Shown one piece after another: positions 1-64,000 of a DNA stretch of 64,000 nt (position 1 is its first letter; each line of letters begins with the position of its first letter). The position numbers and the translations under genes were made by a program. A model generated the notes under the pieces. The model saw only the letters and a list, made by a program, of their open reading frames with translations. It searched no databases and was not told the DNA's origin. The stretch is from Gammaproteobacteria bacterium (lineage in GTDB: Bacteria > Pseudomonadota > Gammaproteobacteria > Steroidobacterales > Steroidobacteraceae), in assembly GCA_028293805.1 (NCBI GenBank), contig JAQGOC010000363.1, forward strand, positions 61,308-125,307, written 5' to 3'.

Positions 1-420
1 GCCGACCAGGAGTATTTCAATGCGAAGGTCGCGCCCCTGGTCGATGACTCGCTGGTTGAATTTGTCGGGGAGATCAGCGAATTTGAGAAGACCCGTTTTC
101 TGGGAGACGCGCTTGCGCTGCTGTTCCCCATCGACTGGCCCGAGCCCTTCGGGCTCGCGATGATCGAAGCCATGGCCTGCGGTACTCCGGTCATCGCATT
201 CCGCTGCGGATCCGTGCCTGAGGTCATAGACGAGGGCGTGACCGGCTTCATGGTCGATGACTTGGACACGGCCGTAACCTGTGTCGAGCGCGTTGCCAAG
301 CTCAGCCGCACGCGCTGCCGCGAGATGTTTGAAAAGCGCTTTCATGTCGCACGCATGTCGAAGGAATACTGCGCCGCTTATCAATCAGCGAGACAACAGC
401 CTTGTCGCCTCAGGGCGTGA
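1..420 (+). CDS. Glycosyltransferase family 4/GT1-type, C-terminal part (5' end outside window)
   Basis: The reading frame is open from base 1, so the gene begins upstream of the window; 139 residues are visible. The segment EPFGLAMIEAMACGTPVIA holds the E-x7-E nucleotide-sugar binding signature of retaining GT-B glycosyltransferases, followed by the usual GSVPEVIDEG and GFMVDD stretches. It should move a sugar from a nucleotide donor to an unknown acceptor in the cytoplasm. Its stop (TGA at 418-420) overlaps a GTG that can start the debranching-type glucosidase, so the two are probably co-translated. The pairing with an amylo-alpha-1,6-glucosidase suggests storage or osmoprotective glucan metabolism, but the acceptor cannot be read from this fragment. 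Confidence 0.85.
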   Translation, partial: ADQEYFNAKVAPLVDDSLVEFVGEISEFEKTRFLGDALALLFPIDWPEPFGLAMIEAMACGTPVIAFRCGSVPEVIDEGVTGFMVDDLDTAVTCVERVAKLSRTRCREMFEKRFHVARMSKEYCAAYQSARQQPCRLRA

Positions 421-2591
421 CCGAAAGCGTAGAGCGCTACTACATCCCGGCTCCGGAAGTCCCGGTTCCGGAGCGGCTGCGCGTCCTGAAGCACGATGAG
501 ACCTTCGGCCTGTTCAATGACTTTGGCGACATCGACGCCCATGCCCGGCACGAGGAAGGACTTTATCACCGTGGCACGCGCTTCCTGTCGCAGCTGACGC
601 TGAAGCTCCTGGGCGCCCGCCCGCTCCTGCTGAGCTCGGCCGTACACCGGGACAATCTGCTGATGTCTGCCGACCTCACCAACCCGGACGTGTATTTCGA
701 TGGCCGGGTGATCCTGCCACGCGGCAGCCTGCACGTGTATCGCTCCAAGCTGATCTGGCGCGATACCTGTCACGAGCGCATCCACGTTCGCAACTTCATC
801 AACGAGCCGCTCGAGATTACGCTTGCGATCGGATTTTCCGCGGACTACGCCGACATCTTCGAAATTCGCGGGCAGCAGCGACCGCGGCGGGGCCGTCTGC
901 TCGAGCCGCGCACCGGCGCCAACTTCGTCACGCTTGGATACGAAGGACTGGACCGCGTGAACCGCCGCACGCACCTGGAATGCAAACCGGAGCCGTATGC
1001 GGTCAGCGAATCAGGGATCCAACTGCAGCTGCGGATGGACGCCCACAGCGAGCAGGTGTTCTCGCTGGATATCTATTGTGAAGCCGCCTCTGCAGGCGCG
1101 CAGAAGGCGGCCCGGAGGCCGCGCCTTTCCCAACCCGCCGCTCTTCAGGAAGCGGAGAAAGCTCATGCGGAACAAGACCCACTGCGATGCGTGATCGACA
1201 CATCGAACGAACAGTTGAATGCGTGGCTTACTCGTTCGACGGCGGATCTGGGCATGCTGCTCACCTCCACACCCGCCGGCTTGTATCCTTACGCGGGCGT
1301 GCCGTGGTTCGACACGACATTCGGCCGTGACGGCATCATTACCGCCCTGGAGTGCCTTTGGCTCTCCCCGAATATCGCTCGCGGCGTGCTGACGTTCCTG
1401 GCGCAAACCCAGGCCAAGATACGCGACCCCAATCGTGACGCCGAGCCGGGCAAAATCCTGCATGAGGCGCGCAGCGGCGAAATGGCCGCCCTGGGCGAGG
1501 TTCCCTTCGGCTGCTACTACGGGAGCGTCGACTCGACGCCGTTGTTCGTGATGCTGGCGGGGGCCTATTACCGTCGGACCGGCGATAAGGCTTTCGTGGA
1601 GTCGCTGTGGCCGAACGTACTGGCTGCGATCGAGTGGCTCGAACGCTATGGCGATGCGGATCGGGATGGATTCATCGAATATCAGCGGTACTCCGCCGGC
1701 GGACTCATTCAGCAGGGCTGGAAAGACTCGCATGACTCCGTGTTCCACGCCGACGGCCGACTCGCGGAGGGGCCCATAGCCCTCTGCGAAGTTCAGGGCT
1801 ATGCCTTTGCGGCGTTCGTGACTGCGGCCGAGCTGGCGGATGTCATGGGGCAGGCGGACCGCAGACGCACGTTGCTCGAGGCGGCACGCACGTTGCAAGA
1901 GCGCTTCCACGAGCGCTTCTGGTGCGCGGATATCGCGATGTATGCGCTTGCGCTCGACGGCAACAAGGAACCCTGCCGCGTACGCAGCTCGAACGCAGGC
2001 CATTGCCTGTTCGCGGACATCGCTCGGGCCGATCACGCCGACGCCATCGTCAAGGCTTTGCATGACGATGTCTTTTTCTCGGGCTGGGGGGTTCGCACCC
2101 TGGCCGATATCGAGGTGCGTTATAACCCCATGTCCTATCACAACGGCTCCATCTGGCCGCATGACAATGCGCTCATCGCCGCGGGCCTGAACTCCCGCCA
2201 GGACAAGACTCTGGCGACGCGCATCATGAGATCGCAGCTAGAGGCTTCGACGTATTTCGACTCGAGCCGCCTGCCGGAGCTGTTCTGCGGATTCCGCCGG
2301 CGTGGCGCCAAGCCCCCGACGAGCTATCCCGTTGCGTGCTCACCCCAAGCCTGGGCCGCCGGATCGGTGTTCATGCTCCTGCAGTCCTGTCTCGGGGTGA
2401 GCATCGATGCCGACCGGAATCGCATCGTAGTCAAGCATCCTCGCCTGCCCGACGGGCTGGACCGCTTGTCGATTCGCAACCTGCAGATCGGCCGCGCCAC
2501 CGCCGACCTCGTGCTACAGCGGTACGCGGGTACGGTGGGCATGAACGTCGAAAGGCCCAAGGGGAACGTGGAGGTGTTGCTCGTGAATTGA
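417..2591 (+). CDS. Amylo-alpha-1,6-glucosidase family protein (glycogen debranching-type)
   Basis: The 724-residue product has an N-terminal GDE_N_bis-like beta domain (about residues 15-210) and a C-terminal (alpha/alpha)6-barrel glucosidase domain (about 260-720). Typical barrel segments are FDTTFGRDGIITALECLWL and SIWPHDNALIAAGL. The family hydrolyses alpha-1,6 branches or related glucans; the exact substrate is not established for this bacterial subgroup. I chose the GTG at 417 because it forms a GTGA overlap with the upstream glycosyltransferase stop; the ORF track uses an in-frame TTG at 402. Its own stop codon lies within a TTGAC-N4-GTCAA box that belongs to the next gene, hdeD. Confidence 0.85.
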   Translation: MTESVERYYIPAPEVPVPERLRVLKHDETFGLFNDFGDIDAHARHEEGLYHRGTRFLSQLTLKLLGARPLLLSSAVHRDNLLMSADLTNPDVYFDGRVILPRGSLHVYRSKLIWRDTCHERIHVRNFINEPLEITLAIGFSADYADIFEIRGQQRPRRGRLLEPRTGANFVTLGYEGLDRVNRRTHLECKPEPYAVSESGIQLQLRMDAHSEQVFSLDIYCEAASAGAQKAARRPRLSQPAALQEAEKAHAEQDPLRCVIDTSNEQLNAWLTRSTADLGMLLTSTPAGLYPYAGVPWFDTTFGRDGIITALECLWLSPNIARGVLTFLAQTQAKIRDPNRDAEPGKILHEARSGEMAALGEVPFGCYYGSVDSTPLFVMLAGAYYRRTGDKAFVESLWPNVLAAIEWLERYGDADRDGFIEYQRYSAGGLIQQGWKDSHDSVFHADGRLAEGPIALCEVQGYAFAAFVTAAELADVMGQADRRRTLLEAARTLQERFHERFWCADIAMYALALDGNKEPCRVRSSNAGHCLFADIARADHADAIVKALHDDVFFSGWGVRTLADIEVRYNPMSYHNGSIWPHDNALIAAGLNSRQDKTLATRIMRSQLEASTYFDSSRLPELFCGFRRRGAKPPTSYPVACSPQAWAAGSVFMLLQSCLGVSIDADRNRIVVKHPRLPDGLDRLSIRNLQIGRATADLVLQRYAGTVGMNVERPKGNVEVLLVN

Positions 2592-2601
2592 CGGGCGTCA
2601 A
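2588..2601. promoter_or_regulatory. FNR/FixK-type box upstream of hdeD-like gene
   Basis: TTGACGGGCGTCAA is a perfect TTGAC-N4-GTCAA palindrome. It matches the TTGA-N6-TCAA consensus of FNR/FixK regulators. A TACGAT hexamer at 2624-2629 would put the transcription start near 2636. That places the box centre at about -41.5, the classical position for class II activation. The box overlaps the stop codon of the upstream glucosidase gene. Confidence 0.75.
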
Positions 2602-2643
2602 GGACTGGGCGGGAGGGGCTATTTACGATCTGTCGTCACCAAT

Positions 2644-2670
2644 AGGAGCGCGGCAACACAGGAGCGCGGC
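2644..2670 (+). repeat. Duplicated Shine-Dalgarno segment before hdeD-like gene
   Basis: The 11-mer AGGAGCGCGGC occurs at 2644-2654 and again at 2660-2670, separated by five bases, with the second copy directly abutting the ATG at 2671. Each copy contains an AGGAG ribosome-binding core. Only the second is close to the start codon, and even it sits at the short end of normal spacing. Confidence 0.6.
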
Positions 2671-3255
2671 ATGGCGACTATCACTGATACCGGAAATTTG
2701 GGTACGACGACACTCGGACATCGCCGGGGGTGGTTGCTGGCGCTGGGCATCGTGCAGATCATTGCCGGAGGCATTGCCATTGCGGTCCCCGCCATCGCCT
2801 CCATTGCAGCCGTAGGCATCTTTGGCGCGCTGCTGCTCATGACGGGAATCCTGCAGCTCGTTCACGCATTCAAGGTACGGACTTGGCCGCGCTCGGCCTG
2901 GTACGGGCTCGGCGGGGTGCTCTATACGCTCGCGGGACTTTTCGTGGTGCTCTATCCCATTAGCGGCGCCTTGACGCTGGCGGTGCTGATCGCAGTCCTG
3001 TTCATCGCCGACGGTACCCTGCGCATCGTGTTCGGGATGACGGTCCGGCCCGTTGACGGCTCGGGATGGCTCATCGCCGCCGGTATCGCCAGCATCGTTG
3101 TGGGAGTCGTTCTATTGCTGGGGTGGCCCGCCACCGCGCTTTGGGCTACGGGTCTGTTACTCGGCATCAATCTGATCTTTACCGGTGTGACGAACACAAC
3201 TCTCGCGATCGCCTCCAGAACGAACGCACCCGCGGCCGCCTCTCGGGGCGTCTGA
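2671..3255 (+). CDS. HdeD family membrane protein (DUF308)
   Basis: The 194-residue protein is almost entirely hydrophobic, with about six predicted membrane segments in three hairpins. That is the usual layout and length of the HdeD/DUF308 family, named for an Escherichia coli acid-resistance membrane protein. Segments such as GIVQIIAGGIAIAVPAIASI and GGVLYTLAGLFVVLYP are characteristic. The biochemical role of the family is not settled; it is linked to acid and general stress survival. The gene stands alone, directly downstream of an FNR/FixK box, so induction by low oxygen or a related signal is likely. An AGGAGCG precedes the ATG. Confidence 0.8.
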   Translation: MATITDTGNLGTTTLGHRRGWLLALGIVQIIAGGIAIAVPAIASIAAVGIFGALLLMTGILQLVHAFKVRTWPRSAWYGLGGVLYTLAGLFVVLYPISGALTLAVLIAVLFIADGTLRIVFGMTVRPVDGSGWLIAAGIASIVVGVVLLLGWPATALWATGLLLGINLIFTGVTNTTLAIASRTNAPAAASRGV

Positions 3256-3266
3256 GCCGTCTGGGC

Positions 3267-3301
3267 GCCCACCCGGGTGGGCCATCCGTAGGGGTGGCCC
3301 A
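3267..3301. terminator. Hairpins between convergent hdeD and histidine kinase genes
   Basis: GCCCACCCGGGTGGGC (3267-3282) is a perfect 16-bp palindrome directly after the hdeD stop. A second inverted repeat, TGGGCCA...TGGCCCA, spans 3278-3301. There is no T-run, so this is a terminator-like or attenuating structure rather than a classical intrinsic terminator. Between here and the kinase stop at 3437 nothing else was recognised except a short direct repeat. Confidence 0.4.
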
Positions 3302-3402
3302 TTCGAAAGGCTGCCATCGGCGGAGTTCGGCACAGTCATCTAGCGGGGCTCGGCGCCGATATTCGCCCGCGATCTCCCGCGCGGCGACTGTCCGCCGAGC
3401 CT

Positions 3403-3455
3403 GCACGTCAGGGCCGCAAAGCCTTCACAATAGCCTTCACATCAGGGCAGCAAAG
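3403..3455. repeat. Imperfect direct repeat at the 3' end of the histidine kinase gene
   Basis: CACGTCAGGGCCGCAAAG (3403-3420) and CACATCAGGGCAGCAAAG (3438-3455) are 18-mers with two mismatches. Between them AGCCTTCACA is repeated in tandem (3420-3429 and 3432-3441). One copy encodes the last residues of the kinase (FAAL); the other lies just past its stop. This looks like a small local duplication of the gene's 3' end. Confidence 0.55.
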
Positions 3456-4576
3456 GAATTGCGCGTCTTCGCAACACACCCCTCGATGCGCTCCGGCCCG
3501 CACGCGGCCGGCAGACGCACCACGAACTCGCTGCCGCGTCCCGGCCCTTCACTGAAGGCGTTGAGCGTCCCGCCGTGCAACTCGATCAAATGCCGGGCAA
3601 GCGTGAGTCCGAGCCCCAGACCGCCTTTTGCTGCGCCGGCACCGCGCTCGGCCTGCACGTATGCATCGAACACACGCGGCAACATCTCACGCGCGATGCC
3701 GATGCCCGTGTCGCGCACTTTGACCAGGACCCAAGCGGATTCCCGCTCGACCAGAACGCAGATCCGGCCGCTGTCGTCGGTGAATTTCGCGGCGTTGATC
3801 AACAGATTCGCAAATACCTGCGTCAATCTCCCCGCGTCGCCGTCTACGACCGTCGTGTCGGGAGGTGTTACGACCGTCAGCTGATGCCCACGCGATGCGA
3901 TCATCGGCTGGGCAGCCTCGATGGCGGCCGCAAGCGTCGCTTCGAGATCGATCGCCGCGCGACTGAGCGGGATCTGGGCGTTCTGCGCGCGGGCGAGATC
4001 GAACAGATCGTCGACGAGGCGCACGAGCTGCGCAACCTGGCGCGCCATCGTCGCGCACGATTTGTTGACGATCGCCGGCTCGTCCATATGGTGCCGCAGT
4101 AGTTTCAACGCACTTGAAATCGGTGCCAGCGGGCCGCGCATCTCGTGCGCGGCCAGCGCCAGAAACTTGTCCTTGCGCTCGATGCAGCGGCGCAACTGTA
4201 CGATGACGCGCTCGTTCTCGTCCGCGTCGGTTGCGATGATGAGCCATTCGCCGGTTCTGCCACTGCCGTTGAGAATGGGGTTGCCCCATTCGAGCTGCCG
4301 CACGTAGTTGGATTCGGGCGTGAAGCGCACGCGACGCTCCAATGCATACGGCTCACCGGCCGCGACAGCATGCTCCCACGTGTGCCTCCAGAGGGACCGG
4401 TCTGCGGGGTGCAGCGCCGGCAGATAGCTCTCCAGGAAGCGGGCCCCCTCACCGATCGCAGTAAACGCATACCAGGCCGAATTGCCGTAGGTGAGCCGTC
4501 CGGCCGCATCCACGCCCCAGATGAGCTGCGAAAGGGAATTGGCCAGCCAATGAAATTGTGTCTCGGTAGCGCGCAC
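3437..4576 (-). CDS. PAS domain sensor histidine kinase
   Basis: This is a cytoplasmic sensor kinase of 379 residues with no membrane segment. A PAS domain covers about residues 10-125. It is followed by a HisKA domain with H-box AHEMRGPLAPI, then a HATPase domain with N-box LLINAAKF, G1 DTGIGI and G2 GLGLGLTLARH. No receiver domain or dedicated response regulator adjoins it, so its partner may be the orphan receiver at 6264-6659. I chose the GTG at 4576 because GGAGGA stands nine bases before it; a longer TTG start at 4624 would overlap the stop of the BON gene. It is the second gene of an operon with that gene. Confidence 0.85.
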   Translation of the reverse strand: MRATETQFHWLANSLSQLIWGVDAAGRLTYGNSAWYAFTAIGEGARFLESYLPALHPADRSLWRHTWEHAVAAGEPYALERRVRFTPESNYVRQLEWGNPILNGSGRTGEWLIIATDADENERVIVQLRRCIERKDKFLALAAHEMRGPLAPISSALKLLRHHMDEPAIVNKSCATMARQVAQLVRLVDDLFDLARAQNAQIPLSRAAIDLEATLAAAIEAAQPMIASRGHQLTVVTPPDTTVVDGDAGRLTQVFANLLINAAKFTDDSGRICVLVERESAWVLVKVRDTGIGIAREMLPRVFDAYVQAERGAGAAKGGLGLGLTLARHLIELHGGTLNAFSEGPGRGSEFVVRLPAACGPERIEGCVAKTRNSFAALM

Positions 4577-4620
4577 AGCAATCGTTCCTCCCGTCTGTAA
4601 AGCCTCAGATGCGTGAATTC

Positions 4621-5274
4621 TCAATAACTGACGGTGATACGGTTGTCGACTTTGGTGACGCCGGGAGCCAGCCAGGCAACCCGCTGCGCCTCCTCGCGCT
4701 CCGCCCAGGAACGGACGGTCCCTCGCAGCACCACTTCACTGCCGTTGGCATCGACGTCGATGCGATTCGCGTCGAGTTGAGCGCTGCGCCGCAACGCATT
4801 CTGGATCTTTGCCTTGACCTCGGTCGGACTCACCCGCGGCGCGATTCCGATGAGATTGCTCACGCCCAGCACGCCCTTGACGTGCCGAGCCGTACTCTCA
4901 GCCTTCACACGCTGATAATTCCATTCCACCTCGCCCTCGAGGGTCACCCAGCCATTCTTGACGACGCTCTTGATCTCCTCATATGAATATGGCAATTCCA
5001 ACATGAGCTGCGCGACCAGGTCGCGCGCGATCTCCGGATCCGGTCTCGCATCGGTGGAAGGCAGGCGCACTTCGATGTCATTCGCCACCGCCATCACGCC
5101 GGCAACACGTTTCGCGTCCGCCTCGGCCTGCAGCTTCTGTCCGTAACTGTGCACGAATCCGCTCAGTGTCACGACGCCATTCTTCACGGAAACGCCGATA
5201 TCGGTCGCATCCACGTCGGCGTCGTACTTGAGTTCATCTTCCACGTCGCGCTTTACGTCGCCGTCATTCCGCAT
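4621..5274 (-). CDS. Triple BON domain protein (OsmY-like)
   Basis: The 217-residue protein consists of three consecutive BON domains (about 5-72, 80-145 and 150-216). Each contains the typical G-x-V-x-L-x-G-x-V strand pair, as in NGVVTLSGFV, NGWVTLEGEV and SEVVLRGTV. BON domains are thought to bind phospholipid or cell-envelope surfaces and are common in osmotic-stress proteins, but no signal peptide is visible here, unlike periplasmic OsmY. It is the first gene of a two-gene operon with the PAS kinase. A GGGGAG precedes the ATG, and a perfect FNR/FixK box lies 60 bases upstream. Confidence 0.85.
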   Translation of the reverse strand: MRNDGDVKRDVEDELKYDADVDATDIGVSVKNGVVTLSGFVHSYGQKLQAEADAKRVAGVMAVANDIEVRLPSTDARPDPEIARDLVAQLMLELPYSYEEIKSVVKNGWVTLEGEVEWNYQRVKAESTARHVKGVLGVSNLIGIAPRVSPTEVKAKIQNALRRSAQLDANRIDVDANGSEVVLRGTVRSWAEREEAQRVAWLAPGVTKVDNRITVSY

Positions 5275-5302
5275 GTTCAGTCGCTCCCCGTTCTAACGAA
5301 AC

Positions 5303-6169
5303 TCAACAGTCGTGCGAGCGGCAGCCGTCAGCATTGACCGGAGTCAATTCTCCGGCCGTTTTAGCGCATACCGGCCCCGATCGCGTGAGCCTCGCGGAGC
5401 GGTCGGCCGGAAGCTGGCCCGCGTGGCGGACGCATCCGCCCGGTGTCCTGGTTGGATGTGCTGCCGGCTCAGGCAGCCTGTCGGCGACTTCTTCCAAGGC
5501 GCTGCGATCGCAGATGCGCACCTGCCGGACGGCAGCGAATGCGATCATATGACGAGCGCGCAGTTCCGTGAGAGTCCGGCTCACGGTCTCCACCGCCATG
5601 GCGAGGTAGTCTGCGATGTCATATCGCGACATGGGCAGGAACACCGTCTGAGTCGGTTCAATGTGGCTGCGGTCTGCCATCTCCAACAGGAACGTACTGA
5701 CTTTCTCGAGCGCGCTAGTGCGTCCGAGAGTGACCATGCGCCGCTGCAGACGGGAAATCGACTCGAACGCCACCTCCCGGATATTTCGTGCGATCTGCGG
5801 ATCGGCATCGGCCAGCTGTTCGGCGCCGCGACGCGGATAGCGGGCTATGAGAGTCGCCGGCACGATCGCCTCGACGCAAAAACGGCGGCCGCCGGAGAGC
5901 CCGAATCCGAACAGGTCACCGGGCATGGCGAAGTCCACGATGTGCCGGCGCCCGTCTCCGGTCAGCGCACTCATGCGCGCGGCCCCCTGCATGATCCTGA
6001 ACCAGTGTTCGTTCGGATCGTTGAAGCGGTAGATCGACTCGCCGACGCCGTGGCGGGCGACGGTCGCCAGGCCCTCCAGGGCTCCGAGTGAGTTGTGTCG
6101 TTGAAGCTCGCGAATCGACGCTGACGGGGGAATGTCCACACGATCCTCGGTGTTCTTGCGTGAGCGCAT
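5303..6169 (-). CDS. Crp/Fnr family regulator, FixK-like (no FNR cysteine cluster)
   Basis: The product has 288 residues: a cyclic-nucleotide-binding-type sensor domain (about 25-140), a dimer helix and a winged HTH (about 170-225). The recognition helix reads VETVSRTLTELR; the E-xx-SR residues are those with which FNR and FixK read TTGA half-sites. The N-terminal cysteine cluster that holds the FNR iron-sulfur cluster is absent, so direct oxygen sensing is unlikely and the protein resembles FixK. About 60 residues beyond the HTH are low-complexity, end in several cysteines and have no family counterpart I recognise. The DNA encoding that tail contains an FNR box for the next operon, so part of the C terminus may be under promoter rather than protein selection. 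Confidence 0.85.
   Translation of the reverse strand: MRSRKNTEDRVDIPPSASIRELQRHNSLGALEGLATVARHGVGESIYRFNDPNEHWFRIMQGAARMSALTGDGRRHIVDFAMPGDLFGFGLSGGRRFCVEAIVPATLIARYPRRGAEQLADADPQIARNIREVAFESISRLQRRMVTLGRTSALEKVSTFLLEMADRSHIEPTQTVFLPMSRYDIADYLAMAVETVSRTLTELRARHMIAFAAVRQVRICDRSALEEVADRLPEPAAHPTRTPGGCVRHAGQLPADRSARLTRSGPVCAKTAGELTPVNADGCRSHDC
5334..5347. promoter_or_regulatory. FNR/FixK-type box upstream of the BON-kinase operon
   Basis: TTGACCGGAGTCAA is a perfect TTGAC-N4-GTCAA palindrome lying 60 bases upstream of the BON gene ATG. It is also within the last codons of the FixK-like gene, where it encodes LTPVN. The -10 element at the class II position is weak on the minus strand. Confidence 0.7.
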
Positions 6170-6263
6170 CGCGATGGGCGCACACTATGGGGAGACCCAT
6201 ACGCGAGCCAGTACACCTTGGTTTAACGGGGGCACCCTTTCCGGTGTTCCTCGCCGACTCGCC

Positions 6264-6659
6264 TCAGGCCTGTCGCCAGGCAGAAAACACCGTCCCCACC
6301 AGCCGCGAGAGCTCCTCGGCATCGTATGGCTTGCGCAGCACCGCCACCGCACCGGCCTGCAACAGCTGTGTTTGTAGTTGTCCGGCGGTGTCTTGTTCGG
6401 CGGTGGCAAAGATAGCCGGAATGGCCAGGCCCCGCACACGCAGACCGCGCTGCAGCTCCAGGCCGCTCATGCCCGGAAGCCGCATATCGAGAACCAGACA
6501 GCCTGCCTTGCAGCCGTCCCTCGAGCTCAGGAACTGCTCCGCGCTCGCGAAGCCGCGCGTCCGCAAGCCGTGCGAGTTGAGCAGGTCCTGGGTCGCCGCG
6601 CGCATCGCGGTGTCGTCGTCTACGACCGCAACGAAAAACTGTCGCTTCCGCCTGGCCAT
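6264..6659 (-). CDS. Single-domain response regulator (receiver only)
   Basis: The 131-residue protein is a complete CheY-like receiver with acidic pocket VVDDD near residue 13, phospho-acceptor Asp in LVLDMRLPGMSG and conserved Lys in VLRKPYDAEEL. No output domain follows. The sequence most resembles FixJ-type receivers. It lies between the FixK-like gene and the FixJ/kinase pair, all on the minus strand but with gaps of about 95 bases on each side. It may act as a phosphate sink or as the partner of the PAS kinase encoded at 3437-4576; this is inference. Confidence 0.85.
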   Translation of the reverse strand: MARRKRQFFVAVVDDDTAMRAATQDLLNSHGLRTRGFASAEQFLSSRDGCKAGCLVLDMRLPGMSGLELQRGLRVRGLAIPAIFATAEQDTAGQLQTQLLQAGAVAVLRKPYDAEELSRLVGTVFSAWRQA

Positions 6660-6757
6660 CGCTCGAGAGGGTCCGCTCCCGCATCACGCGGACACCGTTA
6701 TCCGCAAGCGTAGGATCGGCCGAAACGGCCCGTGGTTGCTTTGATCGACGCCACGGT

Positions 6758-7366
6758 TTAGCCGAGTCGCTCGATCATCTGCACGAGTTCGGCGACGCTG
6801 GAGGCCCCCATCCGGTCCATGATGCGGCGGCGATGGACCTTGATCGTGTTCTCGCTAAGCTCGAGCTCGGCGGCAATCTGCTTGTTGAGCTTGCCTTCCA
6901 CGATCCGCGTCATGATCTGATGCTGCCGTGCAGTAAGCCGCGCATGCCGGGTGCGTATTCCGGTGACCTCGGAACGCCGCGCCTTTGCCGCCTCATCCCG
7001 GTAAAGCGCCTGCCGGATGGCATCCAGCAGATCTTCGTCGCGAAAGGGTTTGGGGAGAAACTCGATCGCCCCTGCTTTCATGGCCTCCACGGCCATCGGG
7101 ATGTCGCCATGCGCGGAGATGAAGATAATAGGGATCTGCTGCTCCGCACGAGCCAGCTTGCGCTGCAGGTCGAGACCACTCAGGCCGGGCATGCGCACGT
7201 CGAGGACCAGACATGAGGGGTTTTCACTCCTGCGGCGCCGCAAAAACTCCCCCGACGAGGCGAAACACTCCACACGCAGGGCCACGGAGCCGATCAGGCT
7301 CGCCAGGGCCTCCCGGACTGAAGCGTCGTCATCGACGACGAACACGATGGGTTCCCCCGGCTTCAC
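6758..7366 (-). CDS. FixJ-family response regulator with LuxR-type HTH
   Basis: The 202-residue protein has a receiver (about 5-120) with VVDDD, phospho-Asp in LVLDVRMPGLSG and Lys in FLPKPFRDEDL. A LuxR/FixJ HTH follows (about 140-200; LTARQHQIMTRIVEGKLNKQIAAELELSENTIK region). Length and layout match FixJ/TodT-type regulators. Its GTG start overlaps the TGA of the MEDS kinase gene (GTGA), so the pair is translationally coupled and should form one two-component system. In classical FixLJ systems FixJ activates fixK, and a FixK-type gene lies about 0.6 kb downstream here. Confidence 0.9.
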   Translation of the reverse strand: MKPGEPIVFVVDDDASVREALASLIGSVALRVECFASSGEFLRRRRSENPSCLVLDVRMPGLSGLDLQRKLARAEQQIPIIFISAHGDIPMAVEAMKAGAIEFLPKPFRDEDLLDAIRQALYRDEAAKARRSEVTGIRTRHARLTARQHQIMTRIVEGKLNKQIAAELELSENTIKVHRRRIMDRMGASSVAELVQMIERLG

Positions 7367-9390
7367 TTGGTAGCGGCTCCGGCAAGTGGCAATCTGAACT
7401 GAAATGTGGCCCCTGGTGCGGTGTTACGCATGGCCCACAGCCGCCCGCCATGGGCCTCCACGATGGAGCGGCTGAGCGCGAGGCCGATTCCCATCCCCTG
7501 CGGCTTGCTGGAATAGAAGGGCTCAAAGACACGCTCCAGCACACGGTCATCGAGGCCGATGCCGCGATCTTCCACACAGACCGCGACGCCCGTTCTGTCC
7601 GATGCCGTGGTGATGGCAAGCGCCCGAGGGCGCGTGTTGACGGAGCTCATCGCTTCGACCGCGTTCATGACGAGGTTGAGCAGCACCTGCTGTAGCTGCA
7701 CTTGGTCGCCCAGGATCGGTGGCAGAGGCTCGGCGAGGTCCGTCCGCACCACGACGTCGTTTCGGCGCAGCTCCGTTTTCAGGAGCACGATCACCTCGCG
7801 GACCACTGAGTTCAAGCTCAAGGGATTGCGCCGCGCATCTGACTTCCTGACGAGGGCTCGAATGCGCTCGATTATCTCGCTCGCCCGGTTGCCGTCCTTG
7901 ACGATGCGCGTAAGCGCCTGTTGAGCCCGGCCGATTTGCGGCTCCTCCCACGCTAGCCAGCGCAGGGCCGCATTGGCATTGGCAACGAGAGCCGCGAGAG
8001 GCTGATTCACCTCGTGCGCGATGGAAGCCATCAGTTGGCCCAGCGTCACAGCGCGAGTGGCCCGGGCCAGCTCTGCCTGCATGCTGCCTACAGACTCCTC
8101 GCCGTGCTTGCGTTCCGTGACATCCGCGGCCGTGCCGACGTATTCAGTGAGCTCCCCTGGCCTGCCGAAAACCGGGTAAGCGCAACTGTGAACGTGCTTG
8201 ATCACTCCATCGGGACGGCCGATGCGGTATTCACTGTCGAAGTCGTGCCCGGCATGCACCGCTTGGTGAAACTCCTGCTCGACGCGAGCTCGATCCTGCG
8301 GATGAATCCTCTGAAAAAACAGCTGCGGGGAGACATCGGTACGGGTGGGATCCAGGCCGAAGATTCTGAAATGCTCCCGGGACCAGAACAACTCTCCGGA
8401 TGAGCAGTCCCAGGCCCAGGTGCCCGTCCGGTTGAGCTGCTGACCCAGGGTGAGGTAGTCCACATAGCGCCGCAGTTGTCGCTCTTCCCGCTCGTGCTCC
8501 CGCAGCTCGTCAGCAAGCGCCCGAATCACGTGCTTGCAGGCCTTTACACTGCGCAACAATGGGCTCAGGCGCCGGTTTGGCTTCTGCGCCAGCTCCCCGG
8601 CCGCGGGCCGCGGTACTCCTTCGCGGCGCCAGAGCTCTCCCAGGCTGGCAAGCATTCGATGCACCTCGCGATCAGCCTTGTCGGGCGCGGCGTATTCCTC
8701 GGGTGGGACATGAAAGGTGTTTTTTCCGATCCCGCCCCGGTGAGCGACGATCGCATGAGCCAGGAAGGCGTCCCGAACGAACTCCCCCGACTGCACCGAG
8801 CGATTGTACAAACAGAGGATCGTTACGCCGTTTTTCGCCAGCGCCGGTGTCAAGTGGTTCTCGTAGTCGATCCAATGCGCGAGTACCGCCGCGTCACCGA
8901 GAGCTCGATCGACTTGAATGATGCCGCACAGGCCCGTGAACCCTTCAGCTATTGCCCGTCGGGCGGACTTGCGCCAGAAGTCGAGCGCGCGCTGTGGAAG
9001 AAAACCTTCGCGCGTGAAATACGCGCGCTCGATGGTCGTGAGATCGACAGCTTGGGCTTTCACAGCACGGTCGATCTGCGGGCTTGCGGCACGCAGCGTT
9101 GCGCGAAACGATTTCTCCGCGCCGGCCGAGACCACGCACAGACACTTTTCGCCCCGCGCGATTCCGACTTCCAGGAATGTCTCGAGGATGTCCGGGCATC
9201 CCTGTCGGGCTTCGTAAAGAGAGCACACATGCCCTCCTCCGCCGAGCGCCTCCAGCGCAAAGCGCAACGGCGTCGAGGCCGTCGCAACTGTTTCCGGCGG
9301 TTTTCGAGCAGCCCCCGCAGTCCGCTTTCGTATACGCATGGGCGTACCGCCGCCCGATTTGGCTGGACCATGAAAGGTCTGTTGCGGCAT
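7363..9390 (-). CDS. MEDS-PAS sensor histidine kinase, partner of FixJ-like regulator
   Basis: The predicted 675-residue cytoplasmic kinase has an N-terminal MEDS (DcmR-type sensory) domain at about 30-200, beginning GGHVCSLYEARQG. A linker and a PAS_3-type domain follow (about 305-420), then a HisKA domain with HEVNQPLAALVANANAALRW, typical of the FixL/NtrB class, and a HATPase (LLNLVMNAVEAM, DRGIGL, MGIGLALSRSIVEAHGG). I see no FixL haem-binding PAS signature, so the input is not obviously oxygen via haem. MEDS domains occur in regulators of C1-compound and hydrocarbon responses; the ligand is unknown. I prefer the ATG at 9390, which has AGAGGA about ten bases upstream, over the TTG at 9435. 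An FNR/FixK box lies upstream. Confidence 0.85.
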   Translation of the reverse strand: MPQQTFHGPAKSGGGTPMRIRKRTAGAARKPPETVATASTPLRFALEALGGGGHVCSLYEARQGCPDILETFLEVGIARGEKCLCVVSAGAEKSFRATLRAASPQIDRAVKAQAVDLTTIERAYFTREGFLPQRALDFWRKSARRAIAEGFTGLCGIIQVDRALGDAAVLAHWIDYENHLTPALAKNGVTILCLYNRSVQSGEFVRDAFLAHAIVAHRGGIGKNTFHVPPEEYAAPDKADREVHRMLASLGELWRREGVPRPAAGELAQKPNRRLSPLLRSVKACKHVIRALADELREHEREERQLRRYVDYLTLGQQLNRTGTWAWDCSSGELFWSREHFRIFGLDPTRTDVSPQLFFQRIHPQDRARVEQEFHQAVHAGHDFDSEYRIGRPDGVIKHVHSCAYPVFGRPGELTEYVGTAADVTERKHGEESVGSMQAELARATRAVTLGQLMASIAHEVNQPLAALVANANAALRWLAWEEPQIGRAQQALTRIVKDGNRASEIIERIRALVRKSDARRNPLSLNSVVREVIVLLKTELRRNDVVVRTDLAEPLPPILGDQVQLQQVLLNLVMNAVEAMSSVNTRPRALAITTASDRTGVAVCVEDRGIGLDDRVLERVFEPFYSSKPQGMGIGLALSRSIVEAHGGRLWAMRNTAPGATFQFRLPLAGAATK

Positions 9391-10354
9391 GCAGGAGCTG
9401 TCCTCTGGCAGCGCAGAGGCTGCACACCAAAGCAAACACGTCGCACTGGCTCGCGCCCGTACGACGTGCTGAGCTTATACCGTTATGCTACGAAACGCAG
9501 CGAGCAAGTTGCACTAATTGTACCTGCTCACGCCAACTCATGCCTCTGATCCCTTGTAGCACGCTCGGGAGATTTGACTGAGGTCAAGGCCCATGCTCAC
9601 GCGGTGGAATATTCAGACTCGGTCTTGCGCTCATCGCGCAGATCCGTCATGGACTGCAACACACTGCTGCCTGCGCCGCTGCGTACAACATGACCGCGTC
9701 CGCAACGGAATCAGGATTCGAGCGGCAAGAGGTTTTCGAAAACACCGGCGAGCCCGCCCGGCAGCGTGGCACCCGTTTTCATTGATGCCTGGCGCGGCGA
9801 TGCAGCGCACAAGCTTGCCCCTGCAGGTAACACGCGCGGGACTCCAGGGATCGCCACCATCTGGCCGATTCATCCGCCGGCGATCAAACACATTGCCGAG
9901 CGCCTGCTTGTTACCCGCAGCGACCGGTCCGCTTTCCGGTACTTTGGCCAACCTTGCGCCACGCGCGGGTAGAACACAACGTCAGCGGCACGCCGGCAGC
10001 GCGCAACGCGCCATAGAGATTCGCCCCTGCTTGGGCGAGACCGTAACCTCGCCTGCGCGTGCCGCATGCGTTCGCATACAACACGGCCGGATGGGCGCTG
10101 TCTCAAGGAGTGTCATCTTTGTCCTGAACGTGCGCCGCGAGCGGCAAACCGAACAACGGGAGACGGGACATTGAGAATATTTCGTTTCGCCCTGCGCGCC
10201 GCATCGGACAGCATTGCATTTCGTGATCACATAATGAAATCCGGGCTCCGCCCCTGCGCAACGGAAAACCCGCGCAAAGCCGCCTTGGTCCGCGGGTATA
10301 TTCGTCCGGCCGGGAGCCCCTCCCATGCTGAAAATCCAACACGAGGTACTGCCT
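9391..10354. other. Long intergenic region (about 960 bp) without a recognisable gene
   Basis: Short ORFs here (for example 9593-10174) have arginine- and cysteine-rich translations typical of spurious frames in high-GC DNA, and none resembles a known family. The only structured element I can support is the FNR/FixK box at 9574-9587. The stretch is unusually long for this compact window and may hold an untranslated leader, a small RNA or the remains of a lost gene. Confidence 0.6.
9574..9587. promoter_or_regulatory. FNR/FixK-type box upstream of MEDS kinase-fixJ operon
   Basis: TTGACTGAGGTCAA is a third perfect TTGAC-N4-GTCAA palindrome, 183 bases upstream of the preferred kinase start at 9390. 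A TACAAG hexamer on the minus strand near 9553-9558 could serve as a -10. The box could equally act rightward into the empty region. Confidence 0.65.
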
Positions 10355-10660
10355 ATGTACGACATGGCCAACATCAAAAAGCTGCCGCTGCTCGGCGCCA
10401 AAGCGCCGGGGGCGTGGCAGGCTTTCCGCGCTTTCGACCAGGCGGCACTGGCGGATGGCGCGATTCCGAAAAAATACAAGGAATTGATGGCGCTGGCGGT
10501 CGCGTTGACCACTCAGTGCCCCTATTGCCTCGCGATCCATAGGGAAGCGGCGGGCAAGGCGGGCGCCACTGAAGAGGAGCTTGCCGAGGTCACCTTCATT
10601 GCCGCAGCGCTGCGTGCCGGTGCGGCGATCACGCATGGAACGCACCTGATCGAGGGCTGA
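10355..10660 (+). CDS. AhpD-like carboxymuconolactone decarboxylase family protein
   Basis: The 101-residue protein shows the CMD/AhpD core: the helix KYKELMALAVALTTQ followed by CPYCLAIHREAA, with the redox CxxC and downstream His of alkylhydroperoxidase-like proteins. Members act as peroxide-reducing or thiol-relay proteins; the partner here is unknown. The ATG at 10355 has GAGG at good spacing and gives the usual family N terminus (MYDMANIKKL); the ORF track uses an ATG 30 bases upstream. The gene is isolated, convergent with the ModA-like gene. Confidence 0.8.
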   Translation: MYDMANIKKLPLLGAKAPGAWQAFRAFDQAALADGAIPKKYKELMALAVALTTQCPYCLAIHREAAGKAGATEEELAEVTFIAAALRAGAAITHGTHLIEG

Positions 10661-10706
10661 TGGCACAGCGGGCGGCGCGCGGGCGTGGCGCCGTCCACTG
10701 CTGCGC

Positions 10707-11399
10707 TCAGGCGGGCTCCATTCCATGCCGCTGCCTCGCGTCCGCGGCTGCCGGGGATGCCAGGTAGACCAGCAGTGCGCGCGCGGCCTCGGGCTTGCCC
10801 GAATTGACGGACACACCGCCGGAAAAGATCGTGACGGTCTGGATCGGCGGCGGCAGGGGACCCAGGACGTCGATGTCCGCGAGGTTCAGCAGCTCGCTCA
10901 ACTGCTGAAATCCGAGCTCGGCCGTTCCGCTGGCCACCAGCGACCCCACCGGTACGCCGGGAGGCGGCACGATGATGCGGCTGCGGATGTGCGCAAGGAT
11001 GCCCCAACGCTCGAACATCTTTTCCAGGTAGACGCCGCTTGGCCCGGTCGAGTAACTCAGAGTCTTCGCGGCCAACACCGCGCGTTTCACTGCCTCTTCG
11101 GTGGCAATATCCGGCTTGCGTGCGCCGGAGCGCACGGCAATCGCTACGCCGGACTTCATGAGATCCACACGACTGCCGGCCAGCAGCTTACCGTCCGCGA
11201 TCAACTTGTCGATGGCATTCCTTGCCAGGACGACGATATCCAGCGCCTCGCCAGCCTGCACGCGCTTAGCGACGTCAACGCCGCCCGCGGCTTCAGCAGC
11301 TACCCGTTGTACCGTGCCTTGCTGATACCGGGAGATGAGCTCGGTCAGCACTTCACGGGTCGCCATCGAGGAAATCAGCTTGAGTGGACTGGGAGCCAT
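10707..11399 (-). CDS. ModA-like substrate-binding domain protein
   Basis: The 230-residue protein matches the type II periplasmic binding fold of the ModA/Wtp group, with SSMATREVLTELISRYQ, the GEALDIVVLARNAIDKL segment and VASGTAELGFQQLSELL. It lacks a signal peptide and has no ABC permease or ATPase next to it. Such solitary cytosolic ModA-like proteins are common in proteobacteria and their role is unclear. Binding of molybdate cannot be concluded from sequence, although the molybdenum enzyme XdhAB is encoded about 5 kb away. Confidence 0.75.
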   Translation of the reverse strand: MAPSPLKLISSMATREVLTELISRYQQGTVQRVAAEAAGGVDVAKRVQAGEALDIVVLARNAIDKLIADGKLLAGSRVDLMKSGVAIAVRSGARKPDIATEEAVKRAVLAAKTLSYSTGPSGVYLEKMFERWGILAHIRSRIIVPPPGVPVGSLVASGTAELGFQQLSELLNLADIDVLGPLPPPIQTVTIFSGGVSVNSGKPEAARALLVYLASPAAADARQRHGMEPA

Positions 11400-11468
11400 G
11401 GCTCACCCTGCTACGTTGAATGCGAATCGCGGCGCAAATCTATACCAGCGATGCCTGCCCGGCATGCC

Positions 11469-13355
11469 TCACCAGCCGATGCCGTAATCCTCGCCATGAT
11501 TGCTCGAGCCGCCCCACATCGTTCCGTGCACGCGGTCGAGCTCGATCGCGTTGATCGGGCCCGAGCTGCGTTCGGCGAAGTCGAGCTTGTAGCCCATGTG
11601 CACGAGTTGGTCGCGCACCCATTGGGGCGTTGCGGTGTTGAGCGTGAGCCGGCCAGGTAGCGACTCATGTGCTCCGAACGAGTCGCGCATCTGGTAGCTG
11701 GTGATGTTCGCTGCCTCGGTAGCTTCCTGCGGCGTCATGCCGAATTCGACCACATCGAGGAAAAACTGCAGCAGGTTCTGATCCTGCGTGTCGCCCCCTT
11801 GCACCGAGAACACCAGGAACGGCTTGCCGTCCTTCAGGGCCAGCGTCGGAGTGAGCGTCGCCCGCGGCCGCTTGCCGGGCTGCAGCACGTTGAATGGATT
11901 GTCGCTGGCATCGAGCACGAAGCTCTGCATCCGTTGACTCAGACCGACACCCGTGTGCCCCGCGATCACCGCAGGCGTCCAGCCGCCGCTCGGAGTGACC
12001 GACACCGCCCACCCCTGCTCATCGGTGGCCTCGACACTCGTCGTTCCGAGTCTGAAGGTGCGGTCGTACTCGGCGAGTGCCGTCGGACTCCATTGCGCAG
12101 CCGCGGACGGCGCGGCAACGGGCATCCTGCTATGCCAGTTACGCAGGACGGCGCCGAAGGGGTTCGTGCCGCTCTGATACGGATACGGATCGCCGGGGCG
12201 GATGTCCGGATCGTTGTGGTCCGGCAGCACCAGTTTCGCGCGCTCGCGCGCATAGTCCTTGGAGAGCAGTCCCTTGATCGGTGATGCCGGCGGAAAATCC
12301 GGGTCGCCGTAATAGAAGTCCCGATCCGCGAACGCCAGGTTCATCGCCTGATACAGCGTATGGATGTAGCGGGCGCTGTCGTAGCCCATAGATTTGAGGT
12401 CGAAGTTCTCGAGGATGTTGAGCGCCTGGAGCATCACGGGTCCCTGCACCCAAGTCGTGAGCTTGTAAACCTCGATTCCCTTGTAGCTCGTGTGCACGGG
12501 CTCTTCGATGTGGACTTTCCAGTCGGCCAGGTCCTGCATCGTGAAGAGGCCGCCCTGCTCCCGCGTTCCGCGCACCAGCTCCTGAGCGATGTCGCCTTTG
12601 TAGAAACGATCATACGCGGCGTAGATCGCGGCCTTGCGATCCTTGCCGCGAGCCCGCGCCTGATGCTCCGCCGCCACGAGTTTCCGCAAAGTCGCGGCAA
12701 GCTCGGGCTGGCGGAAGATCTCGCCCGCGTGCGGGCCCTCGCGCGCCTCACCGGGGTGGATGAGGAGCGTGCTCTTCGAATAGGGCCATTGCGAGATTTT
12801 GTCTTTATATTGCTCGATGGTATCGGACAGTTGCTGCTCCATCGGATACCCGTCGGCCATCTCGATCGCGGGCGCCAACACTTCCGCGAGACTCATCGTG
12901 CCGTATTCCGCCAGCATGGTCATGAGGCCCCCGGGCGTACCCGGCGTCACGGCAGCGAGTGGGCCAAACTCGGGCGGAAACTTCATTCCCTGCTTGCGAA
13001 AGAACTCAGGCGTCGCTCCCGTCGGTGCGACACCCAGCGCATTGATGCCTATGACTTTGCCCGTGTTGGGGTTGTAGATGAGAGCCTGAGTCTCGCCGCC
13101 CCAGGAGAGCGTGTCCCACATGGTGGCGGTCGCTGCGATCATGGCGCAGGCAGCGTCCACCGCGTTGCCGCCCTTCTGAAAGATCATCGCCCCGGCCGTC
13201 GCTCCCAGCGGTTTGCCGGTAACCGCCATCCAGTGCCGGCCGTGCAACGGCGGTTTCTGGGTGCGCGCCTGCGCGTGCGGCCCCATGAGACCGATGAAAA
13301 CGGTGGCGCATACGAGTGCGCTGAGCCGCTGGACCGCCGCTGCTCCCATTCCCAT
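11469..13355 (-). CDS. Gamma-glutamyltransferase family protein (Ntn hydrolase), secreted
   Basis: The 628-residue precursor has a signal peptide (ALVCATVFIGLMGPHAQA) and full-length homology to gamma-glutamyltransferases. The N-terminal part has GKPLGATAGAMIFQKGGNAVDAA. The autocleavage site and catalytic Thr appear in LGTTSVEATDEQGWAVS, replacing the common TTHxSVxD form. The C-terminal tail ends with a GSSNHGEDYGIGW-like motif normal for the family. It would be cleaved into two subunits in the periplasm. Substrates could be glutathione, gamma-glutamyl amides or acyl compounds. AAGGAG precedes the ATG. It is transcribed away from the phosphoribosyltransferase gene; no metabolic link to the purine genes is evident. 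Confidence 0.85.
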   Translation of the reverse strand: MGMGAAAVQRLSALVCATVFIGLMGPHAQARTQKPPLHGRHWMAVTGKPLGATAGAMIFQKGGNAVDAACAMIAATATMWDTLSWGGETQALIYNPNTGKVIGINALGVAPTGATPEFFRKQGMKFPPEFGPLAAVTPGTPGGLMTMLAEYGTMSLAEVLAPAIEMADGYPMEQQLSDTIEQYKDKISQWPYSKSTLLIHPGEAREGPHAGEIFRQPELAATLRKLVAAEHQARARGKDRKAAIYAAYDRFYKGDIAQELVRGTREQGGLFTMQDLADWKVHIEEPVHTSYKGIEVYKLTTWVQGPVMLQALNILENFDLKSMGYDSARYIHTLYQAMNLAFADRDFYYGDPDFPPASPIKGLLSKDYARERAKLVLPDHNDPDIRPGDPYPYQSGTNPFGAVLRNWHSRMPVAAPSAAAQWSPTALAEYDRTFRLGTTSVEATDEQGWAVSVTPSGGWTPAVIAGHTGVGLSQRMQSFVLDASDNPFNVLQPGKRPRATLTPTLALKDGKPFLVFSVQGGDTQDQNLLQFFLDVVEFGMTPQEATEAANITSYQMRDSFGAHESLPGRLTLNTATPQWVRDQLVHMGYKLDFAERSSGPINAIELDRVHGTMWGGSSNHGEDYGIGW

Positions 13356-13427
13356 GCATCGCTCCTTCTAAAATGCTGATCATGCAGTCGCGCGGCCGGT
13401 GTTACAATCGCACATGGAATTGCGTTC

Positions 13428-13994
13428 GTGACAGTGCCTCCCGTAGAGAAGATCTTCATTTCGGCCGACTCGCTGCTGCGCGACTCGATGGAGCTTGCCG
13501 CGCAAATTGTCCGCAGCGGCTTCCGCCCCACCTTCCTCGTGGCCATCTGGCGCGGGGGTGCCCCCATCGGCATCATGGTTCAGGAAGTTCTCGAATACCA
13601 CGCGATACACGTCGACCACATCGCGATCCGGACTTCGTCATATACCGGGATCGACACACAGGCCACGACCGTGCGGGTACACGCCCTCGATTACCTGGTC
13701 TCGCGCCTGTCGTTCGAGGACGAGCTGCTGCTGATCGACGACGTGTTCGACTCGGGCCGCAGCCTCGAAGCGGTCATTTCCGAGCTGAGCCGCCGCTGTC
13801 GGCGCAACCTGCCGGCCAAGATCCGGATCGCGACCGTGTACTACAAGCCGGCGCGCAATCGCAGCAGTCTCAAGCCCGACTACTTCGTGCGGGCCACGAA
13901 CGATTGGCTGGTGTTTCCCCACGAGATCCAGGGACTGACGCGTCAGGAAATCCTCGACCACAAGCCGGTCGATCAGAGCTTCTTCGACACCTAG
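13428..13994 (+). CDS. Purine (hypoxanthine-type) phosphoribosyltransferase
   Basis: The 188-residue protein has the type I PRTase fold. The PRPP-binding signature is LLIDDVFDSGRSLEAV near residue 105, and FLVAIWRGGAPIG is the pyrophosphate-loop segment. It would convert a purine base plus PRPP to the nucleotide. The start is a GTG at 13428. It is convergent with the adenine deaminase gene, with stops eight bases apart, and lies at the left edge of the purine catabolic island, so hypoxanthine or guanine salvage is the natural reading. The exact base preference cannot be read from sequence. Confidence 0.8.
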   Translation: MTVPPVEKIFISADSLLRDSMELAAQIVRSGFRPTFLVAIWRGGAPIGIMVQEVLEYHAIHVDHIAIRTSSYTGIDTQATTVRVHALDYLVSRLSFEDELLLIDDVFDSGRSLEAVISELSRRCRRNLPAKIRIATVYYKPARNRSSLKPDYFVRATNDWLVFPHEIQGLTRQEILDHKPVDQSFFDT

Positions 13995-14002
13995 CGTTGC
14001 CG

Positions 14003-15025
14003 TTACGCGCGCTGCGCGGTCGCGACGAACTCAGCGATTTTCCCCATCCACACGCTCTTCTCGGCGGCGGACAGGAACGAGGCGTGGATCGAATTGCGCG
14101 CCAGCTGCGCGATGTCGGCTCTCGACAAGCCCAAAGCCCGGTGCACCGCGAGATAGTTCTCCGCGATATAACCGCCGAAGTAGGCCGGATCGTCGGAATT
14201 CACCGTCACACACAGGCCAAGATCCAGAAGCCGTTTGAGATTGTGATCCTCCATGCGCGCAAAGACCTTGAGCATCACGTTGGACAGCGGGCAAACCGTC
14301 AGCGGCACCTGATCGCGCACCAACCGCTGGACGAGCGCCGGATCCGCCTCGATCCGTACGCCATGATCGATCCGACTCACCTCGAGGAGATCCAGAGCCT
14401 CGCGAATGTAATCGGGCGGTCCCTCCTCCCCAGCGTGCGCTACGGTCAGAAACCCTTGACGCCGCGCGCGAGCGAAAACCGCGGCGAACTTGGCAGGTGG
14501 ATTTCCGGACTCCGCTGAGTCCAAGCCCACGGCCGCGATGCCCGCCGCATGTGGCAGCGCCTCTTCGAGCGTCCGCATTGCATCAGCCGCGCTCAGATGA
14601 CGCAGAAAGCACAAGATCAGCCGATGCGTCATGCCGAACGTGCGCTCTGCGTCGAGCAGGGCGCGCCGGATGCCCCCGATCACTGCATCGATGGCAACGC
14701 CGCGCACCGTGTGAGTCTGCGGGTCGAAAAAAATCTCGGCATGCACGACGCCCTGTTCGTGGGCCCTGCACAGATAAGCCCAGGTCAGCGCATGAAAATC
14801 GGACTCGTCGCGCAGCACGGCGGCGCCGGCATAATAGACATCGAGGAACGATTGCAGGTCGGTGAAGTTGTAGGCCTCGCGCAGCGCCTGTACCGACGGA
14901 TAGCGCAGTGCCATGCCGTGCTTGTGCGCAAGCGCGAAGACCATCTCCGGCTCGAGAGTGCCTTCGATATGCAGATGCAGCTCGGCCTTCGGCAACCCCC
15001 GGATGAACGACTCGATGGAACTCAT
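14003..15025 (-). CDS. Adenine deaminase (adenosine deaminase superfamily)
   Basis: The 340-residue TIM-barrel deaminase begins MSSIESFIRGLPKAELHLHIEGTLEPE; the HLHIEGTLEPE form and the following NFTDLQSFLDVYYAGAAVL are typical of the ADE (adenine-acting) branch rather than true adenosine deaminases. Metal and catalytic residues appear in HAGEE, DHGVR, CPLSNVMLK and NSDDPAYFGGY. The predicted reaction is adenine to hypoxanthine plus ammonia, feeding xanthine dehydrogenase. I chose the ATG at 15025; the ORF track extends 57 bases into the upstream gene. It follows the BMP binding-protein gene by 17 bases and should share its promoter. Confidence 0.85.
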   Translation of the reverse strand: MSSIESFIRGLPKAELHLHIEGTLEPEMVFALAHKHGMALRYPSVQALREAYNFTDLQSFLDVYYAGAAVLRDESDFHALTWAYLCRAHEQGVVHAEIFFDPQTHTVRGVAIDAVIGGIRRALLDAERTFGMTHRLILCFLRHLSAADAMRTLEEALPHAAGIAAVGLDSAESGNPPAKFAAVFARARRQGFLTVAHAGEEGPPDYIREALDLLEVSRIDHGVRIEADPALVQRLVRDQVPLTVCPLSNVMLKVFARMEDHNLKRLLDLGLCVTVNSDDPAYFGGYIAENYLAVHRALGLSRADIAQLARNSIHASFLSAAEKSVWMGKIAEFVATAQRA

Positions 15026-15042
15026 GGCCGTACCCGCCGCCC

Positions 15043-16131
15043 CTATTTGGGGACGGCGCCCTCGACGCCTTCCACGTACCAATCGATGGACATGAGCTGC
15101 GGGTCGCTGAGCGCACTGCCCGCGGCCACTTTGAGCGCGCCGCGGTTGTCTTTCAGCGGACCGGTGAACGGATTCAGTTTGCCGGCGGCGATCGCCTGCC
15201 GCCGGTCCGCAAAAAGCTTCGCCAGCTCAGGCGGCACGGAAGTATTGAGCGGCGTGAGGACGACCATGTTCTCCTTCACCCCGCCGATCGTGCGGCGGCC
15301 ACCGGTCCACGTGCCGGCTGCAACCTTGCGGACTTCATCGATATAGTAGTCTCCCCAGTTCTGCGTGTTTGCGGTCAACTCGGCATGGGGCCCATATTTC
15401 GCCATGTCCGAATCCCAGCCGAATGCGTGCACGCCCTTCTGCTCCGCCACCTGCACCACGGAGGGCGAGTCGGTGTTCTGGCAAAGGACATCGGCGCCCT
15501 GTGCCACGAGCGTTTCGGCGGCCTGGCGTTCCTTTCCCGGGTCATACCATGTGTCAACCCAGATCACCCGGGTTTTGACGGCCGGGTTGACGCTGCGCGC
15601 GCCCAGGGTCCACGCATCGATGTTGCGAATGACTTCCGGAATGGGAAACGAGCCGACGAAGCCGATGATGTTGGATTTGGTGGTTCTGCCGGCGAGCACG
15701 CCGAGCAGATAGGCGCCCTCGTGCACGCGCGTCTCGTAGGTCACCACGTTGGCTGCCGTCTTGTAGCCCGTCGCATGCTCGAAGCGCACTTTGGGAAACA
15801 GCTTGGCCACTTTGAGAGTGGCATCCATGTAGCCGAACGAAGTGGTGAAGATGAGCTGGTTGCCCGCCGCTGCCAATTGGCGCACTACCCGCTCGGCGTC
15901 CGCCGTCGCCGGGACGTTCTCGACATAGGTGGTCTTGACCTGCGCTCCCAGCGCCTTCTCCAGGGCTCGGCGACCCAGGTCGTGCTGGTACGTCCAGCCG
16001 CTGTCGCCGACCGGGTCAACATAGACGAAAGCTACTTTGACGGGCTCGGCAGCCGCAACGGCTGCCGCCCCACTCAGCCACAACAGCGCGCCTGCCAGCC
16101 GCGGCGCCGTCTTCGAAACGGATCGACTCAT
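15043..16131 (-). CDS. BMP family (PnrA/BmpA-like) ABC transporter substrate-binding protein
   Basis: The 362-residue protein has a Sec signal peptide (LAGALLWLSGAAAVAAA) and then the BMP fold typical of purine-nucleoside binding proteins, with VAFVYVDPVGDSGWTYQHD, FTTSFGYMDATLKVAKLFP, EGAYLLGVLAG and GFVGSFPIPEVIRNIDAW. No lipobox cysteine follows the signal, so it is probably a free periplasmic protein. The matching ATPase and permeases are encoded about 5.5 kb away in the divergent operon. The ATG at 16131 is chosen for the signal peptide; the ORF track extends into the control region. It is first in a leftward operon with adenine deaminase. Confidence 0.88.
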   Translation of the reverse strand: MSRSVSKTAPRLAGALLWLSGAAAVAAAEPVKVAFVYVDPVGDSGWTYQHDLGRRALEKALGAQVKTTYVENVPATADAERVVRQLAAAGNQLIFTTSFGYMDATLKVAKLFPKVRFEHATGYKTAANVVTYETRVHEGAYLLGVLAGRTTKSNIIGFVGSFPIPEVIRNIDAWTLGARSVNPAVKTRVIWVDTWYDPGKERQAAETLVAQGADVLCQNTDSPSVVQVAEQKGVHAFGWDSDMAKYGPHAELTANTQNWGDYYIDEVRKVAAGTWTGGRRTIGGVKENMVVLTPLNTSVPPELAKLFADRRQAIAAGKLNPFTGPLKDNRGALKVAAGSALSDPQLMSIDWYVEGVEGAVPK

Positions 16132-16169
16132 GACAAAAAGACCTCTACAGCGCACTTTAATAGTGCATC

Positions 16170-16199
16170 CACGGCAAAACGTGCACAATTTTTGCCGTG
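16170..16199. promoter_or_regulatory. Inverted repeat in the divergent purine promoter region
   Basis: CACGGCAAAA (16170-16179) and TTTTGCCGTG (16190-16199) form a perfect 10-bp inverted repeat around a 10-base spacer. The spacer CGTGCACAAT is itself part of the putative GntR operator. A smaller inverted repeat, GCACT-N5-AGTGC, lies at 16152-16166. The nesting suggests a multi-protein control region or a cruciform/leader structure; function is inferred. Confidence 0.5.
16178..16189. promoter_or_regulatory. Putative GntR operator, copy 1 (AACGTGCACAAT)
   Basis: This is one of three copies of the motif NNYGTSSACAAT, which contains the GT-Nn-AC core common for FadR/FCD-type GntR regulators. It lies between the divergent BMP and uraH genes, 22 bp centre to centre from copy 2. 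That spacing puts both sites on the same face of the DNA helix. Confidence 0.55.
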
Positions 16200-16229
16200 A
16201 TTGTCGACAATAACATTGGCGCGTATGCT
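16200..16229 (+). promoter_or_regulatory. Putative uraH promoter with GntR operator copy 2 (ATTGTCGACAAT)
   Basis: ATTGTCGACAAT (16200-16211) is a perfect 12-bp palindrome and the second copy of the shared motif. It overlaps a possible -35 (TTGTCG, 16201-16206), which is followed after 17 bases by a possible -10 (TATGCT, 16224-16229). A bound repressor would block RNA polymerase. This would be the main promoter of the rightward purine operon. Confidence 0.55.
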
Positions 16230-16258
16230 CGAAACGAGCGGGACTCAATCGGACGACC

Positions 16259-16612
16259 ATGGGCAAGCTCACGACGCATGTACTGGATCTGGCAGCGGGC
16301 ATCCCCGCGGCGGGCATGGTTGTCGAGCTTCATGACCTGCAGAGCTCCCCGCCACGCGCGCTGGCGATGCTGCGCACCAATCAGGACGGACGCTGCGCGC
16401 ACGCTCTTCTGGAAGGCAGCGACCTGCGCGCCGGCCGCTATGAGCTCACCTTTCACGTGGCCGATTACTTTCGCTCGAGGGGCACGGAGCTGCCCGAGCC
16501 GCCGTTCATGGACGATGTCGTGATCAGATTCGGCATTGCGCACCCGGAGCAGACCTATCATGTGCCCCTGTTGGTGTCACCGTGGGGCTACTCCACTTAC
16601 CGCGGCAGTTGA
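16259..16612 (+). CDS. uraH: 5-hydroxyisourate hydrolase
   Basis: The 117-residue protein is of normal length for transthyretin-like HIU hydrolases. It has the N-terminal GKLTTHVLDLAAGIPAAGM (catalytic His in THVLD), the central Arg-rich strand, and the family C-terminal signature HVPLLVSPWGYSTYRGS. It converts 5-hydroxyisourate, the PuuD product, to OHCU in the cytoplasm, or in the periplasm if exported, but no signal peptide is seen. It is the first gene of the rightward purine operon, 26 bases before xdhA, and sits directly behind the putative operators. Confidence 0.95.
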   Translation: MGKLTTHVLDLAAGIPAAGMVVELHDLQSSPPRALAMLRTNQDGRCAHALLEGSDLRAGRYELTFHVADYFRSRGTELPEPPFMDDVVIRFGIAHPEQTYHVPLLVSPWGYSTYRGS

Positions 16613-16638
16613 CCGCAGCAGACTCCCCGCACAATGGC

Positions 16639-18147
16639 ATGAGCACACCCGTATCCGCAACCGACTCGCAGAGCGTGCGCTTCGTGCTCGACGGCAAGGT
16701 CGTGACGGTCTCAGGTCTACCCCCGACTACGACCGTACTGGAATATCTGCGCAAGGTGGCTGGCCGTAGCGGCACCAAGGAAGGCTGTGCAGAAGGCGAT
16801 TGCGGGGCCTGCACGGTGGTGCTGGGAGAGCTGTCCCAAGCCGGCAGCCGGATTCACTATCGCGCGGTCAACTCCTGCATCCGCTTTCTCCCGACCATCG
16901 ACGGCAAGGAGCTCGTCACGGTCGAAAGTCTCGAGGCGCCCGACGACACGCTGCACCCGGTACAGCGCGCGATGATCGATCATCACGCCTCCCAATGCGG
17001 CTTCTGCACACCCGGCTTCGTCATGTCGCTGTTCGCCCTCTACCTGAACCGCTCGGCGGCGACTCGGGATGAAGTGGTGGACGCGCTGGCGGGCAACCTC
17101 TGCCGCTGCACGGGTTATCGGCCGATCATCGAAGCCGGCTGCCGCATGTCGGAATACCTCGAACCCGAGCGCTGGAGCCCCGCCGAGGCGCAATCCAAAG
17201 CGCGCCTGGAGAATCTGCGGGCCGTGCAACGCGTTGCCCCGGGTTCCACGTTGTGCTTTTCCGGATACTGCGCGCCGCGCACGCTGGACGAGCTGGCGGC
17301 TGCATTGGAAACAGCCCCGCATTCGCTCGTGCTCGCCGGCGGCACGGATATCGCCTTGTGGGTCACCAAGCACCTGCGCGAGCTGGGCCCGATCGTATAT
17401 CTCGGCGACGTGCCCGAGCTGCAACAGATCCGCAGCAGCGACGCAGGGCTGTGGATCGGCGCCGCCGTCCCGCTGAGCCGCGCATGGCCGGCGTTGGTTG
17501 CCGCGCATCCGGCCCTGGCCGAGCAGGCGCGTCGATTCGCATCACCGCCGATCTGCAACTCCGGCACACTCTGCGGCAACATCGCCAACGGCTCCCCTAT
17601 AGGCGATTCGCTGCCCGCCCTGATCGCGCTCGGCGCGGCAATCGACCTGCGGCACGGGGCCCGCCTGCGGCGCCTGCCACTCGAGCGCTTTTTTCTCGGA
17701 TACCAGAAAAAAGATCTGCAGCCTGGCGAATTCATTGTCGGCGTCGCGCTACCCCCGCCGCGACCGGAACGCTACTTCTCGAGCTACAAGCTCGCGAAGC
17801 GGTTCGATCAGGACGTTTCCGCGGTCTGTGCGGCGTTTGCATTGGAAGTGGCCGATGGGGTCGTCGCGGACGCGCGTCTGGTGTTTGGTGGCATGGCCGC
17901 CACACCAGCCAGAGCAGCGGCCGCCGAGGCCGCGCTTGCGGGGCAGCCTTGGTCGCTGGCGACCGTGGAAAACGCGGCCGCTGCTCTGGCTGCCGATTTC
18001 GCGCCACTCACCGACATGCGCGCCAGCCGCGAGTATCGCCTTCAGGCTGCCGGCAACATGTTGCGGCGGTTTTACCTACAACACACGCCCGCTCCACCAA
18101 CATTGCGCACGGCGGACGCACTTGTCGGCATGGGCCTCGCGGAATGA
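16639..18147 (+). CDS. xdhA: Xanthine dehydrogenase small subunit (2Fe-2S and FAD domains)
   Basis: This 502-residue subunit has a plant-type 2Fe-2S domain (CAEGDCGACTVV, about residues 45-60) and a helical 2Fe-2S domain (CGFCTPGF and NLCRCTGYRP, about 115-170). A CO-dehydrogenase-type FAD domain (about 200-385; LAGGTDIALWVTK) and its C-terminal domain follow. It carries electrons from the molybdenum site in XdhB to NAD+. I use the ATG at 16639 (MSTPVSATDSQ); the longer ORF-track start runs into uraH. Its TGA overlaps the xdhB ATG (ATGA). Confidence 0.95.
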   Translation: MSTPVSATDSQSVRFVLDGKVVTVSGLPPTTTVLEYLRKVAGRSGTKEGCAEGDCGACTVVLGELSQAGSRIHYRAVNSCIRFLPTIDGKELVTVESLEAPDDTLHPVQRAMIDHHASQCGFCTPGFVMSLFALYLNRSAATRDEVVDALAGNLCRCTGYRPIIEAGCRMSEYLEPERWSPAEAQSKARLENLRAVQRVAPGSTLCFSGYCAPRTLDELAAALETAPHSLVLAGGTDIALWVTKHLRELGPIVYLGDVPELQQIRSSDAGLWIGAAVPLSRAWPALVAAHPALAEQARRFASPPICNSGTLCGNIANGSPIGDSLPALIALGAAIDLRHGARLRRLPLERFFLGYQKKDLQPGEFIVGVALPPPRPERYFSSYKLAKRFDQDVSAVCAAFALEVADGVVADARLVFGGMAATPARAAAAEAALAGQPWSLATVENAAAALAADFAPLTDMRASREYRLQAAGNMLRRFYLQHTPAPPTLRTADALVGMGLAE

Positions 18148-20495
18148 CAGCCGATCCCCTGAACGCGCGGCCTGCTAGTGCCGACCATTGGCCGCCCGGC
18201 GGCATTGTGGGTGAACCGCACCCGCACGACAGCGCGCACCTGCACGTCACTGGCCGGGCACTCTACTGCGACGACATTCCGCTACCCGCAAACGCCTTGG
18301 ATGCGGCATTCGGCATGAGCGCGGTGGCTCATGGACGCATCCGATCAATGGACCTATCGCGAGTGCTGGGTGCGCCTGGCGTCGTGGCCACTGCCGTTCC
18401 CGCCGATATTCCGGGCGAAAACAACTACGGCGGAGCCGTGCACGACGACCCGATCTTCGCGCATGACCTGGTGCAATACGCGGGACAGCCGGTGTTCGCG
18501 GTGGCCGCAAGCTCCGAGCTGGCGGCCCGCAAGGCGGCACGTCGCGCGCGCATTACTTACGATACGCTACCCGCGATCCTGGATATCCGTTCGGCGCTGG
18601 CCGCGGAAAGTTATGTCCTGCCAAGCCGGCATCTCGTCCGCGGCACACCTCACCAGATGCTGGCAAGCGCGCCTCATCGCCTCCAGGGCACAGCCACGAT
18701 CGGCGGCCAGGACCATTTCTACCTCGAAGGCCAGATCGCGGTCGCGCTTCCACAGGAAGACGACGCGATGCTGATTCACAGCTCGACACAGCATCCGACC
18801 GAAGTACAACACGTAGTCGCGCACGCACTTGGCGTGCCGCTACACAAGGTCACCGTGCAGTGTCGCCGCATGGGCGGCGGCTTCGGGGGCAAGGAGAGCC
18901 AACCCGCGCTCGTGGCGGCGGCCGCCGCGGTTCTCGCGCGCAAAACGGGCCGGCCCGTCAAACTGCGCCTGGATCGCGATGTCGACATGATCATGACGGG
19001 TAAACGCCACGACTTCCTCGCTGACTACGATGTCGGCTTCGACAGCCAGGGCCGCATCCTCGCTGTGACGATCCTGCTGGCCTCCCGCTGCGGATATTCA
19101 GCGGACCTGTCCGGGCCGGTCAACGATCGCGCAGTTTACCATCTCGACAACGCTTATTTCCTGGAGCACGTCGAGATCGTCTCGCATCGATGCAAGACAC
19201 ATACGGTTTCCAACACCGCATTCCGCGGTTTTGGCGGACCGCAAGGCATGCTGGTGATCGAGCGCGTGATGGACGACATCTCGCGCAGCCTGGGCCGGGA
19301 CCCGCTGGACGTGCGCCGCACGAATTTCTACGGAGTGCGCGACCGTAACGTCACGCATTACGGCCAGACCGTCGAGGACAACATCATCCACGTCCTGGTG
19401 GACGGGCTCGAGTCGGATAGCGCGTATCGCGAGCGACGCCGCGCGGTGGCCGAGTGGAATGCCGCACAGCCCATCGTCAAACGCGGCTTGGCCCTGACTC
19501 CGGTCAAATTCGGCATCTCCTTCACCGCCACTCAATTCAACCAGGCCGGCGCCCTCGTGCACGTCTACACCGACGGCACCGTGCTGCTCAATCATGGCGG
19601 TACGGAAATGGGCCAGGGCCTGCATATCAAGGTGGCCCAGGTCGTCGCCGCGGAGCTCGGCTTGCCGCTGGCGGCGATTCGCATCTCGGCCTCGGACACC
19701 AGCAAAGTGCCGAACACCTCCGCCACGGCCGCCTCCTCGGGTTCCGATCTCAACGGCATGGCGGCCCAGGCCGCCGCACGAATCATCCGGCAGCGTCTGG
19801 TGGAATTCGCGTGCGAGTCGCGCGGCCTGCGTGCCGAAGAGGTTCGCTTTGCGGGCGGCCGGGTTCAACTTGGTACGGAAAGCCGCGCGTTCGTGGATTT
19901 CGTTCGTGACGCCTATACCGCACGTATCTCATTGTCGTCGACCGGTTTCTACCGGACGCCCAAGATCCACTGGGACCGGACGACCTTGCGGGGGCGCCCT
20001 TTCTTCTATTACGCATACGGCGCGGCAGTCGCCGAAGTTGCCGTCGACACGCTGACGGGAGAGACGCAGCTGCTGCGCGTCGACATTTTGCACGATGTCG
20101 GAAACTCCCTGAATCCGGCAATCGACCGAGGCCAGATCGAAGGCGGTTTTCTGCAGGGCGCCGGCTGGCTGACCTCCGAGGAGCTCTGGTGGAATGAGCA
20201 AGCCGAGTTGCAGACTCACGCCCCATCCACCTACAAAATTCCAACCGTGCGTGACTGGCCGGCGCTGGCCAACATCCGGTTTTTCGAGGGTACCGCGAAT
20301 CGCGAGGAGACGATCTATCGCTCCAAAGCCGTCGGCGAGCCACCGCTGATGCTGGCCATCGCGGTCTTCTGTGCGATTCGGGACGCCTGCGCGGCGTGCG
20401 GCCCCCCGCACGCGCTTCCGGAACTCGTCGCACCGGCAACTCCGGAGGCGGTTCTGCGCGCGATCAATGGCATGCGCCACGGACGCGTTTCATGA
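18144..20495 (+). CDS. xdhB: Xanthine dehydrogenase molybdopterin-binding large subunit
   Basis: The 783-residue molybdenum subunit starts at the ATG overlapping xdhA; the 1,080-residue ORF in the track is a fortuitous upstream extension. It carries the molybdopterin segments GGGFGGKESQPALVAA, FRGFGGPQGMLVIE and NHGGTEMGQGLHIKVAQV. The catalytic Glu lies in KAVGEPPLMLAIAVF near the C terminus. With XdhA it oxidises hypoxanthine to xanthine and xanthine to urate. The 4-base overlaps with xdhA and xdhC imply tight stoichiometric translation. Confidence 0.95.
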   Translation: MTADPLNARPASADHWPPGGIVGEPHPHDSAHLHVTGRALYCDDIPLPANALDAAFGMSAVAHGRIRSMDLSRVLGAPGVVATAVPADIPGENNYGGAVHDDPIFAHDLVQYAGQPVFAVAASSELAARKAARRARITYDTLPAILDIRSALAAESYVLPSRHLVRGTPHQMLASAPHRLQGTATIGGQDHFYLEGQIAVALPQEDDAMLIHSSTQHPTEVQHVVAHALGVPLHKVTVQCRRMGGGFGGKESQPALVAAAAAVLARKTGRPVKLRLDRDVDMIMTGKRHDFLADYDVGFDSQGRILAVTILLASRCGYSADLSGPVNDRAVYHLDNAYFLEHVEIVSHRCKTHTVSNTAFRGFGGPQGMLVIERVMDDISRSLGRDPLDVRRTNFYGVRDRNVTHYGQTVEDNIIHVLVDGLESDSAYRERRRAVAEWNAAQPIVKRGLALTPVKFGISFTATQFNQAGALVHVYTDGTVLLNHGGTEMGQGLHIKVAQVVAAELGLPLAAIRISASDTSKVPNTSATAASSGSDLNGMAAQAAARIIRQRLVEFACESRGLRAEEVRFAGGRVQLGTESRAFVDFVRDAYTARISLSSTGFYRTPKIHWDRTTLRGRPFFYYAYGAAVAEVAVDTLTGETQLLRVDILHDVGNSLNPAIDRGQIEGGFLQGAGWLTSEELWWNEQAELQTHAPSTYKIPTVRDWPALANIRFFEGTANREETIYRSKAVGEPPLMLAIAVFCAIRDACAACGPPHALPELVAPATPEAVLRAINGMRHGRVS

Positions 20496-21718
20496 GCGCC
20501 CTCCATCCGGAATTCGCATGCGCAACCGCCGGCAAATGGCTCCGCCCGCTGGGCGACAATTGGCCCCAAATTCTCTGCCGCCTTCTGGAAGCCGAACCTG
20601 CGGTGGTTCGCGTCGTCATCGCGGCTGTACGAGGGTCTGCACCGCGTGAGCCCGGCGCATGCATGCTGGTATTCGCGGAAGGCAGCGTCGGAACCATCGG
20701 CGGTGGCCGACTGGAGTGGCAGGCAGCGCAAGCCGCTCAAAGGCTCTTGAGCACCGACAGCAACAGCGGCTCGGTGCGCCTTCAGCGTCTCACTCTGGGG
20801 CCGGATCTAGGCCAGTGCTGCGGCGGGATCGTGCAGGTTTGGCTGGAGCGCTTCACGCGCGCCGACCATACTCTGTTGCGTGCCGCTGTGCAGGCGCGCT
20901 CGGACGGTATCACCCCCTATATCGCAACCGAGCTGGCCGGAACGGCTGTCAGGCGTCGGCTGCTGTTGCCAGGCTCTGTTGAACTGCACGAGGTCGAAGC
21001 ACAGACGCGGGGCTCACATTCGAAAGCAACCGCTGCGGCGGTGCCCCCACGTCTGCGCTTTCTGACTGTCGGGCACGACGCGACCTTGCTCGAGCGTCTC
21101 GAGCTCGAGACGGCGCAATTGTGGCTGTTTGGAGCAGGTCACGTCGGCCAGGCATTGGTCCGGGTGCTGGCGGATCTGCCGTTCGACATCACCTGGATCG
21201 ATGAGCGGGCGGATTTATTGCCCGGAGATTTGCCGTCCAATGTACGGGCGGTGCACGTAAACCCGCCGCTCGAAAAAATAATGTTGGCTCCGCCTGGAGC
21301 ACGCTATCTGGTGATGACCCACGACCACGCACTGGATTACGCACTGTGCCACGCGGTCCTCGAGCGCAATGACTTCGCTTGGCTCGGCCTGATCGGGTCG
21401 AAGAGCAAAGGTGCACGCTTCCGCTCGCGGCTTGCCCGTGACCGTGTTTCCGCCGCATCGATCGCGCGACTGGTCTGTCCCATTGGTGTCGAAGGCGTCA
21501 ACAGCAAAGCGCCGGCGGCCATCGCGGTCGGTGTGGCCGCGCAGCTCCTCCAAGGGCTCGGCTCGGCGCAGAGTGTCGCGGACGAGAGCGATTCCAACAC
21601 CACTGCGGAGGCGGTCCCAGGCGCGGCCACCGCTATGGCGGCCACGACAGGGGTCGCAGGCCACTGTCCTTCCCGCGAGTGTCTAACCTGTTCGCCGCCG
21701 CCGGGACGTCGGACATGA
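20492..21718 (+). CDS. xdhC: Xanthine dehydrogenase accessory protein XdhC
   Basis: The 408-residue protein has an XdhC/CoxI domain at the N terminus (VVRVVIAAVRGSAPREPGA, GTIGGGRLEW) and a Rossmann-like domain with LWLFGAGHVGQALVRVLADL. It also has the FAWLGLIGSKSKGARFRSRL and CPIGVEGVNSKAPAAIAVGV segments. XdhC binds the molybdenum cofactor, promotes its sulfuration and inserts it into XdhB. I use the ATG at 20492 in an ATGA overlap with xdhB. The C-terminal ~50 residues are Ala/Thr-rich and longer than usual. Confidence 0.9.
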   Translation: MSALHPEFACATAGKWLRPLGDNWPQILCRLLEAEPAVVRVVIAAVRGSAPREPGACMLVFAEGSVGTIGGGRLEWQAAQAAQRLLSTDSNSGSVRLQRLTLGPDLGQCCGGIVQVWLERFTRADHTLLRAAVQARSDGITPYIATELAGTAVRRRLLLPGSVELHEVEAQTRGSHSKATAAAVPPRLRFLTVGHDATLLERLELETAQLWLFGAGHVGQALVRVLADLPFDITWIDERADLLPGDLPSNVRAVHVNPPLEKIMLAPPGARYLVMTHDHALDYALCHAVLERNDFAWLGLIGSKSKGARFRSRLARDRVSAASIARLVCPIGVEGVNSKAPAAIAVGVAAQLLQGLGSAQSVADESDSNTTAEAVPGAATAMAATTGVAGHCPSRECLTCSPPPGRRT

Positions 21719-23298
21719 TCGAGTCCGTGTCGGGTACGGGACCCAGGCTGGTCCTGCGCGGAATCGTCAAGCGATACCCGACCATCGTGGCAAACGATGG
21801 AATCGACCTGACGGTGGGCGTCGGCGAGATTCACGCCGTGCTGGGCGAGAACGGCGCCGGCAAGAGCACGTTGATGAAAATCGTTTACGGCCTGACCAGA
21901 CCGGACGAGGGCTCGATCGAGTGGGAGGGCAGGCCCGTGGCGATCTCGAGCCCGGCCGCAGCGCGGCAGCTCGGAATCGGCATGGTGTTCCAGCATTTTT
22001 CGCTGTTCGAGACGCTGACCGTCACTGAAAACATCTCGCTTGCATTGGACGCTGAAATCGAGCCCGCGGCACTCGCCTCGTGCATCCGTGACGTGTCGCG
22101 GCGCTACGGCCTGCCGGTCGAGCCGCACCGACTGGTGCATGGAATGTCTGTCGGTGAGCGTCAAAGAGTCGAGATCGTGCGTTGCCTGCTGCAGTCGCCG
22201 CGGCTGCTCATCATGGACGAGCCCACGTCGGTCCTGACGCCGCAGTCTGTGCTGAAGCTTTTCGAGACGTTGCGTCGGCTTGCCGGCGAAGGTGTCAGTA
22301 TTCTCTATATCAGCCACAAGCTCGACGAGATCCGCGCACTGTGTGATGTCGCGACCGTGCTGCGCGGCGGAAAAGTCAGCGGGACCGTGCAGCCACGCAG
22401 CGAAACCAAGGACAGCCTCGCGCGCCTGATGGTGGGAAGCGAGATCGAGCCGTGTCAACTGCGTCCGCGGCAGCCCGGACCGGTACGGCTCGAGCTGACC
22501 GGCCTGTCGATGGCTTCCGAGGATCCCTTCGGCACGAGTTTGCAGGCCATCGACCTTCGGGTGCGGGAAGGCGAGATCGTCGGCATCGCCGGCGTATCCG
22601 GCAACGGGCAGGCGGAGTTGCTGGCGGCCCTGTCCGGTGAGCTGCAGGTAGCCGATCGGGGCCAAATCCGCATTTGCGGTCAGGCCGCAGGCAATCTGGG
22701 CCCGGCGCAGCGCCGGGAGCTGGGTCTCACCTTCGTCCCGGAGGAGCGTCTTGGGCGCGGGGCCGTGCCCGCAATGAGTCTGGCGCACAACGCGGTTCTG
22801 ACCGGCGCGCATTTCGGAATGGTGCGGGGCGGGCTGGTGCGGAACGGCGCGGCACGCGAGTTTGCCCGCGCAACGATCGCGGAGTTTCAGGTCAGGGGCG
22901 GCGATGAGCGCTCCGCGGCCGAGAATCTGTCGGGCGGCAATCTGCAGAAGTTCATCGTCGGCCGGGAAACGAAACTTGCACCGAAAGTGATGCTCGTCGC
23001 GCAGCCGACGTGGGGCGTCGATGTCGGCGCGGCACAGATGATCCGCCAGGCGCTGCTCGATTTACGCGATCGCGGCGTCGCTCTGCTGGTCGTGTCCGAG
23101 GAGCTGGACGAGCTCTTCATGATTTGCGACCGGATCGCGGTGCTGGCGCGGGGCCGGCTGTCGCCCCCCGTGAGCACCGCCGAACTGACGCTCGAGAGTG
23201 TGGGCGCTCTGATGTCCGGTGGTGCGAACGACGCGCCCGCTGATGATGCCTCGCCCGGCCCGGGCGGGCGCGAGGCCAAGGCGCGGCTCGATGTCTGA
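21715..23298 (+). CDS. Nucleoside-type ABC transporter ATP-binding protein (two ABC domains)
   Basis: This 527-residue double ATPase is typical of sugar/nucleoside importers that work with BMP binding proteins. Domain 1 has Walker A GENGAGKST, signature MSVGERQRVEIVRCLL and Walker B LLIMDEPTSVL. Domain 2 has a degenerate P-loop GVSGNGQAELL, signature NLSGGNLQKFIVGRE and the switch region LVAQPTWGVDVGA. Start at the ATG overlapping xdhC (ATGA). Context with a BMP protein and two permeases points to purine nucleoside or base import. The degenerate second site is normal for this family. Confidence 0.92.
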   Translation: MIESVSGTGPRLVLRGIVKRYPTIVANDGIDLTVGVGEIHAVLGENGAGKSTLMKIVYGLTRPDEGSIEWEGRPVAISSPAAARQLGIGMVFQHFSLFETLTVTENISLALDAEIEPAALASCIRDVSRRYGLPVEPHRLVHGMSVGERQRVEIVRCLLQSPRLLIMDEPTSVLTPQSVLKLFETLRRLAGEGVSILYISHKLDEIRALCDVATVLRGGKVSGTVQPRSETKDSLARLMVGSEIEPCQLRPRQPGPVRLELTGLSMASEDPFGTSLQAIDLRVREGEIVGIAGVSGNGQAELLAALSGELQVADRGQIRICGQAAGNLGPAQRRELGLTFVPEERLGRGAVPAMSLAHNAVLTGAHFGMVRGGLVRNGAAREFARATIAEFQVRGGDERSAAENLSGGNLQKFIVGRETKLAPKVMLVAQPTWGVDVGAAQMIRQALLDLRDRGVALLVVSEELDELFMICDRIAVLARGRLSPPVSTAELTLESVGALMSGGANDAPADDASPGPGGREAKARLDV

Positions 23299-24415
23299 GT
23301 GGCCACTGCGTCTGGAGAAGCGCCCGCGTCCGTCCGCGCTCATGCGCATTGCCGCCCCGTCGATCGCGGTCGCGGCGATGTTGGTGACCGGCTTCATCGC
23401 CTTTGCCCTGCTGGGCAAGAATCCCCTCTCCGCCCTGTATATCTACTTTGTCGCACCGGTCGACTCCCTCTACGGCATCGGCGAACTGCTGCTCAAGGCA
23501 ACACCATTGCTGCTGTGTGCCCTCGGCCTGGCCCTGGGTTTCACGGCCAACGTCTGGAATATCGGCGCCGAAGGCCAATTTACGCTCGGCGCGATCACCG
23601 GCGGCGGGGTGGCCTTGTTCTGGGGTCCGGCCCTCGGACCGTTCGCACTCCCGGCAGCATTGCTCGCCGGCGCCCTGGGCGGCATGGCGTGGGCCGCGAT
23701 TCCAGCCCTGCTGCGCACCCGGTTCCATACCAGCGAGATCCTGGTCAGTCTCATGCTGGTCTACATCTCTCAACTGCTCCTTGCCTGGCTCGTGCGCAGC
23801 CCCTGGCGCGATCCGCTGGGCTTCAACTTTCCGCAATCGAAGGTCTTCGACGACAACCTGTCGCTGCCCGTTCTGTTCGCAGGCGCACGCGCCAACATCG
23901 CCTTCCCCATCGCCCTGTGCCTCGCCGCGCTGTCCTGGTTTTTTTCGGCGCGGACCTTCGCCGGCTATCGGATGCGGGTGGCGGGATTGGCTCCAGCCGC
24001 GGCGGCGTACGCCGGCTTTGGCGAGAAGCGCAACATCTGGCTGGCGCTCACGTTGAGCGGCGCCATGGCCGGACTGGCCGGGATCTGCGAAGTCACCGGT
24101 CCCATCGGGCGGCTGCAGCCGAGCATCTCGCCGGGTTACGGATTTGCGGCCATCATCGTCGCGTTCGTCGGGCGCCTGCACCCGGCCGGCATCGTCCTGT
24201 CCTCCCTGCTCATGTCGCTCCTGTATCTGGGGGGCGAGTCGGTGCAGCTCGAGCTGCAACTGCCTGCCGCCGTCACCGGGCTGTTCCAGGGAACCCTGTT
24301 GTTCTATCTGCTCGCGGCGGATCTCTTCGTAGGCTACCGATTGCGCAGGAGACATCGGGATTCCCTAGCGGAAGCCGACCCGTCCGGCACCGAAACAGTG
24401 CGGCCCCCGGCATGA
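23291..24415 (+). CDS. Nucleoside-type ABC transporter permease 1
   Basis: The 374-residue integral membrane protein belongs to the BPD_transp_2 permease family (larger, YufP-like type). It has about nine or ten hydrophobic segments and the conserved GFTANVWNIGAEGQFTLGA and HTSEILVSLMLVYISQLL stretches. The ATG at 23291 overlaps the ATPase gene by eight bases; the ORF-track start lies inside that gene. It forms the channel together with permease 2. Confidence 0.92.
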   Translation: MSEWPLRLEKRPRPSALMRIAAPSIAVAAMLVTGFIAFALLGKNPLSALYIYFVAPVDSLYGIGELLLKATPLLLCALGLALGFTANVWNIGAEGQFTLGAITGGGVALFWGPALGPFALPAALLAGALGGMAWAAIPALLRTRFHTSEILVSLMLVYISQLLLAWLVRSPWRDPLGFNFPQSKVFDDNLSLPVLFAGARANIAFPIALCLAALSWFFSARTFAGYRMRVAGLAPAAAAYAGFGEKRNIWLALTLSGAMAGLAGICEVTGPIGRLQPSISPGYGFAAIIVAFVGRLHPAGIVLSSLLMSLLYLGGESVQLELQLPAAVTGLFQGTLLFYLLAADLFVGYRLRRRHRDSLAEADPSGTETVRPPA

Positions 24416-25356
24416 CCACGGCAAGCGCATACATGAGCGTGGAACAGATGATCCCGATTCTCGTCAGCACGCTGGTGGCAGCTACGCCGCTGATCTATGC
24501 GGCGCTCGGCGAGCTCGTCGTGGAGCGCTCCGGTGTGCTCAACCTCGGCGTCGAAGGAATGATGCTCATTGGCGCGCTCGCTGCATTCGCAGTCGGCGTC
24601 AGTAGCGGCACCCTGTTGCTCGGTTATCTCGCAGCCATGGCCGCCGCAGCGCTCCTGTCGCTGGTCTTCGCCTTTCTCACGCTGACCCTGCAGGCGAACC
24701 AGGTCGCCACCGGACTGGCGCTGACCCTGTTCGGCATCGGACTGAGCGCGTTCGTGGGACGCCACTTTGCCGGTCTGCCGATCCACGCCATGAGGCCTCT
24801 CGTCATCCCCTGGCTGAGCGAGCTGCCGGGAGTGGGCGCACTCTTCCGACTGGACCTGCTCGTCTATGGCTCCATCGTTCTATACCTGGCGGTGGACTGG
24901 TTTCTGCGGCGCACGCGTGCCGGCCTGCTGCTGCGGGCGGTCGGCGAATCGCCCACCGTGGCCCATTCGCTGGGCCACCCTGTGATCCGGATCCGCTACC
25001 TGGCGGTGATGTTTGGCGGCGCGACGAGCGGCATCGCGGGAGCCTATCTGTCGACAGCCCTGACACCCATGTGGGTCGAGGGCATGAGCGCGGGCCGAGG
25101 TTGGATTGCGCTGGCGCTCGTAGTGTTTGCAACCTGGAAGCCGCTCCGCGTGCTGCTCGGGGCGTACCTTTTCGGCGCGGTCACGGTGCTGCAGCTGTAT
25201 GCCCAGGGCTTCGGCTTGAACGTCCCCAGCGAAATGCTTTCCATGCTGCCCTACGCGGCGACGATCGTCGTGCTGGTCATCATCTGCCGCGATCCGACGA
25301 CCATCCGGCTGAACCAGCCGGCTTCCCTGGGAAAAAGCTTTCACCCCGATGCCTGA
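24412..25356 (+). CDS. Nucleoside-type ABC transporter permease 2
   Basis: The 314-residue permease is of the smaller YufQ-like type, with ELVVERSGVLNLGVEGMML near the N terminus and about eight membrane segments. LTLQANQVATGLALTLFGIG and AGRGWIALALVVFATWKP are family-typical. It starts in an ATGA overlap with permease 1. The 685-residue ORF in the track is an accidental extension back through permease 1. The puuD gene follows after 13 bases. Confidence 0.92.
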   Translation: MTTASAYMSVEQMIPILVSTLVAATPLIYAALGELVVERSGVLNLGVEGMMLIGALAAFAVGVSSGTLLLGYLAAMAAAALLSLVFAFLTLTLQANQVATGLALTLFGIGLSAFVGRHFAGLPIHAMRPLVIPWLSELPGVGALFRLDLLVYGSIVLYLAVDWFLRRTRAGLLLRAVGESPTVAHSLGHPVIRIRYLAVMFGGATSGIAGAYLSTALTPMWVEGMSAGRGWIALALVVFATWKPLRVLLGAYLFGAVTVLQLYAQGFGLNVPSEMLSMLPYAATIVVLVIICRDPTTIRLNQPASLGKSFHPDA

Positions 25357-25369
25357 TGAGCACTCTTAA

Positions 25370-26584
25370 GTGACGGCCTACCTCCTCGACTGGTTGAGCC
25401 TGTTGGGCCGCTGGCTGCACCTGACCGCAGGCATAGCCTGGATCGGCTCTTCGTTCTATTTCATCTGGCTGGACAATCACCTCGTGCCGCCGAGTGACCG
25501 CGAGCTTGCGCGTAAGGGAGTCGCCGGGGAGTTATGGGCGGTGCACGGGGGCGGCTTCTACAACTCGCTCAAATACCGCCTCGCGCCGGAGACTCTGCCG
25601 CCGCAACTGCACTGGTTCTACTGGGAGGCGTACGCGACGTTCCTGTCGGGCTTCTTTCTCCTGAGTCTCCTCTACTACGGACAGGCCGAGGTGTATTTGA
25701 TCGATCCGTCCGTGGCGGCGCTCTCGAAGCCGGTCGCCATCGCCGCGGGCCTGGCGTTCCTGGCCGGTGGCTGGCTGATCTACGACGCTCTTTGCAAGTC
25801 CCGGCTCGGGCGCAACGGCCCGGCCCTCGGCGGGGTACTGGCGGTACTGCTCGTGGCGGCCGCGTGGGGTCTGTGCAATCTGTTCAGCGGACGCGGCGCG
25901 TATCTGGAATTCGGCTCGATGCTGGGCACGATAATGGTCGCGAATGTCTTCTTCGTCATTATTCCCGGCCAACGCGAGCTCGTGCGCGCCAAGCGGGAGG
26001 GGCGCGAACCCGATCCCCGCCACGCAATCGCCGGCAAGCTGCGTTCGACGCACAACACCTACTTTACGCTTCCGGTGTTGTTCGTGATGATCAGCAACCA
26101 TTACGCCATGACCTTCGGCGCCCGCGAGAACTGGCTGGTGCTGATTGCCGTCAGCGCGGCCGGAGTCAGCATCCGACAGTACTTTGTCGCGCGCCATAAA
26201 GCACACGAACGCAACGGCCACACCTCGTCGTTTCCCGCGGTGCTGGGTGTGTTGATCCTGGCCTGCGTTGCCTTTGCGCTGACGCCGGTACGCGCGCCCG
26301 GAACATCCGCCGCGGCAGGCTCGCACGCAGCGGGTTTTACACGCATCCAGGCAATCGTCGCGCAGCGTTGCCAGAGCTGTCATGCGGCCGCTCCCACTCA
26401 GCCCGGCTTCGCAGCTCCCCCCAATGGCGTGTTGCTCGATTCGCCCGAGCATATCCTGGCTCACACTACGCAGATGCGCCAACAGCTGGCGGCCCGCACC
26501 ATGCCGGTGGGCAATCTCACCGGTCTCACCGACAACGAGCGAACCGAACTGCTCACCTGGCTGGAAAATGGCGCGCCACACTGA
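25370..26584 (+). CDS. puuD: Urate hydroxylase PuuD (membrane protein with C-terminal cytochrome c domain)
   Basis: The 404-residue protein has an N-terminal membrane domain with about eight or nine helices (LLGRWLHLTAGIAWIGSSFY at the start). A C-terminal cytochrome c domain (about 318-404) contains the haem motif CQSCH. This is the layout of PuuD, which oxidises urate to 5-hydroxyisourate and passes electrons to the respiratory chain rather than to oxygen as soluble uricases do. The start is a GTG. Its end overlaps guaD by 17 bases. UraH, encoded first in the operon, uses its product. Confidence 0.92.
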   Translation: MTAYLLDWLSLLGRWLHLTAGIAWIGSSFYFIWLDNHLVPPSDRELARKGVAGELWAVHGGGFYNSLKYRLAPETLPPQLHWFYWEAYATFLSGFFLLSLLYYGQAEVYLIDPSVAALSKPVAIAAGLAFLAGGWLIYDALCKSRLGRNGPALGGVLAVLLVAAAWGLCNLFSGRGAYLEFGSMLGTIMVANVFFVIIPGQRELVRAKREGREPDPRHAIAGKLRSTHNTYFTLPVLFVMISNHYAMTFGARENWLVLIAVSAAGVSIRQYFVARHKAHERNGHTSSFPAVLGVLILACVAFALTPVRAPGTSAAAGSHAAGFTRIQAIVAQRCQSCHAAAPTQPGFAAPPNGVLLDSPEHILAHTTQMRQQLAARTMPVGNLTGLTDNERTELLTWLENGAPH

Positions 26585-27926
26585 CGGCACCGAAAAGCGC
26601 TGCGCACATCGCGGCGCGCTGCTGCACTTCCTTGCAGACCCGGGCTCCCACTCGGACCCGGCCAGTTTCGAATTCTTCGCCGACGGCCTGTTGGTGGTCG
26701 ATGAGGGGCGAGTCGCGGCGGTGGGACCGGCGGGGGAGTTGCTGGCCAGCCTGCCGGCCGATCTGCCGATCATCGAGCACGGCGGCGACATCCTCATGCC
26801 CGGTTTCATCGACACGCACATCCACTACCCGCAGACCGACGTGATCGGTTCCGGGGGACGGCAACTGCTCGACTGGCTCGAAGACCATACATTTCCCGCC
26901 GAGCGCCGCTTCTCGGATCCGGTGCACGCGCGGTCCGTCGCCGAATTCTTTCTCGACGAGCTGCTGCGCAACGGCACGACTACGGCGATGGTTTTCTGCA
27001 CGGTTCATCGGACTTCCGCGGAAGCCTTCTTCGATGCTGCGCTACGACGCCGCATGCGGATGATTGCGGGCAAGGTCCTGATGGACCGCAACTGTCCGCC
27101 CGATCTGCGCGATTCACCGGCCGCCGGCGCGCAGGACACCCGCGAGCTGCTCGAAAAATGGCACGGCCGGGAACGACTGCAATACGCGATCACCCCGCGG
27201 TTCGCCGCCACCTCATCCCCGGAGCAACTCGAGAGCGCCGGGCGCCTCGCGCGCGAGTTTCCGGATGTGCTCATCCAGACCCATGCCGCGGAGAACCTGG
27301 AAGAAGTGGCCTGGGTCCGGACGTTGTACCCCGACGCGCGCAGCTATATGGATGTTTATGACCGCTACGGCTTGGTGCGGGAGCGTGCCCTCTTCGCGCA
27401 TTGCATTCACATCGATCGGCTCGATCGCGAGCGCATGGCCAAGTCCGGGGCGGCGGCGGCGTTTTGTCCGGCTTCCAACCTATATCTGGGTAGCGGCCTG
27501 TTCGACATAGCCGCGGCGGATTGCGCCGGAATGCGGTTTTCGATCGCGACCGATGTCGGCGGCGGCAACAGCTTCAGCATGCTGCGAACCCTCGGGGACG
27601 CTTACAAAGTCGCGCACCTCGCGGGGCAGCATCTGCCGGCCCTGCGTGCCTTCTATCTGGCCACGCTGGGGGCCGCCCGGATCCTGGGCCTGCAGCACCG
27701 TGTAGGTCGCTTCAGCGCCGGCTCGGAAGCGGATTTCATTGTTCTCGATCTGAAGGCCACACCGCTGATTGCCCGGCGGACCGCTCAGGCGCGCTCACTG
27801 GAAGAACGCCTGTTGGCACTGCTGACGCTCGGGGACGATCGGGTCATCGCACGCACCTACATTCTCGGTCGTCAGGTGCACGGCGCGCCGGCCACGGCAC
27901 GCACAAACCGAAACAACTCCGGCTGA
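26568..27926 (+). CDS. guaD: Guanine deaminase
   Basis: The 452-residue amidohydrolase has the metal motif MPGFIDTHIHYPQTD (about residue 80) and the guanine deaminase segment GGRQLLDWLEDHTFPAE. It also has QTHAAENLEEVAW, FAHCIHID, FCPASNLYLGSGLFD and the final metal Asp in SIATDVGGG. It converts guanine to xanthine and ammonia. I chose the ATG at 26568, which overlaps puuD; the track start lies deep in puuD. The next gene starts 100 bases on, after the only sizeable gap in this run. Confidence 0.93.
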   Translation: MARHTDGTEKRCAHRGALLHFLADPGSHSDPASFEFFADGLLVVDEGRVAAVGPAGELLASLPADLPIIEHGGDILMPGFIDTHIHYPQTDVIGSGGRQLLDWLEDHTFPAERRFSDPVHARSVAEFFLDELLRNGTTTAMVFCTVHRTSAEAFFDAALRRRMRMIAGKVLMDRNCPPDLRDSPAAGAQDTRELLEKWHGRERLQYAITPRFAATSSPEQLESAGRLAREFPDVLIQTHAAENLEEVAWVRTLYPDARSYMDVYDRYGLVRERALFAHCIHIDRLDRERMAKSGAAAAFCPASNLYLGSGLFDIAAADCAGMRFSIATDVGGGNSFSMLRTLGDAYKVAHLAGQHLPALRAFYLATLGAARILGLQHRVGRFSAGSEADFIVLDLKATPLIARRTAQARSLEERLLALLTLGDDRVIARTYILGRQVHGAPATARTNRNNSG

Positions 27927-27951
27927 ACATCGTGCACAATCCGTCTATATT
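27924..27951 (+). promoter_or_regulatory. Internal promoter candidate with GntR operator copy 3 (ATCGTGCACAAT)
   Basis: ATCGTGCACAAT (27929-27940) is the third copy of the motif found twice upstream of uraH; the ten bases CGTGCACAAT are identical to copy 1. It sits between a possible -35 (TGAACA, 27924-27929) and -10 (TATATT, 27946-27951), with 16-base spacing. This is the only long gap in the operon and directly precedes the GntR gene, as expected for autoregulation. Confidence 0.5.
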
Positions 27952-28026
27952 TCGCATACGCTTCGGGCGTCTACCGCTCGTCTTTACCGCCGCTGCCGCC
28001 AGCGGTCCCGTCCCGGTACCCGACCC

Positions 28027-28809
28027 ATGACGAAGTCCACTGGAAGACGCAAATCGCCGGATGTGGCGCGCGGCAAGATCCGGCACAACGACTCCGCGGC
28101 TTTGCGCCTGCGGGCTGCGGGCTCGGACGGCGCCGACGCGGGCGAGGTGTACGAACGCATCTGGACGGCGATCATGGATCACAGCCTGCCGCCTGAGACT
28201 CGGCTGGTTGAAGAGCGTCTATGCGAGATCTTCGGGCTCGGGCGCACGCGTCTGCGTCAGGTGTTACAACGGCTGGCATACGAGCGCGTCGTAACACTCA
28301 TGCCCAATCGTGGTGCAATGGTATCCAAACCTTCGGCGCGCGAGGCGCGCGAAGTATTCGCGACCCGGCGCCTGCTGGAGGCGGGAAGCGTCGCGGCATT
28401 CATCGAGTCGGCAACACGCGCGGATTGCAGACGGATCCACGAACACCTCGCGCGCGAGAAGGCGGCGTGGCGCGATAACGACCGTCGCGCGGCCCTCACG
28501 TTATCGGGCGAGTTTCACCTGATCATCGCGGAGATCGCGGGGAATGACATTCTCGTGGAGCTCCTTCGGGATCTCGTATCCCGGTCCTCCCTGATCATCG
28601 CCGTGTTTCGGTCCCCCGGCACGCCCTCCTGTCCACCGGATGAGCACGAGAAGCTCGTCACGGCGCTGGAGCACCGCGATCGCAGCGCCGTCGACCTGAT
28701 GCTCCACCACCTCGATCACGTGCTTGGGGACCTGCGACTCGAAGACGCGAGCGACAAAACTGTCGATCTGCGCTCTGTATTCACGCGCGATCTCAGGCGG
28801 ACTTCATGA
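28027..28809 (+). CDS. GntR family (FadR/FCD subfamily) transcriptional regulator, probable purine catabolism regulator
   Basis: The 260-residue protein has a basic N-terminal extension (about 40 residues) and a winged HTH (about 45-105; ERLCEIFGLGRTRLRQVLQRL). An all-helical FCD ligand domain follows (about 115-240), with the metal/ligand residues in GEFHLIIAEIAGND and DEHEKLVTALEHRD. It is encoded inside the catabolic operon and overlaps puuE by four bases. It is therefore the best candidate reader of the three NNYGTSSACAAT sites. The ligand could be urate, allantoin or another intermediate; this is inference. Confidence 0.88.
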   Translation: MTKSTGRRKSPDVARGKIRHNDSAALRLRAAGSDGADAGEVYERIWTAIMDHSLPPETRLVEERLCEIFGLGRTRLRQVLQRLAYERVVTLMPNRGAMVSKPSAREAREVFATRRLLEAGSVAAFIESATRADCRRIHEHLAREKAAWRDNDRRAALTLSGEFHLIIAEIAGNDILVELLRDLVSRSSLIIAVFRSPGTPSCPPDEHEKLVTALEHRDRSAVDLMLHHLDHVLGDLRLEDASDKTVDLRSVFTRDLRRTS

Positions 28810-29777
28810 GCCACCCGTCGGCTGCCTACCCGCGTGACCTCGTTGGCTATGGCCGCGTGCCGCCGCATCCACGCTGGCCCCACCAAGCACGCATCGCCCT
28901 GCAATTCGTCCTCAATCACGAGGAAGGCGCCGAGAATTCCGTTCTGCATGGCGATGCGGTCTCGGAAACCTTTCTCTCGGAAATCATCGGTGCGCAGCCC
29001 TTCCCGATGCGGCATATGAGCATGGAGTCGTTGTTCGAATACGGCTCCCGAGCCGGGTTGTGGCGCGTTCTACGCGCGTTCGAGCAGCGCAAGCTGCCCC
29101 TGACGGTGTTCGCAGCGGCGTTGGCGCTCCTGCGACATCCGGAAGCGGCCGCGGCGTACCGCGAGCTCGGCCACGAGATCGCCGGTCACGGACTGCGGTG
29201 GATCAGTTATCAGCTCGTCGACGAGGCCACCGAACGCGCGCACCTGTCGGAAGCGGTGGCCATCCTGCGCGACGTGACCGGTGCAGCGCCGCTCGGCTGG
29301 TACACGGGTCGTGATAGCCCGAACACTCGCAGGCTGGTAGTGGAACATGGCGGTTTTGTGTACGACGCTGACTCGTACGCGGATGACCTGCCGTACTGGA
29401 CCGAGTTCACTGTGGAGAGCAACAACAGCTCGAGGCAGGTTGCGCATCTGGTCGTGCCGTACACCCTCGATACCAATGACATGCGCTTCGCAGCGCTGCA
29501 GGGCTTCAATTCCGGCACGCAGTTCTTCGACTACCTCCGCGATGCCTTCGACACGCTCTACCGCGAAGGCGATCCGGACGGCCTCGACGCGCCGAAGATG
29601 CTGTCCGTCGGACTGCACGCGCGGCTGATCGGCCGCCCGGGCCGGAGCGCCGCCCTGGAACGATTTCTCGACTACGTACTGGAGCACGAGCACGTTTGGA
29701 TCTGCCGGCGCATCGATGTCGCCCGGCATTGGATCGCGACGCATCCGGCGCCGCCATCGAACCAGGCACCCGCGTGA
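28806..29777 (+). CDS. puuE: Allantoinase PuuE (polysaccharide deacetylase fold)
   Basis: The 323-residue protein matches PuuE-type allantoinases, which are unrelated to the amidohydrolase AllB. It has LQFVLNHEEGAENSVLHGD near the N terminus, then EYGSRAGLWRVLRAFEQR, GHEIAGHGLRWISYQ (metal His pair) and LGWYTGRDSPNTRRLV. It hydrolyses allantoin to allantoate without requiring the zinc centre of AllB. The start is in a 4-base overlap with the GntR gene. A GTGA overlap joins it to the uraD-allC fusion, so the enzymes before and after this step are on one downstream polypeptide. Confidence 0.93.
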   Translation: MSHPSAAYPRDLVGYGRVPPHPRWPHQARIALQFVLNHEEGAENSVLHGDAVSETFLSEIIGAQPFPMRHMSMESLFEYGSRAGLWRVLRAFEQRKLPLTVFAAALALLRHPEAAAAYRELGHEIAGHGLRWISYQLVDEATERAHLSEAVAILRDVTGAAPLGWYTGRDSPNTRRLVVEHGGFVYDADSYADDLPYWTEFTVESNNSSRQVAHLVVPYTLDTNDMRFAALQGFNSGTQFFDYLRDAFDTLYREGDPDGLDAPKMLSVGLHARLIGRPGRSAALERFLDYVLEHEHVWICRRIDVARHWIATHPAPPSNQAPA

Positions 29778-31513
29778 TCCACCTGCACGAGCTCAACTCG
29801 ATGCCGACACAGGAGTTTGTAGCCACTCTGTCGGGTATATTCGAGCGTTCGGCCTGGGTGGCCGAGCGCGTGGCGACGCTGCGGCCGTTTCGTTCAGTGC
29901 TGCAGCTGCATGAGGCCATGTGCACGGCCGTGGATCGGGCGGGCATCGAGGCGCAATCCGTGTTGATCCGCTCGCATCCCGAGCTTGCCGGTCGGGCCGC
30001 GATCCGCGGCGAGCTGACCCCGGAGTCGACCCGGGAGCAGCTCGGAGCCGGTCTCGCTGCCTGCAGTTCGGAGGAGTTCGCGCGGCTGCAGACATTCAAC
30101 GCGGCGTATTCGAACAAGTTCGGCTTTCCATTTGTCCTTGCCGTGAAAGGTCATAATCGTGCCTCCGTGATCGCCTCGCTCGAGCAACGGATCGGCAACA
30201 CCGTCGAGCAAGAGCGCGCAGTGGCCGTGCGAGAGATCGGCAGAATCGCAGGATTTCGCCTAGCGGCGCTGGTTGGCGAACCCCTTGGTGCGCGGATCGT
30301 CTCCATGGCCGACTATCTCGCGCGACTCAGCGAGCACGAGCACGCACTCACCTGCTCCTACCTGACACCCACCCACCGTGCTACAGCGGTGCTGATCCGT
30401 GACTGGATGCTGAGCGCGGGTCTGGAAGTCCATGTCGACGCGGTGGGAAATGTCATCGGGCGCTGGCCCGGCACCGCGGCGGATGCTTCGACACTGCTGA
30501 CGGGATCGCATTACGACACAGTGGTCGATGCCGGGAGATTCGACGGCCGGCTGGGAATCCTGCTGCCGATCGCCGTAGCGGCGCAGCTCCAACGGGACGG
30601 CGCGGCTCTCCCGTATACGCTGACGATCATCGCGTTTGCTGAAGAAGAAGGTGTACGTTTCAAGTCGACCTTTCTAGGCAGCCGCGCCATCGCAGGCCGT
30701 TTTGATCCGGCGACCCTCGACAGCATTGACTGCGACGGCATCACCGTCCGCCAGGCAATGCAAGCGGCGGGTCTGGAGCCACGCGAAATACCCGCAGCCG
30801 CGTTCGATCCCGCGCGGCTTCTCGGTTTCGTGGAGGTGCATATCGAGCAAGGGCCGGTGCTGCTGAACGAAGGACTGCCGCTGGGAGTGGTGACGTCAAT
30901 CGCGGGCAGCCTGCGCTGCTTTGTTTCGATCACCGGCCTCGCCGGCCACGCGGGAACCGTACCGATGCATTTGCGGCGGGATGCAGCCGCCGCAGCCGCC
31001 GAAATCGTCCTGGCCGTGGAGCGGCATTGCACCGGGACCCCGGGGCTCGTGGGCACGGTCGGCCAGTTACAGGTGCCGGGGGGCGCGATGAATGTAATTG
31101 CAGGGCGCTGCGAGCTGAGCATCGATATCCGGGCCGACACAGATGAATTGCGAGACGTCGCTGCCGCGGCGGTCGTTGCTGATTGCGAACGCATCGCGGA
31201 CCGGCGCAAAGTCGAGATTCAGTGGCGTAAAGTACTGGAGATCGGCTCAGTACCGTGCGCGCCAGAGATGCAACGACGCTGGGCCGACAGCATCCGGCGC
31301 ACCACGGGCACTCCCGACGCGCGCCATCTTCCGAGCGGTGCCGGCCACGATGCCATGGTGATGGCAAACCTCACCGCCATGGGCATGCTGTTCGTTCGCT
31401 GCGGAAACGGCGGCATCAGCCATCATCCTGCCGAATCGCTCGCTGCGGATGATGCGGACCTCGCTGCGCGCGCCTTCGCCGACTTCCTACTCAACTTCTC
31501 CCACAACTCATGA
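29774..31513 (+). CDS. Bifunctional OHCU decarboxylase (UraD) / allantoate amidohydrolase (AllC) fusion
   Basis: The 579-residue protein is a fusion. Residues 1-168 are a complete UraD domain: catalytic His in SHPELAG (68-73), EQLGAGL, and FNAAYSNKFGFPFVLAVKG (109-126). Residues about 172-579 are a complete M20-type allantoate amidohydrolase: SHYDTVVDAGRFDGRLG (metal His and Asp, 246-262), AEEEGVRFKSTFLGSRA, VHIEQGPVL and the late SGAGHDAMVM. The domains catalyse OHCU to S-allantoin and allantoate to ureidoglycine, which are separated by the PuuE step. The start is a GTG in a GTGA overlap with puuE. Both active sites look intact, and no stop or frameshift interrupts the junction. Confidence 0.9.
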   Translation: MIHLHELNSMPTQEFVATLSGIFERSAWVAERVATLRPFRSVLQLHEAMCTAVDRAGIEAQSVLIRSHPELAGRAAIRGELTPESTREQLGAGLAACSSEEFARLQTFNAAYSNKFGFPFVLAVKGHNRASVIASLEQRIGNTVEQERAVAVREIGRIAGFRLAALVGEPLGARIVSMADYLARLSEHEHALTCSYLTPTHRATAVLIRDWMLSAGLEVHVDAVGNVIGRWPGTAADASTLLTGSHYDTVVDAGRFDGRLGILLPIAVAAQLQRDGAALPYTLTIIAFAEEEGVRFKSTFLGSRAIAGRFDPATLDSIDCDGITVRQAMQAAGLEPREIPAAAFDPARLLGFVEVHIEQGPVLLNEGLPLGVVTSIAGSLRCFVSITGLAGHAGTVPMHLRRDAAAAAAEIVLAVERHCTGTPGLVGTVGQLQVPGGAMNVIAGRCELSIDIRADTDELRDVAAAAVVADCERIADRRKVEIQWRKVLEIGSVPCAPEMQRRWADSIRRTTGTPDARHLPSGAGHDAMVMANLTAMGMLFVRCGNGGISHHPAESLAADDADLAARAFADFLLNFSHNS

Positions 31514-32811
31514 GCTCATCACACCATTCATCCATCACCACGGCCGGCGGCAGACTGCCAGCCGACGCTCTCATTGCGGAGATCGTCGAGCGTGACTTCG
31601 CTGGCGAATGCGCGTTCCTGGCCGAGCTTGTCAGGATACCGACCGACAACCCGCCCGGCGACTGTGCGGGACACGCTGCTCGTGCGCGAAGTCTGCTGGA
31701 GGCTTTGGGCTTCGTCGTTGAAGCGCATGCACCTGCGGCAGAGACGGTGAGCGCCGCGGGGATGATCTCCGCGACAAATCTCATCGTGCGTCAGACCTTC
31801 GGCGCTGGCGGCCCCTGCATCGCTCTGAACGCGCACGGTGACGTGGTGCCGCCAGGCCTGGGCTGGACAAAGGATCCGTACGGCGCGGAAGTCGTCGAGG
31901 ACCCGGTGCACGGGGCCACGATGTATGGTCGGGGCGTCGCCGTCAGCAAATCCGACTTCGCAACATACACCTATGCGCTGCGGGCATTGCTGGAGATTGC
32001 CGCGCGCGGCCACGCTCTGCACGGAACTGTAGAGCTGCACCTGACCTACGATGAGGAAGTGGGCGGCGATATCGGCCCACGCTGGCTGCTGACCCAGCAG
32101 CTGACTCGTCCGGACTATGCGATCTCTGCTGGATTTTCGTACGCGGTGACCACCGCTCATAATGGTTGCCTGCACCTGGAGGTGACGGTGCGGGGCCGGC
32201 AGGGTCATGCCGCCATGCCCGAGTCGGGCGTGGATGCCCTGGCCGCGACTACCGGTATTCTGCAGGCCATTTACGACTCTCGCGAGGAGTTGAAAGCGCA
32301 CCGCTCGAGCGTGCCTGGCATCCTTCATCCCACGATCAACGTGGGCCTGATCGAAGGGGGAATCAATACGAATGTGGTACCGGACCGCGTGACCTTCCGT
32401 ATCGACCGACGCATCATCCCCGAGGAAAACCCAGAGCAGGCGGAAAGTGAGCTGCGCGGCCTCATTGAGCGCGCTACCAGCTCGTTTGCCGGCATCCACG
32501 TCGAGATCCGCCGTATTCTGCTCGCGCTTCCTCTCACCCGTCTGCCCGGCGCGCAACGCCTTACACACACTCTGCAGAAGCATGGGGAGCGGATCTTCGG
32601 CGTCCCCATCGCCGAGCATGGAGTGCCTCTTTACACCGACGCGCGTCATTACACGGCTGCCGGAATTCCGACGGTCCTTTACGGGGCAGGACCGCGCACC
32701 TTGCGGGAAGCGAATGGACACGCCGCGGACGAATGCTTGCGTTTGAGCGATCTGCGTGGTGCGACGGCTACGATCGCCTGCACGCTCGCCGAAATGTTAA
32801 GTCAACCATGA
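31510..32811 (+). CDS. M20 family metallohydrolase (ArgE/DapE type), substrate unknown
   Basis: The 433-residue protein has the M20 dimetal layout: NAHGDVVPPG (metal His, about residue 113), DEEVGGDIGPRW (catalytic Glu pair), a lid domain (about 215-335) with VRGRQGHAAMPESGVD, and the C-terminal metal His in DARHYTAAGIP. It belongs to the ArgE/DapE/ACY1 branch rather than the hydantoinase/AllC branch, so it is not simply a second ureide amidohydrolase. The ATGA overlaps with genes on both sides place it firmly in the purine operon. It may act on a ureido or N-acyl intermediate after ureidoglycine, or on an imported derivative; neither is shown. Confidence 0.82.
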   Translation: MSSSHHSSITTAGGRLPADALIAEIVERDFAGECAFLAELVRIPTDNPPGDCAGHAARARSLLEALGFVVEAHAPAAETVSAAGMISATNLIVRQTFGAGGPCIALNAHGDVVPPGLGWTKDPYGAEVVEDPVHGATMYGRGVAVSKSDFATYTYALRALLEIAARGHALHGTVELHLTYDEEVGGDIGPRWLLTQQLTRPDYAISAGFSYAVTTAHNGCLHLEVTVRGRQGHAAMPESGVDALAATTGILQAIYDSREELKAHRSSVPGILHPTINVGLIEGGINTNVVPDRVTFRIDRRIIPEENPEQAESELRGLIERATSSFAGIHVEIRRILLALPLTRLPGAQRLTHTLQKHGERIFGVPIAEHGVPLYTDARHYTAAGIPTVLYGAGPRTLREANGHAADECLRLSDLRGATATIACTLAEMLSQP

Positions 32812-33938
32812 GGAATCATTCAATGCCTTTGTTGCGTTCCCTGCTCGCGATGATGTTCGCTGTATGCGCCATGAGCCAGAGTCTGGCCGCCGAGGGGGGC
32901 GTCCGGCGCAAAGTGATCATCGACCAGGATGCCTTCGGCCCCGCGACCTCGAACCTGCAGGCCATTCTCATGATTTTGCAGGCCAGCGACGTCGAGGTCC
33001 TCGGCATCACCGTCACCAGCGGCGACGGCTGGCGCGATGAAGAAGTCAGCCACACGCTGCGCATGCTCGAAATCGCCGGGCGTACCGACATCCCCGTCTA
33101 CCCGGGCGCAGTGTTTCCCCTCGTCAACACCGAGGCCCGCACGAAGCGCTGGGAGCAGCTTTACGGCAAGCTCTACTACAAAGGTGCCTGGACGGAGGTC
33201 TGGCCCAATCAAGGCGCGGTACGCCGCAGTCCCTATCACGAGCCGGCCGTAGTGCCTGCCTCGCCCGCGGGGGAGCCCAGAACCGAGGCCGCGCGCACAG
33301 ATGCCGCCACCTTCCTCACCCGCACGGTGCGTAAATTCCCGGGTCAGGTCACCATTCTCGCGGCCGGTCCGCTGACCGATCTGGCGGTGGCCGCGCAGCT
33401 CGACCCGGAATTCGCCGCCCTCGCCAAGGAACTCGTCTTCATGGGCGGCAGCTTCAACCCCGTGGCGTCCGACAATGCCTTCGCGGCCGAGTACGCCAAT
33501 GCGCCGCGCCGGGAATTCAACATGCGCTGGGATCCGGAAGCGGCATCCATCGTCCTGCACCAGCCGTGGCGGAAGATTACCGAAGTGCCGGTGGATCCCA
33601 CGACGAAGACCCTGTTCAAACCGGAATTGTTCCGGAAGATCGCCGCCGGCAAGGCCCCGTTCGCCGCTTACCTCGGGCGCTTCGGGCAACCGTTTCCCAT
33701 GTGGGACGAGCTCGCCGCGGCGGTGTGGCTGGATCCTTCGATCGTCACACGCGCCAAGACCCTGTTGGTCGACGTCGATACGAGCTTTACCGCCGGCTAC
33801 GGCAACACGTTGAGCTGGTCCGTTGGGGAAGGCCCCGGCGTCGGCGAGCGCCCCGTCGAGGTAGTGCTCGATATCGATCTGCCCAAGTTCGAGGACGAGA
33901 CCGTGAGTCTGCTCTCGTCACCGACACCACCGCACTGA
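32808..33938 (+). CDS. Secreted nucleoside hydrolase-like protein with altered Asp motif
   Basis: The 376-residue precursor begins with a signal peptide (LRSLLAMMFAVCAMSQSLAAE). The mature part has the inosine/uridine nucleoside hydrolase fold: VIIDQDAFGPATSN at the N-terminal calcium site, VLGITVTSGDGW, ILAAGPLTDLAVA, LVFMGGSFNPV and the C-terminal VWLDPSIV. Classical enzymes have DxDxxxDD; here the second Asp pair is replaced (DQDAFGPAT), so calcium binding or catalysis may differ. If active, it would release purine bases from nucleosides in the periplasm for the ABC importer. It is the last gene of the operon, in an ATGA overlap with the M20 gene. Confidence 0.8.
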   Translation: MRNHSMPLLRSLLAMMFAVCAMSQSLAAEGGVRRKVIIDQDAFGPATSNLQAILMILQASDVEVLGITVTSGDGWRDEEVSHTLRMLEIAGRTDIPVYPGAVFPLVNTEARTKRWEQLYGKLYYKGAWTEVWPNQGAVRRSPYHEPAVVPASPAGEPRTEAARTDAATFLTRTVRKFPGQVTILAAGPLTDLAVAAQLDPEFAALAKELVFMGGSFNPVASDNAFAAEYANAPRREFNMRWDPEAASIVLHQPWRKITEVPVDPTTKTLFKPELFRKIAAGKAPFAAYLGRFGQPFPMWDELAAAVWLDPSIVTRAKTLLVDVDTSFTAGYGNTLSWSVGEGPGVGERPVEVVLDIDLPKFEDETVSLLSSPTPPH

Positions 33939-34102
33939 ACGCCGTCCGGCCGACTTCCTGCTGGCGGCGTACGAGTCCAACTACCGCGTCTGCGCTCCGG
34001 TCATTCACGAGATACTGAAAAAAATGGGACGTGTACCGGACTGCCTTCCCGAAGGGGGAAGGCCCTGAGTGGCGCTTGCGCCCTGCTGCGCGTGGAAAAA
34101 CA
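33939..34102. other. Convergent gap after the purine operon, with a short coding-like fragment
   Basis: One forward frame reads ADFLLAAYESNYRVCAPV and on through HEILKKMGRV before a stop at about 34068. It looks more protein-like than its surroundings but has no upstream start, and I cannot assign a family. No clear terminator was seen before recQ on the other strand. Confidence 0.3.
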
Positions 34103-35800
34103 TCAACCTCGCGCCTCCAGCGGCTGCAGATACGATGCGAGTACCCGGCGCTGTCCGTGACGGATGAAGGCGACCTCCAACTCCTCGCCTGCCACGTCGA
34201 GCACCTCCCCTGTTCCAAAGCGCGCATGGCGCACCTTCTGTCCACGTTGAAATGACAAATGCTCCACCGGCGGCCGGGAGCGCCGCGTGGTTTTTCGTGC
34301 TCCGGGCAAAGTGGGCGCCTGTCCCCTGTCCCGAACAGCCTGCCTGCAGTTATCGCAATGCCCGCAGCGCTCGCCGGGAGCCTCGCCAAAGTATTCCCGG
34401 ATGTATTTCATGCGGCACAGCGTAGTCTCGCCGTACCGCATCATGGCCCGCAAACGTTCGCGATCGGCGTCGTGGCGCGCCGTAAATCCTGCAATGAACC
34501 GCTCGAGCCCGGTGTCGTCCATGGTGTGTCGCAGTCGCCGGCGCTTGCCCTGACGCACGACGACATTCATCGCTTCCAGACCGGAGTTGATGACGGCCGC
34601 GCGCCGCTCGCTCAGGCCGCTTGCGGCCGCAAGATCCGCAAGCGTGGCGCCGCCTGCCTGCCGGGAAGCGCGGCAGAGCGCCTGCATGCAGCGCCTGACC
34701 TCATCGCCGCGCGGATGTTTGCCGCCCAGAAAGAAGCTTCGCACCCGCTTATCCTCGAGCCGATAGAGGAGCACGCAGCGCGCGGGAAGCCCGTCACGCC
34801 CGGCCCGGCCGGCTTCCTGGTAATAACTTTCGAGGGACTCCGGGAAATTCCAGTGCACCACGCAGCGAACGTCCGGCTTGTCCACCCCGAGCCCGAATGC
34901 ATTAGTCGCCACGATCACCCGACATCTGCCGTCCATGAAGCGTTCCTGGGCGCGCTCGCGTTCCGACAGCTTCAGCTGCCCGTGATAACGCAGGGCGTCC
35001 ACCCCTTGTCCCACCAACCATTCGTGCAGCTCGTTCGCGCGCCGAACCGTCGCCACATAGACGATCCCCGCGCCTTGCGTCTCGTTGAGGATCTCGAGCA
35101 GGCGCTGTTCCTTTTCTTCGCGATTGACGGTGCGCAAGACCTGGAGATCCAGATTTTCCCGCTCGATCCCACCCTGTATGACGCGCGCATCCGGTATGCC
35201 AAGGCTGCCCAGAATATCGTCTACCCGATCAGGCGGCGCCGTGGCGGTAAGCGCGAGCACAGGAGGATGCCCGAGTTGCCCGATTGCATGTCGCAGCTCA
35301 AGGTATGCCGGCCGGAAGTCGTGACCCCACTGGCTCACACAATGGGCTTCATCCACCACGAATAAGCCGACACCACGCCGTTTCAGCGGCTCGAGGTGCG
35401 CCGGGTTCAGCAAGCGCTCCGGCGTGAGCAGCACGACCTCGTGTGCGCCCCTGCGCATTGCCTGCTCCTGTTGACGCTGCTCAGTCTCCGTCACCGTCGA
35501 GTCGAGCCGGGCCGCGTCGATGTCAGCTTCGGTCAGATGCTCGTGTTGATCCTTCATCAGCGCGATAAGCGGCGCCACGACGACCACGGCACCTTCGAGA
35601 AACAAGGCGGGCAACTGATAGCACAGAGACTTGCCGGCGCCGGTAGGGAGGATCCCGAGAGCATCGTCCCCGGCGAGCACAGATTCGATCAACTCGCGCT
35701 GCCCCGGCCTGAAATGGGTTATGCCGAAGCGGCGGGCTGCTTCGGCACGCACTTGGTCCCAAGCCACACGACGCCCGCTCGGGCGGCCCGCCCGCTTCAT
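34103..35800 (-). CDS. recQ: RecQ family ATP-dependent DNA helicase with C-terminal Tudor-like segment
   Basis: The 565-residue helicase has the SF2 motifs PTGAGKSLCYQLPA (Walker A), VVDEAHCVSQWGHDFRPAY (DEAH plus aromatic-rich loop), TATAP and the C-terminal RGD/GRAGRDG motifs (YYQEAGRAGRDGLPARC). The zinc subdomain has RCGHCDNCR. There is no HRDC domain. Instead the last ~45 residues (KVRHARFGTGEVLDVAGEE...) resemble the Tudor-like tail of PcrA/UvrD. It unwinds DNA during repair and replication restart. Its ATG overlaps the TGA of the ABC exporter gene by one base, an unusual operon partner. Confidence 0.92.
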   Translation of the reverse strand: MKRAGRPSGRRVAWDQVRAEAARRFGITHFRPGQRELIESVLAGDDALGILPTGAGKSLCYQLPALFLEGAVVVVAPLIALMKDQHEHLTEADIDAARLDSTVTETEQRQQEQAMRRGAHEVVLLTPERLLNPAHLEPLKRRGVGLFVVDEAHCVSQWGHDFRPAYLELRHAIGQLGHPPVLALTATAPPDRVDDILGSLGIPDARVIQGGIERENLDLQVLRTVNREEKEQRLLEILNETQGAGIVYVATVRRANELHEWLVGQGVDALRYHGQLKLSERERAQERFMDGRCRVIVATNAFGLGVDKPDVRCVVHWNFPESLESYYQEAGRAGRDGLPARCVLLYRLEDKRVRSFFLGGKHPRGDEVRRCMQALCRASRQAGGATLADLAAASGLSERRAAVINSGLEAMNVVVRQGKRRRLRHTMDDTGLERFIAGFTARHDADRERLRAMMRYGETTLCRMKYIREYFGEAPGERCGHCDNCRQAVRDRGQAPTLPGARKTTRRSRPPVEHLSFQRGQKVRHARFGTGEVLDVAGEELEVAFIRHGQRRVLASYLQPLEARG

Positions 35801-37653
35801 CAGGAGCCGCCCCCGGCCACCCTGTCGTGATGCGGTGGGTTGCGCTCCGCGTCCTCAACGGCACTCACCGAGAGACCTTCCGCCTGTAACCGCCACATTC
35901 GCGCAAACAGGGTACCCCGGCGACGCAGCTCGGCCGGCGTGCCCTCCTCGAGAATCTTCCCCTGATGGATCACCAGGATCCTGTCAAACGCAGCCAGCGT
36001 CGAGAGCCGGTGGGCGACGGCTACCACGGTGCGGCCGCTCAGCAGCTCGACGATGTTCCGATGGACGTGCAGCTCCGATTCGGTATCCAGAGCGGAGGTG
36101 GCCTCGTCCAGAATGAGAACCGGCGCATCTTTCAGCAGTGCCCGGGCAATTCCGATGCGCTGCCGCTGGCCGCCCGAAAGCTTCACGCCGCGCTCCCCCA
36201 GCAGCGTGTCATAGCCCTGCGGCAGCCGGCTCACGAAAGACTCACAATGAGCCGCCTTGGCCGCCCGGTAAATCTCAGCGGGCGGGGCGTCGGGCCGACC
36301 GAAGCGGATGTTTTCCATCACCGTGCGATGGAAAAGCATGATCTCCTGCGGAACGACCGCAAGCACTGCGCGCAGGCTGTCTTGCGTAACACTGCGGACG
36401 CACTGGCCATCGAGCAGCACCTCGCCGGCCTGCGGCTCGTAAAGCCGCTGTATGAGGTTCACGACCGTCGTTTTCCCGGCCCCGGAAAACCCGACGATGC
36501 CGACCTTCTCGCCGGCCTCGATCCTCAGATCGACATGGCGCAGCACCGGGTGATTTCCCTCGTACGAAAAGCTCACATCGCGAAATTCTACCGCCCCCTT
36601 ACCGGGAATCAGGGCGGGGGCACCAGGCCGATCCGCTATCGAGTGAACCTCCCCTATTGCCCCGATGGTGTCTTCGATATAGGCCAGCTGCTGGAACATA
36701 TCGACCGCGGCTATCGCCACATCGCGCGATCCGTGCAGGATCCGGAATGTCAGAGTGCCGATGACCACCACGGCTCCAGGGGAGATCCCCCCCTTCTCCC
36801 ACTCGGACACGGCCCAGCACAACATCACGCTCGCCATGATCCAGACCGCAACGTCATAACCGGCTCGGGTCCTTTCCGTATACATCCAGCTGCCACGCTG
36901 AAAGCCGGCTTCCTGCTCGAACTGGCCTCGTAGCCGCTCCCATTCGCGCTGCCGGGCGGAAAACGCCTTGACGGCCCACATGTTGGATATGGCGTCGGTG
37001 AGCTGCCCGGCCACGGTGCTTTGTTCACCGTAGTACGCCGCGTGCAGCGGCCGCCCTTTTTTACCCACTACGACGAGTCCGGCAGTCGCGAGAATGACGT
37101 ACACGGCGGCGGTCAGCGCCATGTGAACGTCGATCGTGCTGAACACCACGATGGCGCCCAGGAAATCGATCAGCGGCGGAGCCACCCGCCACACGGCGGT
37201 ATTGGTGAGCACACCGAAAGCTCCTGCCGTGCCCGTGATTCTTTGGCCGAGGGAACCGCTCAGGTGGTCGGCAAAGTAGCGCAGCGAATGGCCGCTCAGG
37301 TGTTGAAACAGGTCGAGCCGCATCTGCACGCCCGCGCGGACCGTCGTGCGGCAGGTGAGCCACCCCGAAACACGCCAGAACACGCTCTCGGCCGCTATCA
37401 AGCCGATGAAAGTGCCCAGGACGAGCCACACCTGCGCGCCCGAGCGGGCGGGTTCTGTCATAGTATCCACGAGGCGCTTTATCTGGTATTGCACGCCCAC
37501 GGCGCATCCGGCCGCCAGCACCACCGTTGCGGCGAGAGTCGCGAAGCCGCCGCGCCGCTGCGCAATGTAATGCCAGACGAAGCGTCCCGCGTGCAGATGC
37601 TGTTGATTCAGGTGTGGGGATTCCGGACGCGCAGGCGCCGTGTCGCTGAACAT
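35800..37653 (-). CDS. ABC exporter, fused transmembrane and ATPase domains (MsbA/AtmM type)
   Basis: The 617-residue half-transporter has an ABC transmembrane domain with about six helices (residues 30-330) and an ATPase domain (about 360-600). The latter has Walker A GFSGAGKTT, signature LSGGQRQRIGIARALL and Walker B VLILDEATSALD. Such proteins dimerise to export lipids, glycolipids or peptides. I use the ATG at 37653, three bases below the stop of the glycosidase gene; the track start lies inside that gene. Neighbouring galactofuranose genes suggest a galactofuranosylated glycolipid or glycoside as cargo, which is inference. Confidence 0.9.
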   Translation of the reverse strand: MFSDTAPARPESPHLNQQHLHAGRFVWHYIAQRRGGFATLAATVVLAAGCAVGVQYQIKRLVDTMTEPARSGAQVWLVLGTFIGLIAAESVFWRVSGWLTCRTTVRAGVQMRLDLFQHLSGHSLRYFADHLSGSLGQRITGTAGAFGVLTNTAVWRVAPPLIDFLGAIVVFSTIDVHMALTAAVYVILATAGLVVVGKKGRPLHAAYYGEQSTVAGQLTDAISNMWAVKAFSARQREWERLRGQFEQEAGFQRGSWMYTERTRAGYDVAVWIMASVMLCWAVSEWEKGGISPGAVVVIGTLTFRILHGSRDVAIAAVDMFQQLAYIEDTIGAIGEVHSIADRPGAPALIPGKGAVEFRDVSFSYEGNHPVLRHVDLRIEAGEKVGIVGFSGAGKTTVVNLIQRLYEPQAGEVLLDGQCVRSVTQDSLRAVLAVVPQEIMLFHRTVMENIRFGRPDAPPAEIYRAAKAAHCESFVSRLPQGYDTLLGERGVKLSGGQRQRIGIARALLKDAPVLILDEATSALDTESELHVHRNIVELLSGRTVVAVAHRLSTLAAFDRILVIHQGKILEEGTPAELRRRGTLFARMWRLQAEGLSVSAVEDAERNPPHHDRVAGGGS

Positions 37654-37655
37654 AG

Positions 37656-38807
37656 CTAGCCTGTCTGTTGGTCGCAGACTCGTGCGGCAGAGGCGAAGAG
37701 AGCCTGCTGGCGCCTCAATTCCTCGACCAGCGGTGCATACGGCGCACGCCGTCCAAGGATCCCGGGTGTCGAAAGCAGACCCGCATGACACGGGCGATCG
37801 TTATCCCAGCCCGGATAGTCCAGAATCGGATACAGGCAGATACCTTCCAGTGCCACACCCGCGTGCACCGCCTGCATCGCCTCGGCACATACGTGATGCA
37901 GCCAGTACGGACGCGCGGCGCCTTCGGATCCGGTTTCCGAGATCAGCAACGGCCGGCCGTAGCGCTCCGCGACCTCCGCGAGCATCTCGCGCAGGGGTCG
38001 ATACGCATGATGGCCGAGCGGAATGGTGCTCCCCTGCAGATACCATTGATTGTCCGGATAGAAGTTGGCACCGACGATGTCGAGATGCTCGGGCCGTCCT
38101 CCCAGCCCGGGCTCCAGATGGCCGCTGATCATGTCATGAGCCTGAAACTGCGCGAGCCGGTAGGCTTGCGCCGCTGCGCGCTCGCCTGGCTCGGCCGTCT
38201 TGCCGACGACGTGAATGAGGGGCTCTGAGATCATGAATCGCGCGCGACGGTCGATGCTCCTGATCGCGTCAACGCAGGCAAGGTAAGCGCGTACGAGTTG
38301 CCTCTTGAGCTCGTCACCGCGGGCGACGGCGAACGGATTGATCTTGCCGACCTCCCCCCCCGCCCAGGCCCAGAACGAGATCTCGTTGATCGGGCAAAAA
38401 TAGGGAACCGCACCCGTTTCATCCTTCACGAGTTGAGCCGCGGCGCGCGCGTAGTGCGCGCACTGCGCGACGAACGATGGCGACCAGATATCCAGGTGCT
38501 CAGGCCACCCATAGTGACAAAGGTCCCAGATGACCTGCACGTCGGCCGCCTGCGCCGCTCGCAGCATCGGCAGCCAGCTGGACCAGTCATACACTTTCGG
38601 ATGCCTCGCCACCAGGTGCCAGCGAATGCCGTCGCGTACGGTACGCAAGCCCAGCGCCTTTGCCTGGGAATAATCGCTCTCCGCCAGTCGCTCGTGTCCC
38701 GTCGCAGCGAGCAGATCCAGCCGCACGCCATCCCGCCGCAGGTGCGTCGCGCATTCGAACCCGCCAAGAAAGAACGATTGCAGACCAACCCCCATTGTGC
38801 GACTCAC
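37656..38807 (-). CDS. Glycoside hydrolase family 1-like protein
   Basis: The 383-residue TIM barrel resembles clan GH-A, GH1-type beta-glycosidases. The acid/base Glu is in CPINEISFWAW, corresponding to the GH1 TFNEP motif, and the nucleophile Glu is in LLISETGSEGAARP, corresponding to the ITENG motif. At 383 residues it is shorter than usual GH1 enzymes (about 450). No signal peptide is visible, so it probably acts in the cytoplasm. Its ATG overlaps the glf stop (ATGA). It could trim or transfer sugars in the glf-linked pathway; the sugar is unknown. Confidence 0.75.
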   Translation of the reverse strand: MSRTMGVGLQSFFLGGFECATHLRRDGVRLDLLAATGHERLAESDYSQAKALGLRTVRDGIRWHLVARHPKVYDWSSWLPMLRAAQAADVQVIWDLCHYGWPEHLDIWSPSFVAQCAHYARAAAQLVKDETGAVPYFCPINEISFWAWAGGEVGKINPFAVARGDELKRQLVRAYLACVDAIRSIDRRARFMISEPLIHVVGKTAEPGERAAAQAYRLAQFQAHDMISGHLEPGLGGRPEHLDIVGANFYPDNQWYLQGSTIPLGHHAYRPLREMLAEVAERYGRPLLISETGSEGAARPYWLHHVCAEAMQAVHAGVALEGICLYPILDYPGWDNDRPCHAGLLSTPGILGRRAPYAPLVEELRRQQALFASAARVCDQQTG

Positions 38808-39967
38808 GCCCGCCGCAGAGCTGGAGCCTGCTCCACCGCACGATGGCGCGCATACGGCTGCGGCGCGGCGGCCTCCTGCTCTACGATCCGCTTGAAGCTC
38901 GCGAGCGCCTGTCCCACCACCTGGTCCATGTTGTAGTAACGATAGGTCGCCAGACGGCCGACAAACTCGACGTTCGGTGTCGCGTTCGCGAGCCGTTCAT
39001 ACGCCTTGTAGCGCTGCTGATTCTCCGGCCGCGGTATCGGATAGTAGGGGTCGCCAGCGTCCGCGGGGTATTCGAACGTGAGACTCGTATGGGGGTGCGA
39101 CTGCCCGGTGAGATGCTTGTACTCGGTCACACGGGTGTAGGGCTCATCCTGCGGATAGTTCACCACACCGACTGGCTGATGCCACTCTTCCGGCAACGTG
39201 ACGTGCTCGAAGCGCAACGACCTATAAGGCAACTTGCCGAATCGGTAGTCGAAGAACTCGTCGATCGGACCGGTGTAGACCATGCGGCGAAACGGGATGA
39301 CATCCTGGATGTCCCGCAGCTCAGTTTGCAGCATGATCTTGATGCTCTTGTGGCGCAGCATCCGTTCGAACATGCGCGTGTAGCCGCCAGCAGGCATCGC
39401 CTGATAAGTATCGTTGAAATAGCGGTCGTCCGTGTTCGTCCGTACCGGCACGCGCGCCGTCACGGACTTGTCGAGCTCGGACGGCGCCAACCCCCACTGC
39501 TTCAACGTGTAACCGCGAAAGAACTTCTCGTACAGATCCCGCCCAACCTGCGAGAGCACCACATCCTCGGCAGTCCGGACGTGCTCGACAGGCTCGGCCC
39601 GTGCCGCCAGCAGGCGTTCCACCTCCTCCGCCGTGGACAGACGCAGGCCATAGAGCTCGTTGAGAGTGGTTCTGTTGATCGGAATGGGCAGCAGCCGCGC
39701 GTCCACCCGCGAAAGCACCCGGTGCTCATAGGCTCTCCAGGCGGTGAACTGCGACAGATAATCGAAGATTCGCGCGGAATTCGTGTGAAAGATGTGCGGT
39801 CCGTACTGGTGAATGAGGATACCCGCCTCGTCGTAGCGGTCGTATGCATTGCCACCCACATGATTTCTCTTGTCGATCACGAGAACCTGGGCGCCGCATT
39901 GACTGGCCAGGCGTTCCGCTATCACGCTGCCGGCGAATCCGGCACCGACGATGAGCCAATCAAACAT
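38804..39967 (-). CDS. glf: UDP-galactopyranose mutase
   Basis: The 387-residue flavoenzyme starts MFDWLIVGAGFAGSVIAERL, the FAD-binding GxGxxG motif. It continues with the Glf segments HVGGNAYDRYDEAGI, YGPHIFHT, FFRGYTLKQWG, VPVRTNTDDRYFNDTYQ and the C-terminal NVEFVGRLATYRYYNMDQV. It interconverts UDP-galactopyranose and UDP-galactofuranose. I use the ATG at 39967, eight bases inside the upstream glycosyltransferase gene, because the track's longer N terminus precedes the FAD motif by an unneeded 23 residues. It implies galactofuranose in a surface or secreted glycan. Confidence 0.95.
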   Translation of the reverse strand: MFDWLIVGAGFAGSVIAERLASQCGAQVLVIDKRNHVGGNAYDRYDEAGILIHQYGPHIFHTNSARIFDYLSQFTAWRAYEHRVLSRVDARLLPIPINRTTLNELYGLRLSTAEEVERLLAARAEPVEHVRTAEDVVLSQVGRDLYEKFFRGYTLKQWGLAPSELDKSVTARVPVRTNTDDRYFNDTYQAMPAGGYTRMFERMLRHKSIKIMLQTELRDIQDVIPFRRMVYTGPIDEFFDYRFGKLPYRSLRFEHVTLPEEWHQPVGVVNYPQDEPYTRVTEYKHLTGQSHPHTSLTFEYPADAGDPYYPIPRPENQQRYKAYERLANATPNVEFVGRLATYRYYNMDQVVGQALASFKRIVEQEAAAPQPYARHRAVEQAPALRRA

Positions 39968-41162
39968 AGGCCACTCCGTCCGATACGCAGCTGCTCGCCT
40001 GCTTCCCAGCCGCGACGCGCACTTTGGCTCTTGCACCCTCCAGCAGCGCGCTCATCTGCGACCAGGTCTGGTCCCATGACATCCCTTTGAGATAGGCATC
40101 GACCCGGCGCAGCCATTCAGCTCGATCGCACGCCAGCAAGAGGTCCAGCTTCGCGCTGAACTGCGCGGCATCCGCAGCAATCTCGACGAGGCCACCGTCG
40201 CCATAAGGACTGACGACGTCCGCAACCGGTGTGGAGACCACGGGTATGCCGGCGGCCAGAAACTCCGGCGTCTTGGTGGGACTGATGAATTGCGTCGACT
40301 CATTCAGAGCGAAAGGCATGAAGCCGGCGTCCCAACCGCTCAGAAAACCGGGCAGCTCGGCGTAGGACTGCAGTCCGAGCCAGTGAAGATTGGGCGCGCG
40401 CGGGAGTGTCTGCGGATGGATCTTGACCACCGGTCCGATACAGACCAGCTGCAGGTCCGGCCGCATGGCGGCTAGTTGACCCAACAGCGCGACGTCCATG
40501 CGCTCGTCTATGACACCGAAAAATCCGATGCGCGGATGCGGGATCCGGGCCTGGGCGGCGGGTTCATAACAACCCGCGCGTGCCCGCGCAAAGTGCTCGT
40601 ACTCGATGCTGCTGGGAAACAGATGGCAATCCGGATGTCTGCCCCGCTTCGCCCGGAACAGGCTCCTGCCGCCGGTGAACACCAGATTGGCCTTGGCAAG
40701 CAAACACCGCTCGAGCTCAGCGAGGGGCTGCGGCGCATTCCTAAATGCGGACAGCTCGTCCATGCAGTCATAAATACAAATGTCGGGCTGCAGGTGTGCA
40801 GTAAAGCGCAACGCCATCGGAGTGTAATACCAGCACGTGATACGCGCGCCCGCCCACTCGCTCCAGAGACGATCGACCAGACATCGCTGGGCGGCGACTT
40901 GCTCCGACTCGCTCAACCCTCGCTGCAGTACCGGGACCATGACCGTGAGGGCCGCCGTCTGCGCGGCCACGTGCAGTCGCGGCTGTTCGCACGCGTCATC
41001 GAAAATCGGCTCTTCGAAAAAGATGACCGGCTGGTCCCGCGCCGCCCGGCTCATCAGATGTTGCGGTCGTTGATAGACGAACTGCCAGCGCAGGTGCGAG
41101 AAGCACAGCAGCAGCGTCCGGTCGGAGAATGGCGTGTCGAAGTACCTCGCGGCTGAGCCCAT
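39960..41162 (-). CDS. GT-B glycosyltransferase (probable galactofuranose pathway)
   Basis: The 400-residue protein begins with CFSHLRWQFVYQRPQHLMSR, a signature of a GT1-like family often found beside glf. It contains CIYDCMDELSAF, RIGFFGVIDERMDVALL and a C-terminal donor-binding region (FAL..ESTQFISPTKTPEFLAAGIP). It would transfer a sugar, plausibly galactofuranose given its neighbour, to an unknown acceptor. I use the ATG at 41162. It is the first gene of the five-gene leftward operon; the promoter should lie in 41163-41452, where I saw no clear operator. Confidence 0.82.
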   Translation of the reverse strand: MGSAARYFDTPFSDRTLLLCFSHLRWQFVYQRPQHLMSRAARDQPVIFFEEPIFDDACEQPRLHVAAQTAALTVMVPVLQRGLSESEQVAAQRCLVDRLWSEWAGARITCWYYTPMALRFTAHLQPDICIYDCMDELSAFRNAPQPLAELERCLLAKANLVFTGGRSLFRAKRGRHPDCHLFPSSIEYEHFARARAGCYEPAAQARIPHPRIGFFGVIDERMDVALLGQLAAMRPDLQLVCIGPVVKIHPQTLPRAPNLHWLGLQSYAELPGFLSGWDAGFMPFALNESTQFISPTKTPEFLAAGIPVVSTPVADVVSPYGDGGLVEIAADAAQFSAKLDLLLACDRAEWLRRVDAYLKGMSWDQTWSQMSALLEGARAKVRVAAGKQASSCVSDGVAYV

Positions 41163-41452
41163 GAAGTCATTCCTCGATAGAAGCGTGAAGTTCCCGGGGT
41201 GAGGTCCTGGCCTGAACTGGATCACCCCATGGGTCCCCCGCAAGCGCCGTTCCGCTATAGAACGCGGCTCTGACTTGACCGCCTTGCCATTGAAGAAACC
41301 TCAGGAAATGCAGAGTACTTCACTTCCTCCACCACGGCCGAGCCCACGTGGTGAGCCGCCTCGACCGAAGATGGCATCGGCGAGCTTGGCGTGCATCGTT
41401 GCGGGATGCGTATCATCAGGACGCGATATCCCCCGAAACAGGAGCAGTCACT

Positions 41453-42211
41453 TTGGAAATCAGCCTTGCGGGACAAACAGCACTCGTCACTGGCGCGAGT
41501 CGCGGCATCGGCGCGGCCATTGCGCGCAGACTCGGCGCGTCCGGAGCGCGCGTGGCGATTCACTACGGCCAGGGTCGGGAGGCCGCGGAATCCCTGGCCC
41601 GGCAGATCGGGCAGGGTGCATGCGCATTCGGCGCCGACCTTGCCGAGCCCGGTGCCTGCGCCTCACTCTGGGCTGACGTGGAATCTCACTATGGCGCCAT
41701 CCACGCGCTGGTCAACAACGCCGGCATCGCCGTCAAGTCCGCCCTTTCTGCCACAACGGACGCTTGGCTGGCAGACTGGAATCGCACCCTGGCGGTCAAC
41801 CTGACAGCGACGGGACTTCTGAGCCGCGCGGGCCTCGCTCATTTTCAAAAACAGGGCGGCGGCCGGATCGTAAACATCGCTTCACGCGCGGCTTTCCGCG
41901 GCGACCAGCCGGATTACCTGGCCTACGCGGCATCGAAGGGGGGCATGATCGCCCTCACCCGTTCGATTGCGCGCGGTTTCGGTAAAGCGGGAATCAAGGC
42001 GTTCATCGTTGCGCCCGGTTTCACCCGTACCGAGATGGCCCAGGCCTTCATCGATCAGTATGGCGAGGACTACGCCACGAGCGATATCGCGCTCGACCGT
42101 CTTACCGAACCGGACGACATCGCGCCCACAGTCGCTTTCCTGCTGAGCGGTCTCGCCGACCACGCCACCGGTACTACGATCGATCTCAACGCCGCTTCGT
42201 ATGTGCGGTGA
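41453..42211 (+). CDS. Short-chain dehydrogenase/reductase (FabG-like)
   Basis: The 252-residue SDR has the cofactor motif TGASRGIGAAIA, the NNAG motif (ALVNNAGIAV), the catalytic Ser in IVNIASRAAFRG and YxxxK in YLAYAASKGG. The family-typical C terminus GTTIDLNAASYVR is also present. It reduces or oxidises an unknown carbonyl or alcohol with NAD(P)H. I chose the TTG at 41453, which has AGGAG upstream and gives a normal SDR N terminus; the track start adds 35 residues of doubtful sequence. It is a single gene, divergent from the glycosyltransferase. Confidence 0.85.
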   Translation: MEISLAGQTALVTGASRGIGAAIARRLGASGARVAIHYGQGREAAESLARQIGQGACAFGADLAEPGACASLWADVESHYGAIHALVNNAGIAVKSALSATTDAWLADWNRTLAVNLTATGLLSRAGLAHFQKQGGGRIVNIASRAAFRGDQPDYLAYAASKGGMIALTRSIARGFGKAGIKAFIVAPGFTRTEMAQAFIDQYGEDYATSDIALDRLTEPDDIAPTVAFLLSGLADHATGTTIDLNAASYVR

Positions 42212-42219
42212 GGGCGAGC

Positions 42220-42247
42220 GGTGCGCGCCCTACCGCCCGCGCGCACC
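42220..42247. terminator. Terminator-like hairpin between convergent SDR and mltA genes
   Basis: GGTGCGCG (42220-42227) pairs with CGCGCACC (42240-42247) around a 12-base loop, between two convergent stop codons. There is no T-tract, so it is a GC-rich hairpin that could end or stabilise transcripts from both sides. Confidence 0.4.
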
Positions 42248-43458
42248 TAACGCGGTGGGCCGCTTGTTGGCAGCGGTGTATTCCTCGGCCAAAGCAGCCA
42301 CAAGCTGCCTTGCTGCCGCATCTTGCCCGCCAGCTCGGCGGCCTGCGGGCCGCCGCCCCAGAAGAAATCGGCGCGCGGCGCGCCGCTGATCGCGCCGCCC
42401 GTGTCCTGGGCAATGACCAATCGCTGCAGAGGCAGGTCCGAAGCGGGCTGCGTCGTGGCCAGGAACACCGGGGTGCCGAGCGGCATGAATTCAGGATCCA
42501 CTGCAATGGATCTGCCTGCCGTCAGCGCAATGCCTTGAGCGCCTTTGGGCCCGAGGTTGGGATCGCCGAGCGGCGCTTCGCTGAAGAACACAACGCTGGG
42601 ATTCGCGTTCAGCACTTCCTGCAGGCGCTCGGGGTGTGCCACGAGCCAGGCGCGAATGCCAGGCAGGGTCGCCTGCTGCAACGTCAAGGCGCCTTGTGTC
42701 ACCAGGTAACGGCCGATGGAATGGTACGGCTGCCCATTCTGATCGGCATATTGCAGACGGATAATCTCGCCATCGGGCAGTTGCACGCGGCCCGAGCCCT
42801 GCACTTCGAGGAGCAAAGCGTCCAGTGCGCTATTCACCCACACGATTTCGTTGCCGCGAATGGTGGGATCCGTCGGCAGCTCCGCTCTGGTGTAGTACGG
42901 CACGACTTTGTTGCCGACCAGCCGACCGCGAACCCGCTTGCCCTTCAGTTCGGGATACAGCGACACGAGGTCCACGATGAGCAGATCGGGCGGCGGCGCG
43001 TACAGCGGCGCGATGAATTGCGCAGATGCACTGCGCGCGCCCATGAGCAGCGGCTCGAAATAGCCCGTGATGAGTCCCGTCTCTTCGCGAGTCGATCCGC
43101 TGATCCTCACGATCTTGTAGGGTTCGAAATACTGCTCGAAATAGCTGCGGATGCTCACGGGAGAACCGCTCTCGACTGACTGCGCGGCCGTGCAGGGTAC
43201 TGTCCACTCACTGCGGAACCGCAGAGCACGGCAACTCTCCACAAATGCGGGCCATGCCTCCTGCACACTGTCGGCGCCCCAGCCCGGAAGCTGCGACCAC
43301 CTCCCGCGCTCGTAATGGGAAATCGGTGCGGCGGGTTTCGCTGGCAGCACGCGCCTGGGTGGCGAAACACAGCCCCATAGCGCGGCAGCGCTGATTAGAG
43401 CCAGAGAGACGACGACGGCGCCGCGCGCCTTGGCAGCGGAGTGATTGGGATTGGTCAT
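42247..43458 (-). CDS. mltA: Membrane-bound lytic murein transglycosylase A
   Basis: The predicted 403-residue lipoprotein has an N-terminal signal ending in ALISAAALWGC, a probable lipobox with Cys at about residue 30. The MltA fold is recognised by ITGYFEPLLMGARS, LVDLVSLYPELKGKRVRGRL and IVWVNSALDALLLEVQGSG. The catalytic Asp region of the C-terminal 3D domain appears in VIAQDTGGAISGAPRADFFWGGG. It cleaves peptidoglycan glycan strands to anhydro-muropeptides at the outer membrane. I use the ATG at 43458; the track start adds 19 residues before the lipoprotein signal. Confidence 0.93.
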   Translation of the reverse strand: MTNPNHSAAKARGAVVVSLALISAAALWGCVSPPRRVLPAKPAAPISHYERGRWSQLPGWGADSVQEAWPAFVESCRALRFRSEWTVPCTAAQSVESGSPVSIRSYFEQYFEPYKIVRISGSTREETGLITGYFEPLLMGARSASAQFIAPLYAPPPDLLIVDLVSLYPELKGKRVRGRLVGNKVVPYYTRAELPTDPTIRGNEIVWVNSALDALLLEVQGSGRVQLPDGEIIRLQYADQNGQPYHSIGRYLVTQGALTLQQATLPGIRAWLVAHPERLQEVLNANPSVVFFSEAPLGDPNLGPKGAQGIALTAGRSIAVDPEFMPLGTPVFLATTQPASDLPLQRLVIAQDTGGAISGAPRADFFWGGGPQAAELAGKMRQQGSLWLLWPRNTPLPTSGPPR

Positions 43459-43549
43459 CCACACGAGTCTAGCGGTTTTGTGCCGAATACGAGGTACGCG
43501 CCCGCTGGCTTGCAACGCCCTTACGCACCCCCGGTATCGAGTGGCCCGG

Positions 43550-46375
43550 CTACTTCGAACTCGCCGCCGCCCCGGGCTTTGCGAGAATCGCGCGCCAATT
43601 GATGATCGCGTTCCAGAGCATCCGCTGATCGCCGCGATTGAGGTCGCGGTGCAGGGGATTGAAGTTGAACGCGACCACGTGGCCCGAGCCCTCCGGCAGG
43701 TCCAGGATCGCTGGGCGCCCGATCAGATTGTCTTCACCCCACGCCTGCCCGCTCACGACGAACGGCTGGCCTTCGCGGTCGCCCCATTCGAGCACCACGC
43801 CGCTAGGATCCAGCGGCCCGTCGAGGCAGGTGGTGCAGTAAGCCATGCGCAGCCAGCGCCGCGGGACCGCGTACAAAGGGAAATTCTGCCGGAACACATG
43901 AGTGTGCGCAGCGTAGCCGTACGCAATCGGGTGATCGGGTCGCAGGAAGGAGACCCGCAGGTGCGCACCGGGTGTTCGCGTGACGGCGTCATTTGCCGCA
44001 GCGGCCGCGGCAGCCCCGCCGCCTTGTGAACTTCGCGGCACGCCGCCTGATTCGCGGCGCACCCCGCGGACGATGCCGCCCTCGAGCGGCAACATCGAGC
44101 CGCTTCCGAGCGTGATGAGCAAGCCGCCCGTGTGGACGAACCGCTGCAGTTCCGCGAGCCCGTTCCAACTGATGCCGCCGGTGATGTCATCGGACTGCGC
44201 GGGCTGGCCATGGCTCGGGGTCGTGCGCGTCTTCTTGAACGGCATTGGACCCCAGGCTTTCGGTATTCCCTGTATCTGCTCGGCGAGCTCGAGATCGACG
44301 TGGCCGTAGAGCAACACGTCGTACTTCTCGTGGAGCTTGCCCGCGCGGATATCCTCATCCCGGACATAAACGTAGGGAATGTGACGCTGGTCCAGCGAAT
44401 ATCGCAGCCAGCCGATCGTGTCGGTGTCCGCCCAGGGCACCCAGACTCCGAGGCGCGGCACGGGCGCGGTCTGACTCGGCACGTCCGGTGCCGAGTCCAC
44501 GGCCGCGAAATACAGGCCCAGCTGCGCGGCAGTGTCCCGCACAGCGCTCGCAAGGCCGGCCTGCGCGGCCAGAATCCACGACCCTGCGGGATACTGGTCG
44601 CCACCCATATTGAATGACCGCTCAGCAATCGAAACCTTGAAGGGCGCCAGCCGGTAGCGGGCCTCGAGCAGCCCCTCCTGCCCGGTGTCTTTCAACACGT
44701 AGACCGGCCCCGTGCCGGCAATGTGTCCCCCGGGGTGCGGCGCCTGGGCGAGCGGGGTGAGGTTTGCCGCACGCACCTGCGGATCGGCGGTCGCAATGAC
44801 ATCGAGGTGATAGTGCGCCGGCAACTCCCAGGACACGTCATCGTATGGCTCGCCGGCGTCCTTCGCAAAATGCTGGGCGGTCAACAGATCCACCGCATAG
44901 TTGCGGTAAGGTTGATCGAGCCGCACAACATACGTGCCGGGCGGAAAGAGACCCTCTTTCAGCGTCAGTCCCGCGGTCGCGCGCTGCACTTCGATTCCCA
45001 GCGATAACAATCGGGCCACCAGCTGGGCGACGCGCGTGGGATCTCCCTGATCCTGCGGAATGAGGAATGCGTACGGCGCTTGCGTCACTCCCGCCTGCCA
45101 GGAATGCAGTCCCTTCAGATAGAAGTTCCTGAGCAGTGTCTTCGCTTCCTGCGAGGCGCGCTCGAGGGCTGCGAGCGCGGCCGTCTCGGTGTAATTGAGA
45201 TTATCGCGGGCCGACCAGCGGAATTTACCCGCTGGCGGGGGTGAGGGACGGTACCACTCGAGCGTGCTCTCATCGGGTGGCGCGGTCTGTACGAGCGTCT
45301 CGGCGGTGCCGTTGCCGAAGGTCTCATAACCGCGGCCTATGGAGTTGTGATTGAGCGCGATGGAATCCAGGAAGAGGTGCGCGAAATCGTCCCCGAAGTT
45401 CCAGGTCCACACGCCCGGCATGCCCAGTCCGCCCAGTGTCTGGACCTCATGAAAGCTCAGCTCCAGCCGCTCGCTGTAGGACAGCGGATCCACGTGCTCG
45501 TTGACGGGCCCCGTCCCATTCCAAGTCAACAGCAAGGCAACGCTCTCGTGCAGATCGTGGACGACCGTCGGATGCCAGTCGTAGAACATCCGATAGACCG
45601 CTTTCGTGGTCTCGTGCACCTGTTGGTGCGCATCGCGGTTGATGTCGACGAAGGCATACTTCGACCAGTACGGCGGCGCCTGTCGCGGCAGTTGCGCGAG
45701 CTCCGTCTTGCCCTTCAGAAATCGATAGAACCACTCCACCTGCTTGTCGCGTCCATCCGGGTTGGAAACCGGGTTGATGAGGACGAGGAGATTCGCGCGA
45801 ATGTTGCGAATGAGCGGCTGCTCCGACACGGCGAGCCGATAGGCGAGCTCCAGCACCGCCTCGGTCGAACCCGTCTCATCCGAATGCAACGCCGCGTTGA
45901 AGTAGTAGATCGGCCGCCCGCTTGCGACGAGCCGCTCCGCGGCCGCCGGATCGGTCTTGCGCGGATCGGCAAGGGCCGCGGTCGCGGCCTTCAACCGGTC
46001 CAGCTGCTGCATACCGGCTTCATCCGCGATGGCGAGCAGCACGATGTCCCGGCCCTCCTCCGATCGCCCGATGGTGAAGAGGCGCACGCGAGGTGAGGAA
46101 GCGGCGAGCGCCCGACTGTAGGCGTACGCGGTCGACGAGTCGACCAGCTCTCCGGGAGCGCCCGGAATTCTGTGCAGGAAGGCCCGAGGCGAGACGACCG
46201 TCGAGGAAGCCGGCAGGTATGCAACCCAGGGCGCCAGGAAGCGCGGTTCCGTCGTGGCCTGCGCAATCTCTTCGATCGAGCCGGCCTCGGGCGTGTCAGG
46301 ACCGGCCGCCTGCGCGTGCACGAAGCCGGGAGACAGCAGGATCAGAGTCAGGATGCAAAGCGACTTGGTCAGCAT
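43550..46375 (-). CDS. Large secreted M14 family zinc metallopeptidase
   Basis: The 941-residue precursor has a signal peptide (LCILTLILLSPGFVHAQA). The M14 carboxypeptidase domain (about 50-400) has the zinc HxxE motif in NAALHSDETGSTEAV, NPVSNPDGRDKQVEWFYR, and the later His in VVHDLHESVALLL. About 500 further residues form domains with no motif I recognise beyond a possible GATase-like region near the C terminus. This large architecture is common in proteobacterial and acidobacterial M14 homologues. It likely trims peptides in the periplasm or outside the cell. It is a single gene, divergent from the PLP enzyme; the 195-base gap shows no obvious operator. Confidence 0.85.
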   Translation of the reverse strand: MLTKSLCILTLILLSPGFVHAQAAGPDTPEAGSIEEIAQATTEPRFLAPWVAYLPASSTVVSPRAFLHRIPGAPGELVDSSTAYAYSRALAASSPRVRLFTIGRSEEGRDIVLLAIADEAGMQQLDRLKAATAALADPRKTDPAAAERLVASGRPIYYFNAALHSDETGSTEAVLELAYRLAVSEQPLIRNIRANLLVLINPVSNPDGRDKQVEWFYRFLKGKTELAQLPRQAPPYWSKYAFVDINRDAHQQVHETTKAVYRMFYDWHPTVVHDLHESVALLLTWNGTGPVNEHVDPLSYSERLELSFHEVQTLGGLGMPGVWTWNFGDDFAHLFLDSIALNHNSIGRGYETFGNGTAETLVQTAPPDESTLEWYRPSPPPAGKFRWSARDNLNYTETAALAALERASQEAKTLLRNFYLKGLHSWQAGVTQAPYAFLIPQDQGDPTRVAQLVARLLSLGIEVQRATAGLTLKEGLFPPGTYVVRLDQPYRNYAVDLLTAQHFAKDAGEPYDDVSWELPAHYHLDVIATADPQVRAANLTPLAQAPHPGGHIAGTGPVYVLKDTGQEGLLEARYRLAPFKVSIAERSFNMGGDQYPAGSWILAAQAGLASAVRDTAAQLGLYFAAVDSAPDVPSQTAPVPRLGVWVPWADTDTIGWLRYSLDQRHIPYVYVRDEDIRAGKLHEKYDVLLYGHVDLELAEQIQGIPKAWGPMPFKKTRTTPSHGQPAQSDDITGGISWNGLAELQRFVHTGGLLITLGSGSMLPLEGGIVRGVRRESGGVPRSSQGGGAAAAAAANDAVTRTPGAHLRVSFLRPDHPIAYGYAAHTHVFRQNFPLYAVPRRWLRMAYCTTCLDGPLDPSGVVLEWGDREGQPFVVSGQAWGEDNLIGRPAILDLPEGSGHVVAFNFNPLHRDLNRGDQRMLWNAIINWRAILAKPGAAASSK

Positions 46376-46570
46376 GAAGCTTCCTCACAGCGCGGCTGCG
46401 CAGATTCTCGCCAAAGCGGCAGCATAACGGGAGCGAGGAAAATCGGACACGTGCTGGCCTGCCGCCGCAGCTGCTGCCCGGCGCCCGCACCCGCTGTTGC
46501 CGATCTCGTGCGGCCGATGCGATGATCGCCGGCAAAGACCAGCGGGTCATGGAAGTGAAGGGCACGGCAG

Positions 46571-47803
46571 ATGATCGAGTCACGGCTGGATGTGGATTTC
46601 GTACGCCGCCAGTTTCCCGCGTTCGCGGAACCCTCCCTCGCAGGGCAGGCATTCTTCGAGAATGCCGGCGGCTCCTATCCCTGCGGGCAGGTGGTCAGCC
46701 GGCTCAACGAATATTACCGGCGGCTGAAGGTGCAACCTTACTACCCCTACCCCGCCTCCACGGCGGCCGGCGAGTGGATGGACGCGGCTCGTGCGCGGCT
46801 GGCCGAATATCTGGGCGTAACCTCGGACGAGGTGCATTTCGGTCCCTCGACTTCGCAAAACACCTATGTGCTCGCGCAGGCTTTCCGGACCCTGCTGAAG
46901 TCTGGTGACGAGATCATCGTCACGGATCAGGACCACGAAGCCAACAGCGGCGCGTGGCGGCGGCTGGCGGCGCAAGGAATCGTGGTCAAGGAGTGGCGCG
47001 TCGATCCGGAAACGGGGACGCTGCCGCTGGCAGCGCTCGATCCGCTGTTGACCGATCGTACCCGGCTGCTTGTCTTTCCACACGCTTCGAACGTCGTGGC
47101 GCACATCAATCCCGTGGCACAGATCACCGCCACGGCACGGGCGGCAGGGGTCATCACGGTAGTCGATGGCGTGGCGTGGGCACCTCATGGATTACCTGAT
47201 GTGCCGCAATTGGGTGCGGATATTTATCTGTTTTCGCTCTACAAGACGTATGGCACCCACCAGGGCCTGATGGTGGTGCGTCGCAAGTTGATGGATCAGC
47301 TGGGCAACGAAGGGCATTACTTCAACGCGGGCGAGCTGTCCAGAAGGCTGGTGCCCGCTGGGCCCGACCACGCGCAGATCGCAGCGGCACGCGGCATCGC
47401 CGAGTACTTCGATGCACTTGATGCGCACCATGCCACCGGTGATGCAGGGGCACGGCCACAGCGCGTGCGTGAGTTGTTACGCCACGCGGAGACTCCCCTT
47501 CTAGGCGCGCTGCTGGAATATTTGCAACGGCGCACGGACGTCCGTCTTCTTGGGCCGGCGAACGCGCAGGAACGCGCCGCGACGGTATCCTTCGTGACGC
47601 ATGCCGCTGATCCGTCGGAGGTGGTGAAAGCACTTGCGCTGCGTGGCTTCATGACGGGGTACGGCAACTTCTACGCGGTGCGGGTGCTGGAGGCCATGGG
47701 CGTGGACCCGACGCGCGGTGTGGTTCGGATTTCGTTCGTCCACTACACCTCACCGGCGGAGGTGACAGCCCTGATCGAAGCATTGGATTCGCTCTCCGCC
47801 TGA
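46571..47803 (+). CDS. Class V PLP-dependent enzyme (cysteine desulfurase-like)
   Basis: The 410-residue fold-type I enzyme has FFENAGGSYP at the N terminus, FGPSTSQNTYVLAQAF, DQDHEANSGAWRRLA and VVDGVAWAPHG (PLP Asp). The Schiff-base Lys is in LFSLYKTYGTHQGLMV. It resembles the CsdA-like 'cysteine desulfurase-like protein' group, which also includes selenocysteine-lyase and epimerase relatives; there is no SufE/IscU partner nearby. The catalytic-Cys loop of true desulfurases is not obvious. Substrate is therefore open. It precedes the TMADH-like gene by about 240 bases, so a link to that module is possible but unproven. Confidence 0.78.
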   Translation: MIESRLDVDFVRRQFPAFAEPSLAGQAFFENAGGSYPCGQVVSRLNEYYRRLKVQPYYPYPASTAAGEWMDAARARLAEYLGVTSDEVHFGPSTSQNTYVLAQAFRTLLKSGDEIIVTDQDHEANSGAWRRLAAQGIVVKEWRVDPETGTLPLAALDPLLTDRTRLLVFPHASNVVAHINPVAQITATARAAGVITVVDGVAWAPHGLPDVPQLGADIYLFSLYKTYGTHQGLMVVRRKLMDQLGNEGHYFNAGELSRRLVPAGPDHAQIAAARGIAEYFDALDAHHATGDAGARPQRVRELLRHAETPLLGALLEYLQRRTDVRLLGPANAQERAATVSFVTHAADPSEVVKALALRGFMTGYGNFYAVRVLEAMGVDPTRGVVRISFVHYTSPAEVTALIEALDSLSA

Positions 47804-47885
47804 GCGGCTCGACGGACGCGAATCGCGCGCCACTGCCGGGCAGCGCGGCATACGACTGCCCGGTGACGGAGCAGCGCCTACCTTA

Positions 47886-47901
47886 TTGAACGATCGCTCA
47901 A
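47886..47901. promoter_or_regulatory. Palindrome upstream of the TMADH-like gene, candidate TetR/BetI-type operator
   Basis: TTGAACGATCGCTCAA is a 16-bp palindrome with one mismatched pair. TTGAACG half-sites resemble those bound by BetI and related TetR repressors, and a BetI-like gene lies 5.4 kb downstream. The site is 147 bases before the ATG at 48048; TATACT at 47931-47936 could be a -10. The rest of the 47804-48047 gap shows nothing else. Confidence 0.4.
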
Positions 47902-48047
47902 CTATCTCTGGCGCTCGCACGCCATCCCGATATACTCGGACGAAACACGCCTGCGTAGCCGGGGCAGGGGCTGCCTATCGAATCGACAGCTGCACGCTGT
48001 CACCGGCACGCGAACGTGGCGCTCGACGGCAATTCAATGGAAACCGT

Positions 48048-50126
48048 ATGGCTCGCAATCCGCGGTACGACATTCTTTTCGAGCCGGTGAAAATCGGGCC
48101 GGTCACAGCTCCCAACCGGTTCTATGCAGTGCCCCATGCCGCCGGCATGACGAACTCGATGCCGCGCATGCGCGCGGCGTTTCGGGAAACCAAGGCCGAA
48201 GGCGGCTGGGGCGTCGTTTGCTCCGGGTATGTGTCCATCGACCCCAGCTCGGACGATGCGCCCCTGCCCTTCGCTACCCTCTGGGACGACGACGACATTC
48301 GCTCCCACGCCCTGATGACGGATGCCGTACACAAACACGGAGCGCTTGCGGGAGTCGAGCTCTGGCACGGAGGCGGCTCAGTCATGAACCGCACCAGCCG
48401 GATCGCGCCGATGTCGCCTTCGGGCACCTCGTGGATGGCGACCCACGTGAATTTCATGGGCAACCAGCGACCACGAGTCATGGACGCGCAGGACATCCGT
48501 TCGCTCGTCCGCTGGCAGGCGGAAGCAGCGCGCAGAGCGCGCAGCGCCGGCTTCGACGTGGTGTACGTCTATGCAGGCATGGGCTATCTGCCCTACGAAT
48601 TTCTGCTGCCGGAGTGGAATCAACGTACGGACACTTATGGAGGCTCCGTACGCAACCGTGTACGGATAGTCCGAGAGTTGCTCGAAGCTACGCACGAGGC
48701 CGTGGGAGGCTACTGTGCGGTCGCGCTGCGCATCAGTCTCGAGGAGCTGCGTGCGCGACCCAGCGATGTCGCCGCATCTGAAGCGCACGAGGTGGTCGAA
48801 CTGCTGGCCGATCTGCCGGATCTGTGGGACGTGAAGCTCGACTCCTCCCCGACTGACTGCGCGCCATCCCGCTTTACAGCGGAGGGCAGCCACGAGCCCA
48901 TCATCGATTTTGTCAAAAAAATCACGCGCAAACCGGTCGTCGGCGTGGGCCGCTTCACGTCGCCCGACACGATGGTGGGACAGATCCGGCGCGGCGTCCT
49001 GGATCTCATCGGTGCGGCCCGGCCCTCGATCGCAGATCCGTTTCTGCCACGGAAGATCGATGCGGGCCGCGAGCACGATATCCGTGAATGCATCGGCTGC
49101 AACATCTGTATCTCGAGCTGGCATGACGGTGTGCCGGTGCGATGCACTCAGAATCCCACCATCGGCGAGGAATGGCGCCGCCAGTGGCACCCGGAACGCG
49201 TCCCGCCGGCAGGCAGCGCCTCGACCGTACTCATCATCGGCGGGGGTCCCTCGGGCCTCGAATGCGCATTGACGCTGGCCAGGCGGGGTTATGAGGTGAC
49301 CATCGCCGAGGCTGCGGATGACATCGGGGGTCGATTGCGTTTCGAAACCCGTTTACCGGGCCTCGCGGCGTGGGGCCGTGTTCTCGACTGGCGCCGGGGA
49401 CAGCTCGAACGGCTGCCGAACTTCAATCTTTATCGGGGCAACAGGTTGTGCGCCGAAGAGATTCTGGAGCTCGGAAACACTCACGTCGTTATCGCTACGG
49501 GCGCACGCTGGCAGCGCATGTTGTATTCACCGCTGGAGATTCCAGCCGGCAGCCTCGAAAGCCAGAACGTTTATACGCCCGACGACATCGCCGAGGGCGC
49601 GCAGCTCGAAGGGCCCATCGCAGTCTTCGACTTCGACAACTACTACATGGGCGGCGCGCTTGCAGAGCACCTGGCAAAAGCCGGACACCCGGTCGCGTAC
49701 GTGACGCCGACTGGCCATGCTTCCGCGTGGGCCATCATGAGCAATGAACAACCACAGGTGCATCGAGCGCTGGCCAACGCGGGCGTGAGCCTTCACACCC
49801 TGTCGCGCGTGACTGCTTTCGAGCCGGGCGAGCTGACTTTGGCTGCTCAGTTTACCGACAAGGAATCACGACTCGCGTGCAGGTCTCTCGTGATCGTGGG
49901 TGCCCGCCTCCCGAATGATTCTCTGTATCACCAGCTCGTCGCGCAGCCGGACAAACTAGCCGGAGCAGGCATCGCCTCGGTGACTAGAATCGGCGATGCG
50001 CTGGCACCCGGTGCTATAGTTCACGCGGTATATAGCGGCCACCGCTACGCGCGCGAGCTCGATGGACACCCGCAGGCGCCCGGCTTCCGCCGCGACGCGC
50101 CGCTGCGTGTGACGCCTCTTGTGTAA
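48048..50126 (+). CDS. TMADH-like NADH:flavin oxidoreductase (FMN, 4Fe-4S, FAD/NAD domains)
   Basis: The 692-residue protein has an Old Yellow Enzyme-type FMN barrel (about 1-340; ILFEPVKIGPVTAPNRFYAV). A 4Fe-4S motif with C-x2-C-x2-C-x11-C follows (ECIGCNICISSWHDGVPVRC, about 345-365). The Rossmann domains begin VLIIGGGPSGLECALTLARRG. This matches trimethylamine, dimethylamine and histamine dehydrogenases and StcD-type N-methylproline demethylases. It probably oxidatively demethylates an N-methylated amine. The adjacent Rieske oxygenase, carrier and BetI-like repressor support such a pathway. I use the ATG at 48048; the track start adds 54 residues before the family N terminus. Confidence 0.85.
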   Translation: MARNPRYDILFEPVKIGPVTAPNRFYAVPHAAGMTNSMPRMRAAFRETKAEGGWGVVCSGYVSIDPSSDDAPLPFATLWDDDDIRSHALMTDAVHKHGALAGVELWHGGGSVMNRTSRIAPMSPSGTSWMATHVNFMGNQRPRVMDAQDIRSLVRWQAEAARRARSAGFDVVYVYAGMGYLPYEFLLPEWNQRTDTYGGSVRNRVRIVRELLEATHEAVGGYCAVALRISLEELRARPSDVAASEAHEVVELLADLPDLWDVKLDSSPTDCAPSRFTAEGSHEPIIDFVKKITRKPVVGVGRFTSPDTMVGQIRRGVLDLIGAARPSIADPFLPRKIDAGREHDIRECIGCNICISSWHDGVPVRCTQNPTIGEEWRRQWHPERVPPAGSASTVLIIGGGPSGLECALTLARRGYEVTIAEAADDIGGRLRFETRLPGLAAWGRVLDWRRGQLERLPNFNLYRGNRLCAEEILELGNTHVVIATGARWQRMLYSPLEIPAGSLESQNVYTPDDIAEGAQLEGPIAVFDFDNYYMGGALAEHLAKAGHPVAYVTPTGHASAWAIMSNEQPQVHRALANAGVSLHTLSRVTAFEPGELTLAAQFTDKESRLACRSLVIVGARLPNDSLYHQLVAQPDKLAGAGIASVTRIGDALAPGAIVHAVYSGHRYARELDGHPQAPGFRRDAPLRVTPLV

Positions 50127-50188
50127 CCTGCCTGAGCGCATGCGCATGATCTGCATACCGCACTCCTCGGAAAACTCCGGAGCGGTGC

Positions 50189-51364
50189 ATGAGCTCCCCT
50201 GACTCCCCTACACCGGGAGCCGGCCCCGCGCAAACCGGGCTGGAGCCGACGCTTCCCTCGAGCTGGTATCGGTCGGAGCCGGTGTTTCGCCTGGAGAAGG
50301 AGCGAATCTTCTGCCGCGAATGGATCTGCATCGGCCGCGAGCAAGAGTTGCCGGCGCCCGGCGAACATCGAATACTCGACGTGCTCGGCGAAAGCATCAT
50401 CCTGACGCGCAACCGTGAAAACCAACCACGCGCCTTCTACAACGTCTGCCGGCACCGCGGCGCCCGCCTCTGCCGTGCAGAAAGTGAGGCCGTCGCCGCC
50501 GCACCCTCGATCCCGGGCGGCTTCGTCGCCGGCCGCATCATGTGCCCCTATCACCAATGGACTTATGACCTCGACGGCCGGCTCATTGCGGCCCCTTATC
50601 TGACGGGTCAGGCCGGATTCGACAAGGCGGCTTTCAGTCTGTATCCGGTGGGCGTGGCGTCCTGGGGCGGATTCGTTTTCCTGCACCTCACGCCCGGCAC
50701 GGCCAAAACGCTGCACGAGCAGCTCGCCGGGACGCCCGAGCGCGTGCAGCGCTATCCGCTGGCCGAGCTGCGTATCGGTCATACAATCGAGTACGCCGTG
50801 GCCGCGAACTGGAAGATCATCTGCGAGAACTACAACGAGTGCTATCACTGTGCCGGGGTGCATCCCGAGTTGTGTGCCGTCGTCCCCGCATTCCGCGACC
50901 GCGGCGGCGCCAACCTCGACTGGGAGAGAGGGATCCCGCATCGCGAGGGCGCGTATACGTTTACGAAGTCCGGAACGACGCAGCGCCGGCCATTTCCCTC
51001 GCTCAATGCCGATGAGCAGGTGCGCCACAAAGGCGAGCTCCTCTACCCCAACCTGTTTGTGAGCCTCGCCTGCGATCACGCCGCAGTGTTCATCCTGCGG
51101 CCCCGCTCTGCCGAGCGTACCGATATCACCTGCCATTTCCTGTTCGAGCCGTACGAGCTCGACAAGGCGGCGTTCGATCCGTCCGACACCACGGAGTTCT
51201 GGGATGTCGTGAACCGCCAGGACTGGGTGATCTGCGAGACAGTGCAACGGGGAATCGCCGCTCGCGTGCATGAGCGCGGTTATTATGCCCCCATGGAGGA
51301 CTTCAGCCTCGACATTCGCCGTTACGTCCTGGAAAGGCTCGGCGACGCGGCCAACACCCTGTGA
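50189..51364 (+). CDS. Rieske non-haem iron oxygenase alpha subunit (GbcA/stachydrine-demethylase-like)
   Basis: The 391-residue protein has a Rieske domain with CRHRGARLC and CPYHQWTYDLDG (CxH...CxxH, about residues 88-127). The catalytic domain has the mononuclear iron histidines in ENYNECYHCAGVHPEL. The sequence resembles GbcA, carnitine oxygenase and other oxygenases that demethylate quaternary ammonium compounds. The required reductase (GbcB-like) is not encoded in this window; electrons may come from elsewhere or from the TMADH-like partner. It lies 62 bases after that gene, and its TGA overlaps the GTG of the MFS carrier. Confidence 0.85.
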   Translation: MSSPDSPTPGAGPAQTGLEPTLPSSWYRSEPVFRLEKERIFCREWICIGREQELPAPGEHRILDVLGESIILTRNRENQPRAFYNVCRHRGARLCRAESEAVAAAPSIPGGFVAGRIMCPYHQWTYDLDGRLIAAPYLTGQAGFDKAAFSLYPVGVASWGGFVFLHLTPGTAKTLHEQLAGTPERVQRYPLAELRIGHTIEYAVAANWKIICENYNECYHCAGVHPELCAVVPAFRDRGGANLDWERGIPHREGAYTFTKSGTTQRRPFPSLNADEQVRHKGELLYPNLFVSLACDHAAVFILRPRSAERTDITCHFLFEPYELDKAAFDPSDTTEFWDVVNRQDWVICETVQRGIAARVHERGYYAPMEDFSLDIRRYVLERLGDAANTL

Positions 51365-52671
51365 CGGCAGGGTCGGCAGACTCTACCTCCATAGCGCCCC
51401 TGCGGATCCGGGTCCGCTGGAAGATATTCACCCTGCTGTTCGGCTTCGGCCTGATCGCCTACGTGCAACAGCGAAGTCTGGCTGTCGCCAGCTATCGGAT
51501 GATGCCGGAGTTGGGCCTGAGCCAGATGCAGATCGGCTGGCTCGAATGGGCTTTTCTGCTCGGTTACGCCGCTCTGCAGTTTCCCGGCGGAGTGTTGGGC
51601 CAACGGCTGGGTGCCCGCAAAATGCTCGTCCTGATCAGCGCGCTCGCTTTTCTCGCGACGGTGACGACGCCACTGGCTCCGATGGTGCTCGGCGGAGTCG
51701 GGCTGTTCGCGGCGCTCCTCGCTGTCCAGTTGCTGCTCGGAGTGGCGCAGGGCCCGTTCTTCCCCGTTAGCGCAGGCGTCGTCGAAGCCTGGTTCACACC
51801 GGACAAGTGGCCGTTGGTGCAGGGCTTACTGAGTTTGGGCCTCGGGCTGGGCGCAGCGGTCACACCGCCGGTCATCGCCTGGCTGATGTCTTCGTTCGGT
51901 TGGCAGCAGGCGCTCGCCTGGACTGCACTGCCCGCGATCGCGTTGATTGCCGTGTGGGCCTGGTACGGACGCGACACGCCTGCCCAACATCCATCCGTCA
52001 GCGCCGCAGAGCTTGCAGAGCTCGGTCCGCATCCGGACGCGAGTGTGGACTACTCGATCTCCTGGCGCCGGTTAGGGACACTGCTGAAGAACAGGGACCT
52101 CCTGGCGCTGACGATGTCCTACCTCTGCATGAACTACGTGTACTACCTTCTGGGTAACTGGTGCTTTCTCTACCTGGTGCAGGAGCGACACTTCACAGTC
52201 CTGGAGGGCGGGTGGCTCGCCAGCACCCCGCCCCTTGCATCGGCTCTCGGGGCCGGCATAGGCGGAAAGCTCGGCAGTGTATTCGGCACCCGTTACGGTA
52301 TACGCAGGGGCCTGCACATCATTCCGCTCATATCGCTGCCGGCAGCCGGCATTCTATTGTTATTGGCGGTGAACGCCGGGAACGCCTACCTGGCCGTGGC
52401 GGCGCTCGCGCTCTGCTTCGCCTGTGTCGAGCTCAATGAAGGACCGTACTGGGCAGCGGTCATGCACGTGGCACGCGGCGATACCATGTCGGCGACCGGC
52501 CTTCTCAACACCGGCGGCAACATTGGCGGTCTGGTCGCCACGCCGATTGTTGCCTACCTCTCGGGGCACCATGCATGGACGAGCGCCTTTGTGATCGGGA
52601 GCGCGTTCGCCTTTGCGAGCGCAGCATTGTGGTTGGTAGTGGACCCCACCCGCACGAGGAGGCTTGAATGA
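51361..52671 (+). CDS. MFS transporter
   Basis: The 436-residue carrier has about twelve membrane helices. The loop 2-3 motif AxxxPGGVLGQRLGARKML matches the MFS signature, with the N-terminal half of the ACS/ACP-type family (LLFGFGLIAYVQQRSLAVAS). The GTG start overlaps the Rieske stop (GTGA). Its genomic setting suggests uptake of the compound broken down by the Rieske/TMADH pair. The second half repeats the pattern less strongly (GIGGKLGSVFGTRYGIRRG). Confidence 0.88.
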   Translation: MTAGSADSTSIAPLRIRVRWKIFTLLFGFGLIAYVQQRSLAVASYRMMPELGLSQMQIGWLEWAFLLGYAALQFPGGVLGQRLGARKMLVLISALAFLATVTTPLAPMVLGGVGLFAALLAVQLLLGVAQGPFFPVSAGVVEAWFTPDKWPLVQGLLSLGLGLGAAVTPPVIAWLMSSFGWQQALAWTALPAIALIAVWAWYGRDTPAQHPSVSAAELAELGPHPDASVDYSISWRRLGTLLKNRDLLALTMSYLCMNYVYYLLGNWCFLYLVQERHFTVLEGGWLASTPPLASALGAGIGGKLGSVFGTRYGIRRGLHIIPLISLPAAGILLLLAVNAGNAYLAVAALALCFACVELNEGPYWAAVMHVARGDTMSATGLLNTGGNIGGLVATPIVAYLSGHHAWTSAFVIGSAFAFASAALWLVVDPTRTRRLE

Positions 52672-52972
52672 CGGCCGCTGTCTCTATGGTGCAACCGTGT
52701 CGGCCAAGACAGCCCGACCGCCTAAAGATCCCAGGACCTGCACGCGAGCAAGGGCGAGCCCCTCCTGCCGCCGCAGTTGCAGCGTGCCATCCGTCTCGCC
52801 CGAGAGCTTGAGGCTCATTCCGGCCATTGAACCTGCTGCGCCCCATCACCGGCATCCGCCGCTGCCACTCGCGAATACCGCAGGTCAGGGCGCGGACATC
52901 GCAGCCGCACTTGCGTGAGAGGAGCGCAAGACTGTCCTGTACCGGCACAATCAGTCGCGTTACGCTTGCCGC
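52672..52972. other. Gap with no intact gene; possible coding remnant
   Basis: After the MFS stop no start-to-stop frame looks real. One forward frame after a TAA reads DLHASKGEPLLPPQLQRAIR and ends LARELEAHSGH before a stop near 52840, which looks like the C terminus of a lost protein. Family unknown. It abuts the decayed sulfotransferase, so the whole 52.7-53.3 kb stretch appears degraded. Confidence 0.4.
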
Positions 52973-53346
52973 ATGAGCCCATCCGACCCGAAGGCCTCCC
53001 GCCTCGAGGAGGAAGCCCTGCGACTGGCGCGGCACGGCTCCTTTCGGGCAGCCGCCGACGTCTGTCGCGTACGACGATGCCGGGGGCCGTGTATGACCTG
53101 AGCTACGAGCGGCTGGTGGCCGACCAGAGCCGTGAGACTCGCCGGCTGCTGGAATTCTGCGGGCTCGAGTGGGAAGACGCCTGCCTCGCCTTTCACCGTA
53201 ACCCTTCCCCCACTATGACTGCCAGTGCCATACAGGTGCGGCAGTCCCTGTACGATTCATCGCTCGCGCAGTGGCGCCACTACGGCGCCCAGCTCGAAGG
53301 ACTGGGGCGCCAACTGCTGGCTGCCGGAATCGACGACGCCAGCTAA
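52973..53346 (+). pseudogene. Sulfotransferase (TPR-type), internally deleted remnant
   Basis: An ATG at 52973 starts a plausible N terminus (MSPSDPKASRLEEEALRLAR, then HGSFRAAADVC) like the TPR head of bacterial sulfotransferases. In another frame the last ~90 residues match the sulfotransferase C terminus: VYDLSYERLVADQSRETRRL, then LLEFCGLEWEDACLAFH and TASAIQVRQSLYDSS. The two parts meet near 53075-53085 in different frames, and the PAPS-binding core (several hundred codons) is missing. The 52915-53346 ORF in the track is only the 3' relic with a chance upstream extension. The gene is clearly non-functional. Confidence 0.75.
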
Positions 53347-53356
53347 TATCGACGGG

Positions 53357-54025
53357 ATGGCCAAAATACTCAACGGTCCGAAATTCCGGCGCGAGCCGCC
53401 CGTGGCCCGCCGCGAGGCGCTCGTGGAGGCGACGCTCGTCTGCCTGCGAAAGTTCGGCCACGAAGGCATGTCGGTGCGGCAGATCAGCGCCCAGGCAGGC
53501 GTGTCCGCCGGCCTCATCAACCACCATTTCCCGAGCATTACGACCCTCATTGCCGCGGCTTACGATTCGCTCGCGACCTCTCTGCTGCACTCGATCCGGC
53601 GCCAGGCGCACGACCTCACCCAAACGCCGCGCGAGCGGCTGCGACGCTTCTTCGAAGCGTCATTCGCTCCCGACCTGCTCGACCCGGGCCTGTTCAACAC
53701 CTGGCTCGTGTTCTGGAGCATGGTGTCGCATGACTCCGAAATGCGGGCCGTGCACGACCGCACCTACGGCGCCTATCGCGCCACGCTGGAATCCTTGCTT
53801 GGACAGCTCCGTCTCTCGGACGACATACCCGCATTCAAGTTGCGTCCCGCCGCCATCGGACTGTCCGCCCTACTCGATGGTCTGTGGATCGAACAGAGCT
53901 TGAACTCCCGCACGTTCAAGCCCGCGGCAGCAGTGTCCCTGTGCGAGGATTGGACCAACGCACTGTGCGCCGGTGCTTTCCCCGGCCTGCGCGCGGCCGG
54001 GCGAACCTCCGCGCGACCACGGTAG
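53357..54025 (+). CDS. TetR family regulator, BetI-like
   Basis: The 222-residue repressor has a TetR HTH (about 20-65; MSVRQISAQAGVSAGLINHHF). Its C-terminal domain resembles BetI, with ERLRRFFEASFAPDLLDPG, TWLVFWSMVSHDSEMRAVHDR and LSALLDGLWIEQSLNS. BetI senses choline and controls glycine-betaine synthesis. Here no betAB genes are present, but a GbcA-like oxygenase and TMADH-like enzyme lie upstream. Control of that module by a quaternary amine is therefore the best guess. The ATG at 53357 is chosen; the track start extends into the sulfotransferase relic. Confidence 0.85.
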   Translation: MAKILNGPKFRREPPVARREALVEATLVCLRKFGHEGMSVRQISAQAGVSAGLINHHFPSITTLIAAAYDSLATSLLHSIRRQAHDLTQTPRERLRRFFEASFAPDLLDPGLFNTWLVFWSMVSHDSEMRAVHDRTYGAYRATLESLLGQLRLSDDIPAFKLRPAAIGLSALLDGLWIEQSLNSRTFKPAAAVSLCEDWTNALCAGAFPGLRAAGRTSARPR

Positions 54026-54093
54026 AAGCCACGCGAAAAAGCCAATCCGGAAAGCTGACTTGGGCGAGTCTCTCGCCCGACGGCCGACAGCGT

Positions 54094-55278
54094 ATGATTC
54101 CTCCCATGACTGCCCCGCTCGCCGGCTTACGCGTACTGGAAATCGCTCGCATTCTCGCGGGCCCCTGGATTGGCCAGACGTTGGCGGATCTTGGCGCTGA
54201 TGTCGTGAAAGTCGAAGCGCCCGAAGGTGATGACACCCGGCGTTGGGGCCCGCCATTCATCCTGCGTGGCGACGGGGAGCTCGATGCTGCGTACTTCCAC
54301 TGCTGCAATCGTGGCAAGCGCTCGGTCGTGGCGGATTTTCGGAAGCCCGCGGGTCAGGAGCTCGTACGCGCGCTCGCCATGCGCTCGGACGTCCTGATCG
54401 AGAACTTCAAGGTGGGCGGGCTCGCCAAGTACGGACTCGACTATGCCACCCTGCATGCCCTCAACCCGCGGCTCGTGTATTGCTCGGTGACCGGCTTCGG
54501 CCAGGACGGGCCCTACGCCAGCCGGGCCGGCTACGATCTCATGATCCAGGGAATGAGCGGGATCATGGATCTCACGGGCGACCCCGACGGCCCACCGCAA
54601 AAGCTCGGCGTCGCGTTCGCCGACATTTTCACCGGCACCTACGGCGTCATCGCGATCCAGGCTGCACTGGCCCAGCGCGAGCACACCGGGCTGGGGCAGC
54701 ACATCGATATGGCGCTGCTCGATGTCATGGTCGCCGTACTGGCGAACCAGGCACTCAACTACCTCGCCGCCGGCGAAGTTCCGCGCCGTCTGGGCAACGC
54801 TCATCCCAACATCGTGCCCTACCAGGTGTTTGAAGTCAGCGACGGGCACGTGATCGTCGCGGTCGGCAACGACCAGCAGTTTCGGGAATTCTGCGCGGCC
54901 ATCGGGCAACCTGCGTTGGCCACGGACGCGCGCTTCCTGACGAACGCGGACCGTGTCGGAAATCGCGAGCTCTTGATAAAGGCGATCAGCGCAGCGCTGA
55001 AGAATCTCAGCCGCACGACGCTACTCAGCGCACTCGAAGCGCGCGGCGTACCCTGCGGGCCGATCAATTCCGTCGCCGACGCCTTCGCCAACCCCCAGGT
55101 GCAGGCCAGGGCATTGCGCGTGAATCTGCCGGCACCCGACGTGCCTGCCGGCGAAATTCCCTCCGTGCGTACCCCCATCGTATTTTCAAATGCGCAACTC
55201 GCGTTACAGCGTCCTGCGCCGCGTCTTGGCGAACACACCGCAGAAGTCCTGCGCGAGATCGGCCTTTCGCCCGACTGA
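54094..55278 (+). CDS. CaiB/BaiF family (class III) CoA-transferase
   Basis: The 394-residue enzyme starts PLAGLRVLEIARILAGPWIG and contains DLGADVVKVEAPEGDDTR and NRGKRSVVADFRKP. The probable catalytic Asp lies in AGYDLMIQGMSGIMDLTGD, and GLGQHIDMALLDVMVA follows. The family moves CoA between acyl-CoA donors and free acids such as formate, carnitine or glutarate. The sequence most resembles SUGCT-type enzymes. Start at ATG 54094, with an internal ATG at 54106 also possible. It is 68 bases after the BetI-like gene, and a role in the same catabolic pathway is plausible. Confidence 0.87.
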   Translation: MIPPMTAPLAGLRVLEIARILAGPWIGQTLADLGADVVKVEAPEGDDTRRWGPPFILRGDGELDAAYFHCCNRGKRSVVADFRKPAGQELVRALAMRSDVLIENFKVGGLAKYGLDYATLHALNPRLVYCSVTGFGQDGPYASRAGYDLMIQGMSGIMDLTGDPDGPPQKLGVAFADIFTGTYGVIAIQAALAQREHTGLGQHIDMALLDVMVAVLANQALNYLAAGEVPRRLGNAHPNIVPYQVFEVSDGHVIVAVGNDQQFREFCAAIGQPALATDARFLTNADRVGNRELLIKAISAALKNLSRTTLLSALEARGVPCGPINSVADAFANPQVQARALRVNLPAPDVPAGEIPSVRTPIVFSNAQLALQRPAPRLGEHTAEVLREIGLSPD

Positions 55279-55303
55279 GCGATCCTGCATCATCGCCGCC
55301 ACT

Positions 55304-56545
55304 ATGCACTGGCCAACGCTTCTATTCATCGCGGCAGTCATCGGCAGTACCGCGCTCGAGCTGTGGCTCTCGCAACGGCAGATTGCTGCGGTCGCCGGTC
55401 ATCGCGATCGAGTGCCCGAGCCTTTTGCAGATGCCGTGTCCGCCGGGGATCACGCGAAAGCAGCGGACTACACGATCGCAAAAGCCCGCTTGGGACGTAT
55501 CGCGGAAATCGTAAACGTTGCCGTAATCCTCGGCCTCACGGTAGGCGGTGGAATCGCCGCCATAGACGCTCTCTGGCGCCGCACGGGCTGGACCCAACCC
55601 TGGCTGGGCGCCGTCGTCATCGCAAGCGTGTTCTGCCTCACCGGCATCATCAACCTGCCGCTCTCCCTATGGAGCACATTCAAGCTCGAGGCCCGGTTCG
55701 GGTTCAACCGCACGACTCCGGCTCTGTTTTTCGCCGACCTCGGCAAGAGCCTGTTGCTGGCTCTGGTGCTGGGAACTCCGCTGCTGCTAGCAACCCTGAC
55801 GCTCATGGAACGGGCCGGGCAGTGGTGGTGGGTGTGGGCCTGGGCTCTATGGCTCGCAGTGCTGTTCTTCATGACCTGGGCATTCCCCGCCTTCATAGCG
55901 CCGCTGTTCAACAAGTTCTCCCCACTGAAGGACGAGATCCTCGAGCGCCGGATCGAAGCCCTGCTCACGCGCTGCGGGTTCGCCTCAAAGGGTGTTTTCG
56001 TGGTGGACAATTCGCGGCGCTCCTCGCACGGCAACGCCTACTTCACCGGAATAGGCCGGCACAAGCGGATCGTATTCTTTGACACGCTGCTCGAGCGCCT
56101 CGGGCATCCCGAGGTCGAAGCGGTCCTGGCGCACGAGCTGGGCCACTTCCAGCTCAAACACGTGCGCAAACGCCTGCTGGTCTCGATCGCCACGACTTTC
56201 GCAGGCCTCGCCCTGCTCGGCTGGCTGGCCACGCAGCCGACGTTCTACGCAGCCCTTGGCGTCCCGCTACCCTCGACGCACGCAGCCCTGCTGCTGTTCA
56301 TTCTCGTCGCGCCCGTATTCACCTTCTTCGCCACGCCGCTCGGCTCTTTCTGGTCACGCCGCCACGAATTCGAAGCCGACCACTTCGCCGCCCAACACGC
56401 AAGCGCCCGCGAGCTGGCCGCCGCCCTCGTAAAGCTCTACCGCGACAACGCCAGCACCCTCACCCCCGATGCGCTCTACGCCGCCTTTCACTACTCCCAC
56501 CCGCCTGCCCTGGAACGCATCACCCGCCTCCGCGCCGCTTCCTAA
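55304..56545 (+). CDS. M48 family metalloprotease (Ste24/CAAX-protease-like)
   Basis: The 413-residue membrane protease has several membrane helices in its N-terminal half. The zinc motif is HELGH (EAVLAHELGHFQLKHVRKR), and the third ligand Glu is in RRHEFEADHFAAQHA. It also has the Ste24-type segments FNKFSPLKDEILERRIEAL and HGNAYFTGIGRHKRIVFFDT. It likely degrades or processes membrane proteins in the inner membrane. Start at ATG 55304; the track start lies in the CoA-transferase gene. Its stop overlaps the convergent GT39 gene by four bases. Confidence 0.92.
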   Translation: MHWPTLLFIAAVIGSTALELWLSQRQIAAVAGHRDRVPEPFADAVSAGDHAKAADYTIAKARLGRIAEIVNVAVILGLTVGGGIAAIDALWRRTGWTQPWLGAVVIASVFCLTGIINLPLSLWSTFKLEARFGFNRTTPALFFADLGKSLLLALVLGTPLLLATLTLMERAGQWWWVWAWALWLAVLFFMTWAFPAFIAPLFNKFSPLKDEILERRIEALLTRCGFASKGVFVVDNSRRSSHGNAYFTGIGRHKRIVFFDTLLERLGHPEVEAVLAHELGHFQLKHVRKRLLVSIATTFAGLALLGWLATQPTFYAALGVPLPSTHAALLLFILVAPVFTFFATPLGSFWSRRHEFEADHFAAQHASARELAAALVKLYRDNASTLTPDALYAAFHYSHPPALERITRLRAAS

Positions 56546-58272
56546 CGTGCCGGCGGAACGTAATACAAATCGATCGTCTTCCCAACCCGCTCCACGGGCG
56601 TATACGCATCGAGCCACGCATACCCCGCCAGATCATGCTCCCGCGCCAGCGCCGATATCGCGATCCATCCGGTCGCCGGATGCCACGGTCGCAGAGCCGT
56701 AAACGACGGCAACGCCTCGCGTGACAGATCCGCCGTCCCCCGATAAGCAAGACTCAGGCTCGGCACCTTGATCTCAGCCACCCGCCGCTCCAGCCGCCAC
56801 AGATCCTGTCCCCAGTCGAGATCCGAATCGACCAGCACCTTCTCCGGGTGGGCCACCGCCTCGTTGAAATACGGCAGATAGTCAGGATTCGCTCTCCACA
56901 GCGTACTGATCTGCCATCCCACCAGGCCCAGGACGACCACAGTTCCGAGCACCGCGACAGACCGATGAGGCGTATCACTCAGCGCGCGCCAGGCAACAGT
57001 CACCGCATGCGCGCCCCCGAGGGCCAGCAAGGGATAGAGAACCAGAACGTGCCGGATCCCGATATTGATGTGACTGAACAGGCTCGCGAACGCGAGAATA
57101 GTCAGAAACAACAACGCAGGCGCCAGCCGCCAGCCATCCCTTGCCCGCCAACCCTCGCGCGCGAACAGCACGATGCCCACGGGCCCCGTGGCCAGCAGCG
57201 GCAATGGCGTCTTGGCGGCTAATGCGACCAGATAGAAATACCACCACCCCGTCGCCTTCACCCGCCCGAGCAAAAAAGACAAATGGCCGGTGTCGTTGTG
57301 CGCCTTGAGGGCCACGATGCCTTCGACGAAGCCCTTCATCGGCCGGGGCAGCCAGAGATGGCCGAGCAAGGCACCCGCGTCGTGAGACAGCCCGTGCTGT
57401 TGGAAGAGATAGCTCACGGCCCAATCGAAACGGTGGAGGACCCCATTCGCACTGGGAGACCGCACGCCATACGCGATGAAGATCGGCACCAGAGCCACGA
57501 TTGCCACCACGGCGAGGCCGCCAACTCTCCTGCCAGTCGTGGCGGTCAACGACCCAGCCGCTGCCGGCTGCCCCCGCCCTCCCGAACGAAGAGCGAGGTT
57601 CGTGCCCGCCAACACCACCAGCCCCAGCAGCAGAAACGGAATGGCCGAGAACTTCGTTCCCACCGCCAACCCGGCGGTGATCCCGAAGAACAACGCATCG
57701 CGCCACCACCCACTGCCAAGCCAACACTGCAGCGCATACAGAGCCAGCAGCGTGGTCGCCGCAGCCGGCACATCCAGCGTGGCCAGAGCCGCGTGCCCCA
57801 GCACAGGTGGAACACAGGCGAGCAGCAAAACCGCCAGCAGCGCTTCACCCGCGGACGCCGTCAGCCGTCTCGCCCAAAGCCAGGTCGCGAACAGCAACAG
57901 CGGCAGAAACGGCAACGTGCCCAGCCGTGCGAGCGTGAGATAAAGGCCGTAGTGCCCACCGGTGTAGAGGATGTCGATCCCTTCCTGCGTCCCGTCAGGC
58001 GGCGGCGTGCCAAACGACCGGGCGCCGGCCAGGTACGGCCCGAGCGCAATGAGCGCCCGTACGATCGGCGGATGCTCGGTGTCGTATTCGTACTTGCCCC
58101 GGTCGAGGAGCTCGACACCGGCGGCCAGGTGCTCGGGCTCGTCCCAGGTGTTGGAAAATACGCGCCACGTGCTCGCTGAGAGCAGGCACGCCGCGAGAAT
58201 GAGCACGGCCAAAGCAATACGCGTGGCGGGCGCAAGTGCGGGCGCCGAACGTTCCGTCGGGGTCGTCTTCAT
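56542..58272 (-). CDS. Glycosyltransferase family 39-type membrane protein
   Basis: The 576-residue protein has about eleven or twelve membrane helices. The first periplasmic loop bears the catalytic acidic pair WDEPEHLAAG typical of GT-C enzymes (ArnT/PMT/GT39), followed by EHPPIVRALIALGPYL. A soluble C-terminal region contains VLVDSDLDWGQDLWRLERRV, characteristic of a widespread bacterial GT39 group. It would use a polyprenyl-phosphate sugar on the periplasmic side; the acceptor is unknown. I use the ATG at 58272; the track start adds 49 hydrophilic residues. Confidence 0.85.
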   Translation of the reverse strand: MKTTPTERSAPALAPATRIALAVLILAACLLSASTWRVFSNTWDEPEHLAAGVELLDRGKYEYDTEHPPIVRALIALGPYLAGARSFGTPPPDGTQEGIDILYTGGHYGLYLTLARLGTLPFLPLLLFATWLWARRLTASAGEALLAVLLLACVPPVLGHAALATLDVPAAATTLLALYALQCWLGSGWWRDALFFGITAGLAVGTKFSAIPFLLLGLVVLAGTNLALRSGGRGQPAAAGSLTATTGRRVGGLAVVAIVALVPIFIAYGVRSPSANGVLHRFDWAVSYLFQQHGLSHDAGALLGHLWLPRPMKGFVEGIVALKAHNDTGHLSFLLGRVKATGWWYFYLVALAAKTPLPLLATGPVGIVLFAREGWRARDGWRLAPALLFLTILAFASLFSHINIGIRHVLVLYPLLALGGAHAVTVAWRALSDTPHRSVAVLGTVVVLGLVGWQISTLWRANPDYLPYFNEAVAHPEKVLVDSDLDWGQDLWRLERRVAEIKVPSLSLAYRGTADLSREALPSFTALRPWHPATGWIAISALAREHDLAGYAWLDAYTPVERVGKTIDLYYVPPAR

Positions 58273-58306
58273 GAGCGCAGGGACGCGATGGTCAGGAAGT
58301 CGGGGA

Positions 58307-58786
58307 TTATCCGGATCGCGGCGCCGGCGGGGTAGCTGGAATCGCGGGTGCCCGCCGGCGCAGTTTGCGTGAGCTCGGGCTTGCGTTGCTGGTGGCATCG
58401 AAGAGTTTTCGCGCCGCATCGATCGCCGGTCGGTTCGCTCTCGCCCACTCGGCTATCGCGACCAGCGGTCCGCGCAACGTGTGACCTAACTTCGTGAGCT
58501 CATAGTCCACGCGCGGCGGCACAGTAGGATAGACCGTGCGCGTAACGAGGCCGTCGCGTTCGAGTCCACGCAGCGTCAGGGTCAGCATGCGCTGGGATAT
58601 CCCGGCGATGGTGCGGCGAATCTCATTGAAGCGCATCGGGCCTGCGCCCCCGCAGAGCAGTTCCACGACCAGCACGGTCCACTTGTCGCCGATGCGCGCG
58701 AGCGTCTCGCTCACCAACCGGCATTCGCTGGGCAAATGCTCAGCACCCGGCTCTCCGGGGGGCGGGTTTTTGTCACTGGGTTTCAA
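58307..58786 (-). CDS. HxlR family transcriptional regulator
   Basis: The 159-residue winged-helix protein has the HxlR core (about 20-110; ECRLVSETLARIGDKWTVLVVELL, then RFNEIRRTIAGISQRMLTLTLRGL) and the wing VPPRVDYELTKLG. The Cys at the start of the core (ECRL) is the redox-sensing residue in YodB/HypR-type members. Members control quinone, aldehyde or azo-compound responses. It is divergent from azoR, with a perfect palindrome between them. The start appears to be a TTG preceded by AGAGGG. A C-terminal basic tail of ~40 residues is extra. Confidence 0.88.
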   Translation of the reverse strand: MKPSDKNPPPGEPGAEHLPSECRLVSETLARIGDKWTVLVVELLCGGAGPMRFNEIRRTIAGISQRMLTLTLRGLERDGLVTRTVYPTVPPRVDYELTKLGHTLRGPLVAIAEWARANRPAIDAARKLFDATSNASPSSRKLRRRAPAIPATPPAPRSG

Positions 58787-58834
58787 ATAAGTGCCCTCTT
58801 GCGGGTTTCCGCGGTAGTCACCATTCTACCCCAA

Positions 58835-58849
58835 GTTACGAATCGTAAC
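58835..58849. promoter_or_regulatory. Perfect palindrome between hxlR and azoR, candidate HxlR operator
   Basis: GTTACGAATCGTAAC is a 15-bp perfect palindrome with one central base, in the 85-bp divergent promoter region. Sites with TTAC...GTAA arms are typical for HxlR-family repressors of quinone and azo reductases. It lies 22 bases before the azoR ATG and should affect both promoters. Confidence 0.65.
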
Positions 58850-58871
58850 CAAGACACTTAAAGGAACCGTC

Positions 58872-59504
58872 ATGAGCCAAGTCCTACTGGTGACCTCGAG
58901 CCCCCGGGGTGCCGCCTCCCATTCCAGCAGGATCGCCCGCAAGCTGGCCGACCAGCTCGCCTCCGGCGATCCGCAGTCCACCGTCGTCGTCCGCGATCTC
59001 TTCCGCGACCCGCTGCCCCATATCGGCGAAGACTTCGTCACCGCTCTGGGCACTCCCGCGGAGAGCCGTACTCCGGCGCAACGCGCCGCTGTCGCCCTCT
59101 CGGACCGGCTGATTGCGGAATTGTTCACCGCGGACGTCATTGTGATCGCCTCGGCGATGATCAACTTCGGAGTCTCCTCGACCCTCAAAACCTATATCGA
59201 TAACCTGCTGCGCGCCGGCGCCACCTTCCGCTACTCGGCCGCTGGCCCGGAGGGCCTGGTGAAAGGCAAGAAGGCCTACATCGTGCAGGCTTCCGGCGGT
59301 GTGTACTCGCAAGGACCGATGCAGCCCTTCGACTTCCAGGACAGCTATCTGCGGCACGTCCTGGGCTTCATCGGGATTGCCGATGTGGAAGTCATCCGGA
59401 TGGAGGGGATCGCCTTCGGGCCCGAGGCCGCCGAAAAGGCGGTGTCCGCCGCCACGGGCAGAGTGTCGACCGTTCGTCCCCACGCGCTCGCGGCAGGGGC
59501 CTGA
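58872..59504 (+). CDS. azoR: FMN-dependent NADH-azoreductase
   Basis: The 210-residue flavodoxin-like reductase begins SQVLLVTSSPRGAASHSSRI, the FMN phosphate loop. It contains ELFTADVIVIASAMINFGVSS, KTYIDNLLRAGATFRYSAAGPEGLV and the GGVYSQGPMQPFDFQDSYLR region seen in AzoR. It reduces quinones and azo compounds in the cytoplasm using NADH. AAAGGAACC precedes the ATG. Induction by relief of the divergent HxlR repressor is likely. Its end is four bases from the convergent purA stop. Confidence 0.92.
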   Translation: MSQVLLVTSSPRGAASHSSRIARKLADQLASGDPQSTVVVRDLFRDPLPHIGEDFVTALGTPAESRTPAQRAAVALSDRLIAELFTADVIVIASAMINFGVSSTLKTYIDNLLRAGATFRYSAAGPEGLVKGKKAYIVQASGGVYSQGPMQPFDFQDSYLRHVLGFIGIADVEVIRMEGIAFGPEAAEKAVSAATGRVSTVRPHALAAGA

Positions 59505-59508
59505 GCCT

Positions 59509-61047
<1,539 letters not shown>

Positions 61048-61056
61048 CTACCGGCA

Positions 61057-61935
61057 TTACTTCGTGCCCGGGCGCTTGTCGGGATCCTTCAGATACTTGA
61101 AGAACTCCCCGTCCGGCGTCACGACGAGCAGGTCGCCGTCCTTGCCCAGCGAGCGCTCGTACGCCTGCAGGCTGCGATAGAAACCGTAGAACTCGGGATT
61201 CTTCGAGTAGGCGGCCGCATAAGTCTTCGTCGCGTCAGCATCACCTTCGCCGCGTATCCGCAGCGCATCGCGTTCCGCGTTGGCGAGAATCTCCGTACGT
61301 TCACGCTCGGCGGAGGCGCGGATGCGGACGCTCGCGCTCTGTCCTTCCGCGCGCAGGCGGCTCGCGATTTTCGCGAAATTCTGCTTCATGCTCTCGTACA
61401 CACGAGTGCTCACCTCGTCCGGAAGATCGATGCGCTGCACTCGCACGTCGATCAGCTCGGCGCCGAGCCCCGCGACGTTCTTGCTCGCCTGTCCGAACAT
61501 TTCCCCGGTCACCGCCGCACGTTCGGAAGAGACGATCTGCTCGAGCGTGCGCTCCGCAACCACGGTCTTGATCCCGTCTTTCACGATCTCGGCCAGGCGC
61601 TCACCCGCGAGGTCCTCGCGGCCGCCCGTTGCCTGAAAGTAGTAGGCCGGGGCCTTGACGCGCCACTTGATGTAGAAATCGACGATGAGGCCGCGGTTGT
61701 CGTTGGTGAGGAATGTCTCGCCCGTGTAGGTCTGCGACAGAATGCGGCGGTCGAACTTGACGACCTGGTCCCAGGGCCATTTTCCATGCAGGCCGGGCGA
61801 GTAGTTCGTACCCACGATGGCGCCGAACTCGGTGCGTATCGCCAGCTCCGCCTCGCTTACCGTGAACAGGGACGTCGCCGTGAGCAGGAGCGCCAGGCCG
61901 ACGGCGATGATGATTGGAAAAGCACGGGTGGGCAT
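61057..61935 (-). CDS. hflC: HflC, membrane protease modulator
   Basis: The 292-residue SPFH/band-7 protein has one N-terminal membrane helix (IIIAVGLALLLTATSLFTVS), a PHB domain (about 25-190) and the coiled-coil tail (ESMKQNFAKIASRLRAEGQS, then EILANAERDALRIRGEGDAD). With HflK it forms a large periplasmic cage around FtsH. Its ATG overlaps the hflK stop by one base (TGATG). Confidence 0.96.
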   Translation of the reverse strand: MPTRAFPIIIAVGLALLLTATSLFTVSEAELAIRTEFGAIVGTNYSPGLHGKWPWDQVVKFDRRILSQTYTGETFLTNDNRGLIVDFYIKWRVKAPAYYFQATGGREDLAGERLAEIVKDGIKTVVAERTLEQIVSSERAAVTGEMFGQASKNVAGLGAELIDVRVQRIDLPDEVSTRVYESMKQNFAKIASRLRAEGQSASVRIRASAERERTEILANAERDALRIRGEGDADATKTYAAAYSKNPEFYGFYRSLQAYERSLGKDGDLLVVTPDGEFFKYLKDPDKRPGTK

Positions 61936-63056
61936 CAGCGTTCCCCCCGCCCGCGGGCTTCGACGGTCACGGAGTCCGGCTCCTTGGACATCCCCGGGGA
62001 CGACGCATCCGACGGCTGCTCGGATTCGCGCGCGGAGCTCTTTTCCAGGAGCTTGTCGAGCGGGAGATACAGCATGTTGCCGCCAGCGGTGCCACCGGCC
62101 TTCGAATCGATCAGCACCTTGTGGGCGCGGGCGAGCACGTTCTCGATCGTGTCCATATAGAGCCGCTTGCGGGTGACGTCGGGCGCCTTCTCGTAGGCGT
62201 CCAGGAGCTGCGAGAAGCGCGAGGCCTGGCCCTCGGCGATCGCGGTCACCTGCGATTTATAGGCCTGCGCGTCCTGCTGCATGCGGGCGGCGGCGCCTTG
62301 CGCTACGGGAATGATGCTGTTGGCGTACGCCTGGGATTCCTTCGTGAACCGCTCCTGGTCCGCGAGCGCCTTGTTGGCGTCGCGCTGGGAGGGGATCACG
62401 GCTTCAGGTACCTGCACGTCGATGAGATTGACGGTGGTGACCGTGATGCCCGCGTTGTAATAGTCGAGCGTCTTCTGGATCAGCTCTTTGGTGCGACGGG
62501 TGATTTCCGGGCGGGTACCGCCCACCAGCACCTGGTCGAGCTCGCTGCGTCCGACGACTTCCCGGATGGCGGCCTCGCTCACTTCGCTCAAAGTCGCTTC
62601 CGGGTCACGCACCCGGAACAGCACCTTGATGGGATCGGTGAACTGGTATTGCACCGAGAAATGCAGCTCCACGAGATTCACGTCGGACGTGAGCACGCGC
62701 GGCTTGTAGTCGCTCGAATTGACGCTCGCGACATTCACCTTGGTGATCGTCTCGATGGGCCACGGCCAGCGCCAGCCCCAGCCCTCGTTCTTGGTGTCGA
62801 CGTACTGGCCAAAGCGCAGGATCACGCCGCGCTCGGCGGACTTCACCTGAAAGAAGCCGCTGGCCAGCCACAGCGCGATCACGACGATACCGACGATCAG
62901 CAGCAGCGAGCCGCCCTCGCCGCCCTTACCGCCCGGACGCAGCAGCGACTCGAGCTTGCGCTGCCAGTTCTTGACGCGTTCGTCGAGATCCGGACCGCCC
63001 TGGCCCGGCCGCCGTCCCCAAGGATTGTTCTGACCGCCTGGTTGATTCCACGCCAT
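61935..63056 (-). CDS. hflK: HflK, membrane protease modulator
   Basis: The 373-residue partner of HflC begins with the Gly/Pro-rich cytoplasmic segment MAWNQPGGQNNPWGRRPGQG. A membrane helix (LLLIVGIVVIALWLASGFFQ), an SPFH domain (about 80-250) and a coiled coil (QGAAARMQQDAQAYKSQVTA) follow. It forms the HflKC complex that modulates FtsH proteolysis. It follows hflX after about 110 bases. Confidence 0.97.
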   Translation of the reverse strand: MAWNQPGGQNNPWGRRPGQGGPDLDERVKNWQRKLESLLRPGGKGGEGGSLLLIVGIVVIALWLASGFFQVKSAERGVILRFGQYVDTKNEGWGWRWPWPIETITKVNVASVNSSDYKPRVLTSDVNLVELHFSVQYQFTDPIKVLFRVRDPEATLSEVSEAAIREVVGRSELDQVLVGGTRPEITRRTKELIQKTLDYYNAGITVTTVNLIDVQVPEAVIPSQRDANKALADQERFTKESQAYANSIIPVAQGAAARMQQDAQAYKSQVTAIAEGQASRFSQLLDAYEKAPDVTRKRLYMDTIENVLARAHKVLIDSKAGGTAGGNMLYLPLDKLLEKSSARESEQPSDASSPGMSKEPDSVTVEARGRGER

Positions 63057-63166
63057 AAGAAATTGAGCTTAGCGCCGTGCGCTGCCTATCAAGGAATTTC
63101 AGCGCAGCTGGGTCCCACGAACCGGGCGGCACGCAACGGCGGGGGATCATGCCGCATACGTGCCAC

Positions 63167-64000
63167 TCAATTTCGCGGGGCCCGGTGGGTCGCGCTCGAG
63201 ACGGCCGTCGATTGTAGGTAGGCATCCCCGGACGCACAAGGCATATCGGCCGCCTGCACCTCCAGAATCTGCACCCCTGCGGTGCGGGCCAGGACGAGAA
63301 GCTCCGTATCCGGCAGCTCCACCACCAGCTCGATCGAGCCGTCGTCCGCGCTACGCTCTTCGCGCACGGCTTTCGCCGTGTACAGCCGTGAGCGCAGCGC
63401 ACCGGCGGATGCCGGGACGCGCAGGCGCGCGCGCCGCGCGAATCGGGCGATCCGCTCCGCAATCGACCCGGCGAGCAGATCGAGGCCCGAGCGCTGCTCG
63501 GCGGAGATCCAGACAGCGGTGACCCGGCCCTCGGCGTCGCGATCGACGCGCGGCTCCATGCTCAGCCGATCGATCTTGTTGTAGACGATGATCTGCGGGA
63601 TGGTGTTCGCGCCGATCTCTTCGAGCACGGCGTCCACCTGTGCGATGTGGTCATCGCGACGCGCGTCGCTTGCATCCACCACGTGCAACAGCAACGTCGC
63701 CTCGCGGGCCTCCGTCAATGTGGATTGGAAAGCGGCCACCAACTCGTGGGGCAACTCGCGTATGAATCCAACCGTATCGGCGGCGACCACGGCGGTGCCC
63801 CCGGGGAGCGTAATCCGACGCACCGTTGGATCCAGCGTGGCGAACAGTTGGTCGGCCACGTATGCATCCGCGCCCGTGAGCGACCGAAACAACGTCGATT
63901 TGCCCGCGTTCGTGTAGCCGACGAGAGCGAGCGAGGGAACAGGGATTTCGGCGCGCTGCTGGCGTCCCGTCTCGCGCTGCTGCTGGATCTTCTCGAGCCG
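63167..64000 (-). CDS. hflX: GTPase HflX (5' end outside window)
   Basis: This is the C-terminal 277 residues. The frame is open to the window edge, and the track start at 63892 is an internal TTG. The G domain starts with VPSLALVGYTNAGKSTLFRS (G1) and continues through VAADTVGFIRELP (G3) and IIVYNKID (G4). A C-terminal domain follows. HflX is a ribosome-associated GTPase that splits or rescues stalled ribosomes under stress. The upstream hfq gene, expected next in this block, is outside the window. Confidence 0.95.
   Translation of the reverse strand, partial: RLEKIQQQRETGRQQRAEIPVPSLALVGYTNAGKSTLFRSLTGADAYVADQLFATLDPTVRRITLPGGTAVVAADTVGFIRELPHELVAAFQSTLTEAREATLLLHVVDASDARRDDHIAQVDAVLEEIGANTIPQIIVYNKIDRLSMEPRVDRDAEGRVTAVWISAEQRSGLDLLAGSIAERIARFARRARLRVPASAGALRSRLYTAKAVREERSADDGSIELVVELPDTELLVLARTAGVQILEVQAADMPCASGDAYLQSTAVSSATHRAPRN

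Follow-up and report, generated by a model that had tools for sequence, protein, structure and literature searches.

The genes and palindromic sites compiled in Table 1 probably constitute a FixLJ-FixK-type cascade, the regulon of which is partly gathered around the locus of its own regulator. The core of this arrangement resides in a 64-kb stretch of DNA (the window) on contig C322 of a MAG of 5.77 Mb and 89% completeness. A FixK-type regulon is mostly known in kind, such switches of a two-component system and the activator FixK having been described in nitrogen-fixing alphaproteobacteria; unusual are the host lineage, a soil gammaproteobacterium, and the swapped sensor. Our observations extend this type of regulon to a genus of Gammaproteobacteria, and each of the main boxes is backed by comparison between species.

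Table 1. Genes and FixK boxes of the window, and box-linked genes in the remainder of the MAG
Feature	Position	Strand	Remarks
FixK box TTGACGGGCGTCAA	2588..2601		Upstream of hdeD, box centre to ATG 76 bp; exact match
hdeD-like membrane protein	2671..3255	+	Pfam DUF308 1.5e-23
PAS-HisKA-HATPase sensor kinase	3437..4624	-	Overlaps BON gene
Triple-BON-domain protein (OsmY-like)	4621..5274	-	Pfam BON 2.4e-46, three stretches
FixK-type CRP/FNR regulator	5303..6169	-	cNMP_binding and Crp HTH; recognition helix AVETVSRTLTEL
FixK box TTGACTCCGGTCAA	5334..5347	read on -	66 bp upstream of BON ATG; exact match
Single-domain response regulator	6264..6659	-	Response_reg 1.4e-20; FixT-like by position and type only
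FixJ-type response regulator (receiver and LuxR HTH)	6758..7366	-	Pfam
MEDS-PAS-HisKA-HATPase sensor kinase	7363..9435	-	MEDS 3.1e-32; 4-bp overlap with fixJ
FixK box TTGACCTCAGTCAA	9574..9587	read on -	Upstream of kinase-fixJ-receiver-fixK row; exact match
PRC-barrel, BON, DUF5335, divergent DsbA-like gene	just upstream of window (L020)		Box-linked
Second, partly assembled MEDS-kinase locus	elsewhere in MAG (C26)		Box-linked
DsbA paralogue	elsewhere in MAG (C357)		Box-linked
FMN reductase	elsewhere in MAG (C135)		Box-linked
cNMP-domain/pyridine nucleotide-disulphide oxidoreductase fusion	elsewhere in MAG (C132)		Box-linked

An exact pattern scan of the entire window recovered the perfect TTGAC-N4-GTCAA box three times, at 2588, 5334 and 9574, and at no position in the rest of the 64 kb. 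This agrees with the earlier note, in which three perfect boxes were read from a 7-kb stretch, none was seen outside it and a ten-position match was held to occur far less than once by chance in 64 kb: the expectation for the window is 0.03 and none of 100 shuffles reached three sites. The genes behind the boxes, namely hdeD, the BON-kinase pair and the MEDS kinase-fixJ genes, are also those described there, as judged from Pfam matches; the hdeD product matches the HdeD model at 2e-19, below that model's cut-off. The box at 5334 is situated within the 3' tail of the fixK reading frame, the C-terminal tail of the protein not being conserved in orthologues, and the box at 9574 comes to lie about 190 bp upstream of the MEDS kinase when ATG 9390 is taken as its probable start, a position conserved in relatives. 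The sole further window site departing from the relaxed pattern TTGAY-N4-RTCAA by no more than one mismatch, at 19494 (CTGACTCCGGTCAA), lies deep inside a coding ORF and was rejected as a regulatory site.

Among 148 genomes searched for fixK (the window's own MAG and relatives), close orthologues were found only in G005 and G050, which belong to the same genus and harbor two copies each; apart from the window's MAG, this fixK is confined to two of the 57 congeners screened. In these two relatives, boxes recur at the promoters of hdeD, BON/kinase, the MEDS kinase, the PRC-barrel gene and DUF5335; at the latter four promoters, the 4-bp spacer has diverged between preserved half-sites. The BON box has its counterparts in TTGACCTCTGTCAATGCTGACGGC (G050) and TTGATGTCTGTCAAGGC (G005), and in both relatives its TGA is the stop codon of fixK. 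Counterparts of the MEDS-kinase box occur in the paralogue on the MAG's own contig C26 (TTGACTTGTATCAA) and in G050 and G005 (TTGACTTGCATCAA), and these four MEDS-kinase promoters keep the box while their flanks diverge. At the hdeD promoter, GAATTGACGGGCGTCAAGGACT in the window is replaced by GAATTGATAGCCATCAAGGACT in G005, a symmetric C..G to T..A change on both arms. As half-sites are kept, spacers vary and the two arms at hdeD change in a matching manner, the boxes have the appearance of dimer-binding sites and not of chance palindromes, which would not behave in this way. The C/G form of the box is not special, as orthologous promoters may have TTGAT half-sites in the place of TTGAC. The conservation at orthologous promoters also speaks for membership in a FixK regulon. 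A conserved upstream box was furthermore noted for a phosphoribosyltransferase-erythromycin esterase fusion in G050 (L220, C139) and G005 (L181, C64).

The surroundings of the 80 best homologues contain 113 relaxed boxes and not a single match to the reversed control. For box-promoters from outside the genus (71, all intergenic), the score for a sigma70 -10-like element peaks sharply 22 nt after the box, a height reached by none of 20000 random-offset draws, and this offset is the spacing predicted for a class II activator site centred near -41.5. Boxes from the window's own genus give a weaker -10-like peak at 21-23, with 151 of 20000 random draws reaching the value at offset 22. The hdeD promoter fits the class II arrangement, its -10-like TACGAT starting exactly 22 nt after the box, and GACTGT of the BON promoter is conserved in G050. 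At the MEDS promoter, the distance between box and -10-like elements varies from 24 to 50 nt. With the weak peak and a MEDS promoter lacking class II spacing, this geometry was not established for all boxes of the genus. It is conceivable, albeit rather unlikely, that only some boxes, e.g. those of hdeD and BON, are activator sites, whereas that of the MEDS kinase is either a remnant or used for repression and does not confer positive feedback. The variable distances at the MEDS promoter and the negative autoregulation of fixK2 in B. diazoefficiens (PMC9104804) are in line with this; however, the box persists in all four MEDS-kinase promoters despite their diverged flanks. We prefer the reading that the conserved box in front of the kinase operon returns output to the sensor, as proposed before, whereby this feedback may be positive or negative alike.

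The regulator itself, for which GTG 6127 is the probable start codon, combines a cNMP-binding fold with a Crp-type HTH and an E-xx-SR recognition helix (Pfam), as is typical of the CRP/FNR family. Its orthologues are 55-75% identical and VETVSR is invariant among them, its own helix reading AVETVSR. The FixK2 structure 4I2O is its best PDB match by sequence (7.8e-42), and in a quick tree, which rests on a short search and includes an alphaproteobacterial FixK-type set of 11 rows, the protein is nested in that set and apart from FNR-like rows of the genus. Tree and structural match thus argue for a grouping with FixK and not with FNR or DNR, and the nesting within alphaproteobacterial FixK suggests that the gene was probably acquired horizontally from Alphaproteobacteria. 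The best model is the NCBIfam FixK (Caulobacter) equivalog, with 148 bits against a cut-off of 300; this cut-off suits close Caulobacter-type orthologues and we therefore term the protein FixK-like, or a member of the FixK clade, but not an orthologue in the sense of that equivalog. No N-terminal cysteine cluster for a [4Fe-4S] center, as required for FNR/ANR, is present in its sequence. The earlier description as a FixK-like protein with VETVSR and without FNR cysteines is thereby upheld by sequence, orthologues and the 4I2O match. A difference from FixK2 concerns the redox residue Cys183, which seems to be represented by the Ser in LPMSRYDI (alignment with 4I2O, where the solved chain also has Ser). 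As the C183S variant of FixK2 is active and insensitive to oxidation (PMC9104804), one would not expect redox control of the FixK2 kind here.

An HTH_Crp_2 search of the MAG, which is 89% complete, detected no other CRP/FNR protein of the ETVSR type (E-xx-SR); the other CRP-type proteins found read VRRxGVT, SREMAGR or TAVHVNR at that motif. Given this degree of completeness, a true FNR could be missing, and the boxes might then serve a canonical, oxygen-sensing Fe-S FNR/ANR whose gene is absent from the assembly, with the FixK-like protein sharing or ignoring them. The recognition sites of FNR and FixK are almost identical (PMC4999443), and other members of the genus with ETVSR-type FNR/DNR-like genes also have such boxes. 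Yet this possibility is quite improbable in view of the outcome of the search and of the boxes that occur again at the fixK locus itself in both fixK-carrying relatives. Binding of a dimer of the FixK-like protein to TTGAY-N4-RTCAA is, in turn, predicted from its recognition helix, its clade and its association with the boxes.

A genome-wide scan for TTGAC-N4-GTCAA, which the earlier note had proposed as a check, gave 6 perfect boxes in the whole MAG versus 3 for the reversed pattern, and their density is not much above that in genus members without this fixK, in which other FNR-like proteins occur. Such counts are weak as proof and the argument consequently rests on clustering and conservation. 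Relaxed boxes, about one quarter of which are attributable to chance, number 24 versus 6 for the reversed control, and five of them fall within 13 kb, two of which (C322:58070 and C322:59358) precede the window start by about 3.2 and 2.0 kb. A stretch of 13 kb should hold about 0.05 of the 24 sites in 5.77 Mb (Poisson P(>=5) about 4e-9, or about 2e-6 once about 440 windows are allowed for). The boxes located 2-3 kb ahead of the window start and in other parts of the genome extend the regulon beyond the 7 kb assumed earlier. Chance clustering of palindromes, for which several matches within coding genes (C170, C219, C25) could be put forward, is extremely improbable in the light of the window expectation and the shuffles and is already contradicted by the conservation of the boxes across species. 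The identical TTGACCGGAGTCAA at C219 is located in a coding gene without homology to the window site and was taken as a chance match. Three additional observations were made. A box, TTGATGCGCGTCAA, is kept before the cNMP-binding/thioredoxin-reductase-like fusion (L031 5247, G000:C132:34246; L212, G050:C86). The partial second MEDS-kinase gene (L026, G000:C26:1-3016), about 68% identical and equipped with its own box, would belong to a paralogous locus or else stem from another strain binned together with this one. A 16-bp palindrome, GTTGACAACTGTCAAC, precedes a sugar transferase gene (L021 2943-2958, G000:C9; also L192, G005:C124) and perhaps belongs to another regulator, because its spacer is conserved too.

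The two-component system of the earlier note exists as a kinase and a FixJ-type regulator, but the sensor is FixL-like in its transmitter only: the FixL model fits best over residues 432-686 (222 bits versus a cut-off of 850), and a profile search shows MEDS and PAS_3 as input, with no match to a haem-PAS as in FixL. The response regulator, consisting of receiver and LuxR HTH, has FixJ as its best model with 209 bits, below the cut-off of 255, and is therefore designated FixJ-type. A check of the kinases for defence systems yielded solely a weak generic kinase-domain match. Upstream of fixK (6128-6263), a block ACCGGAAAGGGT...AAGGTGTACTGG is conserved in four loci and is a candidate FixJ-dependent promoter; a FixJ consensus site was not recognised there beyond the block itself. 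In the alphaproteobacterial loci L106 and L117, a kinase-FixJ-receiver row adjoins a divergent fixK, with the single receiver beside fixLJ, and in L124, likewise from Alphaproteobacteria, BON and DsbA genes adjoin fixK. Kinases of the alphaproteobacterial loci have PAS (PF00989) or other inputs, and among the loci examined MEDS input occurs only in the window's genus. Among the papers listed in a literature search on MEDS together with FixJ/FixK, none names a MEDS domain, and we know of no well-established ligand for MEDS domains. The single receiver contains two cysteines (CKAGC), one of them conserved. FixT is a single-domain receiver inhibiting FixL in Caulobacter (PMC7078487), and the window's receiver resembles it in being a single domain encoded within a FixLJ-type system; in contrast to FixT, a four-cysteine motif is not evident, and a FixT-like role is putative.

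By analogy with the FixLJ paradigm, the MEDS-PAS-HisKA kinase would phosphorylate the FixJ-type regulator encoded next door, and FixJ~P would raise fixK transcription, probably from the conserved block between receiver and fixK. Judging from box conservation, the FixK-like protein may then activate hdeD, BON and the second kinase, with the best support at hdeD, as well as the upstream PRC-barrel, BON, DUF5335 and DsbA genes and redox genes elsewhere. The FixK-type regulon suggested previously is thus backed by conserved boxes, the recognition helix and the sole ETVSR-type protein found, but its wiring is not local. The box-linked outputs belong to general stress and redox functions, and their role in envelope stress, as read in the earlier note, is conjectural. 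Low oxygen or respiratory stress probably provides the signal, as suggested by the FixK analogy, by the lxa locus and by genes for Usp, COX1, Zn-ADH and Lactamase_B (metallo-hydrolase), which, like FMN_red, adjoin boxes in related MAGs.

Several traits are shared with FixLJ-FixK2 of Bradyrhizobium, Caulobacter and Rhodopseudomonas: the sensor kinase gene overlaps that for the FixJ regulator, a single-domain receiver is encoded nearby, FixK is devoid of Fe-S cysteines and the boxes read TTGAY-N4-RTCAA, with TTGACCTGCGTCAA among the FixK2 targets in B. diazoefficiens (PMC9104804). Differences lie in the MEDS and PAS_3 sensor without haem-PAS match and in the local outputs, which comprise hdeD, BON, PRC, DUF5335 and DsbA, whereas a cbb3 oxidase was not seen there. 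In the low-oxygen-activated (lxa) locus of Burkholderia cenocepacia (PMC6127331, PMC9104464), which encodes the Anr/FixK homologue BCAM0049, low-oxygen stress genes including one for a BON protein are similarly gathered (PMC6127331), and its FixK homologue in B. dolosa is controlled by FixLJ. The window locus deviates from lxa in regulator lineage and gene order, and no Usp genes were seen there. Tentatively, we consider it possible that a horizontally acquired FixLJ-FixK module has been re-wired in Gammaproteobacteria, with a MEDS-PAS kinase in place of the FixL haem sensor, a FixK stress regulon answering a signal other than haem-sensed oxygen and the sensor operon under FixK control. The locus suggests that FixJ-FixK output modules may be joinable to other sensors. 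As the predicted output of this MEDS kinase, the hdeD and BON promoters, lends itself to reporter use, it could provide a route to the MEDS ligand.

Two further observations concern genes in and beyond the window. A phosphoribosyltransferase encoded at 13428-13994 weakly matches StiP, a tellurite-like stress protease. In Bradyrhizobium sp. BTAi1 (L112), seven relaxed boxes lie within 20 kb around a fixK homologue and a BON gene, the latter 64% identical to that of the window.
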